Positions 1 to 64,000 of a stretch of 64,000 nt of DNA are shown here, piece by piece. The notes below the pieces were generated by a model. The model saw only the letters and a list, made by a program, of their open reading frames with translations. It was not told the DNA's origin and ran no database searches. Within the stretch, counting starts at the first letter, position 1, and the number at the start of each line of letters is the position of its first letter. Position numbers and translations under genes: made by a program. Source of the stretch: an uncultured Clostridia bacterium (GTDB taxonomy: Bacteria; Bacillota; Clostridia; Oscillospirales; Acutalibacteraceae); contig CANQBM010000004.1 in assembly GCA_947589575.1 (NCBI GenBank), positions 1-64,000 on the forward strand, read 5' to 3'.

Positions 1-54
1 AGATAATTACTGATTATCCTTTATTGAGTTTTAATTCAAGAAAAGATACAAATC

Positions 55-86
55 AAAAATCACCCAACAATTGATGAGTGATTTTT
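55..86 (+). terminator. Rho-independent terminator of an upstream gene
   Basis: AAAAATCAC at 55-63 pairs with GTGATTTTT at 78-86 around a 14-nt loop and ends in a T run. It closes a gene lying left of the window. It also shows that the TTG at 85, which opens the next long reading frame, lies inside a terminator and cannot be a translation start. Confidence 0.7.
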
Positions 87-264
87 GACATTATTGTTAA
101 TTGTTTATTTAGTTTTGTTTATATATTACCATATGGTATATGACCAATATATTCACCCTTATAACTATCAGTGTGTAATAAAACTTGAAAATTTGAGTAA
201 ACTATACTATAATCAAATTATCAAAAATGCCGATAACGGCAAAAATATTAAATGGGGTGACATT

Positions 265-1560
265 TTGGAAATTAATAGAAATATTTATTTGAACAGACTT
301 ATTACAAGAAAACAAAATGGATTCATTAAAGTAATCACTGGTATTAGAAGATGCGGTAAATCATATTTGATGAATAAAATTTTCTATAATTATTTACTAT
401 CTGAAGGTGTTAAAAAAAATCATATTATCAAATTTGCATTCGATTCAGCAGATGATTTATTACTTATTGATGAAGATATTTTAGATATTAGTGAACAAAA
501 TAGAAAAGTAGATCCTAGAAAATTTATGAAGTATATTTCAGGTAAGATAATTGATGATGAGATATATTATCTTTTACTTGATGAAGTTCAGTTACTTGGA
601 AATTTTGAAGCTGTATTAAATGGATATATGCGAAAGGACAATTTAGATATCTATGTTACAGGAAGTAATTCGAAATTCCTTTCAAGTGACATACTGACAG
701 AATTTGAGGGCAGAGGTGATGAAATCCACATTCTTCCATTATCATTTTCAGAATTTTATTCTGCATATGAAAGTACAAAAGAAGAAGCGTTTGATGATTT
801 TATGGTATATGGTGGCCTGCCAGCTATAGCCTCAATGCAAACAGATGAGCAAAAGGCTAATTATCTAATGAAGCAGATGAAAAATGTATATATCAAAGAT
901 ATAGTAGTAAGAAATAAGCTTAATTCTGATCAAGAAATTAGTGAGCTTGTAGATATTTTGGCATCAGGCATATCATCATTAACTAATCCTAGAAAATTGG
1001 AGAATACTTTTAAATCAGTCAAAAACGCTACTCTATGTGCTTCTACAATCGATAAATATATTGGTTATTTAAAAGAGTCATTCTTAATTAGCAAGGCAGA
1101 GAGATATGATGTAAAAGGGAAGAAATATATCAGCACTCCTTACAAACTTTATTTTGAAGATACCGGACTTAGAAATGCTCGATTGAATTTCAGGCAAATA
1201 GAAGAAACTCATTTGATGGAAAATATCATCTACAATGAATTGAGGTATAGAGGATATAATGTTGATGTTGGTGTGGTTGAATTTAGAGAAAAAACAGACG
1301 AAGGTAAAGAAATTCGTAAACAAGTAGAAATTGATTTTATCGCAAACCAAGGCAGCAAACGATACTATATTCAGTCTGCATATGAAATTCAAAATAATGA
1401 AAAATGGCAGCAAGAAATCAGACCATTTGATAAAACCAATGATTCATTTAAGAAAATCGTTATTGTTGAAAAGAGTATGAAACCGAGGCGAAATGATAAA
1501 GGATACCTAATGATGGGAGTAAAAGAATTCTTGCTTGATAGTGATAGTTTGGAATTATAA
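265..1560 (+). CDS. AAA-family ATPase with DUF4143 C-terminal domain
   Basis: Predicted cytoplasmic P-loop ATPase of the AAA_14/DUF4143 family. From a TTG start at 265 (SD GGGGTG at 254-259) the protein has 431 residues. Walker A is GIRRCGKS at about 26-33, Walker B is LLLDE at about 103-107, and the sensor-like VTGSNS lies at about 131-136. The C-terminal third carries the DUF4143 region, which resembles a PD-(D/E)XK-type nuclease fold in some members. The frame is open to 85, but that start sits in a terminator. The family is common in anaerobes, often in accessory DNA, and its role is unsettled. It ends 27 bases before the Gabija-like pair, so it may share that transcript. I infer accessory or defence-associated status from position only. 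Confidence 0.85.
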   Translation: MEINRNIYLNRLITRKQNGFIKVITGIRRCGKSYLMNKIFYNYLLSEGVKKNHIIKFAFDSADDLLLIDEDILDISEQNRKVDPRKFMKYISGKIIDDEIYYLLLDEVQLLGNFEAVLNGYMRKDNLDIYVTGSNSKFLSSDILTEFEGRGDEIHILPLSFSEFYSAYESTKEEAFDDFMVYGGLPAIASMQTDEQKANYLMKQMKNVYIKDIVVRNKLNSDQEISELVDILASGISSLTNPRKLENTFKSVKNATLCASTIDKYIGYLKESFLISKAERYDVKGKKYISTPYKLYFEDTGLRNARLNFRQIEETHLMENIIYNELRYRGYNVDVGVVEFREKTDEGKEIRKQVEIDFIANQGSKRYYIQSAYEIQNNEKWQQEIRPFDKTNDSFKKIVIVEKSMKPRRNDKGYLMMGVKEFLLDSDSLEL

Positions 1561-1587
1561 TAAAATTAAAAAATTGAAGGTGTGTTT

Positions 1588-3274
1588 ATGAACTTTAAAA
1601 ATATTTCTATTAAAAATTTTAGAAATTTTGAAAATATTACAATAGATTTGACAAATAAAAATGTTCTTTTTGGGATGAATGATATCGGCAAAACAAATTT
1701 TCTTTACGCATTAAGATTTATATTTGATAAAGATGTTCGAAGACAAAATTTCAATGATACAGATTATTACAAAAAAGAAGTAGACATGCCAATAGAAATT
1801 ATTATTGCGATTGATATTAGTGATACAGAAGATACCAACAGCCAAAAACTGCGTGCGAAATTAAAAGGAGCGATTCTTTCAAATCAAGATATCGTATATA
1901 TCAAAGCACAAGCTTTCTACAATGAAAAAGAAATGGTTGGTATTCCTATATTATATTGGGGTGGGGATATTGAGGAATTAGAGGAAATGAAAGTTCATGG
2001 TACTTTCTTTGAAATAGACTACATTTTTAATACTATCTATATAGATGCATATGTTGATTTGTATACTCTATTTAAAAAAAAACGCGAATACTTTACTTGT
2101 GAATGATAACGATGATGACAAAGATATTTTAGACAGCATTCACAAAACATGTGAAAACTTGAATGAGCAGATTTCTAGCCTTTCTGGAATAAAAACATTT
2201 GAAGAAAAAATTGAATCTGAGTATAAAAAGTATAGGCATGAAAATGTATCAGTATCAGTAAAATCAGAAATAGCAGTAAAAGGATTATATTCGAATATTG
2301 TTCCATATATAAAACAAAATGATGACGATTCGTTATATCCTACATCAGGTGAAGGGCGAAAAAAATTATTGGTATATGCCATTTTTGATTTGTTATCTAA
2401 AGAGGAAGAAGAAAAGAAAATCAACATATTTTTAATTGAAGAGCCAGAAAATCATCTGCATCGTTCTTTGCAAATTGCATTATCCCATATTTTATTTTTA
2501 GATAATAAATATCAATATTTATTTATGACAACTCATTCGCCGTATGTATTAGCAGAAATGGATCAAGTAAATTTGGTGCGCATATATAATGAGGACAAAA
2601 TTTTAAGTAAAAGTGTGCTTTATTCTGTTCCGAGTAATTTCAAGAGTCAACGCAAAATGTTAAATCGAGGATTAGTTGAAGCAATTTTTGCAGATAAAGT
2701 ATTACTGGTAGAAGGTCCCTCGGAAAGCGTTTTGTTTGGAAAAGTGCTTTCAGAAATTAATCCGTTTTATGAAGCCGATGGAATTTATATATTGTCAGTT
2801 GGTGGTTTCGGCTTTAGACCATATTTTGAAGTTTTAAATGCATTAAATATTGATAACATTATAAAAACAGATAACGACCTAAGAAAAATTAAAGATAAGA
2901 AAAAATATAGTGTACTTGGTTTTATGAGGATTAACAATTTCATTAACAACGAAATATTACCGAATGAGCCAATAGATGAAAATAATGTTGAAGCAAAGAG
3001 AAATTTATATGATTCTAACAAAGATATTTTAGACGAAATTCGACATAAATACGCTTTGTTTTTGTCAAGATGTAGTTTAGAAGAAGATTTAGATGAGGTA
3101 ATTCATGATAAAATGGTTGAATATCTTCCAAATTCAAATGGAGATCCTATAAAATATCTTAAAGACGCAAAAAATAACCATATGGTTGAACTTGTCGAGA
3201 AACTTACACTAGAAGATTGTAAAACAATTTTTAATCATTATAATTTTGAGTGTTTAAAGGAGGTGTTACATTAA
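1588..3274 (+). CDS. gajA: Gabija GajA-like OLD-family ATPase/TOPRIM nuclease, frameshifted at an A9 run
   Basis: First gene of a Gabija-like pair. In characterised systems GajA is a DNA-nicking endonuclease driven by an ABC-type ATPase head and a TOPRIM centre. ATG 1588 has AAGGTG five bases upstream. Walker A GMNDIGKT is at about 29-36. Two frames, 1588-2106 and the +1 frame to 3274, together encode one protein of about 561 residues, close to the 578 of Bacillus cereus GajA. They switch at nine A's (2074-2082); eight would restore the frame. The second part carries the Walker B-like LIEEPE (about 281-286), the H-loop THS (about 314), the TOPRIM VEGPSE (about 374-380) and a DND acidic pair (about 428-430), so no catalytic motif is lost. 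It overlaps the helicase by one base (TAATG). Options are transcriptional slippage, phase variation, a true null allele or a sequence error. Confidence 0.8.
2074..2082 (+). other. A9 homopolymer at the gajA frame switch
   Basis: Nine consecutive A's lie exactly where the N-terminal ATPase frame ends and the frame with the rest of the protein takes over. Runs of this length are known sites of RNA polymerase slippage and of replication slippage in AT-rich bacteria. An assembly error is equally possible. Confidence 0.6.
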
Positions 3275-4788
3275 TGTTGTCGCCTACACAAAAAGATATT
3301 GTTGAGCAATCTGGAAATTTGATAGTCAGAGCAAGTGCGGGTACAGGAAAAACACACACTATGGTGTTTAAAATTATGTATGACATTGAACACCAACATT
3401 CACATAAAGTTGTTGTAGCAATTACATTTACAATCAAAGCTGCTAATGAAATTAAGGAAAGATTAACAATAGACACAAATGACCATTTTATTGGAACAAA
3501 TAATAGTTTTGCAATAGAAGAAATTATAAAACCCTTCATAAAAGATGTGTTTGGAAATACATATAATTTTGATATGAGCACGGATTACTCAGTTAAAGTA
3601 AAATCTTTTGATGAAGGATTAGAAAAATTAAAAGAAGAACAAATTTTATGCTCATATACAAATAGTAAAGAGAACTTTATATTTCAGCTTGCTTTAAAGA
3701 TTTTGAAAAATTCTAAAGCTTGTCAATTATATTTGAAAGCAAAATATTTTAAAATTTATGTCGATGAATATCAAGATTGCGATAAAGATATGCATACTCT
3801 ATTTATGTATATATGTGGAATACTCGAAATAGATACGTTTGTTGTAGGCGATGAAAAGCAGTCAATTTATATGTGGCGTGGTGCATATCCAAGAGCTTTT
3901 ATGCATATTTGGAATAAAAAAGAATTTTCAAAGAAATTCATGAGAGAAAATTTTAGATCTTGTCAACAAATACAAAATTATTCCAACTTGCTATGTAAAG
4001 AAACAAGAGATTTATATAAGCCTATAAAAGATTTATCTTCTATCGTGATAGTATGCACGACAAAGGATAACTGGGTTAAATCAATTATTCCTTATATAGA
4101 TAATAACGAAAAATGTGCATTATTAAGATATAGCAATTCAAATGCTGAATCAGGTGCAAATGAATTAACAGAAATGGGAATGGAGTTTACATATATTCCG
4201 CAAACACCAATTTCGGATATTACAACGGAATCAGCATGGATTTATAATGCTATTGCAAAATACTTTATTATACCTAAATACTCTGTATATGATTTTAGAG
4301 ATGAAATACCAAATGAAGTAAATGGTAATAAAAAAATTCTAAATTATATTAGAAACGCTCTGGCAAAAATAGATGAGAGTATAAACAACAATGATTTAGA
4401 AAAATTTTCAAAACAAATAGAGATCTTGGCTGATTATCTTGGCTATGGAATTAAATTTGAACACTGTAAGAAATTATATACTACTATTTGCGACGAAAAA
4501 TTTCATCCTGCATTTAAAATAGAAGAGTTAAACAATATATCAATTACATTTCATTCATCAAAAGGATTAGAGTTTGATAATGTTATTTTATTTGCTTCTG
4601 ATTATAGTTTGTCAACTGAACAAGACATATATAATCACTATGTAGCTGTGACAAGAGCTAAATCAAAGCTAATTATTGTATATATTAAAAATGATAATTT
4701 TGCGCAACAGTTTGCTAAAAATATTAATAGTATTTTAACTGAATCAAAGCTGAAAATGCGTGATATAGTTACTATAATAAGTGATTGA
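3274..4788 (+). CDS. gajB: Gabija GajB-like UvrD/SF1A helicase
   Basis: Second gene of the Gabija-like pair, 504 residues from ATG 3274 (GajB of B. cereus has 494). A strong AAAGGAGGTG lies 8 bases upstream, so I prefer this to the GTG at 3250. SF1A helicase motifs are all present: Walker A ASAGTGKT (about 20-27), DEYQD motif II (about 164-168), GDEKQSIYMWRGA motif III (about 192-204), NFRS motif IV, HSSKGLEF motif V (about 428-435) and VAVTRA motif VI (about 457-462). The length is short for UvrD or RecB and typical of GajB. In Gabija, GajB binds GajA and senses DNA ends or termini. The one-base TAATG junction implies translational coupling, so the gajA frameshift could also lower GajB output. 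Confidence 0.85.
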   Translation: MLSPTQKDIVEQSGNLIVRASAGTGKTHTMVFKIMYDIEHQHSHKVVVAITFTIKAANEIKERLTIDTNDHFIGTNNSFAIEEIIKPFIKDVFGNTYNFDMSTDYSVKVKSFDEGLEKLKEEQILCSYTNSKENFIFQLALKILKNSKACQLYLKAKYFKIYVDEYQDCDKDMHTLFMYICGILEIDTFVVGDEKQSIYMWRGAYPRAFMHIWNKKEFSKKFMRENFRSCQQIQNYSNLLCKETRDLYKPIKDLSSIVIVCTTKDNWVKSIIPYIDNNEKCALLRYSNSNAESGANELTEMGMEFTYIPQTPISDITTESAWIYNAIAKYFIIPKYSVYDFRDEIPNEVNGNKKILNYIRNALAKIDESINNNDLEKFSKQIEILADYLGYGIKFEHCKKLYTTICDEKFHPAFKIEELNNISITFHSSKGLEFDNVILFASDYSLSTEQDIYNHYVAVTRAKSKLIIVYIKNDNFAQQFAKNINSILTESKLKMRDIVTIISD

Positions 4789-4915
4789 TATTTGGTTACT
4801 TGAGTTTGTATAGACAAAACATTTCGATATGTAATAAAATCGGAAAGAGACATTTGAGAGACTGAAAAGTGAAAATTTGGCTTAAAACGGCGCATTTCAA
4901 AAAGTGATTTTGCAA

Positions 4916-4959
4916 CTCTGACTCCGTCATTTAAGGTTTGAATCCTTATACCTCTGCCA
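4916..4959 (+). repeat. tRNA-Gln(CUG) 3'-half remnant, attachment-site copy 1
   Basis: The 44 bases match the 3' part of a bacterial tRNA-Gln: anticodon loop CTCTGAC, 3' anticodon strand TCCGT, T arm TAAGG-TTTGAAT-CCTTA, acceptor strand TACCTCT, discriminator G and CCA. The 5' half (acceptor, D arm, anticodon 5' strand) is absent, so it cannot fold as a tRNA. Such 3' halves are the usual scars left by tyrosine recombinases. The intact gene would lie left of the window. Confidence 0.75.
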
Positions 4960-4960
4960 T

Positions 4961-4993
4961 AGGCTTGGAATTTAGATGATCCAAGCCTTTTTT
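4961..4993 (+). terminator. Terminator behind tRNA-Gln remnant 1
   Basis: AGGCTTGGA (4961-4969) pairs with TCCAAGCCT (4980-4988), followed by T5. It would have ended the original tRNA-Gln transcript and now insulates the Gabija-like block from the next cargo gene. Confidence 0.75.
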
Positions 4994-5013
4994 CTATGAA
5001 AAACAGCCTTAAT

Positions 5014-5147
5014 CCGAAACCGCCCTCAATCTGCTGTAGATTTGAGAGTGATTTTTTCTTTTCTATTTTGTAGAGATTTTCAGAGACCTAAAATGTTTCA
5101 TTTTTAAAAACGAATGAGAGCGACTGGGAGCGTTTAGACAAGAGAAA
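5014..5147 (+). repeat. Post-att conserved block, copy 1
   Basis: This stretch is clearly related to 6818-6962. Shared blocks include CGCCCTCAATCTGCT, GAGATTTTCAGAGACCTA and GAGAGCG...GAGCGTTTA. It contains an imperfect hairpin (CTCAA at 5025-5029 with TTTGAG at 5041-5046) followed by a T-rich run, so it may also terminate. It reads as the conserved left end of related integrated units. The remaining intergenic DNA to 5394 is AT-rich with nothing I can name; a -10 TATAAT sits at 5395-5400. Confidence 0.6.
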
Positions 5148-5423
5148 GAAATATGAATTGTTTTGGTAATTTTTATGATATATAATATAACCACTAATGT
5201 ACATCTTGAAAAAGACAATTATAATGACATATTCTATAGGAAGACCTAAGAGCAATTATGTTTATTAGCTTAATGAAGAAGTTGGATTGAAATTCGGTGA
5301 AACGGTATAAAAAACACAAGACAATGAGAGCAATAATATTAATTCTTTAAGAAAAAGTTGAATGGACACAAAAGTGTTTAATTATTTTTTGCTGTATAAT
5401 TGTAAATAACACACGGGGAGGCG

Positions 5424-6425
5424 ATGATTTTGCCTGACGGAATCATTATCACAGGACTGAACGGTTGTGGAAAATCGACTGTATGCAAATTGCTTGCCAA
5501 AAAAATTAATTACTATAGCATGGATGTTGAAGATTACTATTTTATTGAAAGTGATATACCATATTCAAAATTTCATACTCACGAACAAACTAAAAAACTT
5601 ATGTTGGATGATATTTTAAAACACAATAATTTTGTGCTAGCAACTGTTAATTGTGACTGGGGTGAAGAAATATTGTCTATGTGTAAACTCGCTGTTTTGT
5701 TAAAAGCCCCTCTTGATATAAGAATGGAACGTATAAGAAAGCGTGAATATGAGAAATTCGGAACCAGAGTTTTAAATGGCGGAGATTTATACGAATCACA
5801 GCGTAAATTTCACAATAAAGTTTTATCACGAGGGGAAAAACATATGACAGAGCAGATGCGGTTTGTTGATTGCCCTGTTTTGGAATTAGATGCCACTCTT
5901 CCGATAAATGATATTGTAAATACTATTTTTAAAAAGTGTGAACAGCTAAATATGATTATGAAAGACAGCGAATGTCAATGGTGTAATCTTACACCTCATG
6001 ATAAAAAATGGTTATTGTATGAAACTGAATTTTGGGATATATATTTATCAGACAGGCAAGATTATATTGGACGATGTATTCTTGTATCAAAAAGACATTG
6101 TGGCAGTTTATCTGAATTAAATAATTATGAATGGTTAGATTTGAAAGATATTATTGATGATATAGAAAATGTTATGAAGAAAGTGCTTTCAGCAGATTTG
6201 TGTAATTGGAGTTGTCTTATGAATGATTTTTATAAAAATTCAAATCCAAATCCGCACTTACATATTCATATACGACCACGACTCGGAACGCCCGTCAACA
6301 TAGGTGGCAAAATAATTTCTGATGATGAATTCGGGCATCATTATGATAATTATAAACAAGTTGTGTTAAATGATAAAGAAATTAATATTTTATATAAAAT
6401 ATTGAAATCTGAATTTTCAAAATAA
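5424..6425 (+). CDS. P-loop kinase-HIT domain fusion protein
   Basis: A 333-residue cytoplasmic two-domain protein; the start is ATG 5424 behind GGGGAGG. Residues 1 to about 170 form an AAA_33/nucleotide-kinase-like P-loop domain with GLNGCGKST at 11-19 and an R-rich lid segment (RMERIRKREYEKFG) at about 100-115. Residues about 180-333 form a HIT domain: a CQWC zinc-ribbon-like pair near 184-187, then the histidine triad HLHIHIR with His at about 278, 280 and 282. HIT proteins hydrolyse nucleoside-phosphate bonds (AMP-lysine, ApnA, AMP-DNA). A kinase fused to a HIT hydrolase suggests nucleotide or nucleic-acid end processing, but the substrate is unknown. It is the only gene between two tRNA-Gln remnants. 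A -10 TATAAT at 5395-5400 suggests its own promoter. Confidence 0.8.
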   Translation: MILPDGIIITGLNGCGKSTVCKLLAKKINYYSMDVEDYYFIESDIPYSKFHTHEQTKKLMLDDILKHNNFVLATVNCDWGEEILSMCKLAVLLKAPLDIRMERIRKREYEKFGTRVLNGGDLYESQRKFHNKVLSRGEKHMTEQMRFVDCPVLELDATLPINDIVNTIFKKCEQLNMIMKDSECQWCNLTPHDKKWLLYETEFWDIYLSDRQDYIGRCILVSKRHCGSLSELNNYEWLDLKDIIDDIENVMKKVLSADLCNWSCLMNDFYKNSNPNPHLHIHIRPRLGTPVNIGGKIISDDEFGHHYDNYKQVVLNDKEINILYKILKSEFSK

Positions 6426-6461
6426 TTTTATTTACATAATGTTTGGCATAAAAATTTGAGG

Positions 6462-6481
6462 TAGGGGTGGTTTAAATTCTG
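6462..6481 (+). repeat. Unit-end motif, copy 1 (GGGGTGG repeat)
   Basis: This 20-mer around TAGGGGTGGTT matches 7528-7547 in 18 of 20 positions. Both copies lie just downstream of a cargo gene. Here it is followed by a long hairpin (TCTGCAG...TAATTT with AAATTACTGCAGA, about 6478-6532) and then the second tRNA-Gln remnant. It looks like part of the right end of the integrated units. Confidence 0.5.
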
Positions 6482-6599
6482 CAGTGGTAATTTGCGCATT
6501 TTTAATAAAACCACAAGAAAAATTACTGCAGACATTTGACAGACATCAAAGGTTGAAATATGCCTTCAATTTGGTACATTTTTCAGTCGCCCCCTACCG

Positions 6600-6759
6600 C
6601 TCTGACTCCGTCATTTAAGGTTCGAATCCTTTAGCCGAGCAAGGCAAAGCCTTGCGAACGCCAAGATTCTGCATACGCAGTATGTAGGTTCTTATTATGA
6701 GCAAAGCGAATAACAAGGTTCTGCCTTGCATCGCAAGGCAGGTTTTTTTACCTCTGCCA
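6600..6759 (+). repeat. tRNA-Gln(CUG) 3'-half remnant, attachment-site copy 2, interrupted
   Basis: Bases 6600-6631 match 4916-4947 except one C/T change (T loop TTCGAAT). The expected acceptor end TACCTCTGCCA resumes at 6749-6759. The 117 bases between are an insertion. The copy is therefore a second attachment-site scar later split by a small hairpin element. Confidence 0.7.
6632..6748 (+). mobile_element. Small hairpin-rich insertion inside the tRNA-Gln remnant
   Basis: It has a perfect hairpin GCAAGGC-AAA-GCCTTGC (6639-6655), an internal near-palindrome TGCATAC/GTATGTA, and a terminal hairpin CTGCCTTGC-ATC-GCAAGGCAG (6721-6741) followed by seven T's. The two ends carry the same GCAAGGC core, so the element has inverted-repeat ends and no coding capacity. 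It could be a MITE or REP-like element or a captured terminator cassette. Confidence 0.45.
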
Positions 6760-6761
6760 TT

Positions 6762-6794
6762 AGGCTGAAAGTTTAGGCTTTCAGCCTTATTTTT
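6762..6794 (+). terminator. Terminator behind tRNA-Gln remnant 2
   Basis: AGGCTGAAAG (6762-6771) pairs with CTTTCAGCCT (6778-6787) around a 6-nt loop, followed by a T-rich tail. It occupies the same place relative to GCCA as the terminator at 4961, though the stem sequence differs. Confidence 0.75.
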
Positions 6795-6817
6795 TGCTCA
6801 AAATATCCGTAAACATT

Positions 6818-6962
6818 CTGAAATCGCCCTCAATCTGCTAATGATTTAAAGGCGATTTCTTTTTTTGCTTTTTCTGTTGAGATTTTTTGCGAGATTTTCA
6901 GAGACCTATAAATTACCAATTCTCAAAACCGAACGAAGCGATTGAGAGCGTTTAAGTGAGAG
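6818..6962 (+). repeat. Post-att conserved block, copy 2
   Basis: Related to 5014-5147 over most of its length. It includes a terminator-like hairpin AAATCGCC (6821-6828) with GGCGATTT (6851-6858) and a T run. Its presence after both tRNA-Gln remnants shows the repeated unit extends beyond the att core itself. Confidence 0.6.
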
Positions 6963-7048
6963 ACTTTTGTGAGATGTGTATTGTATTTGCGGGTTGTTAT
7001 GATATAATAAAATTGTTAAAGTAAATAGTCGTTTAGTTGGTGATATAA

Positions 7049-7462
7049 ATGAACATAGAATACAGAACACAAAAAGATTTACCCTGTGATGAATTGTATA
7101 AATTATTTTTAGCAGTCGGCTGGGCAAAGAAAGATACAACTACACAGGAAATAATAGATAATTTTAATATTGGGTTCATTAATTCGACATTTGTTTTTTC
7201 TGCGTGGATTGATGATAAATTAGTTGGATGCGTTAGAGTTTTAAGTGATTTGCATTTTCACTCTGTTATTTACGATTTAGCTGTTTTGCCTGATTTTCAG
7301 AATAAAGGAATAGGTACAGAATTAGTGCAGAAATGTAGAAATGCTTGTGAAAATTCTGAATGGTTAGTACAAACTGATGGGGCAAAAGCTTTTTATGAAA
7401 AAATAGGTTTCAAAGAAAATAAGGATAATTTTCTAACAATTCCTTGTGAATGCTTTAATTAA
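7049..7462 (+). CDS. GNAT-family N-acetyltransferase
   Basis: A 137-residue single-domain GNAT protein; ATG 7049 follows TTGGTGAT and a TATAAT at 7003-7008. The core acetyl-CoA site lies in the segment DLAVLPDFQNKGIGTELV (about 73-90), with the pyrophosphate-binding QNKGIG. The C-terminal AKAFYEKIGF strand-helix is typical. It would transfer acetyl from acetyl-CoA to an amine; the acceptor cannot be told from sequence. It is the cargo after the second tRNA-Gln scar and faces a truncated recombinase across a shared hairpin. Confidence 0.8.
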   Translation: MNIEYRTQKDLPCDELYKLFLAVGWAKKDTTTQEIIDNFNIGFINSTFVFSAWIDDKLVGCVRVLSDLHFHSVIYDLAVLPDFQNKGIGTELVQKCRNACENSEWLVQTDGAKAFYEKIGFKENKDNFLTIPCECFN

Positions 7463-7527
7463 TTACAAATTTAATTTGTTTTCCAAATACATTGAGGTTT
7501 TATATTGTTTGTCAGCAAAATTTGCGA

Positions 7528-7571
7528 TAGGGGTGGTTAAAATTTTGAACCACCCCTACCGTTAGTTTTTT
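7528..7571. terminator. Terminator between GNAT and integrase fragment
   Basis: TAGGGGTGGTT (7528-7538) and AACCACCCCTA (7548-7558) form a perfect 11-bp stem with a 9-nt loop, with T6 at 7566-7571. Its left arm and loop repeat 6462-6481 in 18 of 20 bases, so it is also the unit-end motif, copy 2. Confidence 0.7.
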
Positions 7572-7575
7572 GATA

Positions 7576-7983
7576 TTATTCGTTAACTGCTTTTTGCTGT
7601 TTTTGATTAGCGTATTCGGCTAATCGTTTTCGATTCTGTTCAAATACCTCGTCTACCATATGAGTATAAATTTTTGCTGTTACAGATATATCACTGTGTC
7701 CCATAAGTTCCTTTGCGACATTCAATGGTACTCCTGCTACCTGACAATCGGTGCAGAATGTGTGTCGTAGCAGATAGGGTTCTAAATCTTCGGCTAATGT
7801 AGATTTTGTAATCTGATTTCTGTAAACTGTTGCACCGTTGTAAATGTCCATTTCTCTGCAAAAATTGTGCCAAGCGTGGTAGAAAGCATTTTCATCCATA
7901 GGAAGATTTGGATTCTTACATTTTACAAATACATACTGTTTATTCAAATTTTTAGCCTTGTGTTCACGCAAGGCTTTCCGCAC
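7576..7983 (-). pseudogene. int: Tyrosine recombinase (phage/ICE integrase), C-terminal fragment
   Basis: Only the C-terminal 135 residues of an integrase remain. They include the second catalytic Arg in LLRHTFCT, the GHSD His box and the nucleophile in KIYTHM. The arm-binding and core-binding domains and the first catalytic Arg are missing, so it cannot recombine DNA. A family member is normally 350-400 residues. It lies near tRNA-Gln 3' scars, so it is probably the leftover integrase of the elements that made them. The break is at or just above 7983, where unrelated sequence begins. Confidence 0.85.
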
Positions 7984-8015
7984 AATTTAGCAATAGTAAA
8001 AGTATATATAGTTTT

Positions 8016-8368
8016 ATGTATTTATCAGATGATATGAAAGAGTGTCTTTTTACTGAAAGATCAAAACGATTATCGTATCAAAATAATTTGAATAATCTTA
8101 CTTATGATATTTTAGATAACGATATTAAGGCTGATATTGGTGATTCAAATGGAAACGCCTATTGGCATTTGCTATTCCATGGAGCAATGGAAATATAGTA
8201 GGTTGTTATGAGTCATATATTCTTGCAGAAATAGATACTAACACCGGTCAATTGATGAAACCAATTGATTATAATCCATGTGTTTCTATATTTGGTTGTA
8301 GTTTTAAAAACATAATTGCTAATGATATTGTAAAAAATATCATAAAGAATAATGGTGGAATAAAATAG
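8016..8368 (+). pseudogene. Unrecognised small gene broken by a one-base loss
   Basis: Two frames, 8016-8198 and up to 8368, join into one plausible 117-residue product if one G is restored near 8166-8168 (reading Y-W-A-F-A-I-P-W). The combined protein is acidic in its first half and ends in a Lys/Asn-rich tail. I do not recognise a family. It follows the truncated integrase directly, so its own 5' end may also be missing. Nothing else is seen between 7984 and 8437 apart from AT-rich spacer. Confidence 0.4.
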
Positions 8369-8437
8369 ATTCTTATTAAAATACTCTTGTTTATTGATAA
8401 TTTGTAGTGTAAAATATAATTATATAAGGAGAATTTT

Positions 8438-9378
8438 ATGGATATTCAGTATTTATTTTTTTACAGGAAGTAAGAGAAGCAATCAGTGGGGTTTTTAATG
8501 ATTTCTTTCTGCAAATCAGTGATTTGTCATACGGTATTTTTATATGGATGCTTGCAAGCATAATGTTCTGGGCAGTTAATAAGAAAAGCGGCAGCTTTCT
8601 TTTTTTGAATATCGGCTTTTCAAGATTTTTTATGCAATTATTAAAGCTAACATTCTGCGTTTACAGGCCGTGGATAAAATCCGATAAAATTGTCCCTGTT
8701 GAAACGGCTTCAGGTTATTCTTTTCCAAGCGGTCACAGTGTGACTGCAACGGCAAATTACGGAACAATTATTGAACGCAACAGAAAGCATAAAATGCTGT
8801 GCGTTTTTATGATTATTATGATTTTGCTTACAATGTTTTCAAGAAATTACATAGGTGTTCATACTCCGCAGGATGTGTTGGTAGGCGCTCTGCTCGGAGC
8901 TGTTGTAGTAATATTAGGCTCAAAGGCTTGGGAATGGATTGATAAAAGCAAAAAAAGAGATAATATAATACCTTGTGTTTGCTTGGTTTTCACCGTTTTG
9001 TTCTTGGTATATATATCTCTCAAGACATATCCTATGGACTATGTTGACGAGAAGCTTCTTGTTGACCCGAGTAAGATGATGAAAGACGGCTTTAAAGATG
9101 CAGGCAGATTTCTCGGTGTTACAATAGGATGGTTCTTGGAAAGAGAGTTTGTAAGATTTACTCTTAATGTAACGGCAGTTCAAAAGGCAACAAGATGCTG
9201 CTTTGGCGTTTTGCTGATTATATTCTACGAAAATGCCTTTATGCCGATGATAACGGAAGCAATAAGTTCATCGTGGATAAGCTTTGCTTTAACATTTTTT
9301 GAATTGATACTTCTTATGGTAATCTATCCGCTATGTTTCTCAAAAATCGAATCAATGAGGAAAATAAAAAAAGCCTAA
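8438..9378 (+). CDS. PAP2-family membrane phosphatase, frameshifted in a T7 run
   Basis: Integral membrane phosphatase of the PAP2 superfamily, which dephosphorylates lipid pyrophosphates or phosphatidate at the membrane face. The true start is ATG 8438 behind AAGGAGAATTTT. That frame stops after 11 codons; adding one T to the run at 8456-8462 joins it to the long frame, giving about 313 residues. All three catalytic motifs are present: KLTFCVYRP (about 69-77), PSGH (about 96-99) and SRNYIGVHTPQD (about 135-146). Several hydrophobic helices follow. Read without the T, the first usable start would be near 8524 and would drop the conserved N-terminal segment. Confidence 0.8.
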
Positions 9379-9463
9379 GCATTTAAACAATTAATAATAC
9401 AAAAAAATCATAATCATCAGTTGATTAAACTGGTGATTCTGATTTCAGTTTATTGAAAAAGGT

Positions 9464-9485
9464 CCAGCGAAAAGCTGGGCTTTTT
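9464..9485 (+). terminator. Terminator of the PAP2 gene
   Basis: CCAGC (9464-9468) and GCTGG (9474-9478) pair around GAAAA and are followed by a T5 tract. A weaker stem, AATCATCAG with CTGGTGATT, lies just upstream. Confidence 0.6.
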
Positions 9486-9492
9486 GTGTAAA

Positions 9493-9669
9493 TTTGGTAA
9501 AACGGAAGCGGTGGTAGAAGGGAAAGAAAACCGCGAACAAGTGGAAACATTCAGCATAGAGGAATTTGTACCGTCAGATCATATATTGAGGAAAATAGAC
9601 AGTGCAGTAGATTTTACATATATATACGATATAGTATCCTTGACAGTTTGTATACTCTTGCAAAAGTAA
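9493..9669 (+). pseudogene. IS1182-type transposase, N-terminal scrap
   Basis: About 50 residues match the opening of IS1182/IS1380-type transposases: a segment of the form EEFVPSDHILRKID followed by AVDFTYIYDIV. The DDE catalytic core is absent and unrelated sequence follows. There is no ribosome site. It is an insertion-sequence relic between the PAP2 and LysR genes; I could not find matching terminal inverted repeats. Confidence 0.6.
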
Positions 9670-9748
9670 CTATTGTGTCAATATTTTTCTTTTCTTCTAA
9701 TTTCGTATATGGTAAAATGAATTTATAAACGGACAAGGAAGTGATGTT

Positions 9749-10654
9749 ATGTATAATCCCCAGCTTGAAACATTTATTAAGGTTGCAGATGCAGGCAGCT
9801 TTAATAAAGCAGCAGAGAAAATGTTTATAACGCCAACCGCTGTAATCAAACAGATCAATCTGCTTGAGAGCAGCCTTGACCTAAAGTTGTTTGAACGAAC
9901 ACACAGAGGGCTTACTCTGACAAACCCGGGCATATCTATTTATAATGATGCAAAGTATATCATTCAGTACAGCGGTGAATCTATACAGCGTGCAAGAAAG
10001 GCTGCAGAAAGCACCTCAAATGTAATCCGTATTGGAACATCACCAATGACTCCTACGCAAATTCTTGTTGACTTATGGCCTGAAATTCACAAGCTTTGCC
10101 CTGATATAAAATTTCAGCTTATTCCATTTGAAAATACACCCGAAAATGCGAGAGAAATATTAAAAAATCTTGGACAGAACATTGATATTGTTGCAGGAAT
10201 ATTTGATGAAACCATGTCCAATTTAAGACAATGCAAGGGCTTTGAGCTTTTCAAGGTTCCGATCTGTTGTGCTGTATCCCTTAATCATCCGCTAGCAGTA
10301 AAGGATAAGCTATTCATTCGTGATTTATATGGTGAAAATCTTATGCTTATGCACAGGGGTTGGAGCAATTATGTTGATAAACTTCGTGATGATATATGGA
10401 CTAACCATAACAAGATAAACATTGTTGATTTTGATTTTTACAGCGTAGAGGTATTCAATCAATGTCAGAACAGTAATGATATACTTATGGCGATAGATGC
10501 ATGGAGCAGTGTGCATCCGCTTTTAAAAATTATTCCTGTTGAATGGGAACATACCATTCCGTATGGTCTGCTCCATTCAACGCATCCAAGTGACAATGTA
10601 AATAAACTGTTGAATGCAATTCAGATTGTTTTAGAAAGCAAAAACAAGTTATAA
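9749..10654 (+). CDS. LysR-family transcriptional regulator
   Basis: A 301-residue LysR-type regulator, the usual size. ATG 9749 follows AAGGAAGTGATG. Residues 1-60 form the winged HTH (TFIKVADAGSFNKAAEKMF, then a recognition helix ending in FERTHRGLTLT). The rest is a substrate-binding-protein-like effector domain. It lies directly upstream of the redox cluster in the same direction, separated by a terminator, and is the likely regulator of that cluster. The inducer cannot be read from sequence. Confidence 0.9.
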   Translation: MYNPQLETFIKVADAGSFNKAAEKMFITPTAVIKQINLLESSLDLKLFERTHRGLTLTNPGISIYNDAKYIIQYSGESIQRARKAAESTSNVIRIGTSPMTPTQILVDLWPEIHKLCPDIKFQLIPFENTPENAREILKNLGQNIDIVAGIFDETMSNLRQCKGFELFKVPICCAVSLNHPLAVKDKLFIRDLYGENLMLMHRGWSNYVDKLRDDIWTNHNKINIVDFDFYSVEVFNQCQNSNDILMAIDAWSSVHPLLKIIPVEWEHTIPYGLLHSTHPSDNVNKLLNAIQIVLESKNKL

Positions 10655-10678
10655 CCCAAAGGTATAAACTGCGTAGCT

Positions 10679-10710
10679 AATCGAGACTTCTTCCAAAGTC
10701 TCGATTTTTT
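10679..10710 (+). terminator. Terminator of the LysR gene
   Basis: AATCGAGACTT (10679-10689) pairs with AAGTCTCGATT (10695-10705), followed by a T tract. A -10 TATAAT at 10711-10716 begins right after it, with no good -35, as expected for an activator-dependent promoter of the next gene. Confidence 0.8.
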
Positions 10711-10746
10711 TATAATGTAATTGTAAAGACATACGGAGGTTATGTT

Positions 10747-11916
10747 ATGAATAATTTTATTTTTGAAAATGCAACAAAAGCAATTTTCGGAGAAGGCTGT
10801 GTAAAGGAATATCTGAATTGCCTTTTAAACGGCTATGGTGACAATGTAATGCTTGCATACGGCGGCGGCTCAATAAAGAAAAACGGCGTTTATGATGAGG
10901 TTGTTGCCATTCTTCAAAGTGCAGGCAAAAACATTATTGCGTTTTCAGGCATTATGTCAAACCCAACTTATGCAAAGGTGCTTGAAGGTGCAAGGCTTGC
11001 AAAGGACAACCATGTAGACTTAATTCTTGCGGTAGGCGGCGGTTCTGTTATGGATTGCTGCAAAGCGGTTTCGCTCGCTGCAAAATATGACGGTGATCTT
11101 TGGTCTGATTTCTGGGCACAGGCAGGAATTATTGATTTTGAGCCTGTTCCTCTTGGAATAATCGTTACAGCATCAGGCACAGGCAGTGAAATGAACGGCG
11201 GTGCTGTTATAACAAATGAAGATTTGAAAATCAAAACAGGCAGGGATTATCCGAAACTGAATGCTAAATTTGCGTTGCTTGATCCGACATATACCTACAG
11301 TGTTCCGAAAAGACAAATGGTTTCAGGTGCTTTTGATACACTTTCTCATATTATGGAAATTTATTTCAGTGCACCTGATGAAAATAATGTATCAGACGAT
11401 ATTTCAGAAGCATTGATGAAAAATACAATTACAAACCTTCGTGCTGCTATTGTGAATCCTGAAGATTATACTGCAAGAAGTAATTTAATGTGGGATGCAA
11501 CTATGGCAGAAAACAGAATTATCAAGCTTGGCAAAAAAATGGATTTTGAATGCCATAATATTGAGCATCAGATGGGTGCTTTTACAAACTGTAATCACGG
11601 TGAAGGCTTGGCAGTTATTCACCCTGTTTATTACCGTCATATTGTGAATGAAGGCAAAATAAAATTGGCACGCTTTGCAAAAAATGTTTGGGGTATTGAT
11701 GATAACGGCAAAACTGAGCTTGCGCTTGCAAATGCAGGCATTGATGCACTGGCTGATTTTGTCAAAGAAATCGGTATGCCGACAACACTGAGAGAAATCG
11801 GCTTTGATGAAAACACAGATTTAAAGGCAATTGCTGATTCCTGCGGTATTTCACAGGGCAGCTATAAAAAGATGACACACGAAGAAATTTTAGAGATCTT
11901 AAAAGAATGTTATTAA
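10747..11916 (+). CDS. Iron-containing alcohol dehydrogenase, NADPH-type (YqhD/BdhA-like)
   Basis: A 389-residue cytoplasmic group III alcohol dehydrogenase that reduces aldehydes to alcohols with NAD(P)H. The Rossmann-like GGGS motifs are at 39-42 and 97-100. The metal ligands read as D197, H201, H270 and H284, with H274 as the nearby catalytic His; spacing matches FucO and YqhD. ATG 10747 follows ACGGAGGT. It heads a cluster of flavodoxin, ferredoxin and aldo/keto reductase genes under a LysR gene, which suggests reactive-aldehyde handling or reducing-power disposal. Butanol-type substrates are typical of the family but not proven here. Confidence 0.9.
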   Translation: MNNFIFENATKAIFGEGCVKEYLNCLLNGYGDNVMLAYGGGSIKKNGVYDEVVAILQSAGKNIIAFSGIMSNPTYAKVLEGARLAKDNHVDLILAVGGGSVMDCCKAVSLAAKYDGDLWSDFWAQAGIIDFEPVPLGIIVTASGTGSEMNGGAVITNEDLKIKTGRDYPKLNAKFALLDPTYTYSVPKRQMVSGAFDTLSHIMEIYFSAPDENNVSDDISEALMKNTITNLRAAIVNPEDYTARSNLMWDATMAENRIIKLGKKMDFECHNIEHQMGAFTNCNHGEGLAVIHPVYYRHIVNEGKIKLARFAKNVWGIDDNGKTELALANAGIDALADFVKEIGMPTTLREIGFDENTDLKAIADSCGISQGSYKKMTHEEILEILKECY

Positions 11917-11935
11917 TTTATAAGGAGTTTGAGTT

Positions 11936-12586
11936 ATGAAAAAGGTCATATCACTTTTAATGGTAATCACAGTTTTATTTGCATTTTCTGCCTGCAGTAA
12001 TAGTGCCGAGAATGAGAGCGAAACACAAAACACATCATCACAGCCGCAGATAACATCTGATACGGCAACCGAGCCCGAAAGCAAGGATAATACTGCTATT
12101 TCAAGCAAAATATTAGTGGTGTATTTTTCTGCAAGCGGAAATACAGAAAACGCTGCAAACTATATTGCAAAAGCGACAAAAGGTGAAGTTTTTGAACTTG
12201 AGCCAAAGGATGCATATTCAGATGCAGACCTGAACTGGACAAATCCTGACAGCCGTGTAAATTATGAGCACGAAAATGAAAGTGCAAGAAATATTGAACT
12301 TGTATCATCAACAGTTGATAACTGGGACGACTATGACACTGTATTTATCGGTTATCCTATCTGGTGGCAGATTGCCGCTTGGCCTGTAAATCATTTTATT
12401 AAAAACAATGATTTTACAGGCAAAACGGTTATTCCGTTCTGCACTTCAACAAGCTCAGGGTTAGGTGAAAGCGGAAAGCTCCTTGAAGAAATGGCAGGCA
12501 CAGGTAATTGGCTTGAGGGCAAAAGATTCTCAGAAAACGTTTCCGAAAATGATGTTACAGATTGGGTCAACAGTCTTGATTTATAA
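11936..12586 (+). CDS. Flavodoxin-domain lipoprotein
   Basis: A 216-residue protein with a lipoprotein signal (positive n-region, hydrophobic stretch, lipobox FSAC with Cys at about 20). A Ser/Thr/Glu-rich linker of about 35 residues follows, then a flavodoxin-like domain opening with the FMN-phosphate loop SASGNTE. The GYPIWW segment is the second FMN loop, and an IPFCTSTSSGLG loop follows. It is predicted to be anchored outside the membrane and to carry FMN. It starts 20 bases after the dehydrogenase, so it is co-transcribed. An exported flavodoxin suggests extracellular or membrane-proximal electron transfer. Confidence 0.85.
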   Translation: MKKVISLLMVITVLFAFSACSNSAENESETQNTSSQPQITSDTATEPESKDNTAISSKILVVYFSASGNTENAANYIAKATKGEVFELEPKDAYSDADLNWTNPDSRVNYEHENESARNIELVSSTVDNWDDYDTVFIGYPIWWQIAAWPVNHFIKNNDFTGKTVIPFCTSTSSGLGESGKLLEEMAGTGNWLEGKRFSENVSENDVTDWVNSLDL

Positions 12587-12608
12587 ATAAAAGATAGAGG
12601 ATTTTAAT

Positions 12609-13379
12609 ATGGTATTTTATTTTACAGCCACAGGCAATAGCCTTTATGCAGCAAAAAAGCTTGATGAAAATCCGATAAGTATTCCTCAAATATTAAAGCA
12701 AACAAATCTTATTTTTACAGATGATGCAATCGGAATTGTATTTCCCATCTATGCAGGCAGAGCACCTAAAATCGTTCTAGATTTTCTTAAAAGGTCAAAG
12801 TTCAATACAGATTATTTTTACCTTATCGGAACATACGGAAACTGTGATTCTGCAATATGTGAAACAGTTTCTGCCGAATGTAAAAAGCTTGGTATTAAAA
12901 TTGCCTATATGAATACTGTATCAATGGTGGATAATTATCTTCCTGTGTTTGATATGGTGCAGGAAAAGAAGGCGGATAAAGGTACTGAAAAGAAAATTGA
13001 TGAAACTATGGCTGATGTTTCATCAAGGAAGAAGGGTATTCCTGTTGTTGATCCAAAGGGGCGCAGACTCGCAAAACAGGTCTGGACAATGGAAAAACTT
13101 CGGCTTATGATTAATGACGGCAGTCAACTGAAAATCAAAACAAAAAGGTGTACGGGATGCGGTATCTGTAAGTCGGTTTGTCCGATTGATAATATTGTAA
13201 TCGGCAGCGGTATTGCCGTGCGTAAGAATGCAAAGTGTGAATATTGCCTTGCCTGTGCACACAACTGTCCGAATAAAGCAATTACAATAAAACGAGGTGA
13301 AAAAAATCCTAATGCAAGATACAGGAATGAAAATATCACACTTGAGGAAATTATACATTCTAACAATCAAAAAGAATAA
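12609..13379 (+). CDS. EFR1-family flavodoxin-ferredoxin
   Basis: A 256-residue fusion of an N-terminal flavodoxin-like domain (TATGNSLYAAK loop at about 6-16) and a C-terminal pair of 4Fe-4S sites, CTGCGICKSVCP and CEYCLACAHNCP, at about 179-222. This is the EFR1 (ferredoxin-flavodoxin) architecture common in anaerobic Firmicutes. It would shuttle electrons between FMN and low-potential clusters in the cytoplasm. It lies 22 bases after the flavodoxin lipoprotein, in the same operon. Confidence 0.9.
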   Translation: MVFYFTATGNSLYAAKKLDENPISIPQILKQTNLIFTDDAIGIVFPIYAGRAPKIVLDFLKRSKFNTDYFYLIGTYGNCDSAICETVSAECKKLGIKIAYMNTVSMVDNYLPVFDMVQEKKADKGTEKKIDETMADVSSRKKGIPVVDPKGRRLAKQVWTMEKLRLMINDGSQLKIKTKRCTGCGICKSVCPIDNIVIGSGIAVRKNAKCEYCLACAHNCPNKAITIKRGEKNPNARYRNENITLEEIIHSNNQKE

Positions 13380-13487
13380 GGAGCTGCAAATGTTAATAAA
13401 GACTGCTATACTGTAACAAGAAACAATGTGCAGGAGGCTGAGCCTGAAATTGTTTCTTGGCTTGGTGATTTAGGATATAAAAAATAA
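13380..13487 (+). pseudogene. Flavodoxin, C-terminal scrap
   Basis: One frame directly after the EFR1 stop reads a short peptide ending in VTRNNVQEAEPEIVSWLGDLGY, cut here to its key form N-N-V-x(4)-P-x-I-x-x-W-L. This is the usual last helix of a flavodoxin. No start codon or FMN loops precede it, so it is the tail of a deleted gene. Confidence 0.55.
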
Positions 13488-13523
13488 AAACTTATTATAA
13501 AGGGAGATGTAATATAAATTAAA

Positions 13524-13772
13524 TTGAGAAAGCAAAAATTATTAAATGGATTTGAAGCAGGTACAGGAGGTCTCGGCTGTATGGGATTTTCTCATGCTTA
13601 TGGTGCATCGACACAGGATAACGAGGCAATTGAAATCATCTGCAGAGCAGCAGAAGCAGGATATGAGTTGTTTGATACAGCAAAGGTTTACGGAACTCAG
13701 GAAGATCCGCACTGTAATGAAGTTCTTGCAGGTAATGTCTGCCGTTTTCGGCGAAACAAAAATATACAGTAA
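13524..13772 (+). pseudogene. Aldo/keto reductase, N-terminal fragment
   Basis: About 70 residues match the start of an AKR of the YakC/Tas type: LGCMGFSHAYG and then FDTAKVYG, which contains the catalytic Asp and Tyr. The match ends abruptly at NEVLAG; a full enzyme has about 320 residues. The barrel, catalytic Lys/His and cofactor site are gone. The frame opens at a TTG (13524). It is a decayed member of the surrounding redox cluster. Confidence 0.75.
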
Positions 13773-13782
13773 GGAGTAATGA

Positions 13783-14421
13783 ATGATGAAAGTATTATTG
13801 GTTAACGGAAGCCCACACAAAAACGGATGTACTTATACTGCGCTTTGTGAGGTTGCAAAAGCTCTAAATGATGAAGGCATTGAAACAGAAATTTTTTGGA
13901 TTCAGAATAAGCCTATCGGCGGATGTATCGCTTGTAAATCCTGTGTTAAAACGGGAAAATGTGTTTTTGATGATGTTGTTAACGAATGCAGAGCAAAAGC
14001 AATTGAGTCGGACGGATTTGTTTTCGGCACACCTGTTCATTATGCAGCTGCCACAGGTAACATGACTGCATTTATGGACAGATTGTTTTATTCCGAATTC
14101 TGCGGTAACGGCGGAAAGGCATTTATGTTCAAACCTGCCGCAACAGTTGTTTCTGCAAGAAGAGCAGGCACAACTGCTACCTTTGACCAAATAAATAAGT
14201 ATTATTCCATTTCTCAGATGCCTGTAATGCCGTCAAGATATTGGAATATGGTGCACGGCACAAATGCGGATGAGGTTAAGCAGGATTTAGAAGGTATGCA
14301 GTCCATGCGTTTTCTTGCAAGAAATATGGCGTATTATCTCAAGTGTATTGACGCAGGTAAAAAGGCAGGCATAAATCCACCTGAACACGAAGCTGTAACT
14401 TTTACAAATTTTATAAGATAA
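13783..14421 (+). CDS. NADPH-dependent FMN reductase / iron-sulfur flavoprotein-like
   Basis: A 212-residue flavodoxin-fold oxidoreductase. It begins VLLVNGSPHKNGCT, whose GSPHKNGCT loop binds the FMN phosphate. It then shows CIACKSCVKTGKC (about 44-56), the compact cysteine motif of the ISF/NADPH-dependent FMN reductase family. A GTPVHYAAATG loop completes the flavin site. AAGGAG precedes the tandem ATGs at 13783 and 13786; either start fits. It probably reduces flavin or small electrophiles in the cytoplasm. Confidence 0.85.
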   Translation: MMKVLLVNGSPHKNGCTYTALCEVAKALNDEGIETEIFWIQNKPIGGCIACKSCVKTGKCVFDDVVNECRAKAIESDGFVFGTPVHYAAATGNMTAFMDRLFYSEFCGNGGKAFMFKPAATVVSARRAGTTATFDQINKYYSISQMPVMPSRYWNMVHGTNADEVKQDLEGMQSMRFLARNMAYYLKCIDAGKKAGINPPEHEAVTFTNFIR

Positions 14422-14429
14422 TACAAAAT

Positions 14430-14824
14430 AAAAAAGATTAGAATTATAATTGATTCTTTAATGACATTGGCATTGCTGTTTTTAATGGCATACAATCCGA
14501 TTGATGATGCTACACACGAACTTATCAGAACTGCGATAATAGTACTTTTTATTGCGCTCACAGAAAATGGTAAAAAGTGTTTTTAAAGAAAAGCATACGC
14601 CAATTAGAATTGTCCAGAATGTTCCGGTCATTTTAGTTTTAATTACAATGCTGATGCAGATACTTTGCGGTATTATATTATCAAAGTATGCTTTTTCATT
14701 TGCTGATTTCAGCGAGCCTTTGCTTATGTACATTGCTGACGATATTGCAATAATGGGTTTGTTTGTGTTTGTCGGTTATTATTTATCTAAAATTATAAAA
14801 AATATAAAAGGAAAGGGATTATAA
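14430..14824 (+). pseudogene. DUF4405 membrane protein, degraded
   Basis: Two frames together show the outline of a small DUF4405 membrane protein. The first has a hydrophobic helix with LMAYNPIDDATHELIRTA and stops at 14586. The second, from about 14569, has KHTPIRIVQNV and two further hydrophobic helices. Between them the family's HHxLN-type heme-ligand helix is missing, so sequence has been deleted and the frame lost. DUF4405 proteins often accompany flavodoxin and aldo/keto reductase genes. Confidence 0.6.
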
Positions 14825-14826
14825 AT

Positions 14827-15672
14827 ATGGAGTATATTACATTAAACAACGATGTAAAAATGCCTATGCTGGGAATAGGCACATTTCAGTTAAGCCCCGA
14901 TGAAGCTGAAGCATCTGTACTCAGCGCACTTGAAGATGGATACAGATTGATTGATACAGCTAATGCTTATGTGAATGAAAAAGCTGTAGGTCGTGCTATA
15001 AAAAAATCAGGAGTTTCAAGAGAAGAAATTTTCTTGGAAACAAAGCTTTGGCCTTCATTTTATGAAGAAACTGATGCGGTTGATAAGACTTTGGAAAGAT
15101 TAGATACAGATTATATAGATCTGCTGCTGATTCATCAACCTGCCGGAAACTATATAGCAGGTTATAGATTGATGGAAAAGGCTTATAAAGAGGGTAAGGT
15201 AAAATCTATCGGCTTGTCAAACTTCAACGCTGAGCAAATTAAGGAGATTCTTGACATTTGCGAAATTAATCCTGCGATTTTACAAACAGAGGTGCATCCG
15301 TATTCTCAGGAAAGTGATTTAAAAGATTTCCTGAACAACAAGGATATTGTAATTCAGGCATGGTATCCTTTGGGTCATGGCGATAAGAAATTGTTAAAAG
15401 AAAAGGTGTTTACCCGTCTATCAGAAAAGTATGGAAAAAGCAATGCTCAAATTATTCTCCGCTGGCATATACAGTCAGGTAATGTTGTCATTCCGGGATC
15501 TAAGAATGCAGAACATATTAAATCAAACTTTGATTTGTTTGATTTTGAATTGACTGCCGCTGAAATGGCAAAGATTTCTGCGCTGAATAAAAACAAGCGT
15601 TATTATCATAGTACAAAGCTGATGCTTAAATCTTATGCAAAAATGAGACCGCCCGTTGATAAACAAAAATAA
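14827..15672 (+). CDS. Aldo/keto reductase (AKR5-like)
   Basis: A complete 281-residue cytoplasmic NADPH-dependent AKR. The catalytic tetrad is visible: Asp and Tyr in DTANAYVNE (about 42-50), Lys in LETKLW (about 74) and His in LLIHQP (about 103). The C-terminal IPGSKN-type phosphate-binding segment is present (about 223-228). ATG 14827 follows AAAGGAAAGGG. Similar enzymes reduce glyoxals, keto acids or 2,5-diketogluconate. It is the last intact gene of the LysR-associated redox cluster. Confidence 0.9.
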   Translation: MEYITLNNDVKMPMLGIGTFQLSPDEAEASVLSALEDGYRLIDTANAYVNEKAVGRAIKKSGVSREEIFLETKLWPSFYEETDAVDKTLERLDTDYIDLLLIHQPAGNYIAGYRLMEKAYKEGKVKSIGLSNFNAEQIKEILDICEINPAILQTEVHPYSQESDLKDFLNNKDIVIQAWYPLGHGDKKLLKEKVFTRLSEKYGKSNAQIILRWHIQSGNVVIPGSKNAEHIKSNFDLFDFELTAAEMAKISALNKNKRYYHSTKLMLKSYAKMRPPVDKQK

Positions 15673-15803
15673 TAAATGACCATATGTTAATCAAAAGTAT
15701 ATATAAAAAGAGCTTGGAAAAATCCAACCTCACAGTGTGTATAAAATGTCCCAAAATCAGATTTCTACACGCTGACAGACTTTGAGAAACTGAACTGAAT
15801 TCG

Positions 15804-15853
15804 CCTTTTGGCAATTCGTAGGCGTACAAAGGTACGGTAGAGTTGCCAAAAGG
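15804..15853. repeat. Nested palindrome downstream of the AKR gene
   Basis: CCTTTTGGCAA (15804-15814) pairs with TTGCCAAAAGG (15843-15853), and inside it CGTAC (15823-15827) pairs with GTACG (15832-15836). The long cruciform-like structure is separate from the terminator that follows. No protein-coding signal supports the open frame on the opposite strand here. It may be a dispersed non-coding repeat. Confidence 0.5.
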
Positions 15854-15863
15854 TGAAAACGCC

Positions 15864-15896
15864 AAAAGCCGCTTTAATTCGCAAGCGGCTTTTCAC
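15864..15896 (+). terminator. Terminator after the AKR gene
   Basis: AAAAGCCGCTT (15864-15874) pairs perfectly with AAGCGGCTTTT (15883-15893). It sits about 190 bases past the AKR stop. Confidence 0.7.
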
Positions 15897-15990
15897 AATA
15901 CAAAAAATCTATTTAATAATTATAAAGTTTTACTGTTTTTTAATATGTAAATATTATTACCATTATGACTGTTTTTATTTCGGCGTGTTT

Positions 15991-16052
15991 CAGACCGCGT
16001 TATCGGCAGTCTGAGGCAGAGATAGCAGCTTAAGCTATCCCTGCCTTTTTTC
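15991..16052 (+). ncRNA. Candidate structured RNA with terminator, orphan
   Basis: Two adjacent stems occur without a gene nearby on this strand: CAGAC...GTCTG (15991-16013), then AGGCAG-A-GATAGC paired with GCTATC-C-CTGCCT (16014-16046), ending in T6. The AKR transcript should already have stopped at 15893. This could be a small RNA, a terminated leader, or a remnant of a lost gene. I could not match a known riboswitch. The rest of 15900-16155 is AT-rich spacer. Confidence 0.35.
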
Positions 16053-16154
16053 TGTTTGAAATTAAACGATTTTGTTTATTTTTTACGTTATTCTGTAATT
16101 TCAAATATATGAAATTATCAGTTTTTCCTATATGTTATGAAAACGTTTATATGT

Positions 16155-16192
16155 AAAAAAATCGCCCATGGATATAATTTCCATAAGCGATC
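16155..16192 (-). terminator. Terminator of the minus-strand GNAT gene
   Basis: Read on the minus strand, ATCGC..ATGGA pairs with TCCAT..GCGAT and runs into T7 (the A run at 16155-16161). It lies just past the GNAT stop. Confidence 0.7.
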
Positions 16193-16200
16193 TTTAATAA

Positions 16201-16806
16201 TCATATTGCATTTTTTATTATATTATAATAAGTTTCATCAGAATATAAATCTTTTAATATTTTAACAGCTTCTTCATATTCATTAAGATAATTTGAAAAT
16301 GTTTTGTCTTTTAAAATTGAAAATCCACATTTATTATATAAATTAATTGCTTTGTAACTCCACGGTTGTGTATGTAAAAATATTGGAGAGTTTTTATTTA
16401 AAGTATTTGCTAATTTTAAAACCTCTAATAAAATTATTTTTCCAAAACCATTTCCTTGATATTTTTCATCAACTACTAACCAATCAATGGTAAAGATAGG
16501 TTTATTTTTTGATATATTATACCATAAAATACATGATGCAATAGGTGTTTTCTCTTCATTTATTATAAAGAAACAATTGTTTTTGATTTTTTCAAGTTCA
16601 ATCATATAGTTGTTTTTGAAATATTTGAGTGCTGATTCAATATTATCAAAATCTCCTATGTCCGTTTCTAATTTAGCCCAATACTTTTCGTCACCGAGTT
16701 GATATTTTTTTAATTTAAACCCTTTAGGTAAATTGACTCTGATATTTTGATTTTTTCGATTATATTCCATAATTATATTTTTGTATTGAATATTTCTGTT
16801 TATCAA
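16201..16806 (-). CDS. GNAT-family N-acetyltransferase
   Basis: A 201-residue GNAT protein starting at TTG 16806 behind GGGGGAA. The acetyl-CoA motif is WLVVDEKYQGNGFGK (about 120-134, core QGNGFG), followed by SPIFLHTQPW and the AINLYNKCGF segment that closes the fold. It is AT-rich like the rest of this block and stands alone. The substrate is unknown. Confidence 0.8.
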   Translation of the reverse strand: MINRNIQYKNIIMEYNRKNQNIRVNLPKGFKLKKYQLGDEKYWAKLETDIGDFDNIESALKYFKNNYMIELEKIKNNCFFIINEEKTPIASCILWYNISKNKPIFTIDWLVVDEKYQGNGFGKIILLEVLKLANTLNKNSPIFLHTQPWSYKAINLYNKCGFSILKDKTFSNYLNEYEEAVKILKDLYSDETYYNIIKNAI

Positions 16807-16991
16807 TAGTATTCCCCCTTTTTTATAGTATTATATCATTATAAAATATTAAAGTCTATTATTGTTATAAATTTGTTTAATTATTTAATATATTCAGAAA
16901 ATTTTTTTGCGGAATTTATAATCTTGAAATAAGAAAACAAATGAGGTAAAAAATCAAGAGAAAAACAAACATAATGATACATAAAAAAGCG

Positions 16992-17019
16992 GATGTGCCG
17001 TTTTTGGTACATCTTTTTT
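16992..17019 (+). terminator. Orphan terminator-like hairpin
   Basis: GATGTGCC (16992-16999) pairs with GGTACATC (17006-17013, one G-T pair), followed by T6. No intact gene lies upstream on this strand, so it probably belonged to a lost gene. Confidence 0.45.
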
Positions 17020-17036
17020 GTTGTCATAAACGCAAC

Positions 17037-17240
17037 ACAAGGGGTAATGATATAGAAATTAGTATTTATTCAAGAAAAGAGATTGAAGAATTATTTGAGA
17101 GCGATTTTCCTAAAAGAACTGTTGTTATCAGTTTTTATGCTCCTCTTGGTATTGCGGTGATAATGAACAACCTGTTAATTATAAGGGCGATACTGAAACA
17201 TTCAATCTGTTTCGTGACACGAACAATAAGGTCAACCCGC
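17037..17240 (+). pseudogene. Degraded small gene, possibly tyrosine-phosphatase-like
   Basis: One frame reads DIEISIYSRKEIEELFESDF and then RTVVISFYAP; a second frame continues with NYKGDTETFNLFRD. This order recalls the N-terminus of small dual-specificity phosphatase-like proteins of Clostridia. There is no start codon in frame (the local ATG runs into TAG), and the frame breaks after about 35 residues. The match is from memory of the family and weak. Confidence 0.35.
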
Positions 17241-17302
17241 TGAACCGAACGCTAAACTATATTTGGCGTTTACCGTCAAATATATAGTAACAGGAGAATG
17301 AA

Positions 17303-18022
17303 ATGAGAAAACTTATAGATATTGTTAATAATGAAAAAGCTGATAAAGAAACTATTTTATCAGGATTTAAACAGCTTGACAGACTTACAAAAGGATTCAG
17401 AAAATCACATTTGATTTATATTGGTGCCGGACCGGGTATGGGCAAAACCACTTTTGCAGTTAATCTTGCAGAAAATATAACAATGGTAGAAAAGAAATGT
17501 GCGTTTTTCAGTCTTGAATTATCAGCTGAAGGTATTGAAAAAAAATTTTTGCGAATTAATTCTGATATGAAAATTTATATTGATGATAACCCCGCACCAA
17601 CAGTATCGGAAATGAAGAAAAAAGTAAAAGATTTAAAATATGTTGATTGTGTAGTCATAGATTATTTGGGATTAATTAAACCTGAAATTAAAGGAGCAGA
17701 CAGAACGCAGGAAGTTTATGATATTTCAAGAGAACTCAAAAGAATGGCAAAAGAATTCGATATTCTTGTTATTTGTACTTCACAAGTGGCAAGATATGAG
17801 GGTATGCCTAAACTGAGTGATTCACGAGAGTATGGTACTATTAAACAGGACGCGGATGTAGTTTTGCTCCTTCAAAGAGATGATTTTACTTTAAAGAACA
17901 TTAATAATATAAATCACGATATAACTGAATTAATTATTACTAAAAATAATTATGGCGATACAGGGATTATTAAATTAAAATACAATTCAGAAACACATCA
18001 GTTTACAGAAATGGATAATTAA
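17303..18022 (+). CDS. DnaB-like RecA-fold ATPase, C-terminal domain only
   Basis: A 239-residue stand-alone version of the DnaB helicase motor domain. It has Walker A GAGPGMGKTT (about 41-50), the FFSLELSAE segment (about 73-81), Walker B VVIDYLGLI (about 120-128), CTSQVAR with the sensor Gln, and an arginine-finger-like LLLQRDD. The N-terminal primase-binding domain is absent. About 40 residues usually found between SLE and the YIDD strand are also missing. The start is ATG 17303 behind ACAGGAGAA. It may be a plasmid, phage or defence ATPase rather than the replicative helicase; DNA translocation is inferred from the fold. Confidence 0.8.
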   Translation: MRKLIDIVNNEKADKETILSGFKQLDRLTKGFRKSHLIYIGAGPGMGKTTFAVNLAENITMVEKKCAFFSLELSAEGIEKKFLRINSDMKIYIDDNPAPTVSEMKKKVKDLKYVDCVVIDYLGLIKPEIKGADRTQEVYDISRELKRMAKEFDILVICTSQVARYEGMPKLSDSREYGTIKQDADVVLLLQRDDFTLKNINNINHDITELIITKNNYGDTGIIKLKYNSETHQFTEMDN

Positions 18023-18161
18023 ATAATGAATATTATTTTAATGAGCAAGTAAGAAGCCGAAGGACTTAGTTATACTATTATTCGTCTGACAAGGTAATTA
18101 TTTCAATATGCTTTGTCATTGTAAAATACTTAATGCTGAATTTAAAATTGAATAAAAATTC

Positions 18162-18190
18162 ATCCCTGTATCCATCGTACAGGGATTTTT
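18162..18190. terminator. Bidirectional terminator
   Basis: ATCCCTGTA (18162-18170) and TACAGGGAT (18178-18186) form a perfect 9-bp stem, with T's on one side and A's on the other. It lies between the converging DnaB-like gene and the phosphoesterase gene. Confidence 0.8.
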
Positions 18191-18203
18191 AATTAATAAC
18201 TAT

Positions 18204-18911
18204 TTAAAATTGAAACTCTTTATAATCATCAAGTCTGAGAAGTATTGGTTCATTGCCGGCAGATACACCAATGTCTATATCAATCCAGGTTTTTGTTTTG
18301 ATAATTTTACCATTGTACTCATCACCATAGCACAAGGTTGGGGTGTGCCCAAATACCGTGATAATATCATCAAAATACTCATCATCAATTTTAGGCCACG
18401 CCCACAGAAAATCGTCGCTTGAATACTGCGGCAACTTCTTGCCTTTATCAAAATTATCCATGCCCGAATGAACGAGAAAAAAATCATTTTCTCCCGCGCT
18501 GACAGCCTCATAAAGCGGAGCATTGTGCAGATAATCAAGAATATCCGAAACTGCTGTGGGCGATGACTCTTTAAGATCTTTCAGCGCTTTCAGCGTTACA
18601 TTGCCTCCGTTGAGCAGATAGTTATTAAGCAGTTCAATTTTTTCATTTGTTATTTCGCCAATGCTTTCGTCTGTAATCTCGTTAAAAACAAATTCGCAGG
18701 ACAGCAGCATCGCCTCGTGATTGCCGAGAATCAGCTGAATGTTAGGCTGCTCCAAAAGCCAGCAGAGCATTTCGACTCCGCCATCACTGTTTCGGTCAAT
18801 CACATCGCCTAATATGTACAGAAAATCATCATCCGAAAATTCAGCTTTTTCAAGCAGTTTCTTAAATTTTTCAAGCGGATAACCGTGCAGGTCTGATATT
18901 ACATAGGTCAT
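18204..18911 (-). CDS. PPP-type metallophosphoesterase
   Basis: A 235-residue calcineurin-like phosphoesterase of the bacterial serine/threonine phosphatase (PrpA/ApaH-like) group. Metal motifs appear in order: SDLHGY (about 6-11), GDVIDRN (about 35-41), LGNHEA (about 62-67), a later VHSGMD (about 149-154) and GHTPT (about 188-192). Its ATG at 18911 overlaps the upstream stop as ATGA, so it is translationally coupled to the UDG-fold-like gene. It could act on phosphoproteins, ApnA or nucleic-acid ends; the coupling hints at the last. Confidence 0.85.
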   Translation of the reverse strand: MTYVISDLHGYPLEKFKKLLEKAEFSDDDFLYILGDVIDRNSDGGVEMLCWLLEQPNIQLILGNHEAMLLSCEFVFNEITDESIGEITNEKIELLNNYLLNGGNVTLKALKDLKESSPTAVSDILDYLHNAPLYEAVSAGENDFFLVHSGMDNFDKGKKLPQYSSDDFLWAWPKIDDEYFDDIITVFGHTPTLCYGDEYNGKIIKTKTWIDIDIGVSAGNEPILLRLDDYKEFQF

Positions 18912-20209
18912 AAAACTAGCCTTTCAATAACCTCTTTAAAGATATCAAATGTTTTAATATTTTCATACTCAATAAATTCTCTACTCTCATAATTCCATCC
19001 CCAAAATTCGCCAGTAAGAAAATTGTAGCCATATCCAATTTTAACAGAGTTATTTAAATGCTGATTATTTTTTCCTGCGATTATTTCAACTTCTGATATA
19101 AGGGACTCTGTAGTATTAAATAAAGATGACTGTGTTTTTGTTCGTATAGCTAGTTTATCATTATGAGTTCGTTTACCTATTTCAATATCATTCATGGCAA
19201 AGCATTTCTTTAATTGAGTTTCTACATCTTTTACTACAGGCAAATATTTGTGATTGAGGGCAAATTGTTTTTTGCTTTTTAATACATCTTCTATTATACC
19301 TTTAACAACATACTTTCTAAAATTATTACTTAATCTGCTTGATGGATGTGGTAATTGAACAAGTTGAATATCTAAATTTTCTAATGTTTCTGAAGAACTG
19401 TTTTGAAAATAATCCTTTGCAAGCCAATAAGCATTGCTGCCATATGCAAAAACTTTTATTTCCTCATATCCATTACAAAGCATTTGAATTTCTTTGGTTA
19501 ATATTTCGTTAATACATGTTCTTTTACACTCATCTTTATACCAAACAGTACCTAAATAATTATCTTTTCCGTTTTTATATCCGTTTAAACCGCATTTAAT
19601 GACATTTGTCAAATAAGCATTTGCAAGTTTATATTTACAGATTAATGAATAAACCATTTCTCCATATTTTCCTTGTTTTAAATATTCATCAAGATTTACA
19701 TTACTAGGTTCCTGTAATCTTCTGTGTATCCAATACCATGTATTTGTTGGGAATTTTCCATTTTCACATTCATTATAAATTTCATAATCTATGCTGGGAT
19801 TTTCCATTAAAAATAAAATAGGGGTATCAATCCAAGATTTATTTTTAAATAAATCTTGGATTTCCGTTTTGTCTAAATTGGCTGCATTCAAAAAATCTAA
19901 AGTGTGAGAACCGTGGGATACATATTTTAATCTATAATCTTTATAGTACTTGTCATAGTCAATTTTATCTTTTTTATTCCATTTTTCATTTTTGTCAAGA
20001 ATTGCATTAGAATCACACTTTGTACAGCATCCAGCGATTCCATATTTGAAACTTCCATTTTGATATACACCATTGCCGACATATTTATTGAAATTATAAT
20101 AATCTTCAGTTAATGAAAAATTATCATCATATTTATTAACTTTTATGATTTGTTTAAAATTGATTTTATGAAGATTTTGAACATTTTTAAAAACTTTATC
20201 GTAGTTCAT
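18908..20209 (-). CDS. Unknown protein with uracil-DNA-glycosylase-like signature
   Basis: A 433-residue cytoplasmic protein; ATG 20209 follows GGAGGATATAATAT. I do not recognise a named family. Visible features are a CCTKC cysteine cluster at about 61-65, FLMENPS at about 133-139 resembling the glycosylase motif 1 (GxNPS/GxDPG type), LTNVIKC at about 199-205, a VFAYGSNAYWLA helix at about 253-264, and LPHPSSR at about 286-292 resembling the HPS loop of the UDG superfamily. The last 130 residues are unassigned. Order and spacing fit a UDG fold, but this is inference. It sits between a WYL regulator and a coupled phosphoesterase. Confidence 0.5.
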   Translation of the reverse strand: MNYDKVFKNVQNLHKINFKQIIKVNKYDDNFSLTEDYYNFNKYVGNGVYQNGSFKYGIAGCCTKCDSNAILDKNEKWNKKDKIDYDKYYKDYRLKYVSHGSHTLDFLNAANLDKTEIQDLFKNKSWIDTPILFLMENPSIDYEIYNECENGKFPTNTWYWIHRRLQEPSNVNLDEYLKQGKYGEMVYSLICKYKLANAYLTNVIKCGLNGYKNGKDNYLGTVWYKDECKRTCINEILTKEIQMLCNGYEEIKVFAYGSNAYWLAKDYFQNSSSETLENLDIQLVQLPHPSSRLSNNFRKYVVKGIIEDVLKSKKQFALNHKYLPVVKDVETQLKKCFAMNDIEIGKRTHNDKLAIRTKTQSSLFNTTESLISEVEIIAGKNNQHLNNSVKIGYGYNFLTGEFWGWNYESREFIEYENIKTFDIFKEVIERLVL

Positions 20210-20291
20210 ATATTATATCCTCCTATATTTATAATTCTACTTTAATACATATCATACAATTTTACAAATCCTTTTATTACATCACTCACGT

Positions 20292-21341
20292 CTATTCCCC
20301 TTTATATCTCTCTGCTGCTTTTTGCAGATCATTTCTAATATCATCAACAAGGCTTTGGGGTGAGATAACTTTTACCTGCAAAGCATACTGCATTGCCCAA
20401 AGACGCATATCCTGCTCGTTGACTGTTGTTGTAACTGTAATTTTTTCTTTTGTTTCATTGCCGAATTCAACATTATTGCCGAAATAATCAAGAATATCGC
20501 TGATTATATATTTTTCTGCAATAAACTGCGCTCTTATGCTTTTGCCCGCGAACATATAAATGTGTTCCGACATATGCTTTGAAAGGTCAAATCCGTTTTC
20601 GGAGCCTTTTACCTCACGCTTGGGTTTGGCAGGCGTATCAAGAAGTTCAATATCTGTAATTCTGTCAACTCGGTAATTTGATAAATCATCATACTTATCA
20701 TAATTGCAGATAAGATAATACCTGTTGTTTGTGGCAACTAACTGATAAGGATTAATTATGTATTCCTTAGGATTGCCGTTGCTGTCCAAACGATTACGGA
20801 GTTTCTTATCCGTACCGTATTCAGCATAATGAAATTTTACCTGCTTTTCCTTACTGATAGCCTCGTCAAGAATGTCAATCGTATAAAATAACTGTTTGTT
20901 GGCAGACTTGTTTTCAGGCATAGTACGGATATGCTTAACCTTTGATTCAAAATATTTGTTAGAGAGACCCTCTAACTTTTTTATTAAATCCTTGCACTGA
21001 CTGTACGGGATATGTTTTGAAAACAGCAGGCTGTCAATAAGCAGGCGGAGCTCGGCATCCGAAAATTCACGTTCAAGATAAAAATCAGAGAGCATATAGC
21101 TTTCTTCAAGCTCACCCGTTTTTGGATTAGGAACCATACGAATAGACTCGCTGTACTCAATAGGATAACCGAATTCAAGAAGATTTGACAGATTGCGTTT
21201 AACTGACTTTCTGTCAATCTTCATATTGTATTCATTTTTCAAAATATCTGCAATTTCCTTTTGCGACAGCCTATGGTTTTCATCGGTATATCTTTTGAGA
21301 ATATCAAGAATGTTAATTATAATCTGCTTTTTATTTGCCAT
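20292..21341 (-). CDS. WYL-domain transcriptional regulator
   Basis: A 349-residue regulator with an N-terminal helix-turn-helix (LSQKEIADIL then DRKSVKRNLSNLL, about 23-57), a central WYL domain (QLVATNNRYYLICNYDKYDDLSNYRVDRI region, about 202-231) and a WCX-type C-terminus. ATG 21341 follows GAGGTGAT. WYL proteins sense nucleic-acid or nucleotide ligands and often repress DNA-repair or phage-defence operons. It heads the minus-strand gene set with an 82-base gap to the next gene, which lies downstream of it. Confidence 0.85.
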   Translation of the reverse strand: MANKKQIIINILDILKRYTDENHRLSQKEIADILKNEYNMKIDRKSVKRNLSNLLEFGYPIEYSESIRMVPNPKTGELEESYMLSDFYLEREFSDAELRLLIDSLLFSKHIPYSQCKDLIKKLEGLSNKYFESKVKHIRTMPENKSANKQLFYTIDILDEAISKEKQVKFHYAEYGTDKKLRNRLDSNGNPKEYIINPYQLVATNNRYYLICNYDKYDDLSNYRVDRITDIELLDTPAKPKREVKGSENGFDLSKHMSEHIYMFAGKSIRAQFIAEKYIISDILDYFGNNVEFGNETKEKITVTTTVNEQDMRLWAMQYALQVKVISPQSLVDDIRNDLQKAAERYKGE

Positions 21342-21417
21342 ATTATCACCTCAGATTTATTCTACAATTTTTGAGGTTATTATACAATAGTGTATGGGAC
21401 GTTTTTGGTGCATAAAT

Positions 21418-21522
21418 ATGATCTTTGATATAAAGTCTTTAAAAAGCAAAATAATTGAGAGTGAATATTCCGATCTGATTATTGACATAACGAGAGCAGT
21501 TAAAATTAAAAAGTATAAATGA
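21418..21522 (+). CDS. Possible 34-residue peptide, uncertain
   Basis: A short frame from ATG 21418 encodes a charged peptide (IKSLKSKIIESEYSDLI core). There is no convincing ribosome site and no known family. It may be a scrap of a lost gene. The rest of 21342-21567 shows nothing else. Confidence 0.15.
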   Translation: MIFDIKSLKSKIIESEYSDLIIDITRAVKIKKYK

Positions 21523-21567
21523 CTTCATCCGAATGAATCTGAAATTTGTAAAAAAATAATAAAAGGC

Positions 21568-21596
21568 TTGAAAAAAATACACCTTAGTAGTATTAT
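21568..21596 (+). promoter_or_regulatory. Promoter of tRNA-Ala
   Basis: -35 TTGAAA (21568-21573), 17-bp spacer, -10 TATTAT (21591-21596), ending 12 bases before the tRNA. This matches a sigma-A promoter. Confidence 0.7.
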
Positions 21597-21608
21597 AAAT
21601 ATTATCGT

Positions 21609-21684
21609 GGGCGCGTAGCTCAGTTGGGAGAGTGCTGCATTCGCATTGCAGAGGTCGAGGGTTCGACTCCCTTCGTGTCCACCA
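21609..21684 (+). tRNA. tRNA-Ala(CGC)
   Basis: The 76 bases fold as a full cloverleaf: acceptor GGGCGCG with CGTGTCC (two G-U pairs), D arm GCTC...GAGT, anticodon arm CTGCA-TTCGCAT-TGCAG, 5-base variable loop, T arm GAGGG-TTCGACT-CCCTT, discriminator A and encoded CCA. Anticodon CGC reads GCG, alanine. Confidence 0.95.
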
Positions 21685-21688
21685 GCAG

Positions 21689-21714
21689 GCGGTGACAATA
21701 TGTCACCGCTTTTT
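21689..21714 (+). terminator. Terminator of tRNA-Ala
   Basis: GCGGTGACA (21689-21697) pairs with TGTCACCGC (21701-21709) around ATA, followed by T5. Confidence 0.9.
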
Positions 21715-21835
21715 CTATGCAAAAGACGCTTCTGTGTTTAAGCCTGCCGTTATTTTAAAAGCCCGGCTTGATGTGAGAATGAAACGAAATGAGTATCGCG
21801 AATATGATAAGTTTGGTAACAGTATCTGCCAGGCG
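21712..21835 (+). pseudogene. Scrap of a P-loop kinase related to the kinase-HIT protein
   Basis: A frame straight after the tRNA-Ala terminator contains VILKARLDVRMKRNEYREYDKFG. It aligns with the lid segment of the kinase-HIT gene (VLLKAPLDIRMERIRKREYEKFG, its residues about 92-114), with the K-A-x-L-D-x-R-M core and E-Y-x-K-F-G end shared. Neither the P-loop nor the HIT domain is present and there is no start. It shows a second copy of this family once stood next to another tRNA. Confidence 0.6.
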
Positions 21836-21865
21836 GAGATAAAAGTTAAATTTCTTTTTTATAAA

Positions 21866-22618
21866 TTAAATTTTTGTTTTTCTGTATAATAGCGGACTGA
21901 TGCCGAACTCCTTTTTAAATACGTCATTAAAGTTTCTTATGCTTGTAAAACCTGATTCAAAAGCGATTTGAGTTATTGATTTATCGGTTCTCTTTAACAT
22001 TCTGACTGCTTCTTCAAGTCTGAATTTATTTACATACTCAGCATAACCGCAGCCAAACTGAGTTTTGAAATATGACGACAAATAATTATAACTATAACCT
22101 ATTTCATTAGCCATTTGTTTTAGTGAAATATTATTCTTAAAATTTTTTTGAATATATAAAACTATTTTCGCGGATAAATCATTATTAGATTTATCTGCTT
22201 TTTTTATGCCGCTTTTCATTAAACTTGAACAGTATTTATATAAAATTGATTTTATTTCAAACCTGTCGTTTGATTTTTTCAGCACCTCAACATCGGATAA
22301 ATTATAAGATAAAACAGGATTTTCAAACTCCTTATCTTTTGTTTCATTATAAAAATCAAAAATATAATCGTTGGAAAATATTGATATTTCGGCTTTGCTA
22401 TTATCAACAGTACAGTATGAATGTATCTGCATCGGTAAAATCACAACACATTCTCCTTTGGATACTATATGCTCCCTGCCGTCGATATTTGCCACAATTC
22501 TTCCTTCAATGACAAATAAAATTTCATAGCTTGTATGGCAATGAGGAACACATAAAATATTATCAATAACAACTGTCGCGTAATGATTGTTATTACTGTG
22601 CTTGACTTCAAAGAGCAT
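21866..22618 (-). CDS. AraC-family regulator of the adjacent GH31 gene
   Basis: A 250-residue AraC/XylS regulator. An N-terminal cupin (VPHCHTSYEILFVIEG, about 28-43) binds the sugar ligand, and a C-terminal double HTH (about 150-250) ends in the standard GFTSIRNFNDVFKKEFG and SPLLYRK. ATG 22618 follows AAGGTGG. It is divergent from the GH31 gene with 89 bases between, where its operator should lie. Confidence 0.9.
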   Translation of the reverse strand: MLFEVKHSNNNHYATVVIDNILCVPHCHTSYEILFVIEGRIVANIDGREHIVSKGECVVILPMQIHSYCTVDNSKAEISIFSNDYIFDFYNETKDKEFENPVLSYNLSDVEVLKKSNDRFEIKSILYKYCSSLMKSGIKKADKSNNDLSAKIVLYIQKNFKNNISLKQMANEIGYSYNYLSSYFKTQFGCGYAEYVNKFRLEEAVRMLKRTDKSITQIAFESGFTSIRNFNDVFKKEFGISPLLYRKTKI

Positions 22619-22660
22619 ATAACCACCTTAACTTTCTGCTATTATTTTATAATATATTTC

Positions 22661-22688
22661 TTGTTTATTCAAGATTATATGTTAAAAT
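22661..22688 (+). promoter_or_regulatory. Probable promoter of the GH31 gene
   Basis: -35 TTGTTT (22661-22666), 16-bp spacer, -10 TAAAAT (22683-22688), in the AraC-GH31 intergenic space. The weak boxes suit an activator-dependent promoter. Confidence 0.4.
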
Positions 22689-22707
22689 TACGCTATGAGG
22701 TGATGTT

Positions 22708-24930
22708 ATGAATATTCCAAATGATAAAGAATTCCCGCAATTTAAAACCGCAGAAGGCAAAGAAACCGAAAAAAAATCCATTAATAAATACTCTGTTGTT
22801 CACAATAGACCGGATGAAATTTTGGATATTGAAAAAAACAATTTTGGAATAATACTGACTCTTTCAACATCTGCGAAAAAAGCAAATTTGTCCTATACCC
22901 ACGAAACGGCAATATATTTATTAAAGCCCTGTGATTCTGCAATAGACAGGCTTTATGTTCATATTGAAATTCGGAGTGAAACAATTTTCAAGGTATTGAT
23001 TTCTAACGAAAAAAATCCCGAAAGCCCGTTTAAAAATATTCCTAATGAAATGAGAATGTTGATAGCTGAACCAAAAAAGGTTGACTTTAATATTTCTGAT
23101 AATGATAGTGAAATAATTATCAAAACTTCAAAAATACAGATACATATTGATAAAACGCAATTTAAAATATATGCCTGTGATAATAACGGCAGAATGTTTT
23201 ACTCACAGCGCAAAAATGATTTCAGAACGCCTGATACCTGTGATATGGCAGTAGGTACTCTCAATAATGAATACCAAACCTATGAAGCTTTGGAGCTTGA
23301 CAATGACGAAATAATTTACGGACTCGGAGAACGCTGGGACAGTATTGTAAGAAACGGCAGGACGGTTGACTTTCATAATAAAGATGCTGTTGGAACAACA
23401 AGCAAAAGAGCTTATGTAAATATTCCGTTTTACATATCCACAAAGGGTTACGGCTTATTCCTGAACAGCGGCGCAGAAACAACCTGGGATATAGCGACCG
23501 ACGATTGTTCAAGTATTCAGTTTTCTGTCTCGGACAACCAAATGGAATACTTTGTTATGATGGGTAATCCAAAAGAAATAATTAAATCATACTGTTCACT
23601 CACCGGGTTTGCGCCGCTTCCTCCGCTTTGGTCATTTGGTCTTTGGATGAGCAGAAACAGCTATATTTCCTGGGAAGTTGTCGATGATATTGCAAATAAA
23701 ATTCGTGAAAATGATATACCCTGTGATGTTTTACATTTAGACACAGCTTGGTTTAAAACAGACTGGGATTGCGATTTAAAATTTTCCGAAGAGCGTTTTC
23801 CGAAACCGGCTGAACATATGGAAAAATTAAAAAAGCAGGGATTTCACACATCCCTTTGGCAATATAATTTTATTCCGCCTAATCCCGAAAATACGCATTA
23901 TCAGGAGGCGGTAAAATACGGCTATCTTGCAAAAGACAGTAACGGCAAGCCCTACCAACTGCCGGAAGAATATAAAGGCAGCTGGGTAAAAGATGTAATT
24001 GTCGATTTTTCAAATCCAAGTGCAAGAAAATGGTATGGAGATAAAATCTGCAAACTTATTAAAACGGGTGCGGGAGCAATAAAAACAGATTTTGGTGAGG
24101 GTATACCGGAAGATGCAGTTTACCAAAATATCGACGGCAGGCATTTTCATAATCTGTATTCGTTGGTATATAACCACACTATTTTTAATGCAACAAAAGA
24201 AACAAGCGGAGAAAATATAGTTTGGGCAAGAAGCGGCACAGCAGGAAGCCAGCGCTATCCTGTGCATTGGGGCGGCGACAGTCAGTGCAGTTTTGAGGCT
24301 CTTGCAAGTACACTCAGAGGTGCTTTGTCGATGGGACTTAGCGGTATTCCCTTTTTCTCTCACGATATTGGCGGATTCTTAGGATTGCCGAGTGATGAAT
24401 TGTATATCCGTTGGTCGCAGCTTGGATTATTTTCTTCACACGCTCGCTGTCATGGTGCAGGTGATACAACACACCGAGAGCCTTGGGCTTTTTCCAAAGA
24501 AACTTGTGACATTTTCAGATACTATGATAAGTTGCGGTATTCATTAATGCCTTATATTTACAAAGAAGCGGAAAAATGCACAAAAACGGGACTTCCGATG
24601 ATGAGAGCCTTATATATTGAATATCCTGATGACAGAAATGTTTATCATATTGACGATGAATATATGTTTGGTGACAGTATACTCATCGCTCCTGTTTTGC
24701 TGCCTCTGTCAAAAAGTGATATAAGAAACGTCTATCTTCCAAGCGGTGTCTGGTTTGATTTCTTTACCAAAGAAAGAATTGAATCAACAGGTATGTGGAT
24801 AAAGCGAAAAGTTGATTTAAAAACGATGCCTATGTATATAAAGGAAGGAACAAAATTAGAATACTGCTCTGCCGATAAAACATTAATTAACGGCTATGGA
24901 AAAATCATTAAAACGGAAACCTGGATATAG
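22708..24930 (+). CDS. GH31 alpha-xylosidase (YicI-like)
   Basis: A 740-residue cytoplasmic GH31 enzyme without signal peptide; ATG 22708 follows GAGGTGATG. The catalytic nucleophile Asp lies in IKTDFGEG (about 459-466), the exact form found in YicI, and the acid/base Asp lies in HWGGDSQC (about 519-526). The barrel also carries FGLWMSRNSY and SGIPFFSHDIGGF, and the N- and C-terminal beta domains are present. The KTDFGE form favours alpha-xyloside over alpha-glucoside. It would remove xylose from imported xyloglucan oligosaccharides. Control by the divergent AraC gene is likely. Confidence 0.9.
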   Translation: MNIPNDKEFPQFKTAEGKETEKKSINKYSVVHNRPDEILDIEKNNFGIILTLSTSAKKANLSYTHETAIYLLKPCDSAIDRLYVHIEIRSETIFKVLISNEKNPESPFKNIPNEMRMLIAEPKKVDFNISDNDSEIIIKTSKIQIHIDKTQFKIYACDNNGRMFYSQRKNDFRTPDTCDMAVGTLNNEYQTYEALELDNDEIIYGLGERWDSIVRNGRTVDFHNKDAVGTTSKRAYVNIPFYISTKGYGLFLNSGAETTWDIATDDCSSIQFSVSDNQMEYFVMMGNPKEIIKSYCSLTGFAPLPPLWSFGLWMSRNSYISWEVVDDIANKIRENDIPCDVLHLDTAWFKTDWDCDLKFSEERFPKPAEHMEKLKKQGFHTSLWQYNFIPPNPENTHYQEAVKYGYLAKDSNGKPYQLPEEYKGSWVKDVIVDFSNPSARKWYGDKICKLIKTGAGAIKTDFGEGIPEDAVYQNIDGRHFHNLYSLVYNHTIFNATKETSGENIVWARSGTAGSQRYPVHWGGDSQCSFEALASTLRGALSMGLSGIPFFSHDIGGFLGLPSDELYIRWSQLGLFSSHARCHGAGDTTHREPWAFSKETCDIFRYYDKLRYSLMPYIYKEAEKCTKTGLPMMRALYIEYPDDRNVYHIDDEYMFGDSILIAPVLLPLSKSDIRNVYLPSGVWFDFFTKERIESTGMWIKRKVDLKTMPMYIKEGTKLEYCSADKTLINGYGKIIKTETWI

Positions 24931-25036
24931 TCATTAATATGTTTTAACGGGAAATTTCAGTTTCCCTCAGTGTCATTGCCTGTGTTCAATTTTATAATAA
25001 TTTTTCATATTCACTTAAATATGTTGCATTAAATAT

Positions 25037-25075
25037 CCCCTATGGCAGAATAAAATAACTGCCATAGGGGTTTTT
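25037..25075 (+). terminator. Terminator of the GH31 gene
   Basis: CCCCTATGGCAG (25037-25048) pairs with CTGCCATAGGGG (25059-25070), followed by T5. Confidence 0.9.
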
Positions 25076-25115
25076 CACTTTCCGCTTTTACCGTATTTGT
25101 TCATCTTTATTATTT

Positions 25116-26714
25116 TTACAAATCGCAAAATAATTTGTACGATGGTTTTTCATTTCCGTACAAATCAGTTGAGCCGTGTACACGCCGGCGCATTTTATTT
25201 TCTCCCTCCTCACCGCAGTGAGTACGGTAGTCATTAAGCGAAAACCAAATATAGCCCTTGATATTCTCTATCCTTTTATACATTTCAAGGCGTTGCAAAA
25301 GTATTTTCGCCCGTTCCTTATCTCCCCCTTTAAAGTGCGGCTCGCAAAGTCCGAATTCCGAAACGACAAGCGGCATACCATCCGCCTTTTTACAAGTTCT
25401 TATCATATGATTTTCAATATCGCCGCTTGGCTCCCATAGACCGAGATAATCATTCCACATTGCTATATCGCCGTATAGTGTTGCGTCGTCTTTGTCGGCG
25501 TTTTCAACTCTGCTCAATGTGTTTGAAACATAATTTACAAGGCGTCTGCCGTCAAGTGATTTAAAATATTCCACCATATCCCTTACATACTGAATAGTAG
25601 ATTGCGTTTCCGCGCCGAGCTCATTACCGACTCCCCAGAAAACTATAGACGGGTGGTGTGAATGAAAATATACCATCTCATCTGCCTGCTGCTTTGCTAT
25701 ATCAAGCTGCAATGCGGATGCCTGTTTCGGATAACCCCAATACGGTATTTCCTCCTGAACAAGAAGCCCGTTTTCATCGCACCAATCAAAAATACCGTCG
25801 TCCTGCTGCCAGTGAAAGCGTGTGAACACGCAACCCGCATTTTTAAGCTGTTTTAAGCATTTTATACTGTGCTCAAGCGGTTCCGCCATACCGTAATCGG
25901 GATGAGAGCCCGGCATCCATTCACAACCTTTAAGATATATTTCCCTGCCGTTTAGAAGTATTTTGCTTCCCCGAACTTCAATTTTCCGCAAACCTGTCCT
26001 GATTTCATAATAATCGTTGTCGGTTTCAATCGCAATTCTGTAAAGATTTGGAGAACAACAACTCCACAGCTTAAGATTTTTAAACTCAAGAGTAAACTCG
26101 TTTTCAATACTTTCAAAATGTTTTTCAATTATTGTTTCATTGTTTGAATAATCAATTATCTTAACTGCACCGCCGTGTGATTTTCCGTCAAGAAACGCAG
26201 TCTTTATTTTCAGCGCGCCGCTGCACAGCTCATTATCAGCAGCGTTAATACTTTCCTCGGCGCGCAGATATTCAACCGCATCAGGCTCTATAAACTGAAG
26301 CTCGGCTTTTCTTATGATTCCGCCGTCGTCTGCCCAGTCAAAATCATCCTTATGCGGCAGCATTTCATCAATATGAGTGTTGTCAACAACTACTTTGATT
26401 TTATTATCATCACCGAAATTTACTTTGCCGGTAATATCAAATTTAAAAGGAGTAAAACCCGAACGACTGTGGCAGCCAACAAAAGAACCGTTTATGTAAA
26501 CCTTCGCTGTGTGATAGACAGCGTTGAATGTAACGAATACTTTTTTATTTTTTAACGCCTTGTCTATTAAAACAGTCGTTTCATATTCAGCCGCTCCCCT
26601 GTGTTTCATAACATTGTCGTCCACATTCCATGTGTGCGGAACAATAACATTTGCCGAATAGTTTAGTTCCTTAATTGAAAAATTCCATCTGTTTAAAGAA
26701 ATACTGTATCTCAT
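25116..26714 (-). CDS. GH2 glycoside hydrolase, short form
   Basis: A 532-residue GH2 enzyme, cytoplasmic, ATG 26714 with GGAGAAA upstream. It has the N-terminal sugar-binding domain (PHTWN at about 26-30), the immunoglobulin-like domain, and a TIM barrel with acid/base Glu in GNELG (E365) and nucleophile Glu in SEFG (E453). At this size it lacks the C-terminal domains of LacZ. The family covers beta-galactosidase, beta-glucuronidase and beta-mannosidase, and the residues seen do not settle which. It follows the DUF5107 gene by 11 bases, so both are one operon. Confidence 0.85.
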   Translation of the reverse strand: MRYSISLNRWNFSIKELNYSANVIVPHTWNVDDNVMKHRGAAEYETTVLIDKALKNKKVFVTFNAVYHTAKVYINGSFVGCHSRSGFTPFKFDITGKVNFGDDNKIKVVVDNTHIDEMLPHKDDFDWADDGGIIRKAELQFIEPDAVEYLRAEESINAADNELCSGALKIKTAFLDGKSHGGAVKIIDYSNNETIIEKHFESIENEFTLEFKNLKLWSCCSPNLYRIAIETDNDYYEIRTGLRKIEVRGSKILLNGREIYLKGCEWMPGSHPDYGMAEPLEHSIKCLKQLKNAGCVFTRFHWQQDDGIFDWCDENGLLVQEEIPYWGYPKQASALQLDIAKQQADEMVYFHSHHPSIVFWGVGNELGAETQSTIQYVRDMVEYFKSLDGRRLVNYVSNTLSRVENADKDDATLYGDIAMWNDYLGLWEPSGDIENHMIRTCKKADGMPLVVSEFGLCEPHFKGGDKERAKILLQRLEMYKRIENIKGYIWFSLNDYRTHCGEEGENKMRRRVHGSTDLYGNEKPSYKLFCDL

Positions 26715-26725
26715 ATCTGTTTCTC

Positions 26726-29700
26726 CTAAAATAGTAATTGATAATGCGCTGCAATCTGAAAAACATTGCAGTTTTCATTTAACGCCTGCTCAAATAACGC
26801 TTTGCTTTCCTCTTTTCTGCCAAGTCCGTATAAGCCAAGCGCTTTCATAAATAAGCAGTGCAATCTGTTTTTTATATTCAAATCCTCTTCAAACACTAAT
26901 AAATCAGGCAGCGAAACCGCAAAATAATCAATCGTTACATTGTCGTTTATATGCTCGTCGGAATAAGAAATCAGTTTGTTAAAACGGCTCTCTGCATTTT
27001 CGATATCACCAAGTCCGAGTAATGCAAGCCCCTGATAGAAAATCGTTTCGGGCGGCCGGTCATTGTAATACACGGCGGAGGCAGGCACTGATATACCGCT
27101 TGACGCTTTTGTTAAATATATTTGTGCAATATCGGTTTTGCCCTGCTTTTCGTAAGCTCTGCCGAGATAATAGTTTTGCATATTTTCCTGAGCGCCGTAA
27201 AGCTTTCCCTCGCCTAAATTGTGAGGATACTCAAAGGTGCTGTTCAGGTAATTTACTGCCGTTTGAGTATCCCCGCCCTTCATACATTCAGACGCGAGAG
27301 CGATATTTGAAAAAATATACTGTTCGGGCACTTTACCCTCTCCCCCTTCCCACGGGTGAAATTTATGCGAAAGGATAAGTTCCAAAGCCTTATCATACTC
27401 ACCTGTAAGATTGAGAAGCGTTATGTATTCAAGATACAGATCATCACGGCTTTTGACTGTTTCTAAACGCTTTTTCAGAAACTCAAGCCTTTTTGCCGGA
27501 GTAATTCCCATTCTCTTTTTAAGTAAATCAAGCTCATAAAGAACTCTTGCGTCTGTTTCGTCCATCAAATACGCTTTCATCATAAGATCAAGCGCTCTGC
27601 CGGCATCGTTTTTAAAATTGTAATTAAGCAGAGATAAATTTCGGTATGGTGTCGCAAAATCACAGCCGATATTTATTGACATTTCAAAGCAGGATATTGC
27701 ATCGTCATGGCGTTCCCTGTCATAATAAAGATTACCGAGATAATACGGAGCCTTAAAATCACCTTCATTCCTTCTGATTGCAAATTCAAGCACCGCAATA
27801 TCCTCAAGCCTGTTAGGAAAACAGAGGCAGGTATTGCCGTGAAATGCTTTTTTAAGATATGATTTATAATCTTTACCTGCTTTATAGGAAAAATAAGCCT
27901 TATAATAATCTGTCATCGGATAGCCGGATTTATCCATATCCAGTAAATTCACGGCGTCATCATAAAAGCCCGCAAATGCAAATTCAAGAGATAAATCAAT
28001 GAGCATATCGGAATTAATTATATGCTTTGATATATCTTCACCCGACTGATACAATGCAATAATATTAAGATTATCAACAGATAAAACATAATCCGTGTTT
28101 GACTTATAAGCTCTGCCGAGCGCTTTTAAAAGCATTGTCTTAAGATTCAGCGCGTTGAAATTATGCGCATTATAAATCAATGCGTTATTAACAAATTCAA
28201 GAGCAGTTTCATAATCCTTTTGCTTTGAACATATAAGCGACATAAAGAAATATGAATTACTGCTTGTTTCGGCGTTCCAGACAGCCTTATAAAATGAATC
28301 ATACGCCTCGTCGTATTTTCCTTGATAAAAAAGGCAGAGCCCGAGATTATAATATACCTCCCCGCTGATAGGATTAGGGTTTGAGCGTATCAGTTTTTTT
28401 AACGCTCTTCTAAAATAATGTTCGCTTTCTTTAATAAAACCCTTTTTGAAAAGCACCATACCGTAAGCATTGTTGAGCCTTATATCCGTTTTATCCCTTT
28501 TAAGACCTTCAATATAATAGTCCTCTGCCCTGCGTGTTGCATGACGGTATTGTTCAATATGCAGTCCATACAAATACAAATCCTCTGTACTTTCACACTC
28601 ACACGGCATAGGCGCGGGCTTTGCCGGTTCAGGGATTTCCTGTTTTTTAACATTTCCGTCAAAAGATAAAATCGCTTTGCCGTTTCTAATGATTTTTACA
28701 GTAACATCTTTAAAACTGCATCCTTTGTTCTCTATGCTGATTTCATAAGTGTTTGCACAAATCAAATCAAGAGTTTTGCTGAACATATCATTTATTCTGA
28801 TTTCGCATTTGCCGAGCGTTCCCGAACAGTAGAGTTTAACTGTTATTTTATCATCAACATCCAAGTGAAGTGCAAGATCTTTGTTTGCATTATGAACAGT
28901 TCCCAAATCATGATACGGCATAAAATACTGGGTGAAATCTCTGCTTTCCATAGGCGCAATGTAGCTGAAATCGGGCTGATTATCAGTAAAGCATCCCGTC
29001 ATAAGCTCAATGTACGGACCGTCATCATCTGTTAAATTTCTGTCCCACGCTCTGCCGAAATCACCGCAGCCCCATGTCCACTGTTTTTTGCCGGGTGATA
29101 TATGGTGATCCGCTATGTGAAGTATTCCCGCACTTATACCTTCATCATAACCGCCTACAAAATCGTAATCGCTTTTTGCAGCCATATACGATGTTGGTAC
29201 AGGCAGATTTTTATATCGTGATATGTCAACGCCTCTTGAATAGTCTACCTTGTAATAAGTCCCCTTTGCAATCGGAAAGGTTGAAACATCACGTTTCCCG
29301 TGGTCCGTAACGGCTGTTACATCGGGAGGAAATATACTGCGGTAATTTTCATTTACCGCAACGGCGGGATTTGCCCACCACAAAAATGTTTGTTTGGTAT
29401 ATGTTCTGTTAAAAAGATGATTTTTCAGTTCAAGATATGCTTTGTCCGGATATAAAGTGAACTCTGTTTCACCCTTTGTGTGAAACATATTTTCAATTTC
29501 GCTCACAACAACCGTTGCGCTTTTGTCTGAATTTTCCCTGTATGTATAATTAACCGCGTCAAACGTAGACGGTCTGTGGTGCTGCGGCCAGTTAAACTCT
29601 ATTCCACCCGAAATCCACGGACCTGCAAGCCCTACAAGAGCGGGCTTAATCACATGATTGTAATAAACAAAATCATACTTTCTCGTTTTGTCATAAGCTC

Positions 29701-29953
29701 TCTGTACCCTCCCGCCGAGCTCAGGCAAAATCATAATTTTAAGGTAATCATTTTCCAAAAAAACAGCTTTATATTTTTTATCAATTTTTGAATTGCTTAT
29801 TTTATCGATCACGGGGTGGGGATACACCTTGCCGCTGCTGCCCTGATACACCCGCTTTTCAAGAAATAACGGATTTTTATCAGGCTCGCCCGTTTCATAT
29901 GTGGGAATGATTACTTCTTCTTCCCACACATGAACTTTAGAAATGTTATTCAC
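26726..29953 (-). CDS. DUF5107/TPR protein
   Basis: A 1075-residue cytoplasmic protein starting at GTG 29953 behind GGAG. Residues 1 to about 430 form the DUF5107 domain, a galactose-mutarotase-like supersandwich (EFNWPQHHRPST near 117-128 and EDYYIEGL after it). From about 450 to the end there are many tetratricopeptide repeats (for example YYNLGLCLFYQGKYDEAYDSF). The family is found beside glycoside hydrolases in gut Firmicutes and Bacteroidetes and is thought to handle or sense oligosaccharides; the exact reaction is unknown. It is co-transcribed with GH2 and divergent from an AraC regulator. Confidence 0.85.
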   Translation of the reverse strand: MNNISKVHVWEEEVIIPTYETGEPDKNPLFLEKRVYQGSSGKVYPHPVIDKISNSKIDKKYKAVFLENDYLKIMILPELGGRVQRAYDKTRKYDFVYYNHVIKPALVGLAGPWISGGIEFNWPQHHRPSTFDAVNYTYRENSDKSATVVVSEIENMFHTKGETEFTLYPDKAYLELKNHLFNRTYTKQTFLWWANPAVAVNENYRSIFPPDVTAVTDHGKRDVSTFPIAKGTYYKVDYSRGVDISRYKNLPVPTSYMAAKSDYDFVGGYDEGISAGILHIADHHISPGKKQWTWGCGDFGRAWDRNLTDDDGPYIELMTGCFTDNQPDFSYIAPMESRDFTQYFMPYHDLGTVHNANKDLALHLDVDDKITVKLYCSGTLGKCEIRINDMFSKTLDLICANTYEISIENKGCSFKDVTVKIIRNGKAILSFDGNVKKQEIPEPAKPAPMPCECESTEDLYLYGLHIEQYRHATRRAEDYYIEGLKRDKTDIRLNNAYGMVLFKKGFIKESEHYFRRALKKLIRSNPNPISGEVYYNLGLCLFYQGKYDEAYDSFYKAVWNAETSSNSYFFMSLICSKQKDYETALEFVNNALIYNAHNFNALNLKTMLLKALGRAYKSNTDYVLSVDNLNIIALYQSGEDISKHIINSDMLIDLSLEFAFAGFYDDAVNLLDMDKSGYPMTDYYKAYFSYKAGKDYKSYLKKAFHGNTCLCFPNRLEDIAVLEFAIRRNEGDFKAPYYLGNLYYDRERHDDAISCFEMSINIGCDFATPYRNLSLLNYNFKNDAGRALDLMMKAYLMDETDARVLYELDLLKKRMGITPAKRLEFLKKRLETVKSRDDLYLEYITLLNLTGEYDKALELILSHKFHPWEGGEGKVPEQYIFSNIALASECMKGGDTQTAVNYLNSTFEYPHNLGEGKLYGAQENMQNYYLGRAYEKQGKTDIAQIYLTKASSGISVPASAVYYNDRPPETIFYQGLALLGLGDIENAESRFNKLISYSDEHINDNVTIDYFAVSLPDLLVFEEDLNIKNRLHCLFMKALGLYGLGRKEESKALFEQALNENCNVFQIAAHYQLLF

Positions 29954-30060
29954 CTATATTCATCTCCTGTTTGACATTGATTTATTATTATTGTAATATG
30001 TTTTTGAAAAGATTTGTTTTGATATTTTATCAAAAAATTTAGAAATCTTATCTTAATATT

Positions 30061-30891
30061 ATGGAACTTATAGGAAACGGTCTTGATAAAGGCTCTCATA
30101 TGTATTTTTACACTCCCTCGCAAAGCGCAAAACACTTATTATACTATCCCATAGCGGCAGGAGAATTTTACTGCAACAGTGAATACAGTGTTAAAAGGGA
30201 TAATTATAACAGTATTCTTGCAATTTATGTTCTTGACGGGGAGATGACAATGCTTCAGGATAATACGGAAATTGATGCTCAAAAGGACGAACTGTTATTG
30301 ATTGACTGCTACAAGGCACATAAATATTACACCAAAAACACGGCGCACACTCTTTGGGTGCATTTTGACGGCAATAACTCATACGAATGGTTCGGTGAAA
30401 TAACGTCGCAGCAGGGGCAAAAAATAAGATGCGGCAGGCAGACTGCTGAATACATTTCAAGTATAATCAGGAATATTAAGCAAAATCAAAATGAATACGA
30501 CATTACAAACGAGTTATATTCCCTGCTTTGCAATATAAGCAAAAAAAGTTACAAAAATCAGGAAACCAAAAATTCAAGTCTAATAGAAACGGCCAAAAAA
30601 TTTATAATTTCAAATTATGACAAAAATATTTCTATTAGCGACATGTCAAAAGAAGCTCATATGAGCGTATCTTATTTTTCAAAAATATTTAAGCAAAACA
30701 CTGGCTTTTCGCCGTACGATTATTTGCTTATGCTCCGCCTTGATAAGGCTAAAGAACTGCTTTGGCAAACTGATAATTCCGTTGAAAGCATAGCCTGCAA
30801 AACAGGCTTTAACAGCTCTTCAAATTTTATCTATTTTTTTAAAAAAGAAACAGGCGTATCACCGCTCAAGTTCAGAAACATAAAATTTTAA
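30061..30891 (+). CDS. AraC-family regulator of the DUF5107-GH2 operon
   Basis: A 276-residue AraC protein with an N-terminal AraC-binding cupin (about 12-150) and a C-terminal double HTH (MSVSYFSKIFKQNTG, then CKTGFNSSSNFIYFFKKETGVSP). ATG 30061 keeps the family N-terminus (I-G-x-G, then YFYTPS) but lacks a clear SD. An in-frame ATG at 30100 has AAAGG seven bases before it and is the alternative. It is divergent from DUF5107 with 107 bases between and probably activates that operon. Confidence 0.9.
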   Translation: MELIGNGLDKGSHMYFYTPSQSAKHLLYYPIAAGEFYCNSEYSVKRDNYNSILAIYVLDGEMTMLQDNTEIDAQKDELLLIDCYKAHKYYTKNTAHTLWVHFDGNNSYEWFGEITSQQGQKIRCGRQTAEYISSIIRNIKQNQNEYDITNELYSLLCNISKKSYKNQETKNSSLIETAKKFIISNYDKNISISDMSKEAHMSVSYFSKIFKQNTGFSPYDYLLMLRLDKAKELLWQTDNSVESIACKTGFNSSSNFIYFFKKETGVSPLKFRNIKF

Positions 30892-31404
30892 ATTTACTCG
30901 TATCACGAATATAGATTTCTAATAGCTTATATTTCTGTAATTCGACATGATTTTTACGCGATTTCACCTTTTACGTTTACTGCAAAAATAATGTATGCTT
31001 TAATAAATTATATATTATCAATAATTTTCAGAGAAATAATGGCTGTATTAGTGGTTTACAATTCTAAAGTTGGCGGATGGATTCCAATATCAATTAGTAA
31101 TTCGTTTTACACTTTTATTGATAATTCCACATTTACTGTTTTTGATAAAACGCTTGAAATTCTTTTCTTAAGAACATCACTTTGTTATATTTTAGAGGAT
31201 ATTAGTAAATATTTATGTTTAATATCAGGAGGGAAAAGCAAAACTGATACTTTGGAGCAATGATTTTTAAAACGGCATTTCATTTAACCGGTGATATTTA
31301 TACGCAAATCCGAATTAGCAAGAATAGGTGTTAATCTTACGGAAGAGGATTGGAAAATTAATTCTACAACTCAATTAGTATAATAATTTAAGGGGGAGTC
31401 TGAA
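30892..31404 (+). other. Gene-poor stretch with one doubtful open frame
   Basis: AT-rich spacer. A 90-residue frame (30991-31263) is mostly hydrophobic, has no good ribosome site and matches nothing I know. Further weak frames to 31332 are broken by stops. It could be decayed coding DNA. AAGGGGGAG at 31390-31398 belongs to the next gene. Confidence 0.3.
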
Positions 31405-32673
31405 ATGACTGACAAAAAAAGAAAAATTTTATCCTGCGTGCTGATATGTATTTCAATAATAGTTATTTTTGCCGGATGCAAAAACAACAAAACAGATACC
31501 GCCGCTGCCGATATTTCAAAAGAGGTATCTGCAACGACTCAAAATGTTGACGATAAAACCACAGTCGCAGCTTCTGCTACTGACAAATCAACTTCCTCTA
31601 CTGATAAAACCACAGGCACAACTTCCGCTAATTCGAAAAATGCAAATGCAACAACCCAAAAGGCCGTAAAGAAAACCACCACAAAAAATGCAAAAAACAA
31701 AAAAACTACCGCTTCCAAAAAAAACAAAGGTAAAACTACTACCTCTGACTATCCTCCTGCAACAACTCAAAAGCTTGGCAAAGATTTTATGACAGATATA
31801 ATTGATAGCAATGCGGTTGTCGTTTTTAATAAAAAAACAGGGCAATTTAAGATTGACTGCCATGGCAACTTTTTTCCTGCATTCGCGTTAGAATTCGGTA
31901 ATGATTTATATTATAACAAACTTAACGGAGAAGAGTTTGACGGAAATAACGTTAAATCAATTTATTTTAAGGACGGAGTAACTGTTATAGGTTATAATCC
32001 GATTAGCTATTTTGTAAATGCCACGGAGGTTACTATACCAAAATCGACAAAAAGGATTCTTCGTAATACTTTCCCAAGCTCAATGAAAATCAAAACCATA
32101 AATTACGGCGGATCAAAAGAGGATTGGAAAAAAATCCTTATTGATAACGGCAATAACGAGGCAATTCAAAATTGCAAATCAATAAATTATAACGCTAAAA
32201 TAGAAAAATCAACTGTAAGTAATTCTACCGATTATTATTTTAATCAAAGATACAAGACAAAGCACTTTAGAAAAGGGGGTAAAATTACCGTTAAGCTTGA
32301 TTATTACACAGGTGTTGTAACAGTCAGCGGCAACGGTCCGACTGATGATACAGATCCGTTAGATGCTGTTTCAATTCCAAGTAAATTAATTGAAACCCCG
32401 TCAGATTGGTCGGAAGGCATACTATTTCCGACTATAAACACCCTGAAATATAAAGAAGGTATAACAGTAATCACAAGTTTAAATTGCAACAACTCTTCGG
32501 CATACACTGTCTATATCCCAAAATCAGTAAAAACCATTGAAGAAAGTGCATTTCTGAATAATGATTATCTTAAAAATGTTTATTACGCAGGAACAGAAAA
32601 GCAGTGGAAAGAAATTAAAATTGCAAAAAAAGGAAATGAAGATTTATTAAACGCAACCATTCATTTCGGATAA
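31405..32673 (+). CDS. Surface lipoprotein with Thr/Lys-rich stalk and leucine-rich repeats
   Basis: A 422-residue exported lipoprotein. The signal peptide ends in lipobox FAGC (Cys at about 25). Residues about 30-125 form a low-complexity Thr/Lys/Ser/Ala stalk. Residues about 140-422 hold two BspA-like LRR_5 units, each with VTIPKS/VYIPKS and a final YGGSKEDWKKI / YAGTEKQWKEI signature. It is predicted to stand away from the membrane and bind glycans, host proteins or other cells. It is monocistronic, closed by a strong terminator. Confidence 0.8.
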   Translation: MTDKKRKILSCVLICISIIVIFAGCKNNKTDTAAADISKEVSATTQNVDDKTTVAASATDKSTSSTDKTTGTTSANSKNANATTQKAVKKTTTKNAKNKKTTASKKNKGKTTTSDYPPATTQKLGKDFMTDIIDSNAVVVFNKKTGQFKIDCHGNFFPAFALEFGNDLYYNKLNGEEFDGNNVKSIYFKDGVTVIGYNPISYFVNATEVTIPKSTKRILRNTFPSSMKIKTINYGGSKEDWKKILIDNGNNEAIQNCKSINYNAKIEKSTVSNSTDYYFNQRYKTKHFRKGGKITVKLDYYTGVVTVSGNGPTDDTDPLDAVSIPSKLIETPSDWSEGILFPTINTLKYKEGITVITSLNCNNSSAYTVYIPKSVKTIEESAFLNNDYLKNVYYAGTEKQWKEIKIAKKGNEDLLNATIHFG

Positions 32674-32700
32674 TTAAATAAGCGGTAAAGTTAAATATTT

Positions 32701-32733
32701 AAACGCCCGAAAGGAATAAGCTTTCGGGCGTTT
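32701..32733. terminator. Terminator of the LRR lipoprotein gene
   Basis: AAACGCCCGAAAG (32701-32713) pairs perfectly with CTTTCGGGCGTTT (32721-32733). Confidence 0.85.
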
Positions 32734-32790
32734 AAAATTAATCTTTTATTTTATACAATAAACAACATATATTTTTGTAAATTCTGTTAA

Positions 32791-32819
32791 TTGACAAGGA
32801 CAACCCGCAAATGTTATTT
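32791..32819 (+). promoter_or_regulatory. Possible promoter of the sugar symporter operon
   Basis: -35 TTGACA (32791-32796), 17-bp spacer, weak -10 TTATTT (32814-32819), about 75 bases before the symporter ATG. Confidence 0.4.
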
Positions 32820-32893
32820 TAAATATAGAATTATATTGTAACAAAGAACGTCAATTAATATTTGAATCAGTTAAAAATAAGAGGGGTAAAATT

Positions 32894-34363
32894 ATGACTG
32901 AATCAGTTTTAACACAAAAAGAACAAAAATATATTAAAGGTAAAGAATTTATTCTTTATCTTGTTGCCGTGTTCTTTTATACTATGATGACGGGTACGGT
33001 CGGTTCCTACAGAAGCGACTACTTAATAAACGTGCTGTCGTTGCCGGACAACAGCGTAAGCCTGTTCAACACACTGATTTCTGTTATACCTTTTATTCTT
33101 AACTTCTTTATAGCCATGTATATTGACGGAAGAAAAACAGGTAAAAGCGGAAAATTCAGACCGCTTGCGCTTCTCGTTGCTATTCCGACAGGAATATTTC
33201 TTTTGCTTTCATTTTGGGCGCCAAAGGAAATTACCGGTTCAACACTTATGATTTATCTTGTAACCGTAGCAGTTGCATATGCCGTATGCACCAACTTCGG
33301 TGACTGTGTGAACAAGGTTGCAATCGTTATGACGCCGAATATGAAAGAGCGTGATACGGTAATATCTTTCAGGTCAATAGTGTCCGCTGTGGGAAATTCC
33401 GCGCCGCTCGTTGTTGAGCTTGTTCTTGCATTTTTTATTAAGGATAAGGCTCTTCGCTATATCGGGGTTGCTTCTCTTTGCGGAGTTTTCGGAATTATAA
33501 CAATGCTTCTTGGTATGAAAACGGTCCGTGAAAGAATTACATATGATAATAAAAAGAAAAATCCCATTGCAGGCTATGCCGATGTTATTAAGAACAAATA
33601 CGCTTGGATAATAATTATATCAGAGTTTTTAAAAAACTTCAGAGGCGTTTCAACATATATGGGTATTTTCCTTGCCGAAGCTCTATTAGGACCGGGTAAG
33701 TTTCTTTTATTTGGTCTGCCTACAGGTATAGGCACAGCAGTCGGTATGCTTATCATCAATTTCCTGCTTAACAAATTTAACTCAAAACAGCTTTATATAG
33801 CAAGCGGAATTTATTCCGTAATTGCAAACTGTATTGCTTTTGCGGTGGGTTACACATACTTTAAAAGCCCCAACAATATTCTTCAAATAGTATTTGTTTT
33901 AACCTTATTCCTTATAGGATTGCAGTTCGGAGCGTCAAATCTCCTTCCAACAATGTTTCAAGCTGATGTCCTTGAAACTATTGAACTGAAAACAGGAAAA
34001 CGGCTTGACGCCTCTCTTCCGTTTGTTATCAGTATAGGCACAATGGTATCAGGCACAATCGCCTCGGCGCTTGCGCCCAAGATTCTTTACGGCACAAAAA
34101 TTCCGATAATTCAATACATTCAAGCTGTCAACGGCGTTACTCAGGAGCAAAGCCTCCATACAAAAATTATGCTCTTGTTTTTCTACACTATTGTTCACGG
34201 TCTTATGATGTTCCTTGCGGGCGTTCCGTTCTTCTTTTACAAACTGACAGGCAAGGCAAAAGAAGATGTCCACAATGCGGTACTTGCTCAGCGTGAAAAA
34301 ATTGAAGCCCAGCAAAACATCAATGACAAAACCGATATGAATATTAAAAATCAGGATGAATAA
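32894..34363 (+). CDS. GPH-family (MelB-like) cation:sugar symporter
   Basis: A 489-residue polytopic membrane protein with about 12 hydrophobic helices. It shows the GPH/MFS_2 pattern: an N-terminal FILYLVAVFFYTMMTGT helix, the DGRKTGKSGKFRP cytoplasmic loop (about 77-89, equivalent to the MelB D-x-x-R-x-G-x-x-R-P loop) and YADVIKNKYAW in mid-protein. Members import glycosides with Na+ or H+. ATG 32894 follows GAGGGG. It starts an operon with a cyclophilin-like lipoprotein and an alpha/beta hydrolase and is probably the entry route for oligosaccharides cleaved by nearby hydrolases. Confidence 0.85.
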   Translation: MTESVLTQKEQKYIKGKEFILYLVAVFFYTMMTGTVGSYRSDYLINVLSLPDNSVSLFNTLISVIPFILNFFIAMYIDGRKTGKSGKFRPLALLVAIPTGIFLLLSFWAPKEITGSTLMIYLVTVAVAYAVCTNFGDCVNKVAIVMTPNMKERDTVISFRSIVSAVGNSAPLVVELVLAFFIKDKALRYIGVASLCGVFGIITMLLGMKTVRERITYDNKKKNPIAGYADVIKNKYAWIIIISEFLKNFRGVSTYMGIFLAEALLGPGKFLLFGLPTGIGTAVGMLIINFLLNKFNSKQLYIASGIYSVIANCIAFAVGYTYFKSPNNILQIVFVLTLFLIGLQFGASNLLPTMFQADVLETIELKTGKRLDASLPFVISIGTMVSGTIASALAPKILYGTKIPIIQYIQAVNGVTQEQSLHTKIMLLFFYTIVHGLMMFLAGVPFFFYKLTGKAKEDVHNAVLAQREKIEAQQNINDKTDMNIKNQDE

Positions 34364-34871
34364 TATAAGATTTATGAAAAATTTTTTATTAATAATATCG
34401 ACAGTTTTGATACTATCATTTCTTTGTGCCTGCAGTAATGAAAATGCCGGCTCTGCAGCTTCCGAAAGCGCAGTTAAAATTAAGGAAAGCACTGTAAAGA
34501 ACTTTGATAAAAGCGAAAAATCAGACAACACATTCACTGTTAATATCGGTGATAAATCATTTTCCGCACAGCTTTATAATAATGAAACCGCGAAGGCGTT
34601 TGCCGATATGCTGCCTCTCACCCTAAGTATGAACGAGCTTAACGGTAATGAAAAATATTATAATTTAAAAAAGCCGTTACCGTCTGACAGTTCAGAAGTA
34701 ATTAATATAAAAAGCGGTGATATTATGCTCTACAAAAGCAACTGCATTGTGTTGTTTTATGACAGCTTTTCAACCGATTACAGTTATACAAAAATCGGAT
34801 ATATAGAAAATCCGTCAGAACTTGCCGACGCTGTCGGCAGCGACGATATAACAATTACATTTAATAAATAA
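34356..34871 (+). CDS. Cyclophilin-like-fold lipoprotein
   Basis: A 171-residue lipoprotein with lipobox LCAC (Cys at about 26 from the first ATG). After a Ser/Lys-rich linker comes a cyclophilin-like domain (Cyclophil_like2 type): FTVNIGDKSFSAQLYNNETAKAF, then the MNELNGNEKYYNL turn. The first ATG (34356) overlaps the symporter end by 8 bases; ATG 34374 would still give a good signal peptide. Such domains often sit with flavodoxins or hydrolases; the ligand is unknown. Confidence 0.75.
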   Translation: MNNIRFMKNFLLIISTVLILSFLCACSNENAGSAASESAVKIKESTVKNFDKSEKSDNTFTVNIGDKSFSAQLYNNETAKAFADMLPLTLSMNELNGNEKYYNLKKPLPSDSSEVINIKSGDIMLYKSNCIVLFYDSFSTDYSYTKIGYIENPSELADAVGSDDITITFNK

Positions 34872-34884
34872 CGGAGAAATTTTT

Positions 34885-35874
34885 ATGGAAACGAAACTAA
34901 AATTAACTGACGAATGGGATAAGACCTTTCCTGAAAACGACAAGGTAAATCATCGAAAAGTAACATTTCATAACCGATACGGAATAACTTTGGCGGCAGA
35001 TTTATATGAGCCTAAGAATGCAACAGGAAAGCTTCCCGCGATTGCCGTGTGCGGTCCTTTCGGCGCGGTAAAAGAACAGGCATCGGGATTATATGCCCAA
35101 ACAATGGCACAACGGGGCTTTTTAACCCTTGCATTTGATCCATCGTTTACGGGAGAAAGCGGAGGAGAGCCAAGATATATGGCGTCACCCGATATTAATA
35201 CTGAGGATTTTCAGGCGGCAGTTGACTTTTTGTCTGTCCTTGATAATGTCGATTCTGAAAAAATCGGTATTATCGGTATCTGCGGCTGGGGCGGTATGGC
35301 GCTGAACACGGCTGCGATAGACACACGAATTAAAGCGACCGTTGCATCTACTATGTATGATATGAGCCGTGTAAACGCGAACGGCTATTTTGATTCCGAA
35401 AACGACAGCGAATCCCGTTATGAAAAACGCAAAGCTTTAAACGAGCAAAGAACAAAAGAATACAAATCAGGCGAGTATGTGCGCGGCGGCGGTGTTGTTG
35501 ACCCGCTCCCTGAGGACGCGCCGTTTTTTGTAAAGGATTACTATGATTACTACAAAACAAAGCGGGGCTATCACGAGCGCTCATTAAATTCAAATGACGG
35601 CTGGAATATCACGGGTTGTATGTCATTTATGAATATGCCGATTTTACGCTACAGTAACGAAATAAAAAGCGCAGTACTTATAATTCACGGTGAAAAAGCA
35701 CACTCCTGCTATTTCAGCAAAGACGCCTACAGTAATATGGTAAAGGATAATCCTTTTTCGGATAACAAAGAGCTTATGATTATTCCTAATGCCGTACATA
35801 CGGATTTGTATGATAAAACCGAAATTATTCCGTTTGATAAAATCACTGATTTCTTTAAAACATATTTAAAATAA
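34885..35874 (+). CDS. Alpha/beta hydrolase with Cys at the nucleophile elbow
   Basis: A 329-residue cytoplasmic alpha/beta hydrolase of the COG1073/YcjY type. The nucleophile elbow reads GICGWGG (about 131-137), so Cys takes the Ser position of G-x-S-x-G, as in dienelactone hydrolase. The terminal His is in NAVHTDLYD (about 308-316), and the oxyanion loop follows AVCGPFG. It may hydrolyse esters or lactones of sugars or acids. It starts 13 bases after the lipoprotein, in the symporter operon. Confidence 0.8.
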   Translation: METKLKLTDEWDKTFPENDKVNHRKVTFHNRYGITLAADLYEPKNATGKLPAIAVCGPFGAVKEQASGLYAQTMAQRGFLTLAFDPSFTGESGGEPRYMASPDINTEDFQAAVDFLSVLDNVDSEKIGIIGICGWGGMALNTAAIDTRIKATVASTMYDMSRVNANGYFDSENDSESRYEKRKALNEQRTKEYKSGEYVRGGGVVDPLPEDAPFFVKDYYDYYKTKRGYHERSLNSNDGWNITGCMSFMNMPILRYSNEIKSAVLIIHGEKAHSCYFSKDAYSNMVKDNPFSDNKELMIIPNAVHTDLYDKTEIIPFDKITDFFKTYLK

Positions 35875-35986
35875 AGCAGAACATTTTGATTTTTACCATG
35901 TCGCAACTGTGGTCAATGTTTTTATTTATTCTATAATTTTCCAGTTGTATTTGAAACCAGCATAAATTCGAGGAGTGAATTTAACT

Positions 35987-36598
35987 ATGACAGAAAGAGA
36001 AAGAATGAACGCCGGATTGATTTACGACCCTACAGTTAACGAAATTATGGCAGAGCAAGCTTCATACCTTGAACTGCTTTACGATTATAATTCAACACGC
36101 CCGAGCGAATCTGAAAAACGCTTTGAACTGCTCAAAAAAATGCTTGGTACAATCGGAGAAGGCTGTTATATTGAGCCTCCGTTTTATGCAAACTGGGCCG
36201 GAAAGCATGTGTTTATGGGAAACTATGTTTACGCAAACTTTAATCTCACGCTTGTTGACGACGGAAATATATTTATAGGCGACAAGGTAATGTTCGGACC
36301 AAACGTGACGGTTGCAACTGCTAATCATCCAATTATTCCCGAACTGAGGCAGCGGGCTCTGCAATACAATAAAGATGTTCGAATCGGTAATAATGTGTGG
36401 ATAGGCGCTGGAACGGTTATCGTTCCCGGAATAACAATCGGTGATAATTCCGTTATAGGCGCAGGCAGTATCGTTACAAAGGACGTACCCGCAAATGTTG
36501 TTGCGGTAGGAAATCCCTGCAGAATTCTCAGGGAAATAAATGAGCGTGACAGAGAATTTTTTTATAAGAACGAGAAAATTGACTGGGAAAATTTATAA
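35987..36598 (+). CDS. Sugar O-acetyltransferase (maltose/galactoside type)
   Basis: A 203-residue left-handed beta-helix acetyltransferase (MAA/LacA group). An N-terminal mac domain (RERMNAGLIYDPT) precedes hexapeptide repeats (YVYANFNLTLVDDG, IGDKVMFGPNV, IGNNVWIGAGTVIVPGITIG). The catalytic His is in TANHPI. ATG 35987 gives the standard MTERERM start; the upstream GTG (35975) abuts the GAGGAG and is unlikely. It would acetylate non-metabolised sugars in the cytoplasm. Confidence 0.9.
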   Translation: MTERERMNAGLIYDPTVNEIMAEQASYLELLYDYNSTRPSESEKRFELLKKMLGTIGEGCYIEPPFYANWAGKHVFMGNYVYANFNLTLVDDGNIFIGDKVMFGPNVTVATANHPIIPELRQRALQYNKDVRIGNNVWIGAGTVIVPGITIGDNSVIGAGSIVTKDVPANVVAVGNPCRILREINERDREFFYKNEKIDWENL

Positions 36599-36648
36599 AT
36601 TTAAAGCATAAACAATAAATATCTTTTACGTCATAGAATAAAAAATAC

Positions 36649-36695
36649 AGCCGATGGTTTGTGAAATATCTCTCGAACCATCGGCTTGTTTTATT
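36649..36695. terminator. Bidirectional terminator
   Basis: AGCCGATGGTT (36649-36659) pairs with AACCATCGGCT (36676-36686), with T's to the right and an A6 run to the left. It separates the converging acetyltransferase and GH95-like genes. Confidence 0.85.
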
Positions 36696-36807
36696 TTAAT
36701 TTTTCTTAGATTTTTAATCCGTATTTATTTGAATATCAGTTAATGAAATATCAATATTTTTTAAAAGCGTTGTCATTAATTCGGCAGAATAAAACGGTAC
36801 TGAAAAA

Positions 36808-39495
36808 TTAAGATTCAGTTAATTTAAAAGTGATTGTTTTAACTTCTCTGGCTTTAAAGGCAACCTCCTGAGATTCACTTGAAAGTCCGCAGGACACATT
36901 GATTTTCTGGTCTGTATCGGATTTAATTTCAACAACCGCGGTACCTGCCGCAATATCCCATTCAAGCTTTTCAACGGTTGCGCGTGTGCGTGCCTTTATT
37001 CCCGTTACGGTTCCCTTATCAAAACCGCTGTTTAAAAGCGCCGGCAAAATCTCAATTTCACCTGTGTTTGAATAAACAAGGCTTTCATTGATTATTCCCA
37101 GATAACCGATTGCGAAATCGGTACAATAACAGCTTCCTCTGTCATAATCGTGGTTTGTCATAAGTGAATCATAACGTATCTTGTGATTCATCAGCTTTGT
37201 CAAAGCGTCTGTCAAACTGTTTCTGTCCTTAAGTCTTGCCGCGATAAGAGAACGGTGCACAAGCGCGTGGCTCGCCTCATTTTCACTCTCACGGTTGTCG
37301 ATTGCCTGAACACAAGCCTTTGTAAGCTCCTCATTATCCTGCGTTTCAAACAACGGCCATACGCAGTAGAGATGGCTGAGATGTCTGTGCTCGTTATTTT
37401 CCTCAAAGGCTGTTGTTGCCCATTCTTTTAATGCGCCTGTTTCGTCATAAAGATAAGGAGGTAAATTATCAAGCAAAGCCTGCCATTTTGATGTATCCGC
37501 ATTTGGAGTTACACTTGCCGTAACATCAATGAGCATATTCAGATTATCCCTGCACGCGGCAATATCAATAGCGCAGTTTGCATCGGACGGGCTTGGATAG
37601 TTAGAAGGATTATTCTCCGGAGAGTAGCTTGGAAGAATACAGTAGCTTTCCCCGTCCTTAAGCTCTGTCTTTCCCTGCTCATAATGAATACCGCCGTCCT
37701 TGTCGGTGTAATATTCAGGCGTCATAAGCTGTTGCCAGTAATTTGCGGATTTAGTAAGCAGAGGAAGAAGAATATCCTCCTGAAGTCTTAAATAACCCCT
37801 GTCCGTAATTTTTTTAAGTTGAGCGTCTGTCAAATCCTTTTCCGTAGGAGAAAGAACAGATTTAAGCTTATTCAAATCAAATTCATCACTGAGAGGAATA
37901 TTGATATTCCCGTAGCATTGCAGGGTTTCATATAACGGCTGGAGCATCCACGAAGTTCCCGCGTTCCAGTATCTGAAAGGATAAGGATAACAGGTTTCTG
38001 TTATTACAGCCTTATCGCCGTCGGAATTTACAGGCGCTTGTATCGCGTCCTTAAAGCCGTGCGTTGCGTATGCGTTTTCCTCCCAGTCAGGAAGCTGACG
38101 GAGTATAAAATAAGCATAACCGACAGGTGTTAAAGACATATTGCCTGTATTCATAGACGAGGTTTGCAGATTAACATTTGCGTCCATTGTGTATTTGCTT
38201 CCCCAGCCGGTATTCCACTCACCTGTCCACATACCGTAAAGACGGCTTGTGGAATATCCGCTGCAACAGAGATAAGCATATCTGCCCGCATAATAGGTTC
38301 TCTGTGCGAGGGCGGAATTAATTTCGTCCTTACCCTTCTGTGATTTCAGCATACTTTCATTTGAAGAGGTATCCGCGTCACCAAGCGTTAATGTAACCGC
38401 GTCAAACTGAGGCTGGTAAATCGCCAAATGATTTTCAAGCGCCTTGTCATAATCAAAATCTCCGCTTGCAGAATACTTATCCGCAACCGCCTTTGTCTGT
38501 TTGAAAAGCGCTTCAGTCAGCGCATAGCTTTCCTGCTTTTCAAACTCATCATATGCGCCCATGTCATAAGTACGGTCGGAAATCGTAATTAAATAAACCG
38601 CATCGGCGTCAGTAATTTTAATACCGTTGTTATCGCCGCAAAATTGTGTTTCTTTTGTATTTTTATCAAGTATAACCCTTTCCTTAGAGCCGCCTTGTAT
38701 AACAACATATGTGAGCGTTGCGTAACCTCCGTTTTTAAGCTCACTGTTCTCATAATTCGGATAATGAGCGACAAAAGCTATTGAGTCTGCATTATCGTCC
38801 GTAATCTTTTTATATTTAAGATTTTTCTCGTCGCTGTCGCCGAAATTAGCAAGGGTAGAAATATCATCAAAGGAAAGTGTCATATTAATCTTTTCGCCCT
38901 TGTCAGACGAATTAAGCTGTGTAATTACGGCGCCGTCAGCCATTGATGTAAAGGATTTTCTCTGCCAAGCTCCGCCTTTGCTTTCATAATATACGCCAAC
39001 CTGTGACGTTTCGTAATCAGTGTAGCGGGCATAATTTGACTCGCCCTTTCCATCAATATCAAGCCTTAACTGACCGCCGGGATGATAACGGTAAACGTCG
39101 TCATAGCTTGCGTTATCAACAATATCCTCACCCTTGACTATCGACTGCTTAACAGTTTCGAGCTCGTCAAAGGTTTCAGGGCAGTAGCGCACATTCTCAT
39201 TCGGCATAATAAAGTGCATATTCTGGAAAATGAAAGTATCAGAATACGGCGAACCGCTTTCGACAAAGCCCTGCAGTCCGTTGCCCGATACCATACCGTG
39301 TCTCCATTTATCTGTATTGTTTTTCTTTGACACTGAAAGTTCCTTATAATCACTGCTGTACGAAATTTTACTTAAATCAGTAAAAAGGCTTTCAATCTTC
39401 GCATTCGTATTCTTTCCGCCCGAACAGGCAGAGAGAGAAAAAACAAACGCTGAGCATAAGCCTAAACAAAGTGCTTTTTTGATTAATTTATTCAT
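36808..39495 (-). CDS. GH95-like surface lipoprotein (alpha-L-fucosidase family)
   Basis: An 895-residue exported lipoprotein (lipobox SLSAC, Cys at about 24; ATG 39495 with GAGGTGAT upstream). The body has the GH95 plan: an N-terminal beta-sandwich opening WRHGMVSGNGLQG, an (alpha/alpha)6 barrel with the HRHLSHLYCVWPLF segment (about 706-719) and the TGEIEILPAL strand of the C-terminal domain. The N-terminal motif differs from classic GH95 (which reads P-L-G-N-G-R-L-G), so specificity may be for L-galactoside or another residue rather than L-fucose. It would trim side chains at the cell surface. Confidence 0.75.
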   Translation of the reverse strand: MNKLIKKALCLGLCSAFVFSLSACSGGKNTNAKIESLFTDLSKISYSSDYKELSVSKKNNTDKWRHGMVSGNGLQGFVESGSPYSDTFIFQNMHFIMPNENVRYCPETFDELETVKQSIVKGEDIVDNASYDDVYRYHPGGQLRLDIDGKGESNYARYTDYETSQVGVYYESKGGAWQRKSFTSMADGAVITQLNSSDKGEKINMTLSFDDISTLANFGDSDEKNLKYKKITDDNADSIAFVAHYPNYENSELKNGGYATLTYVVIQGGSKERVILDKNTKETQFCGDNNGIKITDADAVYLITISDRTYDMGAYDEFEKQESYALTEALFKQTKAVADKYSASGDFDYDKALENHLAIYQPQFDAVTLTLGDADTSSNESMLKSQKGKDEINSALAQRTYYAGRYAYLCCSGYSTSRLYGMWTGEWNTGWGSKYTMDANVNLQTSSMNTGNMSLTPVGYAYFILRQLPDWEENAYATHGFKDAIQAPVNSDGDKAVITETCYPYPFRYWNAGTSWMLQPLYETLQCYGNINIPLSDEFDLNKLKSVLSPTEKDLTDAQLKKITDRGYLRLQEDILLPLLTKSANYWQQLMTPEYYTDKDGGIHYEQGKTELKDGESYCILPSYSPENNPSNYPSPSDANCAIDIAACRDNLNMLIDVTASVTPNADTSKWQALLDNLPPYLYDETGALKEWATTAFEENNEHRHLSHLYCVWPLFETQDNEELTKACVQAIDNRESENEASHALVHRSLIAARLKDRNSLTDALTKLMNHKIRYDSLMTNHDYDRGSCYCTDFAIGYLGIINESLVYSNTGEIEILPALLNSGFDKGTVTGIKARTRATVEKLEWDIAAGTAVVEIKSDTDQKINVSCGLSSESQEVAFKAREVKTITFKLTES

Positions 39496-39534
39496 ACTAT
39501 CACCTCATAAAAATTATAGCATAACAGCCTATAA

Positions 39535-39571
39535 AAAACACGACATTATAATCATAATAATGTCGTGTTTT
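39535..39571 (-). terminator. Terminator between the minus-strand GNAT and GH95-like genes
   Basis: AAAACACGACATTAT (from 39535) pairs with ATAATGTCGTGTTTT (to 39571). On the minus strand it ends in T6 and stops GNAT transcription before GH95. Confidence 0.8.
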
Positions 39572-39628
39572 CAGCTTTTCATTTTAAGAGCTTATCATAA
39601 ATACACAACTAAAACAACACGAAACTGA

Positions 39629-40085
39629 CTAATCTTTTTTATAGTATACCAATGTCATTTTATCGTTTATTATTTCTGTTTTACCTGTTAGATAATACCC
39701 GACTTTTTCATACAAATGGCAGTTGCCCTTCTCCTGCAATATAGTCTCCAATTCCCAGTTGGCTTTCTGCTTCAAGAATAGCTTTTTGCGCTAAACCTTT
39801 ATTTCTATATTGTGGCATTACAAATACAGGAGATATTCTTTTTGCCTTATCATTTTCTTTAGTATCAACAATTCTGATTGCTCCGGTTATCGTATTATCA
39901 ACTTTAATAAAGTAAAAATATGTAAACGGCTGTTTTAAACGCGTTATTACTTTTTCAACAGGCTCGCAGGCGGGATTTGTTTGCGTATCCTGATATTTAT
40001 TATATAAATCAGTAAAAGCCTCAACCTGCATTTTCCAAAGACGGTTGGCGTCATTAATATCAATTCTGCTCAATTTTAATTCCAT
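39629..40085 (-). pseudogene. GNAT-family acetyltransferase, frameshifted
   Basis: From ATG 40085 a GNAT domain runs through the core VMPQYRNKGLAQKAI (about 93-107) and then leaves frame after ILEAE. The +1 frame continues with NWELETILQEKGNCHLYEKVGY and TEIINDKMTLVYYKKD to a TAG at 39629-39631, exactly the expected family C-terminus. Removing one base near 39758 (A run in GAAAGCC, minus strand) gives a normal 151-residue protein. The break is recent, or a sequence error. The substrate is unknown. Confidence 0.75.
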
Positions 40086-40370
40086 AATACTTAATCCTGT
40101 ATATCACCGTATGATGATTAGTTAAATTTTTGTTATAGCGTTAAACAACACAATTCACACATTACATTATAATTCTATAACATACAGCAATCTTTTTCAA
40201 GCATTTTGAAATAAATCAGGTTTACGCACAAAGTCTTTTTTCGCCAATATTTATATTACAAAATTTTAATCGTAATGGTAAAAATTTTTTATTGACTTTG
40301 CGACTGCTATACAATATTATATTAGTGCATTTCGCAATAATTTTTTATATTTTGAGTACAAATAAAAAAA

Positions 40371-40410
40371 TTGTTTATTTTTTGACAATTAATTGTTTAT
40401 TTTTTGACAA
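40371..40410 (+). promoter_or_regulatory. Tandem Rex-like operators at the hydrogenase promoter
   Basis: The 18-mer TTGTTTATTTTTTGACAA occurs at 40371-40388 and identically at 40393-40410, offset by 22 bp (two DNA turns). It agrees with the Rex consensus TTGTTAANNNNTTAACAA at 12 of 14 fixed positions. The second copy contains a TTGACA -35 (40404-40409) before AT-rich -10 candidates, so bound Rex would block polymerase. ATG of hydC is 76 bases on. Rex releases DNA when NADH rises. Upstream 40086-40370 is AT-rich with nothing else seen. Confidence 0.65.
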
Positions 40411-40485
40411 TTATATGTTAATATATATCTACTCATATAGAAATACAGTTTAATAAATGAAATAATTTTGGGAGGAATAAATTTA

Positions 40486-40983
40486 ATGCAAAAGAAAAAA
40501 AGCACACTTCCTTTTAAAGGCACAGACGAGCAGAAAAAAAAGCTTGACGCCGTTATTGACGCAAACAAGCACGATAAAAGCCGTTTGATGGCTGTTATGC
40601 AGGAGGCGCAGGAAATCTACGGTTATCTTCCGATAGAGGTGCAGGAAATGATTGCTGAGGGTATGGACGTTCCGCTTGAAAAGGTATACGGTGTCGCAAC
40701 CTTTTACGCTCAGTTTTCATTAGCTCCTAAGGGAAAGTATAATATATCGGTATGTATGGGTACTGCCTGCTATGTAAAGGGTTCCCAAACTCTTCTTGAC
40801 GCTCTTACCGAAAAATTAGGTATAGGTATTGATGAATGTACTCCTGACGGAAAATTTTCACTTACAGCCTGCCGCTGCATCGGCGCATGCGGCTTAGGTC
40901 CCGTATTGACCGTTAATGACGAAGTTTACGGTAAGCTTACGGCTGATGATATTGACGGTATTCTCGCAAAATATCAGAATTAA
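40486..40983 (+). CDS. hydC: NADH-dependent [FeFe]-hydrogenase subunit, NuoE/HydC type
   Basis: A 165-residue thioredoxin-like 2Fe-2S protein homologous to NuoE. The cluster ligands are in CMGTAC (about 91-96) and CRCIGAC (about 127-133). ATG 40486 follows GGGAGG; the in-frame TTG at 40468 precedes the SD and is not a start. It passes electrons in the electron-bifurcating or NADH-dependent hydrogenase with HydB and HydA. First gene of the operon. Confidence 0.93.
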   Translation: MQKKKSTLPFKGTDEQKKKLDAVIDANKHDKSRLMAVMQEAQEIYGYLPIEVQEMIAEGMDVPLEKVYGVATFYAQFSLAPKGKYNISVCMGTACYVKGSQTLLDALTEKLGIGIDECTPDGKFSLTACRCIGACGLGPVLTVNDEVYGKLTADDIDGILAKYQN

Positions 40984-41014
40984 CTTACTAATATATATTG
41001 AAAGGAGAAGTGAA

Positions 41015-41395
41015 ATGAAGTCCATTGATGAGCTTAATGCTATTAAGCAGGAATACAGAAGTGCGGTAACAATACGCACAAGCGATTATGAAACAAGAAT
41101 TATTGTCGGAATGGGCAACAGCGGTATTGTTGCCGGCGCGCGCGATATACTCAAGACACTCGTTAAGCTGATTGAAAACGAGGGTCTCAGCGGAAAGGTT
41201 ATTGTTACACAGGAGGCAAGAGTCAGCAAGGTCGGTCACAATCCTGTTGTTAAGATAGTTGAGGACGGCGTAAAAACCGCCGTATATTCAAATGTTACAA
41301 AAGATATGGCAAAACGTATTGTTGAGGAACATATCAAAGGCGGAAAAATCATTGAAGAATATCTTTTGACTGATGATACAGGCAAGGAGGAATAA
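41015..41395 (+). CDS. Thioredoxin-like ferredoxin homologue lacking all cysteines
   Basis: A 126-residue protein; ATG 41015 follows AAAGGAG. It keeps the fold and sequence frame of the 2Fe-2S ferredoxin normally found between hydC and hydB: a basic N-terminal helix, RIIVGMGNSGIVAGAR (about 29-44), VIVTQEARVSKVGHNPV (about 60-76), and a C-terminal VEEHIKGGKIIEEYLL. In homologues two Cys lie in each of the two loops; here they read N-S and E-A-R-V-S-K, and the whole protein has no Cys. It cannot bind a 2Fe-2S cluster, so a structural or regulatory role in the complex is more likely. Confidence 0.85.
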   Translation: MKSIDELNAIKQEYRSAVTIRTSDYETRIIVGMGNSGIVAGARDILKTLVKLIENEGLSGKVIVTQEARVSKVGHNPVVKIVEDGVKTAVYSNVTKDMAKRIVEEHIKGGKIIEEYLLTDDTGKEE

Positions 41396-41398
41396 AGT

Positions 41399-43219
41399 AT
41401 GATACGTTCACATGTAATGATCTGTGGAGGTACAGGCTGTACTTCCTCAGGCAGTTTAAAAATTCAGGAAGAATTTGCAAGACTTATAAAATCATATGGT
41501 TTGCAGGATGAGGTTCAGATTGTTAAAACAGGATGCTTTGGTCTGTGCGCTCTCGGTCCCGTTGTAATTGTTTATCCCGAAGGTACATTTTACAGCCAAG
41601 TAAAGCCGGAGGATGTTGAGGAAATTGTTGAGTCGCACCTTTTAAAAGGACATATTGTTGAAAGACTTGTTTATAACGATACGGGAAATGTTAAGCCTAA
41701 AAATCCAAAGTACGTAACTTTAAAAGAAACAGCGTTCTATCGTTCCCAAGATCGTATTGTGCTCAGAAACTGCGGTGTTATAGACCCTGAAAACATTAAT
41801 GAGTACATAGCAAGGGATGGTTATCAGGCGCTTCATAAGGCTCTTAAAACAATGTCACCTGACGATGTTATCAAATGCGTATCCGACTCAGGTCTCAGAG
41901 GACGCGGAGGCGGAGGATTCCCGACAGGCTTCAAGTGGGCGTTATGCGCACCGAACAAGGCTCCTCAAAAATACGTTGTATGTAATGCCGACGAAGGCGA
42001 CCCCGGAGCATTTATGGACCGTTCAGTTCTTGAAGGCGACCCGCACTGCGTTATTGAGGCAATGGCTATTGCGGGCTATGCTATCGGCGCGACAAAGGGC
42101 TTTGTATATGTACGTGCTGAATATCCTATTGCCGTTCACCGCCTTCAGATTGCTATTGACCAGGCAAGAGAGCAGGGTCTGCTCGGTAAGAACATATTTG
42201 ATTCAGGCTTTGATTTTGATATTGAAATAAGACTTGGCGCAGGCGCATTTGTATGCGGTGAGGAAACCGCTCTTATGACCTCGATTGAGGGTAACAGAGG
42301 CGAACCCCGTCCGCGTCCTCCGTATCCTGCTGTCAAAGGTTTATATAATTCACCGACAGTAGAAAACAATGTTGAAACCTTTGCAAATATTCCTCAGATT
42401 ATTCTCAAGGGCGCAGAATGGTTCTCTTCAATCGGTACAGAAAAATCAAAAGGTACAAAGGTATTCGCGCTCGGAGGTAAGATTAAGCATACGGGTCTTG
42501 TTGAGGTTCCTATGGGAACTACTCTCCGCCAAATCATTGAGGATATAGGCGGCGGTATACCAAACGGCAAAAAGTTTAAAGCTGCGCAGACAGGCGGACC
42601 TTCCGGCGGATGTATCCCCGCTTCGCTTATTGATACCGCGATTGATTATGACAACCTTACGGCAATCGGCTGTATGATGGGCTCCGGCGGTCTTATCGTT
42701 ATGGATGAGGATACCTGTATGGTTGATATAGCCAAGTTCTTCCTTGAATTTACAGTTGATGAATCCTGCGGAAAATGTACTCCGTGCCGTGTAGGAACAA
42801 AAAGGCTCCTTGAAATGCTTGAAAAGATTACATCCGGCAAGGGTACAATGGAGGATATTGACAAACTTGAGGAGCTCTGCTATTACATTAAAGCTAACTC
42901 ACAGTGCGGTCTCGGACAGACAGCTCCTAACCCTGTTCTCGCAACTCTTAAATTTTACCGTGACGAATACATTTCTCACGTTAAAGATAAGAAGTGCCCA
43001 GCAGGAGTATGTAAGGATCTCCTTACATATGTGATTGATAAGGATAAATGTATAGGCTGCGGTATGTGCGCAAGAAACTGCCCAGCAGAAACTATTGTTA
43101 AAACAGATTATACCGCACCGGGACACAAGCTTCCGTCATATGAAATCATTCCTGATAAATGCGTTAAATGCGGCGCTTGTATTTCAAACTGCCGATTGAA
43201 AGCAATCAGCAAGCAATAA
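41399..43219 (+). CDS. hydB: NADH-dependent [FeFe]-hydrogenase subunit, NuoF/HydB type
   Basis: A 606-residue flavoprotein. Domain order: an N-terminal 2Fe-2S thioredoxin-like domain (CGGTGC near 9-14, CFGLC near 49-53), the NuoF FMN/NADH domain (GRGGGGFPTGFKW about 166-178, ADEGDPG about 200-206), SLBB, a 4Fe-4S site (ESCGKCTPCRVG about 458-469) and two C-terminal ferredoxin 4Fe-4S sites (CIGCGMCARNCP, CVKCGACISNC). It takes up NADH electrons and links them to ferredoxin and HydA. It starts 3 bases after the previous stop and 17 bases precede hydA. Confidence 0.95.
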   Translation: MIRSHVMICGGTGCTSSGSLKIQEEFARLIKSYGLQDEVQIVKTGCFGLCALGPVVIVYPEGTFYSQVKPEDVEEIVESHLLKGHIVERLVYNDTGNVKPKNPKYVTLKETAFYRSQDRIVLRNCGVIDPENINEYIARDGYQALHKALKTMSPDDVIKCVSDSGLRGRGGGGFPTGFKWALCAPNKAPQKYVVCNADEGDPGAFMDRSVLEGDPHCVIEAMAIAGYAIGATKGFVYVRAEYPIAVHRLQIAIDQAREQGLLGKNIFDSGFDFDIEIRLGAGAFVCGEETALMTSIEGNRGEPRPRPPYPAVKGLYNSPTVENNVETFANIPQIILKGAEWFSSIGTEKSKGTKVFALGGKIKHTGLVEVPMGTTLRQIIEDIGGGIPNGKKFKAAQTGGPSGGCIPASLIDTAIDYDNLTAIGCMMGSGGLIVMDEDTCMVDIAKFFLEFTVDESCGKCTPCRVGTKRLLEMLEKITSGKGTMEDIDKLEELCYYIKANSQCGLGQTAPNPVLATLKFYRDEYISHVKDKKCPAGVCKDLLTYVIDKDKCIGCGMCARNCPAETIVKTDYTAPGHKLPSYEIIPDKCVKCGACISNCRLKAISKQ

Positions 43220-43236
43220 ATAAGGAGGGCCTAAAA

Positions 43237-44985
43237 ATGGAAATGGTAAATTTAAAAATTAACGGCATTGCCGTAAGCGCACCTAAGGGCTCAACTATTT
43301 TAGATGCTGCCCGTCAGACAGGTATTGAAATCCCCACACTCTGCTATATGAAAGATATAAATGAAATCGGCGCCTGCCGTATTTGTATAGTTGAGGCTAA
43401 CGAGGGAAGAGGATTTAAAATTGTTACCTCCTGCGTATACCCTGTATCAGAGGGTATGGAGGTTCTTACAAATACAGAAAAAATACAGAAATACAGGAAA
43501 ACAACACTGGAGCTTATTTTATCGGTTCATGATAAAAACTGTCTTTCCTGCACACGTTCAACAAATTGCGAGCTTCAGAAACTCTGCCGTGACTACGGCG
43601 TTGACAGCTCGGGCTTTGAGGGCGAGAAACCGCATTATGAAAAGGATACAAGCACCGCTCATCTTGTAAGAGATAATAACAAATGTATTCTTTGCAGAAG
43701 ATGCGTTGCAGCCTGCAAACAACAGTATGTCAGCGTAATCGGAGCCAACGACCGCGGTATGGACACTTCAATCGGTCAGCCGTTTGATTTGCCGCTTAAT
43801 AATACGCCTTGTATTTCCTGCGGTCAGTGTACGGCTGTATGTCCTACAGGAGCGCTTACCGAAAGAGATGATACAGACAAGGTGTGGGACGCTCTTGCAG
43901 ACCCTAAAAAGCACGTTGTTGTTCAGACCGCACCTTCAATCCGCGCAACAATCGGCGAATGCTTCGGCATGCCGATAGGCACAAATGTTGAGGGTAAAAT
44001 GGTAGCCGCGCTTCGCAGACTCGGATTTGAAAAGGTATTTGATACAGACTTCGGCGCTGACCTTACAATCGTTGAGGAAGCAAACGAGCTTGTAGAACGT
44101 ATTAAAAACGGAGGCACTCTTCCTATGATTACCTCCTGCTCACCGGGCTGGGTAAAATTCTGTGAATTTTACTATCCTGATTTACTCTCACATTTATCAA
44201 CCTGCAAATCACCGCAGCAAATGGCAGGCGCGGTAATTAAGACATATTACGCTCAGAAAATGGGCATTGACCCAAAAGACATCGTTTGCGTATCAGTTAT
44301 GCCTTGTACCGCAAAGAAATTTGAAATCGGAAGAGATGATCAGTCTGCAGCCGGTGTTCCCGACGTTGATATTGTATTAACAACGAGAGAAGTCAGCAGA
44401 ATGTTTAACAGACTCGGAATTAACTTTGCCGCTCTTCCTGATGAAGAGTTCGACAGTCCTCTCGGCGACGATACAGGCGCTGCCGTTATCTTCGGAGCAA
44501 CAGGCGGCGTTATGGAGGCGGCAGTAAGAACCGCTAACGCGTGGCTTAACGGCTCAACCGAACCGATAGAACTTAAAGCTGTACGCGGTACACAGGGCTT
44601 AAAGGAAACAACAGTAAATCTTAATGGAACAGAGCTTAAGCTTGCCGTAGCATCGGGAGCCGCTGCTGCAAAGGTTGTTATGGACAGCCTAAAGGCAGGT
44701 AATCCCAACGGCTGGGGCTTTATTGAGATTATGGGATGTCCGGGCGGATGCGTAAACGGCGGCGGTCAGCCGATTCAGCCGCAGTATGTACGCGATACTG
44801 TTGACCTTAAGGCTGTTAGGGCAAAGGCTCTTTATGACCAGGATAAGTCAATGACACTTCGTATGTCGCACGAATCCCCTGTCATCAAGAAACTCTATGA
44901 GGAATGGTATGACGGATTCGGCGGTCACAAGGCTCACCACGATCTGCATACTTCATATACTCCGAGAAAAAAATATAAAATATAA
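43237..44985 (+). CDS. hydA: [FeFe]-hydrogenase catalytic subunit, NADH-linked
   Basis: A 582-residue enzyme; ATG 43237 follows AAGGAGGG. Clusters in order: plant-type 2Fe-2S (C36, C47, C50, C66), His-Cys3 4Fe-4S (HDKNC...C), two ferredoxin 4Fe-4S sites (CILCRRCVAAC, CISCGQCTAVCP), then the H-cluster domain. H-cluster motifs are all intact: TSCSPGW (about 299-305), MPCTAKKFE (about 355-363) and GCPGGCVNGGGQP (about 500-512). This is the M3-type core. It reduces protons to H2 in the cytoplasm, using NADH and reduced ferredoxin through HydBC. Confidence 0.96.
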   Translation: MEMVNLKINGIAVSAPKGSTILDAARQTGIEIPTLCYMKDINEIGACRICIVEANEGRGFKIVTSCVYPVSEGMEVLTNTEKIQKYRKTTLELILSVHDKNCLSCTRSTNCELQKLCRDYGVDSSGFEGEKPHYEKDTSTAHLVRDNNKCILCRRCVAACKQQYVSVIGANDRGMDTSIGQPFDLPLNNTPCISCGQCTAVCPTGALTERDDTDKVWDALADPKKHVVVQTAPSIRATIGECFGMPIGTNVEGKMVAALRRLGFEKVFDTDFGADLTIVEEANELVERIKNGGTLPMITSCSPGWVKFCEFYYPDLLSHLSTCKSPQQMAGAVIKTYYAQKMGIDPKDIVCVSVMPCTAKKFEIGRDDQSAAGVPDVDIVLTTREVSRMFNRLGINFAALPDEEFDSPLGDDTGAAVIFGATGGVMEAAVRTANAWLNGSTEPIELKAVRGTQGLKETTVNLNGTELKLAVASGAAAAKVVMDSLKAGNPNGWGFIEIMGCPGGCVNGGGQPIQPQYVRDTVDLKAVRAKALYDQDKSMTLRMSHESPVIKKLYEEWYDGFGGHKAHHDLHTSYTPRKKYKI

Positions 44986-45072
44986 AATAAATTAAAAATA
45001 TTAAATGCTTTCTGACGCAAAGCAGGCGGGTTTTACGCCATCTGACCGAAAGAGCGCAAATAGTTTTAATCT

Positions 45073-45104
45073 AAAACCGCGCCTTTTGAAAGGCGCGGTT
45101 TTTT
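45073..45104 (+). terminator. Terminator of the hydrogenase structural operon
   Basis: AAAACCGCGCCTTT pairs with AAAGGCGCGGTTTT around a 2-nt loop, followed by T's. It lies between hydA and the regulator gene, so maturases may be read through partially or have their own weak promoter. Confidence 0.9.
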
Positions 45105-45119
45105 AATTGAGGTGATATT

Positions 45120-45365
45120 ATGGAAACTCGTGTCGCAGTAATAGGTATAATAGTTGAAAACAGGGAAAGCGCTGCCGCTTTAAACGAAATACTTTCAGAA
45201 TACGGTGATTATATAATAGGAAGAATGGGCGTTCCGTATCGTAAAAGGGACATTAATATTATTTCAGTCGCGGTTGACGCGCCGCAGAATGTTATTAACG
45301 CATTGAGCGGAAAAATAGGAAGGCTTGACGGTGTTTATGCAAAAGCAGCATACAGTAATGTGTAA
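45120..45365 (+). CDS. TM1266-type iron-only hydrogenase system regulator
   Basis: An 81-residue ACT/NikR-C-like protein: VAVIGIIVENRESAAALNEIL (about 5-25), GRMGVPYRKRDINIISVAVDA, then GRLDGVYAKAAYS. The family (hyd_TM1266) accompanies [FeFe]-hydrogenase maturation genes and is thought to regulate them. It has no DNA-binding domain that I can see. ATG 45120 follows GAGGTGAT. Its end overlaps hydE by 8 bases. Confidence 0.9.
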   Translation: METRVAVIGIIVENRESAAALNEILSEYGDYIIGRMGVPYRKRDINIISVAVDAPQNVINALSGKIGRLDGVYAKAAYSNV

Positions 45366-46407
45366 TTCACTGATTGACACCTTGCGTAAGGATACTGTTC
45401 TTTCATTTGATGAATATTTGTTTTTAATTAAGAACAGAGATAAATGTGCCGACTATCTTTACAAAAATGCCTCTCAGGTGCGTGAAAGCGTTTACTCTAA
45501 CAAAATTTATATCAGAGGTCTGATTGAATTTACGAATTACTGCAAAAACAACTGCTTTTACTGCGGAATACGCAGGAACAATAAAAAAGCCGACAGATAC
45601 AGACTGACGGCAGAGGAAATATTGAGCTGTGCCGACTACGGCTACAATCTCGGCTTTCGCACCTTTGTACTACAGGGCGGTGAAGACGCATACTATTCTG
45701 ACGAGATGCTTTGTGATATTGTAAGGCAATTAAAAGGAAAGTATCCCGACTGCGCCGTGACACTTTCGCTCGGCGAACGAAGCTTTGAAAGCTACAAAGA
45801 GCTTAAAAACGCGGGAGCAGACAGGTACTTACTTCGCCACGAGACTGCCGACCCTAAGCATTACGGCAAACTGCACCCTTGTGAAATGAGCTATAAAAAC
45901 AGGCTTGAATGTCTTGAAAATCTCAAAACGCTCGGCTATCAGGTCGGGGCAGGCTTTATGGTCGGTTCACCGTTTCAGACTGAGGAAAATCTTGCCGGAG
46001 AACTCTTATTCTTAAAAAGACTTAAACCTCATATGGTAGGCATAGGACCGTTCATTTCTCATAAGGACACCCCTTTTTACAATCAGCCCTCGGGCACGGC
46101 GGAACTTACACTCTTTATGCTCGGACTCGTACGGCTGACACTTCCCTATGCGCTTTTACCCGCCACAACCGCTTTGGGAACTATTGATAATTCAGGAAGA
46201 GAAAAAGGGATTTTGGCAGGCGCAAATGTTCTTATGCCTAATCTGTCACCTATTGATGTCAGAAGAAAGTATATGCTTTATGATAATAAAATCTGCACCG
46301 GCGACGAGGCGGCGCAGTGTATTGAATGTTTAAAAAGAAGAATAAGCGCCACAGGCTGTGAAATTGAAATCAGCCGCGGCGACTGTAAAGGAGAAAATAA
46401 TGGCTGA
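45358..46407 (+). CDS. hydE: [FeFe]-hydrogenase H-cluster radical SAM maturase HydE
   Basis: A 349-residue radical SAM enzyme (T. maritima HydE has 348). The cluster motif CKNNCFYC lies at about 61-68, followed by the YRLTAEEIL helix and the TFVLQGGED strand. It acts with HydG to build the diiron subcluster. ATG 45358 overlaps the regulator stop; an in-frame ATG at 45337 is possible. It overlaps hydG by 8 bases, a coupled cassette. Confidence 0.93.
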   Translation: MCNSLIDTLRKDTVLSFDEYLFLIKNRDKCADYLYKNASQVRESVYSNKIYIRGLIEFTNYCKNNCFYCGIRRNNKKADRYRLTAEEILSCADYGYNLGFRTFVLQGGEDAYYSDEMLCDIVRQLKGKYPDCAVTLSLGERSFESYKELKNAGADRYLLRHETADPKHYGKLHPCEMSYKNRLECLENLKTLGYQVGAGFMVGSPFQTEENLAGELLFLKRLKPHMVGIGPFISHKDTPFYNQPSGTAELTLFMLGLVRLTLPYALLPATTALGTIDNSGREKGILAGANVLMPNLSPIDVRRKYMLYDNKICTGDEAAQCIECLKRRISATGCEIEISRGDCKGENNG

Positions 46408-47821
46408 ATATAATCCTAAATCACTTGTTGCGGAGGAATTCATAAACGATGAAGAAATCAAAGCAACTCTTAAATACGCAGATGAAAACAAGGACAACAT
46501 TGAACTTATTGACAAAATAATTGCGAAAGCAAAGCTTCGCAAAGGACTTAATCACAGGGAGGCAAGTGTTCTGCTTGCCTGTGAAAACAAGGACAAAATC
46601 AATGAAATATACGATTTGGCAGAGCAGATAAAAAAGGATTTTTACGGCAACAGAATAGTTATGTTTGCTCCGCTTTATCTTTCAAACTACTGCGTAAACG
46701 GCTGTCTTTACTGCCCGTACCATTTAAAAAACAAGCACATTGCGCGTAAAAAGCTCACTCAGGAGGAGGTAGCCAAAGAGGTTATCGCTCTTCAGGATAT
46801 GGGACACAAGCGCCTTGCAATCGAGGCAGGAGAAGACCCTGTCAATAATCCTATTGAATATATACTTGAATGTATAAAAACTATTTATTCAATAAAACAC
46901 AAAAACGGAGCTATCAGAAGAGTTAATGTAAATATTGCCGCTACAACTGTTGAAAACTATAAAAAGCTGAAGGATGCCGGTATCGGCACATACATTCTCT
47001 TTCAGGAAACATATCACAAGGAAAGCTACGAATACCTCCACCCGACAGGTCCTAAGCACAATTACGCTTATCATACAGAGGCGATGGACAGGGCTATGGA
47101 AGGCGGTATCGACGATGTTGGTATCGGCGTGCTTTTCGGACTTGACAAATACCGTTATGAGTTCGCAGGGCTTTTGATGCACGCGGAGCATCTTGAGGCT
47201 GTTCACGGCGTAGGTCCGCACACTATCAGCGTTCCCCGTGTTAAAAGAGCGGACGATATTGACCCTTCGGATTTTGATAACTCCCTCAGTGATGAAATAT
47301 TCTGCAAAATCGCGGCGTGCATAAGAATAGCCGTTCCGTACACGGGTATGATTATATCCACCCGTGAAACACCGCAGGTGCGCGAGGAGATTATACGTCT
47401 CGGCGTAAGCCAGATAAGCGGAGGCTCACGTACTTCTGTCGGCGGATACTGCGAGGAGGAAAGACCTCACGATACCGAGCAGTTTGACGTTTCCGACAAC
47501 AGAACGCTCGACGAGGTCGTAAACTGGCTTATGAGAGCGGGATATATTCCGTCCTTCTGCACAGCGTGCTACAGAGAAGGCAGAACAGGCGATAGATTTA
47601 TGAGTCTTTGCAAATCAGGTCAGATTCAAAACTGCTGCCACCCTAACGCGCTTATGACACTCAAGGAATTTCTTATGGATTACGCAAGCGAGGACACACG
47701 CAAAATAGGCGAAGCGCTTATTGAAAAAGAAATTGACAATATCGGTAAAGATAAGGTTAAGGACATTGTAAGAGAAAGACTTATCAAAATAGAAAACGGT
47801 GAAAGAGATTTTCGCTTTTAG
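46400..47821 (+). CDS. hydG: [FeFe]-hydrogenase H-cluster radical SAM maturase HydG
   Basis: A 473-residue tyrosine lyase that splits tyrosine with SAM to supply CO and CN for the H-cluster. ATG 46400 follows AAAGGAG inside the hydE end. The radical SAM motif CVNGCLYC lies at about 97-104, and the C-terminal auxiliary-cluster Cys are in CTACYREGR and the later CKSGQIQNCC (about 393-416). GVGPHTISVPRV and GGSRTSVGGY are typical HydG blocks. Full length. Confidence 0.95.
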   Translation: MAEYNPKSLVAEEFINDEEIKATLKYADENKDNIELIDKIIAKAKLRKGLNHREASVLLACENKDKINEIYDLAEQIKKDFYGNRIVMFAPLYLSNYCVNGCLYCPYHLKNKHIARKKLTQEEVAKEVIALQDMGHKRLAIEAGEDPVNNPIEYILECIKTIYSIKHKNGAIRRVNVNIAATTVENYKKLKDAGIGTYILFQETYHKESYEYLHPTGPKHNYAYHTEAMDRAMEGGIDDVGIGVLFGLDKYRYEFAGLLMHAEHLEAVHGVGPHTISVPRVKRADDIDPSDFDNSLSDEIFCKIAACIRIAVPYTGMIISTRETPQVREEIIRLGVSQISGGSRTSVGGYCEEERPHDTEQFDVSDNRTLDEVVNWLMRAGYIPSFCTACYREGRTGDRFMSLCKSGQIQNCCHPNALMTLKEFLMDYASEDTRKIGEALIEKEIDNIGKDKVKDIVRERLIKIENGERDFRF

Positions 47822-47839
47822 CTTTAATGAGGTGAATTT

Positions 47840-49033
47840 ATGGGACTAAACGATACCCCCTCGGCTGAAAGACTGCATATAGGCTTTTTCGGGTGCAGAA
47901 ACGCGGGAAAAAGCAGTCTTGTAAACGCTGTTACAGGGCAGGATTTATCAGTTGTAAGCGATGTTAAGGGAACAACTACGGACCCTGTTAAAAAGGCCAT
48001 GGAGCTTTTACCTCTCGGACCTGTTATTATTATTGACACGCCCGGGTATGACGATGAGGGAGCTTTAGGGAAAAAAAGAGTTGAGTCAACAAAAAAAGTT
48101 TTGAGAAGCTGTGATATAGCTGTTCTTGTATCCGAGGCTGACAGAAAACTTAACAAAACAGAACATGAACTTATCTCTCTTTTTAAGGAAAGAAACATAC
48201 CTTTTTTAATTGCAAAGAATAAGGTTGACATTTCTGTTTCCCCAGCCGTCAATGAAAAAAATACAATATACACAAGCGCTTTGAATAAAACGGGCATAGA
48301 GGAACTTAAAAATGCTATCGGCGCAAGCGTTAAGGATAAATCTAAGAAAATAAATTATGTAGGTGATTTAATTAAGGCAAACGATATTGTCGTACTCGTG
48401 ACGCCGATTGACTCCGCAGCCCCAAAGGGAAGAATGATTCTGCCCCAGCAGCAAGCAATCCGTGATATTCTTGATTTCGGTGCTGTATCCGTAGTTACAA
48501 AGGAAACGGAGCTTGAATATACGCTCAATGCGCTTTCCAAATCCCCTGCCCTTGTCATTACGGATTCACAGGCTTTCAAGCAGGTCAGCAAAATCGTGCC
48601 CGATGAAATTCCTCTGACATCATTTTCAATTTTAATGGCACGGTACAAAGGATTTCTCAACACGGCTGTAGAGGGAGTCAAGGCGCTTGACAACTTAAAG
48701 GACGGCTCGCGTGTGCTGATAAGCGAGGGGTGTACTCACCACCGACAGTGTAACGATATAGGAACGGTTAAAATGCCGAAATGGTTAAAAAATTATACCG
48801 GCGCGGATTTAATCCTTGAATGGAGCAGTGGAAACGGATTTCCTGAAAATCTTAAGGATTATGATATGGTTATTCACTGCGGAGGATGTATGCTTAATGA
48901 CAATGAAATGAAATACAGAATGGAAACAGCGCAAAAGCAGGGAGTTCCTTTTACAAATTACGGAACTGTCATTGCATATATGCAGGGTATACTCAAACGA
49001 AGCCTTGCGCCGATTCCGGATATAGATTTCTAA
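47840..49033 (+). CDS. hydF: [FeFe]-hydrogenase maturation GTPase HydF
   Basis: A 397-residue GTPase scaffold that carries the diiron precursor to HydA. G1 is GCRNAGKSS (about 14-22), G3 is DTPGYDD (about 66-72), G4 is NKVD (about 124-127). The C-terminal 4Fe-4S ligands are in CTHH (about 298-301) and HCGGC (about 347-351). ATG 47840 follows GAGGTG 18 bases after hydG. It completes the set E-G-F in one coupled operon. Confidence 0.95.
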   Translation: MGLNDTPSAERLHIGFFGCRNAGKSSLVNAVTGQDLSVVSDVKGTTTDPVKKAMELLPLGPVIIIDTPGYDDEGALGKKRVESTKKVLRSCDIAVLVSEADRKLNKTEHELISLFKERNIPFLIAKNKVDISVSPAVNEKNTIYTSALNKTGIEELKNAIGASVKDKSKKINYVGDLIKANDIVVLVTPIDSAAPKGRMILPQQQAIRDILDFGAVSVVTKETELEYTLNALSKSPALVITDSQAFKQVSKIVPDEIPLTSFSILMARYKGFLNTAVEGVKALDNLKDGSRVLISEGCTHHRQCNDIGTVKMPKWLKNYTGADLILEWSSGNGFPENLKDYDMVIHCGGCMLNDNEMKYRMETAQKQGVPFTNYGTVIAYMQGILKRSLAPIPDIDF

Positions 49034-49034
49034 T

Positions 49035-49072
49035 AGCAAAGAGCAGGTTAAAAAACCTGCTCTTTGCTTATT
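49035..49072 (+). terminator. Terminator of the maturase operon
   Basis: AGCAAAGAGCAGGTT (49035-49049) pairs perfectly with AACCTGCTCTTTGCT (49054-49068). Confidence 0.9.
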
Positions 49073-49099
49073 GTGTTTAGCATTATTTATAGTTTTTTA

Positions 49100-49396
49100 T
49101 TATATAAATTCAGGAAGATAATCGCCGTGGGCGTCAATCAGCTCGTCACACATTCTGATGATTGTATCTATATCAAGCTCGCTTGATGTATGGGGGTCAA
49201 GCATTGCCGCCGATACCGAGAGTATCTCCTATCGTTTGCCTAAGTCCGTATTTTTTGGAATTTCAAAGTCGATAATCATAGACGGGTCATAACCTCCGAC
49301 CTGAATTGCATTAATTACAAATGACGCGTCCTTCTAATATTTCTTACAAAGACAGTACTGCCAGCACCCATAAAAGTAATTTTTATTATATTGTCA
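49100..49396 (-). pseudogene. melA: GH4 alpha-galactosidase (MelA-like), three fused scraps
   Basis: Minus-strand reading recovers three conserved GH4 blocks in correct order with most of the gene deleted: the NAD-binding start KITFMGAGSTVFVRNI (49350-49384), a block FVINAIQVGGYDPSMIIDFE then KKYGLRQTIGDTLGIGG (about 49205-49310), and the C-terminus AMLDPHTSSELDID ending HGDYLPEF at TAA 49100. The middle block also needs one extra A in a run near 49240. A full GH4 has about 430 codons; under 100 remain. Outside this, 49397-49541 shows only AT-rich spacer before the next SD. Confidence 0.75.
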
Positions 49397-49541
49397 CCCC
49401 GTATTTTATTTAAATTTATAGGTTAATTTTAAATTTGATATTCAATTCATTTCATTAATATGATATTATGAGGTTGTCAATATGAAGTTTACCATATAAT
49501 CCTGATTATGTAAACAGATATTGTTTAAAAAGGAGGCTTTT

Positions 49542-51020
49542 ATGACAAAACAGGAATATTTTAATCAAATAACTAATGTTATAAAAAACGGCAAATACAA
49601 GGACAACTGGGAGTCGCTCTCACATCACAAAACACCCGAATGGTTTGCAAAAGATAAGTTTGGCATTTTTATTCATTTCGGCATTTACAGTGTGCCAGCG
49701 TTTGGAAACGAATGGTATTCAAGAGCGATGTATGACAAAAACGAGAGAGAATTTGAACATCATATCAAAACCTACGGCTCTCAGGACAAATTCGGTTACA
49801 AGGATTTTATTCCCATGTTTACCGCTGAACGCTTCAATGCTGATGAATGGGCTGAACTGTTCAAAAAATCAGGCGCAAAATATGTTATGCCTGTTGCCGA
49901 GCACCACGACGGCTTTGCGATGTATGAAACGGAATTTAACCGCTGGAACGCAAAAAATATGGGCCCTTGCCGGGATATTGTCGGTGATTTGAAAAAAGCC
50001 TGTAAGAAAAACGATCTTGTATTCTGCGCATCGTCACACAGGGCGGAACACTACTTTTTTATGAATATGGGCAGAACCTTTGACAGTGATGTAAACAGTG
50101 AAGAGTTTAGCGATTTCTATGGACCTGCATTCTACTGCCCTGAATTTGACGGCGGTACAATCCACAGGACAACGGCAGACACATACTCTCGCGGCGCAAG
50201 CAAAGAATGGCTTGAGGACTGGCTTGTACGCACATGTGAAATTATAGATAAATATAAGCCAAAAATTTTATATTTTGACTGGTGGATTCATAATCATTCT
50301 TTTAAACCATATTTGAAAATGCTTGCGGCATATTATTACAACAGAGCGGAGGAATGGGGAGAAGAAGTAACAATCAACTATAAGCATGAGGCGTTTCCCC
50401 CGACTGTGGCAACCTTTGATGTTGAGCGCGGAGCGCTTATAGATATTTCACCTGTCCCGTGGCAGACAGATACCGCAATCGGCAAAAAATCGTGGGGATA
50501 TATTAAAGATAACGAATATAAGCCTACCCGTCAGATAATCTGTGATTTGATAGATATTGTCAGCAAAAACGGCAATCTCCTACTCAACGTAGGTCCAAAG
50601 CCTGACGGCACGATTTCAGAAGAGGAAACAAAAGTCCTGCTTGAAATCGGTGAATGGCTCAAAGCAAACGGAGAGGGAATCTACGGCACTACCTTTTGGA
50701 AACAGTTCGGCGAAGGAAAGGTTAACGCAGAAGAAGGCTTTTTCAAAGATTATAACGAGAAAAAATATACTTTTGAAGATTTTAGATTTACATATAAAAA
50801 AGGCTGTGTCTACGCGTTTCAAATGAAACCCGACGGAAACAACGTGAAAATTAAAGCCTTTGCAAAGCATACACAGCACGACTTCTTGGTTAACTGCGTT
50901 ACTCTGCTGTCAACAGGCGAATCAATAAACTTTGAAAGAACAGAAAACGAAATGATTATAAAGGCAAATGAGCATTTTAAATCAGATAAACCGATTTGCT
51001 TTAAAATAGAAATAGATTAG
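49542..51020 (+). CDS. GH29 alpha-L-fucosidase
   Basis: A 492-residue cytoplasmic GH29 enzyme (no signal peptide); ATG 49542 follows AAGGAGG. The family opening TPEWFAKDKFGIFIHFGIYS is at about 30-49, AEHHDGFAMY near 117-126, and the nucleophile Asp is in LYFDWW (about 243-248). The GNLLLNVGPKPDGTI segment and C-terminal beta-sandwich are present. It would release alpha-linked L-fucose from imported oligosaccharides. Confidence 0.9.
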   Translation: MTKQEYFNQITNVIKNGKYKDNWESLSHHKTPEWFAKDKFGIFIHFGIYSVPAFGNEWYSRAMYDKNEREFEHHIKTYGSQDKFGYKDFIPMFTAERFNADEWAELFKKSGAKYVMPVAEHHDGFAMYETEFNRWNAKNMGPCRDIVGDLKKACKKNDLVFCASSHRAEHYFFMNMGRTFDSDVNSEEFSDFYGPAFYCPEFDGGTIHRTTADTYSRGASKEWLEDWLVRTCEIIDKYKPKILYFDWWIHNHSFKPYLKMLAAYYYNRAEEWGEEVTINYKHEAFPPTVATFDVERGALIDISPVPWQTDTAIGKKSWGYIKDNEYKPTRQIICDLIDIVSKNGNLLLNVGPKPDGTISEEETKVLLEIGEWLKANGEGIYGTTFWKQFGEGKVNAEEGFFKDYNEKKYTFEDFRFTYKKGCVYAFQMKPDGNNVKIKAFAKHTQHDFLVNCVTLLSTGESINFERTENEMIIKANEHFKSDKPICFKIEID

Positions 51021-51076
51021 TCAGATTTACCGCAATATTATAACCTGTAAAAAATAATAAAAAACAAGGAAACCGG

Positions 51077-53035
51077 ATGGTGATGAAAATGAGAAATACC
51101 ATTATAAATAAAAATGAAATTTTATTTTCAAGATGCGGAGAACTTATCCGCATAACTCCGTGTCACAATAATTCAATACGTTTTCAGGCTTTCCCTGACT
51201 GCAAAATAATCGACGAGGATTTCACCTTAATACCGCAAAAAGCCGATGCCGAAATTGTTGAAGATGAAAACGCAGTTTCAATGACTGTCGGCAATCTTAC
51301 AATTAAATTAGAGAGAAACGGCAAGGTTACATATTATCGTAACGATAAAGTAATTTTAGAGGAAAAGCCTGAGCTTACCTTCAACGGCGGTTTTCGTCAT
51401 TATGAAAACAAATCAAGCGGTCTTTGGTCCGCCCGTGTTACATTTAAAAGCGTTGAGGGCGAGCATTTTTACGGACTCGGTCACGAGGCAAGCAACCGTT
51501 TTGATTTAAAAGGGTGTTCCTTTGATATACGCAATGTCAATGCAAAATGCACTATACCGTTTGTTTATTCCTCCCTCGGATACGGTTTTTTATGGAACAA
51601 TCCCGCTGTCGGCAATGTTGAGCTGTCATATAACAGGACACGCTGGAGTGTCCTGTCTACGAAAAGAATCGACTATGCAGTCATAGGCGGAACACCCAAA
51701 GAGATTGCAAACGCTCTTGCGGATTTGACGGGTCACGCTCCTGTTATGCCCCGCTGGGCAACAGGCTTTTGGCAAAGCCGTTTGAGATACGAAACGCAGG
51801 AGGGACTCCTTGAGGTTGCCCGAAGATATAAAAAAGAAAACATTCCGCTCTCCGCGATTGTTGCAGACTATTTTCACTGGACAGAGCAGGGAGACTATAA
51901 ATTCGACCCTGCTTATTGGCAGGACATCAAGGCTATGACAGACGAGCTTCACAAGATGAATACAAAGCTCGTAGTTTCAATGTGGCCTACAATTAACGGC
52001 AACAGTGAAAATTATTCATATATGCGTGATAACAATATGCTTATCCGCACCACCGCAGGCTCAGACAGGGTGTTTAGTTTCTACGGCTGGCAGGCTGAAA
52101 TTGATGTTACAAACCCCGCTACACGCGCGTTTGTATGGAGCAGACTTAAGGAGAATTACATAGATAACGGCGTTGACGCTCTCTGGTTTGACGAGGCCGA
52201 ACCTGAAATTCACCCCGAAAACTTTGATTATTTAATCTTTCATAAAGGAGGCGGAGGCGAAACTGCGCTTCTTTATCCGTACTATTATTCAAAATTAGCT
52301 TATGACGGTTTTAAATCAATCGGAATTGACAATCCCGTAACGCTTACCCGATGCGCTTATCTCGGCAGTCAAAAGTTCGGAGCTCTTGTATGGTCGGGCG
52401 ATATTCCGTCAACCTTTGAAAGCTTATGCGCTCAGGTAAAAGCGGGGCTTAATATGGCTATGTGCGGTATTCCCTGGTGGAACACGGATATAGGCGGTTT
52501 TTACGGGGGAGATACTAAAAGCGAAGAATTCAGGGAACTCATTGTCAGGTGGTTTCAGTATGGTGTTTTTTCACCTGTTATGCGTCTGCACGGAAACCGA
52601 AACCGCCACGGTAAAAAGAATGATGTCAAGGAGCCGTCGGGCGATCCTAACGAGCTTTGGAGCTTTGGCGAAAAAAACTTTAAAATTTTGAAAGAGCTTG
52701 TATTTTTAAGGGAGAGGCTGAGACCGTATATTGAGCATCATATGAAAATCGCCTCCGAAAAAGGCTATCCTGTTATGCGCCCGATGTTTTTTGATTATCC
52801 CGATGATAAAATTTGTTATACACTCGGCGAGCAGTATATGTTTGGCGATGACATTTTATTTGCTCCGATTGTAAACCAGGGACAAACAAATAAAAAGGTT
52901 TATCTTCCCGAAGGAGAATGGGTGCTGACTAAAAACAAGAAGACATACACAGAGGGCTGGCACGAAATATCAGCCGAAATTGATGAATTTATTGCCTTTG
53001 TAAAACAAGGCGCGGATGTTATAAACTGCTTTTGA
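51077..53035 (+). CDS. GH31 alpha-glucosidase/alpha-xylosidase, second copy
   Basis: A 652-residue cytoplasmic GH31 enzyme; ATG 51077 follows AAGGAA, with an in-frame ATG at 51083 as alternative. The nucleophile Asp is in LWFDEAEPE (D at about 372) and the acid/base Asp in WSGDIPST (about 440). The N-domain has FYGLGHEASNRFD and the C-domain QYMFGDDILFAPIV. It is shorter than the copy at 22708 and of a different subgroup (WFDEAE rather than KTDFGE). It lies between GH29 and GH51, 56 bases after the former. Confidence 0.88.
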   Translation: MVMKMRNTIINKNEILFSRCGELIRITPCHNNSIRFQAFPDCKIIDEDFTLIPQKADAEIVEDENAVSMTVGNLTIKLERNGKVTYYRNDKVILEEKPELTFNGGFRHYENKSSGLWSARVTFKSVEGEHFYGLGHEASNRFDLKGCSFDIRNVNAKCTIPFVYSSLGYGFLWNNPAVGNVELSYNRTRWSVLSTKRIDYAVIGGTPKEIANALADLTGHAPVMPRWATGFWQSRLRYETQEGLLEVARRYKKENIPLSAIVADYFHWTEQGDYKFDPAYWQDIKAMTDELHKMNTKLVVSMWPTINGNSENYSYMRDNNMLIRTTAGSDRVFSFYGWQAEIDVTNPATRAFVWSRLKENYIDNGVDALWFDEAEPEIHPENFDYLIFHKGGGGETALLYPYYYSKLAYDGFKSIGIDNPVTLTRCAYLGSQKFGALVWSGDIPSTFESLCAQVKAGLNMAMCGIPWWNTDIGGFYGGDTKSEEFRELIVRWFQYGVFSPVMRLHGNRNRHGKKNDVKEPSGDPNELWSFGEKNFKILKELVFLRERLRPYIEHHMKIASEKGYPVMRPMFFDYPDDKICYTLGEQYMFGDDILFAPIVNQGQTNKKVYLPEGEWVLTKNKKTYTEGWHEISAEIDEFIAFVKQGADVINCF

Positions 53036-53130
53036 TTTACCTTATATTCATCTTTTAAGTAATTATTGTTGTTTTAAATAATATATCTATGATAAGATAA
53101 AGTATAAAATTTATTGAAAGGGTTTTGATT

Positions 53131-55860
53131 ATGAAACATTTTCTGCAATCAACATTTAAGCCTTTACTTGCCGTGTTACTTGCCTTTTCGGTTATATATC
53201 TGAACGGCTGCGGCTCCGGCACAAAAAGTCCGAATAACAATAAAGTCGGTGAGTACAACGCACAGCTTGCGGACTATACGCTCAATATTGACTCCTCAAA
53301 TGAGATACACGATATAAGCGACTTGCTTTTCGGCATTTTCTTTGAGGACATCAATTTTGCGGCAGACGGAGGTCTTTATGCCGAAAAAATAGTTAACCGC
53401 TCGTTTGAGTTTACAGAGCTTGCCGAAAACGACCAACTTTACGGCTGGAGAACCGTCGGTAATGCAGGAGCGGAGGTTAAAATAAACGACACAGAAAACT
53501 GTCTGAATGAGAACAATACTAATTACCTTATTCTTACAAACGGCGAAGATAAGCAGGCAGGTATTGAAAACGTAGGCTTTCTTGACGGATTATCGGTTAA
53601 TAAAGACGAGAATTATAATTTTTCGCTTTACGCAAAAGGTATAGACGGTTATACAGGTCCTGTTAGCGTCCGCATTATGGACGGTAAATCTGTAGCCGCC
53701 GAAGCACAGATTGACAGCATTACTGACAAATGGGATAAATATGAGCTTTCATTCACCTCATCTGTTGACGCAAACGAGGACGTAACGCTACAAGTCCTTA
53801 TAGGCAATGGCTCAGCCGCATTTGATATGATTTCTCTTTTCCCCGAAGATACATTTAAAGGCAGAGAAAACGGTTTAAGAAACGACCTTGCCGTTATGCT
53901 TGAAGAACTTCAGCCTAAATTTCTCCGTTTCCCCGGCGGCTGCGTGATTGAAGGCTGTGATGAGGGTACTGCCTATCACTGGAAGGATTCTATCGGCGTC
54001 GGCAGCGACGGTCTGCCTCTAAAATTCAACGGCAGATACGGCGACGTTGCCGCAAGAAAGCAGGGTGAAAATATATGGACGGATCACGCCGCAACGGACG
54101 ACAAGTGGCCGAGCTTTATGTCATACGGTCTCGGCTTTTACGAATATTTCCAGCTTGCTGAAGATATTGGCGCTGTCGGAGTTCCCGTTCTCAACTGCGG
54201 ACTTTATTGCCAGATGAGAGGTATGGGTCCCGTTGATATGAATACAGAGCTGTTTAAATCATATATTCAGGATATGCTTGACCTTGTTGAATTCTGCCGC
54301 GCAGACGCCTCATCAACCTGGGGAAAAGTGAGAGCGGACCTTGGGCATAAAGAGCCGTTTGAGCTTAAATACATATGTATAGGAAACGAGAATGAGGGCG
54401 AGGATTATTTTGTACGTTACAAGGCGTTCCTCGACGCACTCAATGACGCAAAGGAAAAAAATCCCGATTTGTACGAGGGAATTGAATTGATTTATTCATC
54501 GGGAGCATCTGCTGCCGGAGGAGAAAATTATTCAGCATCCTACGAATACGCAAAGAAACAGCTTGGAAGCAGTAACAGCGCTTCCGATTTCGCGGCGGCT
54601 ACCGATCACCACTACTATAACGAGCCTGAATGGTTTTTGAAAAACGTAAATTATTATGATGAAAATAATTACCCGAGAGACGTTGACAGTATGACCGATA
54701 CGCCATACGGCGGAGGACTTAATGTCTTTCTCGGCGAATATGCTTCAAAGTCAAACACTCTTAACTCCGCGCTTGCAGAGGCTGCGTATATGACGGGTCT
54801 TGAGAGAAACGGCGATATAGTCCGCATGGCGGCATACGCTCCGCTTTTCGGCAACAATACCGCAAAGCATTGGGAGCCCGACCTCATTTGGTTCAATAAC
54901 AGCACAAGTACGGGTTCGGTAAACTATTACATACAAAAGCTGTTTTCAACAAACACGGGCTCAAAGCTTCTTTCATCAACGCTTGAGGGCGCGTCACTAT
55001 ACGGCAAGAATATCAGCGGTAAGGTAGGAGTCGGCACCTGGTACACCTCAGCGGAATTTGATAATGTTAAAATAGTCAATAACGATACGGGTGAAATTCT
55101 TGCGCAGGACGATTTTTCATCAGGTGACAAAGGCTTTAAAAAGAACTGGGAAAAGGTTACCGACGGAGAATTCGGTATTGTCGACGGCAGACTGCGCCAA
55201 GCGACAACCGAAATGGAATACAGCGAAAACGGCTCAGTTGTTTATTTCGGTGACACCGATTGGTCAAATTACACATTTACAGTTGAAGCAACTAAGCTCG
55301 ACGGAGCGGAAGGCTTTATTATTCCTTTCGCCGTAAAGGACAGCAAAACAAATTATTTCTGGAATCTCGGAGGCTGGGAAAATACCGTTTCCTGTCTGCA
55401 ACATATGCAGGACGGTGTTAAAACGGGTCAGATTCTCGGCACTGTAAAACCGTTTGAGGCTGAAACAGGTAAAACCTATACCTTAAAGATTACAGTTGAC
55501 GGTACAGATATTAAGTGCTATGTTGACGATAAGCTCTATGTTGATTATGACGCGGGAAGCTCTTCGGAAGCAGAGGCGTATCAGGTAGTAAGTACTGATG
55601 AGAGCGGTGATATTATTGTTAAACTTATCAATGTAACAGATTCCGAGCGCACATTTGCAGTTGATATTTCCGGTGCTGAAAGCATTGCCGATAACGCTAC
55701 GGTTTATCAGGTTTCAGGCGAAAGCCTTGACGATGAAAATATTCTCGGCGACAAGGATACCTGCTTTATAGAAAAATTAACAGCTACCGGTATTACAAAG
55801 AAATTTAATTATACAGTTGCCAAATACTCCGCGACGGTTATACGTATTTCAAGAAAATAA
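53131..55860 (+). CDS. GH51-type alpha-L-arabinofuranosidase, surface lipoprotein
   Basis: A 909-residue exported lipoprotein (lipobox LNGC, Cys at about 27). ATG 53131 lies behind AAAGGG; the TTG at 53125 is too close. After an N-terminal carbohydrate-binding-like beta domain comes the GH51 barrel: KFLRFPGGC (about 262-270), acid/base Glu in GNENEG (about 418-423, E420) and nucleophile Glu in LGEYAS (E536). Residues about 630-800 form a concanavalin-like (DUF1080/LamG-type) domain set inside the C-terminal beta-sandwich, which resumes at DIIVKLINVTDSE. It would remove arabinofuranose at the cell surface. Confidence 0.88.
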   Translation: MKHFLQSTFKPLLAVLLAFSVIYLNGCGSGTKSPNNNKVGEYNAQLADYTLNIDSSNEIHDISDLLFGIFFEDINFAADGGLYAEKIVNRSFEFTELAENDQLYGWRTVGNAGAEVKINDTENCLNENNTNYLILTNGEDKQAGIENVGFLDGLSVNKDENYNFSLYAKGIDGYTGPVSVRIMDGKSVAAEAQIDSITDKWDKYELSFTSSVDANEDVTLQVLIGNGSAAFDMISLFPEDTFKGRENGLRNDLAVMLEELQPKFLRFPGGCVIEGCDEGTAYHWKDSIGVGSDGLPLKFNGRYGDVAARKQGENIWTDHAATDDKWPSFMSYGLGFYEYFQLAEDIGAVGVPVLNCGLYCQMRGMGPVDMNTELFKSYIQDMLDLVEFCRADASSTWGKVRADLGHKEPFELKYICIGNENEGEDYFVRYKAFLDALNDAKEKNPDLYEGIELIYSSGASAAGGENYSASYEYAKKQLGSSNSASDFAAATDHHYYNEPEWFLKNVNYYDENNYPRDVDSMTDTPYGGGLNVFLGEYASKSNTLNSALAEAAYMTGLERNGDIVRMAAYAPLFGNNTAKHWEPDLIWFNNSTSTGSVNYYIQKLFSTNTGSKLLSSTLEGASLYGKNISGKVGVGTWYTSAEFDNVKIVNNDTGEILAQDDFSSGDKGFKKNWEKVTDGEFGIVDGRLRQATTEMEYSENGSVVYFGDTDWSNYTFTVEATKLDGAEGFIIPFAVKDSKTNYFWNLGGWENTVSCLQHMQDGVKTGQILGTVKPFEAETGKTYTLKITVDGTDIKCYVDDKLYVDYDAGSSSEAEAYQVVSTDESGDIIVKLINVTDSERTFAVDISGAESIADNATVYQVSGESLDDENILGDKDTCFIEKLTATGITKKFNYTVAKYSATVIRISRK

Positions 55861-55875
55861 TCAGTATATTCTAAT

Positions 55876-55908
55876 AAAGTGAGCAGTTTAAAATAAACTG
55901 CTCACTTT
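55876..55908. terminator. Terminator of the GH29-GH31-GH51 group
   Basis: AAAGTGAGCAGTTTA (55876-55890) pairs perfectly with TAAACTGCTCACTTT (55894-55908). Confidence 0.9.
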
Positions 55909-55982
55909 GTGCTTTTCTGTATTTATGTGAATATATAGAAAAAAGGTATAAAATATGATATAATTATTTCGGTGATATAAAT

Positions 55983-56672
55983 ATGGTTAGATTTACATGG
56001 AACAACGCATTATTTGATATAACCGATATAGGCGGAGGCACGCTCGGCACGGATATACCGAGGCACGCACATTCAAAAAACAGCTATGAACTGCACTTTA
56101 TTACAGGGGGCATAGGAAAGCTCATTACCGACACAAAGCAATACAATCTTAAAAAAGGTGACTTTTTCATAACGGGGCCTAATATTTATCACGAACAAAT
56201 CGCTGATAAGGACAATCCTGTCCAGGATGTTTTTATTATGCTCCAGGCAGTCAATACAAATAAGGCAAACGCAATTTCACTTGCTCTTTTAGAAACACAT
56301 TTTTATTATTACGAGAGTTATGATTTCACTGCCGCTCAGGAAATATTAAAAGAATATAAAAATAAAAAAACCGATTACGTAAGCGCAATCAGCGGTCTTA
56401 CAATGAAACTTTTAACTGATATAACCAGATTAATTATACCGGGCGATTTTAATGAAAGCATTATTTCAAAAGGTCTTAACGACAGGCGGTTTGTTATAAT
56501 CGAACAGGCGTTTTTGTATACGCCGGATTTGACCTTAACCGAGCTTTCAAACAGAATAGGCCTATGTGAAAGGCAAACACAGCGCCTTTTAAAAAAATAC
56601 TACGGAAAAGGCTTTAGAGAAAAGAAAAAGGAACAAACTGTAAATAACAGCAAAAACAGGCTATATATATAA
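55983..56672 (+). CDS. AraC-family regulator, truncated after the first HTH
   Basis: A 229-residue protein with an N-terminal cupin (PRHAHSKNSYELHFI, about 23-37) and only the first of the two AraC helix-turn-helices (LTLTELSNRIGLCERQTQRLLKKYYG, about 183-208, given here as its span). Family members run about 50 residues further through the second HTH and the P-x-E-Y-R end. Here the frame ends in a short Asn/Lys tail, and the missing part is not found downstream in any frame. DNA binding is probably lost or weak. It lies just downstream of the GH51 gene. Confidence 0.75.
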   Translation: MVRFTWNNALFDITDIGGGTLGTDIPRHAHSKNSYELHFITGGIGKLITDTKQYNLKKGDFFITGPNIYHEQIADKDNPVQDVFIMLQAVNTNKANAISLALLETHFYYYESYDFTAAQEILKEYKNKKTDYVSAISGLTMKLLTDITRLIIPGDFNESIISKGLNDRRFVIIEQAFLYTPDLTLTELSNRIGLCERQTQRLLKKYYGKGFREKKKEQTVNNSKNRLYI

Positions 56673-56800
56673 TCAGGTCTGTTTTAACAGCAATATTATG
56701 CTTTTAGGGCTCATTAAGTCTCCGTTACCGTTAGGTACCGCTGTTACAAGGCTGAGGCTCTCCTTTTTCATCAAGCCGTCACTGATATAATTGCCTTATC

Positions 56801-56828
56801 TTGACAAAGTGATGCAAGATGATATAAT
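56801..56828 (+). promoter_or_regulatory. Consensus promoter of the ttcA-like gene
   Basis: TTGACA (56801-56806), 16-bp spacer, TATAAT (56823-56828): both boxes are perfect. It lies 116 bases before the start codon, leaving a leader in which I see no clear structure. Confidence 0.75.
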
Positions 56829-56943
56829 ATTACTGCTGAAATAAGTCATAATCTTTTAGATATTATAACTGCTGTGCTGATGCTGTTTTTGCAGTATTGG
56901 CATTTTTTATATCACACAAGTAATAAGGCATGGAGTTGATTAA

Positions 56944-57780
56944 ATGAGCAGAAATTTGGAGCCGTATCAGTTAATAGAACGGAGCATTATAAAAAAATAC
57001 AGAAAAGTAATTTGGAATCCGTTTATCAGCGCTGTAAAGGAATACAATTTGATAAACACGGGAGATAAGATAGCTGTATGTATATCGGGCGGTAAGGATT
57101 CAATGCTTTTGGCAAAGCTGATGCAGATGCTTCAGAAAATAAGCGATATACCGTTTGATTTAATATTTCTTGTAATGGACCCCGGATACAGCGGTGAGAA
57201 CCGGCAGAAGATAGAAAGCAACGCTTCTTTAATGCACATTCCGGTGACTGTGTTTGAGTCGGACATTTTCGCCGTTGCGAACAGTACGGATAAAACTCCC
57301 TGCTACCTTTGCGCGAGAATGAGAAGAGGACACCTTTACAATAAGGCAAAGGAGCTCGGCTGTAATAAGATTGCGCTGGGGCATCATTTAAGCGATGTGA
57401 TTGAAACTACATTAATAGGTATGTTTTACGGTTCACAGCTTCAGGCAATGATGCCGAAACTGCACAGCCAGAATTTTGAGGGAATGGAACTCATCCGCCC
57501 TATGTACTGTATTAACGAGGAAGATATACTCGCATGGAAAAGGTATAACAATCTTGAGTTTTTACAGTGCGCCTGCCGTTTTACTGAAAGCTGTACAATG
57601 CCTGATAACAGCGACGTCAGTTCAAAACGGGAAGAGATAAAAGAACTGATAAAAAATTTAAAGCGTGATAATCCAAATATTGAAAAAAGTATTTTTAAAA
57701 GTATTCATTCGGTATGTCTTGACACATTCCCCGCACACAAAACAGGCGGAGAAAAACATTCTTTTTTGGATAATTACTAA
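56944..57780 (+). CDS. TtcA-family tRNA 2-thiolation protein
   Basis: A 278-residue PP-loop ATPase of the TtcA/TtuA group. SGGKDS (about 50-55) binds ATP, CYLC (about 120-123) is the catalytic Cys pair, GHHLSDVIET (about 145-154) is the second family block, and CACRFTESC lies near 200-208. TtcA makes 2-thiocytidine in tRNA with a 4Fe-4S cluster. The ATG lies behind ATGGAGTTG. Monocistronic under a strong promoter. Confidence 0.85.
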   Translation: MSRNLEPYQLIERSIIKKYRKVIWNPFISAVKEYNLINTGDKIAVCISGGKDSMLLAKLMQMLQKISDIPFDLIFLVMDPGYSGENRQKIESNASLMHIPVTVFESDIFAVANSTDKTPCYLCARMRRGHLYNKAKELGCNKIALGHHLSDVIETTLIGMFYGSQLQAMMPKLHSQNFEGMELIRPMYCINEEDILAWKRYNNLEFLQCACRFTESCTMPDNSDVSSKREEIKELIKNLKRDNPNIEKSIFKSIHSVCLDTFPAHKTGGEKHSFLDNY

Positions 57781-57792
57781 CAGACCGTACAT

Positions 57793-57828
57793 AAAAAACG
57801 GATTGAAACTTGATTCAATCCGTTTTTT
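57793..57828. terminator. Bidirectional terminator
   Basis: AAAAAACGGATTGAA (57793-57807) pairs perfectly with TTCAATCCGTTTTTT (57814-57828), serving the converging ttcA-like and LOG genes. Confidence 0.9.
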
Positions 57829-57829
57829 C

Positions 57830-58411
57830 TTATCCGTCTTTAAGCTGTTTTATAGTGAAATCAACCTGAATATCTGCCTGAATATAATCAATCATTGACT
57901 CTAAATCCGAAAAATAGCTGTAAAGCAATTTACAGTTTTCCTTGACAAATCGCTCTTCTATTGAATGTTCAAGCATTGCCTCCATTGAGTCATAATATCC
58001 GTCAATATTATAAATTGCAATCGCTTTTTTATGCCTTCCGAGCTGTTTTAATGTCATCACCTCAAAAAGCTCCTCAAACGTACCGATACCACCCGGAGCA
58101 ATTATAAAAGCATCCGCCAAATCCTCCATTTTTGCCTTGCGCTCTCTCATCGTTTCAGTAAATATTAAATCGTCACAGTCATCATAAATAATTTCTACAT
58201 CAGCCTCTTTAAAAAAGGTAGGTATAACTCCCGTTATCTTTGCGCCGCCCTTTTTAAATCCTCGCGCGGCAGCGCCCATAAGCCCCTGTGCTCCCGCTCC
58301 GAAAACCAAATTGTGACCTTTTTGCGCAAGCCTTTCACCCATAAGCTCAACTGCTTTTATATATTTTTCATCAATCTCACTGCTGGCAGCTCCAAAAACA
58401 CAAATATTCAT
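57830..58411 (-). CDS. LOG-family (TIGR00730) nucleotide phosphoribohydrolase
   Basis: A 193-residue cytoplasmic Rossmann-fold protein. It begins NICVFGAASS, then shows GAGAQGLMGA (about 40-49) and the diagnostic PGGIGTFEE (about 105-113). The family hydrolyses cytokinin-type or AMP-related N-glycosidic bonds (LOG) or acts as a lysine-decarboxylase-like protein of unknown substrate; here the housekeeping purine salvage role is an inference. ATG 58411 follows AAGGAGTAGC. Confidence 0.88.
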   Translation of the reverse strand: MNICVFGAASSEIDEKYIKAVELMGERLAQKGHNLVFGAGAQGLMGAAARGFKKGGAKITGVIPTFFKEADVEIIYDDCDDLIFTETMRERKAKMEDLADAFIIAPGGIGTFEELFEVMTLKQLGRHKKAIAIYNIDGYYDSMEAMLEHSIEERFVKENCKLLYSYFSDLESMIDYIQADIQVDFTIKQLKDG

Positions 58412-58570
58412 AGCTACTCCTTAAAAAGTCTATAATAACAATATATGATTTTTAATAAAAAATATTACTGATTATTTTAACACAGTGTGAATTTTGTGTC
58501 AATTTATTGTTTTTAGAAGTAAAGTATTGTATAATTATTAATAATTGTTTTTATAGAAACAGGTGTAACA

Positions 58571-59344
58571 TTGAAAATATTAACTATCGGCGATGTCGTT
58601 TCTCAGCAGGGCTGCGACTATTTAAGACAGGAACTGCCAAAGCTTAAAAAAGAGCTTTGCGCGGACATAGTAGTTGTAAACGGTGAAAACTCCGCCGTGG
58701 GTAACGGTATTCTGCCGCAAAGTGCAAAACACATTTTAGACAGCGGAGCCGACGCAATAACTCTTGGAAATCATTGTCTTAAAAGGAAAGAAATATACGA
58801 TTTTCTTGACGGCGGCAATCCGATTGTAAGACCTGCAAATTATCATTCCTCAGCCCCGGGGCGGGGATATATGATTATTGACAAGGGACACTTTCAGGCG
58901 GCTATTATAAATCTTCAGGGACAAATGTATATGGAGCCTGTTGAAAACCCTTTTTCAGTTATCGACAAGATTGTAGATAAAATTACGACACAGGGTATTA
59001 AAATAATACTTGTTGATTTTCACGCTGAAGCAACATCTGAAAAAAGAGCGATGGGATTTTATCTTGACGGCAGAATCTCAGCCCTTTACGGCACACACAC
59101 CCATGTGCAGACAAGCGATAATCAATTACTGCCAAACGGTACCGGATATATTACAGACATCGGTATGACAGGACCGTATTACAGCGTGTTAGGTGTTACA
59201 CCCGAATGTGTTATTGAAAAATTTATAACTGCTCTCCCCGTAAGATTTACAAATCCTAATGGCCCGTGTGTCTTGGAGGGATGTCTGTTTGACATTGATA
59301 AGGAAAGCGGCAAAACCGTCGGCTCAACATTAATCAGGAGGTAA
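58571..59344 (+). CDS. YmdB-family metallophosphoesterase
   Basis: A 257-residue calcineurin-like phosphodiesterase (TIGR00282) starting at TTG 58571 behind AGGTGT. Metal motifs: IGDVV (about 6-10), NGEN (about 38-41), LGNHCL (about 65-70), DFHAEATSEK (about 153-162) and GTHTHVQT (about 176-183). YmdB hydrolyses 2',3'-cyclic nucleotides and affects mRNA stability and biofilm genes in Bacillus. Its stop overlaps the SD of the next gene. Confidence 0.9.
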   Translation: MKILTIGDVVSQQGCDYLRQELPKLKKELCADIVVVNGENSAVGNGILPQSAKHILDSGADAITLGNHCLKRKEIYDFLDGGNPIVRPANYHSSAPGRGYMIIDKGHFQAAIINLQGQMYMEPVENPFSVIDKIVDKITTQGIKIILVDFHAEATSEKRAMGFYLDGRISALYGTHTHVQTSDNQLLPNGTGYITDIGMTGPYYSVLGVTPECVIEKFITALPVRFTNPNGPCVLEGCLFDIDKESGKTVGSTLIRR

Positions 59345-59346
59345 AA

Positions 59347-60834
59347 ATGCGAAAAAGTTATATCGCCTTGTTTTTGGCAATTTGCTTGCTTATCTCCTGT
59401 CTCGCAGGGTGCAGTACAAATAACGCAAACAATGATTCTGCCACACAAATATCCGTTACGGCGAAGGAAAAAGACAATTCGACATTTAAACTCAGCTATA
59501 CTCAGTCGGACAGCCTTGATCCGTTTAAAGCCAAAACACAGAACAATCAGGTTCTCGCGTCGCTTGTTTTTGAGTCGCTTTTCGATCTTGATGAAAGCTA
59601 CGAGCCTGTTACAAATATCGCAACGGGATACGCGTTTACAGATAAAACGACCCTGAGAGTTGACATAAATCCTCAAATCAAATTTTCAAACGGAAGTGAT
59701 CTGGATATTGAGGACGTTGTTTTTTCAATAAAAGCGGCAAAAAAATCGCCCGCATACGGCAGCGCCCTGAGCTGTATCAAGTCAGTACAGGCGCAAGGCA
59801 ATTCGGTAATAATAAATCTCAGCTATTCAAATCCAAACGCCGTAAATCTTTTGACCTTCCCCATTACATCAATCAAAGACGATAAAAACGGCTTTCCGGT
59901 GGGAAGCGGCAGATACAGATATGAAAATTCCAACGGCACAGTCGTGCTTAAAGCTAATACCGAAAACGGCTTTGACCCATATCTTGCCACAATTACACTC
60001 GTTAATATTGCGGCTGCTGATTCAATCGACAATGCAGTTAATATCGGAAATATATCATATGCTTTCAGGGATATGAGTTCTGATACATCAAAACGACTGT
60101 CCTGTGCGAAAAAGCCTGTATCAATGAACAATCTTGTTTTCATAGGCGTCAACTCAACAGGCGGTGCAGCATCAAACGCTCAAATAAGGCGCGCCATTTC
60201 ACTTGCCGTTGACAGAACTGTTCTTGCCGAAAGCGCATATGCGGGATACGCAAGCGTAGCTACCTCACCGTTTCACCCTGATTTCAAGTCATTCGGTAAA
60301 ATCAATCTGTTTTCTTCATCTGCCGATTCGGCAACCGCAAAACAGGCTGTTAATCAAAGCGGATATTCAGACAGGGAGCTTTCACTCTCTGTTCTTGTTG
60401 ACACAAATGAAAACAAGATTGCATGCGCAAATCTTTTGAAATCACAGCTTGAAAGCGCAGGCTTTAAAATAACTATTGAAAGAGAAAGCGTAAGGGAATA
60501 CAGACGAAGGATACAAAATCTTGAATTTGATTTATACATAGGGGAAATTAAGCTTTCTGACGATATGAATCTTTATCCCTTCCTTGCCTCAAACGGAGGA
60601 GCAAAATACGGGATTGAACTTGACGAAATGACCTGCGACGATATATACGAAAAATACCTTTCAGGCGATGAAGAGCTTGGAAAATTTATTCTTGCATTTA
60701 ACGACGAAATGCCGTACATACCCATTCTTTATAAAAAAGGAATGATTTGCTACAGCAAAGCGCTTAAAGGAGATATGCAGGGGTATTACGGTAATTTCTT
60801 TTCAAATATTGACAGCTGGAATTTTAATTCTTGA
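59347..60834 (+). CDS. Family 5 solute-binding lipoprotein (peptide/nickel type)
   Basis: A 495-residue extracellular lipoprotein with lipobox LAGC (Cys at about 22). It has SBP_bac_5 features: SDSLDPFKAKTQNN near the start, NGSDLDIEDVVFSIKAA (about 117-133), RRAISLAVDR (about 279-288) and a C-terminal NFFSNIDSW. It binds a peptide, nickel-chelate or similar ligand for an ABC importer. No permease or ATPase gene is next to it, so it must use one encoded elsewhere. It is co-transcribed with ymdB, two bases after its stop. Confidence 0.88.
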   Translation: MRKSYIALFLAICLLISCLAGCSTNNANNDSATQISVTAKEKDNSTFKLSYTQSDSLDPFKAKTQNNQVLASLVFESLFDLDESYEPVTNIATGYAFTDKTTLRVDINPQIKFSNGSDLDIEDVVFSIKAAKKSPAYGSALSCIKSVQAQGNSVIINLSYSNPNAVNLLTFPITSIKDDKNGFPVGSGRYRYENSNGTVVLKANTENGFDPYLATITLVNIAAADSIDNAVNIGNISYAFRDMSSDTSKRLSCAKKPVSMNNLVFIGVNSTGGAASNAQIRRAISLAVDRTVLAESAYAGYASVATSPFHPDFKSFGKINLFSSSADSATAKQAVNQSGYSDRELSLSVLVDTNENKIACANLLKSQLESAGFKITIERESVREYRRRIQNLEFDLYIGEIKLSDDMNLYPFLASNGGAKYGIELDEMTCDDIYEKYLSGDEELGKFILAFNDEMPYIPILYKKGMICYSKALKGDMQGYYGNFFSNIDSWNFNS

Positions 60835-60859
60835 TTTACACCGCTATAAGACATATAAT
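60831..60859 (+). promoter_or_regulatory. Promoter of the Asp23-FakA-RecG operon
   Basis: -35 TTGATT (60831-60836), 17-bp spacer, -10 TATAAT (60854-60859). It begins at the stop codon of the solute-binding gene. Confidence 0.65.
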
Positions 60860-60893
60860 AGTTATAATATATGTGATATTTGGAGGTATTCTT

Positions 60894-61250
60894 ATGATAA
60901 AACTGGAAAACCCGAACGGATATATTGAAATTACAAATAATTATTTTGCAAATCTTGTCGGCAGAGCCGCTCAAAGCTGCTTCGGCGTAACAGGAATGGT
61001 AAACAGCAACGCGTATCAAAATCTTAAATCCGCAATAAAAAACAAGACTTCCCGTGAACATTATGATCAGGGGGTTTCCGTTAAAAGCATAAACGGTAAT
61101 CTTACGATTGATTTACACATTTCCGTTTCTTACGGTGTAAATATCAGCGCCATTGTTGAAAGCATTGTCAATAAGGTAAGATATACTGTTGAAGAGGCTA
61201 CGGATTTAAAAGTATCAAAAGTAAACGTGTTTGTTGACGCACTTAACTGA
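60894..61250 (+). CDS. Asp23/Gls24-family protein (YloU-like)
   Basis: A 118-residue Asp23/Gls24 protein; ATG 60894 follows GGAGG. It has GYIEITNNYFANLVGRAA (about 8-25), a VKSINGNLTIDLHIS strand and the VRYTVEEATDLKVSKVNVFV end. In Firmicutes this gene (yloU) almost always precedes the DAK2/FakA-type gene (yloV) and recG, as here. It is a cell-envelope-stress or membrane-associated protein of poorly known role. Confidence 0.92.
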   Translation: MIKLENPNGYIEITNNYFANLVGRAAQSCFGVTGMVNSNAYQNLKSAIKNKTSREHYDQGVSVKSINGNLTIDLHISVSYGVNISAIVESIVNKVRYTVEEATDLKVSKVNVFVDALN

Positions 61251-61263
61251 TTGGAGATAAAAT

Positions 61264-62925
61264 ATGATAACCGGTTTAATGTTTCGTGATTCTATAATTT
61301 CCGCCGCAAACAATATTGCTAACAGCAGACAAGCTGTTGACGCGCTGAATATTTTTCCTGTTCCCGACGGTGATACAGGCACAAATATGAGTATGACCAT
61401 TAGCGCCGCCGCAAAAGAAATGGCAACACTTGATAACAACTGCACCATTGATGAGGCGTCGTCAAAATGCGCTTCGGCTCTTTTAAGAGGTGCAAGGGGT
61501 AACTCGGGCGTTATTCTTTCTCTTATATTCAGAGGCTTTTCCAAAGGCTTTAAAGGGCTCAAGGAAGCAGGCTCAAAGGATATAGCCAACGCCTTTAAAG
61601 AGGGCGTTGAAGCTGCATACAAGGCTGTTATGAAACCGACCGAGGGTACAATTCTTACTGTTGTCAGGGAAGCTAAGGACGCCGCCGTTGAAATGGCTGA
61701 TATACAGGACGATCCGCTTGAGGTAGCTTTTGCCGCTCTTCAGGCTGCGAAAGCGGCGCTTGCAAAAACCCCCGAGCTTTTACCCGTACTTAAAAAGGCC
61801 GGCGTTGTCGATGCCGGCGGACAGGGGCTTATCCTTATATTTGAGGGTATGGAGAGCGTATGGCACAATGGAGTTATTGTTCAGCCGCTTGAAGGATCGA
61901 GCGTCAATCCCGTTTTACCAGTTTCAAAATCGACTGTCGCAAATGCGTCAGATGATATTAAATTCGGTTACTGCTCTGAATTTTTAATTGAAAAATTAGA
62001 AACCGCAAAGGAAAAGGACCCTCTTAAGCTGCGCGCGTTTTTAGAGTCAATCGGAGACTGCGTTGTAGTTGTTGACGACAACGACATCATTAAGGTGCAC
62101 GTTCACTCAAACGAGCCGGGAAATGTAATTCAGGCTGCGCTCAAATACGGTCAGCTTATCAACATAAAAATTGATAATATGCGCTATCAGCATGCAAATG
62201 CCGAGCTTGGCGTCAAGGACGGCGAAAAGGTCATTGAGCCTACTGTGTCCGCTCCTGAAAACGACTACGGATTTGTTGCCGTATGCGCCGGAAAAGGACT
62301 TGAGGAGCTTTTCAGCGATATAGGCGCGGACGTTATTGTAAACGGTGGTCAGACTATGAATCCGTCAACTGACGATATTTTGAACGCCGTTATGAATACC
62401 CCTGCTAAAACAGTATTTGTCTTGCCTAACAATAAAAATATAATCATGGCTGCCGAACAAACAATTCCTCTTGCGTCGGACAGAGAGGTAAGAGTTCTTC
62501 AGACAAAGACTATTCCGCAGGGCATTTCCGCAATGCTTGCGTTTGACGATACATCAAGCGCGGACGAAAACCAAATGGCAATGATGACTGCCGCGGAGAC
62601 TGTTGAAACGGCACAGATTACATTTGCCGCAAGAGACAGCGAAGTTGACGGCAAAGAGGTACACAAGGGCGAGATTATGGGTCTTTGTAACGGCAAAATC
62701 AGATTTATCGGTGACAGTATAACCGATATTGCGTATAAATCTGCGGACAGACTTTTCAAAAGAAACGAACATTCTCTTATAACTATTATTTACGGAGATG
62801 GTGTTAGTGAGGAGGACGCCGTAAAAGTTGAGGAAAAGCTCAACAAAAAATACGGCTCTGATGCCGAAATCAGCATTGTAAACGGTGGTCAGCCTGTTTA
62901 TTACTTTATTATTTCCGTGGAGTAA
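61264..62925 (+). CDS. DAK2-domain fatty acid kinase FakA-like (YloV)
   Basis: A 553-residue kinase. The N-terminal DAK2 domain has PVPDGDTGTNM (about 32-42) and GARGNSGVILS (about 78-88) for ATP/Mg binding; the middle has VKAGVVDAGGQGLI-type DAGGQG (about 182-187); the C-terminal half is the FakA DegV-like region (VNGGQTMNPS, about 360-369). FakA phosphorylates exogenous fatty acids bound to FakB. ATG 61264 follows TTGGAGATAAA, 13 bases after the Asp23 gene. Full length. Confidence 0.92.
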   Translation: MITGLMFRDSIISAANNIANSRQAVDALNIFPVPDGDTGTNMSMTISAAAKEMATLDNNCTIDEASSKCASALLRGARGNSGVILSLIFRGFSKGFKGLKEAGSKDIANAFKEGVEAAYKAVMKPTEGTILTVVREAKDAAVEMADIQDDPLEVAFAALQAAKAALAKTPELLPVLKKAGVVDAGGQGLILIFEGMESVWHNGVIVQPLEGSSVNPVLPVSKSTVANASDDIKFGYCSEFLIEKLETAKEKDPLKLRAFLESIGDCVVVVDDNDIIKVHVHSNEPGNVIQAALKYGQLINIKIDNMRYQHANAELGVKDGEKVIEPTVSAPENDYGFVAVCAGKGLEELFSDIGADVIVNGGQTMNPSTDDILNAVMNTPAKTVFVLPNNKNIIMAAEQTIPLASDREVRVLQTKTIPQGISAMLAFDDTSSADENQMAMMTAAETVETAQITFAARDSEVDGKEVHKGEIMGLCNGKIRFIGDSITDIAYKSADRLFKRNEHSLITIIYGDGVSEEDAVKVEEKLNKKYGSDAEISIVNGGQPVYYFIISVE

Positions 62926-62928
62926 ACC

Positions 62929-64000
62929 ATGTTAAATTCTGAAAGTAACATAAAATTCATTAAGGGCGTCGGCGAAAAAAGAGCCGAGATGTTTTACAAT
63001 CTCGGCATCTTTGATGTTGACTCCCTTATTCATTTTTTTCCGAGAAAATACGAGGACTGGACTAAAACAAAATCCGTATCCGAGTCTGAAAACGGTGAGG
63101 GCATTGCCATAAGAGTCACTATGATTACACCCGTTAATGAGCAAATGGTGAGACGCGGAATGACTCTCTATAAGTGCAGGTTTTCAGACGGTGAAAGTGT
63201 TATTAACGTGACAATATTCAACAATAAATACCTCGCAAAGTCGCTTAGAATATATGAGGATTATGTCCTCTTCGGCAAAATTGAAAAAAATCTTACGTCT
63301 GCGTCAATGTCCTCGCCTAAAATTGAAAAGCTTGACATGGGTATACATATTCATCCCATATATCCTAAAACAGGAAAACTGACATCAAATGCTATTGCAA
63401 AGGTCATAAGAACCGCACTTGAAAATCTTGGTGAAATACAGGAAACTCTCAATGATGAAATCAGAAAAAAATACAATCTTATCTCACTTGACACAGCAAT
63501 AAGAAATATCCATTTTCCTGAAAATGAAGATGACATCTTAGAGGCGCGCAGGCGTTTGATATTTGAGGAACTGCTCACGCTTCAGCTTGGACTTCTCAAA
63601 CTGAAAAGCAGTAAAAAAAGTGAAACTCCCTTAAAAATCACAACGGACTATACAGATGATTTCATCTCACTTCTCCCCTTTACGCTGACAAACGCGCAGA
63701 AAAGAGCTATTGCGGAATGTATCAAGGATATGCAGGGAAAATATCCTATGAACAGATTATTGCAGGGTGATGTTGGATCGGGAAAAACCGCGGTCGGAGC
63801 CGGGGTAATATACACCGCTGTTAAAAACGGTTATCAGACTGCGCTTATGGCACCGACTGAAATACTTGCCCTCCAGCACTTTGAAAGCCTTTCAAAGATG
63901 CTTGCCGGTCAGGAAATCACAATACGCCTTTTAACAGGCTCAACAAAGCCCAATGAAAAGCGGGAAATAAAATCTGACTTGATAAACGGTAAAATTGATT
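62929..64000 (+). CDS. recG: ATP-dependent DNA helicase RecG, N-terminal part (cut by window end)
   Basis: The first 357 codons of RecG, open at the right edge. It begins with the helix-hairpin-helix IKFIKGVGEKRAEMF, then the wedge/OB domain with FFPRKYEDW (about 36-44). Helicase motif Q/I follows: LTNAQKRAI and LLQGDVGSGKTAV (about 277-289), then APTEILALQHF (about 305-315). RecG unwinds and reverses stalled replication forks. ATG 62929 lies 3 bases after the FakA stop, with GTGGAG upstream. Confidence 0.95.
   Translation, partial: MLNSESNIKFIKGVGEKRAEMFYNLGIFDVDSLIHFFPRKYEDWTKTKSVSESENGEGIAIRVTMITPVNEQMVRRGMTLYKCRFSDGESVINVTIFNNKYLAKSLRIYEDYVLFGKIEKNLTSASMSSPKIEKLDMGIHIHPIYPKTGKLTSNAIAKVIRTALENLGEIQETLNDEIRKKYNLISLDTAIRNIHFPENEDDILEARRRLIFEELLTLQLGLLKLKSSKKSETPLKITTDYTDDFISLLPFTLTNAQKRAIAECIKDMQGKYPMNRLLQGDVGSGKTAVGAGVIYTAVKNGYQTALMAPTEILALQHFESLSKMLAGQEITIRLLTGSTKPNEKREIKSDLINGKID

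Follow-up and report, generated by a model that had tools for sequence, protein, structure and literature searches.

A putative nucleotide-processing kinase–HIT fusion carried at an apparent tRNA-Gln integration hotspot in an uncultured Clostridia bacterium

The att-flanked unit and its surroundings

The window analysed here is a stretch of 64,000 nucleotides from an uncultured bacterium of the class Clostridia. At 5424–6425 it carries a gene in which a kinase domain is fused to a HIT domain, lying between two copies of the 3' end of a tRNA-Gln(CTG) gene. The features of the window that are relevant to this gene are as follows:

1582–3274 (+): gajA, split over two overlapping frames (1582–2106 and 2045–3274); PADLOC PDLC00081, E 2e-69 and 5e-157, searched apart
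3250–4788 (+): gajB, intact-looking; PADLOC PDLC00122, E 5e-184
4916–4959 (+): att copy 1, the 3' 44 nt of tRNA-Gln(CTG) through CCA, with one mismatch to the copies on contig C6
4971–5150 (+): conserved left-end sequence of integrating elements, with DNA matches across the genus
5395–5400 (+): TATAAT box, read from the sequence and absent from the consensus promoter matches
5415–5421 (+): ribosome-binding site GGGGAGG, read from the sequence
5424–6425 (+): fused kinase–HIT gene, one intact ORF of 333 aa with an ATG start
5424–5957 (+): kinase half, residues 1–178; Pfam AAA_18, PRK06217 below cut-off, AK6/NMP-kinase-type fold
5454–5480 (+): Walker A motif GLNGCGKST, residues 11–19
5964–6422 (+): HIT half, residues 181–333, from alignment, profile and predicted fold
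5973–5984 (+): CxxC pair (C184/C187), read from the translation and alignment
6255–6269 (+): histidine triad HxHxH (H278-x-H280-x-H282), from the alignment
6414–6481 (+): arm-like direct repeat (AGGTAGGGGTGG), 74% identical to 7480–7547 and belonging to the right end
6419–6631 (+): right end, 83% identical over 218 nt to the right end of the contig C6 element
6600–6631 (+): att copy 2, first part, a repeat match
6632–6749 (+): insert of about 118 nt splitting att copy 2, with terminator-like stems
6750–6759 (+): att copy 2, last part (ACCTCTGCCA), read from the sequence
7049–7462 (+): GNAT acetyltransferase (Pfam), cargo of the next unit
7480–7547 (+): second copy of the arm-like repeat, adjoining the integrase remnant
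7576–7983 (−): C-terminal fragment of a tyrosine integrase; Pfam Phage_integrase, E 1.9e-13; 80–82% DNA identity to the C6 integrase regions
21725–21829 (+): remnant of a second kinase gene, E 1.7e-4, 40 nt downstream of tRNA-Ala(CGC) at 21609–21684

The att repeats correspond to the 3' half of a tRNA gene, tRNA-Gln(CTG), which is present intact on contig C6. They are 97% identical over 32 nt (4916–4947 against 6600–6631), and the 26-nt att core, searched with up to 3 mismatches, matched twice in the window and in none of 100 shuffles. One ORF of at least 80 aa lies between the copies; hence there is no integrase or relaxase inside the unit, and the gene is indeed the sole cargo between two att scars, as an initial annotation made from the sequence had supposed. 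No second copy of 6630–6745, a stretch covering most of the insert in att copy 2, was found elsewhere in this genome. The att copies in genomes G028, G005, and G031 likewise diverge after CCTT.

The Gabija genes adjoin the unit on its upstream side. Since GajA is split, the Gabija system here is probably either defective or misassembled. Other putative defence genes were observed in the same setting and in related ones. An AAA_14/DUF4143 ATPase at 85–1560 of the window matches the candidate defence family PDC-S01 (E 1e-105). Contig C6 carries two adjacent ThsB-like TIR genes (L089, 9302–10728), with no ThsA recognised there by eye, and in another species of the genus (G057; L195, 14391–18114) CBASS cyclase, E1-E2, and JAB genes lie inside a tRNA-Gln island.

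The two halves of the protein and their fusion

Pfam AAA_18 matches residues 7–111 of the protein (E 3e-14), and PRK06217 (NF004861) matches residues 7–174 with an E value of 4e-32 but with 111.1 bits, below its cut-off of 203. The window protein keeps 17/17 of the columns that are invariant in the 25 other rows of the kinase alignment. Among the best solved-structure matches to the predicted fold of this half are hCINAP/AK6, Fap7, and adenylate and UMP/CMP kinases, while no polynucleotide kinase is present among the best 50 structure matches listed. The Walker A motif and the AK-type fold, by which membership among the AK6/NMP-kinase-like P-loop kinases was judged, are both found in the kinase half. 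It therefore resembles the small AAA_18/PRK06217 kinases (AK6/CINAP/Fap7-like fold) in its Walker A motif, its fold, and the match over residues 7–174, and differs from them in its score under the PRK06217 cut-off and in carrying a HIT domain fused on. Nothing relevant to PRK06217 was found in the open-access literature searched. Against the nearest relative of the kinase half (in genome G022), we counted 20.5 nonsynonymous and 46.5 synonymous differences; the corresponding dN of 0.05 and dS of 0.68 indicate purifying selection on the kinase half, to which this measurement applies, the HIT half being without a near relative for such a comparison.

The HIT half scored 18.2 bits against PF01230 (E 0.004), under the gathering cut-off of 21.5, which is a curators' threshold and not a structural feature; its homologue in genome G074 passes this cut-off with 23.0 bits. 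A family profile built from 19 sequences gave a best PDB HIT match with an E value of 7.5e-14. Modelled on its own, this half is predicted to adopt a HIT fold, and its structure matches lead with HIT proteins, the Ap4A phosphorylase Rv2613c, FHIT, and GalT. The HxHxH motif is kept in 19/19 rows of the HIT alignment, and the window protein retains 22/22 of the columns invariant in the 18 other rows. Thus, both the fusion of a GxxGxGKST kinase to a HIT hydrolase in one chain and the complete triad with a CxxC pair, read from the letters in the initial annotation, are confirmed by these profiles, alignments, and predicted folds, and the profile search and structure prediction advised there for each half returned an AK6/NMP-kinase-type kinase and a HIT-fold hydrolase.

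With the HIT superfamily (HinT, FHIT, Ap4A hydrolases and phosphorylases) the protein shares the HxHxH motif and the fold, but the group to which it belongs is distinct, with SCLMN-like and DxEFxHHY-like motifs, a score below the Pfam cut-off, and a kinase at the N terminus. NitFhit (1ems), which is among the match lists of the HIT half, likewise has a HIT domain within a bifunctional chain; its partner domain is of the nitrilase type, whereas the partner here is a kinase. In aprataxin, a zinc finger with cysteines lies C-terminal to the HIT domain. The last cysteine of the window protein is at residue 264 or before and the triad is at residues 278–282, so that an aprataxin-type C-terminal finger is absent. 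In a phylum-wide search, the HIT subfamily was found at 1e-20 in one of 398 genomes, namely that of the window, and a scan across the taxonomic order (394 genomes searched) revealed it in eight further genomes. Judged by these searches, the subfamily is narrow across the phylum.

The sequence and the predicted fold of each half show an N-terminal NMP-kinase-like domain (AK6/adenylate kinase fold) that continues, in the same reading frame, into a complete HIT domain. Searches for the fusion in four overlapping genome sets (n = 148, 394, 391, and 80) gave matches in 37, 47, 30, and 13 genomes, respectively, with the window's genome counted every time; across all four, the window's genome was the only one with both halves within one open frame. 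Both halves are present in G022, G155, G340, and G368, but as separate genes on different contigs. A match in G473 spans residues 9–217 and yet consists of a separate kinase, a stop, and then a second gene, and in one set of 51 loci every match is confined to the kinase half. Among phage records, one of 50,697 matched, in the HIT half, and among plasmid records 12 of 72,556 did so, in the kinase half; none matched over both halves. A pattern scan of IMG/VR for a related locus gave two pattern matches, neither of which was confirmed. The initial annotation knew of no named family with this domain order, and in a limited search of the open-access literature we also found no kinase–HIT fusion. 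Both domains belong to known families, and what appears to be new is their joining in one chain.

This joining might be accidental, a young fusion formed by read-through from one cargo gene into the next or a product of faulty assembly, and might bring no new function. Such an origin, which would be compatible with the enzyme activities proposed below, is possible but in our view doubtful. It would explain why the fusion is seen in one genome, and there are arrangements from which it could have arisen: apart from the window locus, L059 is the only fetched locus that holds both genes, and there they lie 0.85 kb apart (the HIT gene being cut by the contig end), a pair that a deletion could fuse, while the G022 kinase, a separate gene, stops within a few codons of the window's fusion junction. 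Against an accidental product speak 333 codons free of any stop or frameshift that keep every invariant residue of both domains, the purifying selection on the kinase half, and a plausible ribosome-binding site.

The tRNA-Gln hotspot and the mobility of related genes

On contig C6, the intact tRNA-Gln(CTG) gene is accompanied by a further copy of the duplicated sequence 16.7 kb downstream, and the contig encodes integrases, including a full-length one, and a MobA-type relaxase. Judged from the att copies, contigs C6 and C4 are likely neighbours. Within the genus, the tRNA-Gln motif is matched in 52/80 genomes, usually by a single copy, which is what the tRNA gene alone would give. Two to six copies of the 3' half of the tRNA were found in 18/80 genomes, the window's included, although such counts vary with the quality of the assemblies and additional tRNA genes may account for some of the copies. 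The left-end sequence (4971–5150) is matched in 16/80 genomes, again including that of the window, and often lies just downstream of att copies.

We surveyed 30 att copies, located in 20 fetched regions, two C6 regions, and the window, and for each copy an integrase was sought among up to eight ORFs within 4.5 kb. An integrase of this family accompanies 11 of the 30 copies, on the minus strand; nine of these have at least one cargo ORF between att and integrase and two have none. No such integrase was present among the ORFs examined at the other 19 copies, some of which lie too near the end of the available sequence. The slot in this genome is occupied by a SEC-C-type protein (recognised by eye), CrcB (Pfam), and a GNAT protein. 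From the multiple copies in 18/80 genomes and from this survey, tRNA-Gln appears to be an integration hotspot whose elements accommodate cargo between att and the integrase.

On C6, the arm repeat occurs both next to the integrase and in the right end, in the same orientation, and a deletion between copies in direct orientation would leave an integrase-less unit of the kind seen here. The kinase–HIT unit thus looks like cargo left behind after direct repeats deleted the integrase and the relaxase: the gene would once have lain in the cargo slot, until recombination between the two arm repeats removed the mobility genes and stranded it between tRNA-Gln ends. The duplicated tRNA 3' end, together with the tyrosine integrase and the MobA-type relaxase encoded on C6, is reminiscent of integrative and mobilizable elements that insert at tRNA genes, from which the kinase–HIT unit itself differs in having neither integrase nor relaxase. 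Nothing relevant on comparable tRNA-Gln elements was found in the open-access literature searched. The contiguity of C6 and C4 was examined through the region to the right of the island (8500–11920), which has some match in 36/80 genomes, its own included. Compared by eye, the long matches lie on contigs other than those carrying att, while in G074 a match of 29 nt is separated from the att copy by about 0.55 kb; this comparison gave no proof that the two contigs adjoin.

Related genes show signs of mobility elsewhere. In G025, the same kinase lies behind tRNA-Ser(GGA), with a 73% identical copy of the elements' left-end sequence in between. A same-strand tRNA gene within 700 nt upstream was found for 6/88 kinases against 4/485 other ORFs (p 0.0014), and any other tRNA placement within 700 nt for 1/88 against 12/485; five of 93 kinases with less than 700 nt upstream were dropped, and the kinases came from all loci and the control ORFs from L033–L083. 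The neighbourhood survey for tRNA and defence genes recommended in the initial annotation thus gave a positive result for tRNA genes upstream of the kinases and a negative one for defence genes (1/76 kinase neighbours, see below). A HIT relative with 52% identity is encoded on record MT835870.1 (L157), named 'Bacteriophage sp.'. By eye, this record resembles a mobilizable element, with a relaxase, a MobC-like gene, a very large helicase, and the HIT gene. The remnant of a second HIT gene was noticed on contig C11 of the window's own genome (G000; L090, 7102–7320), about 2 kb downstream of a tRNA-Met gene; judged by eye, it closely resembles the G048 HIT protein.

Proposed function and alternative explanations

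The partners of the two families in other genomes are relevant to the function. Related kinases are fused to a NUDIX domain (L130), to dUTPase (L039, L040, and L041, with Pfam run on L039 and L041), to an AadA-type nucleotidyltransferase (L122), to a radical SAM domain (L071), and to GrpB and a pyrophosphatase in a GrpB–pyrophosphatase–kinase chain (L143); in L045, the same kinase and dUTPase parts were recognised by eye, the kinase extending over two frames. In G039, a NUDIX–HIT fusion, the HIT part of which was recognised by alignment and not by Pfam, is followed by a HAD gene; the upstream ORFs, which matched no Pfam or NCBIfam family, are by eye MazG-like and deoxyribosyltransferase-like. 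The 76 immediate kinase neighbours scanned (loci L033–L083) comprise, in raw counts, two YfbR 5'-deoxynucleotidases, two nucleoside phosphorylases, six GNAT, and two APH proteins, the first two kinds not being independent of the dUTPase fusions because they adjoin them. Among 36 hand-picked HIT neighbours (35 of 67 in one list and one from another) there are, again in raw counts, three HAD and two MazG proteins, and one further neighbour is a NUDIX protein.

On balance, we favour the interpretation that the gene travels as cargo on integrative and mobilizable elements that target tRNA genes, and that it encodes a bifunctional nucleotide-processing enzyme. Both folds and their fusion partners and neighbours suggest a two-step reaction. 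The HIT domain would attack a nucleotide conjugate or dinucleoside polyphosphate via its middle histidine, H280, and release a nucleoside monophosphate, which the kinase could convert with ATP into the diphosphate; in this manner, a damaged, toxic, or stored nucleotide may re-enter the pool through two successive reactions of a single chain. The two halves probably process or detoxify nucleotides rather than broken DNA or RNA ends. A two-step reaction had already been suggested in the initial annotation; its nucleotide-editing version agrees with the AK6/NMP-kinase fold and the nucleotide-enzyme partners, and its end-healing version is disfavoured by them.

The strongest functional rival is detoxification of an antibiotic or toxin, in which the enzyme would inactivate a nucleotide-type or aminoacyl-nucleotide antibiotic in the manner of MccH, and the kinase would modify the drug or the released nucleotide. 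According to the passages on MccH in PMC7157772, this HIT hydrolase gives resistance to microcin C, so HIT hydrolases do confer such resistance, and in MccH a lysine replaces the third histidine of the triad. The window protein is related to MccH through the HIT superfamily and perhaps through nucleotide phosphoramide chemistry; H282 is present where, in that description, MccH has lysine, and all three triad histidines are kept, so that membership in MccH was rejected. The position of the gene as mobile cargo next to a unit carrying GNAT, the kinase–AadA-type fusion, and the GNAT (6/76) and APH (2/76) neighbours would fit an antibiotic target. The NUDIX, dUTPase, MazG, and YfbR partners point instead to ordinary nucleotides, and no antibiotic cluster was noticed in passing among the neighbouring ORFs. 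We therefore consider this explanation unlikely.

An anti-phage function, in which kinase and hydrolase alter or destroy nucleotides or signals during infection, is less probable still. A PADLOC scan of the kinase neighbours at 1e-10 revealed a match for 1/76 immediate neighbours, and the IMG/VR scan yielded no confirmed related locus. The kinase half does match PADLOC VakA along almost all of its length (E 8e-10), although no cut-off is given for this model and small kinases in general could match it; literature searches on the name VakA yielded nothing that looked related. The same island type holds Gabija here, the two ThsB-like proteins on C6, and the CBASS genes in G057. Of the defence role initially suggested on account of the position beside Gabija, the adjacency is supported by the GajA and GajB matches, while the defence company of the related kinases is not.

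Healing of nucleic-acid ends in the manner of PNKP and aprataxin, which are separate proteins in eukaryotes, would fit a P-loop kinase and an AMP-type hydrolase sharing one chain, but is highly improbable given the AK6/NMP-kinase type of the predicted kinase fold, the missing C-terminal finger (no cysteine after residue 264), and the nucleotide hydrolases among fusion partners and neighbours.

If our preferred reading of a nucleotide-processing cargo gene is extended to the related chains, then kinase, HIT, and NUDIX may form one exchangeable module set, fused pairwise, for an undescribed pathway of nucleotide-conjugate detoxification or editing, which would be carried, next to att, in the cargo slot of elements that target tRNA genes, and whose substrates may include nucleotides derived from phages or competitors; we put forward this broader idea as a speculation with a low chance of being correct. 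The kinase–HIT, kinase–NUDIX, and NUDIX–HIT chains would link their three enzyme families in a single nucleotide pathway that is open to testing, and a hotspot at which elements strand single cargo genes could provide a simple route for metabolic and defence genes to gather by tRNA genes in gut Clostridia. Each of the three pairs occurs fused in one genome among those searched. In G473, the gene that begins 9 nt downstream of a distant kinase looks by eye like a NUDIX gene.
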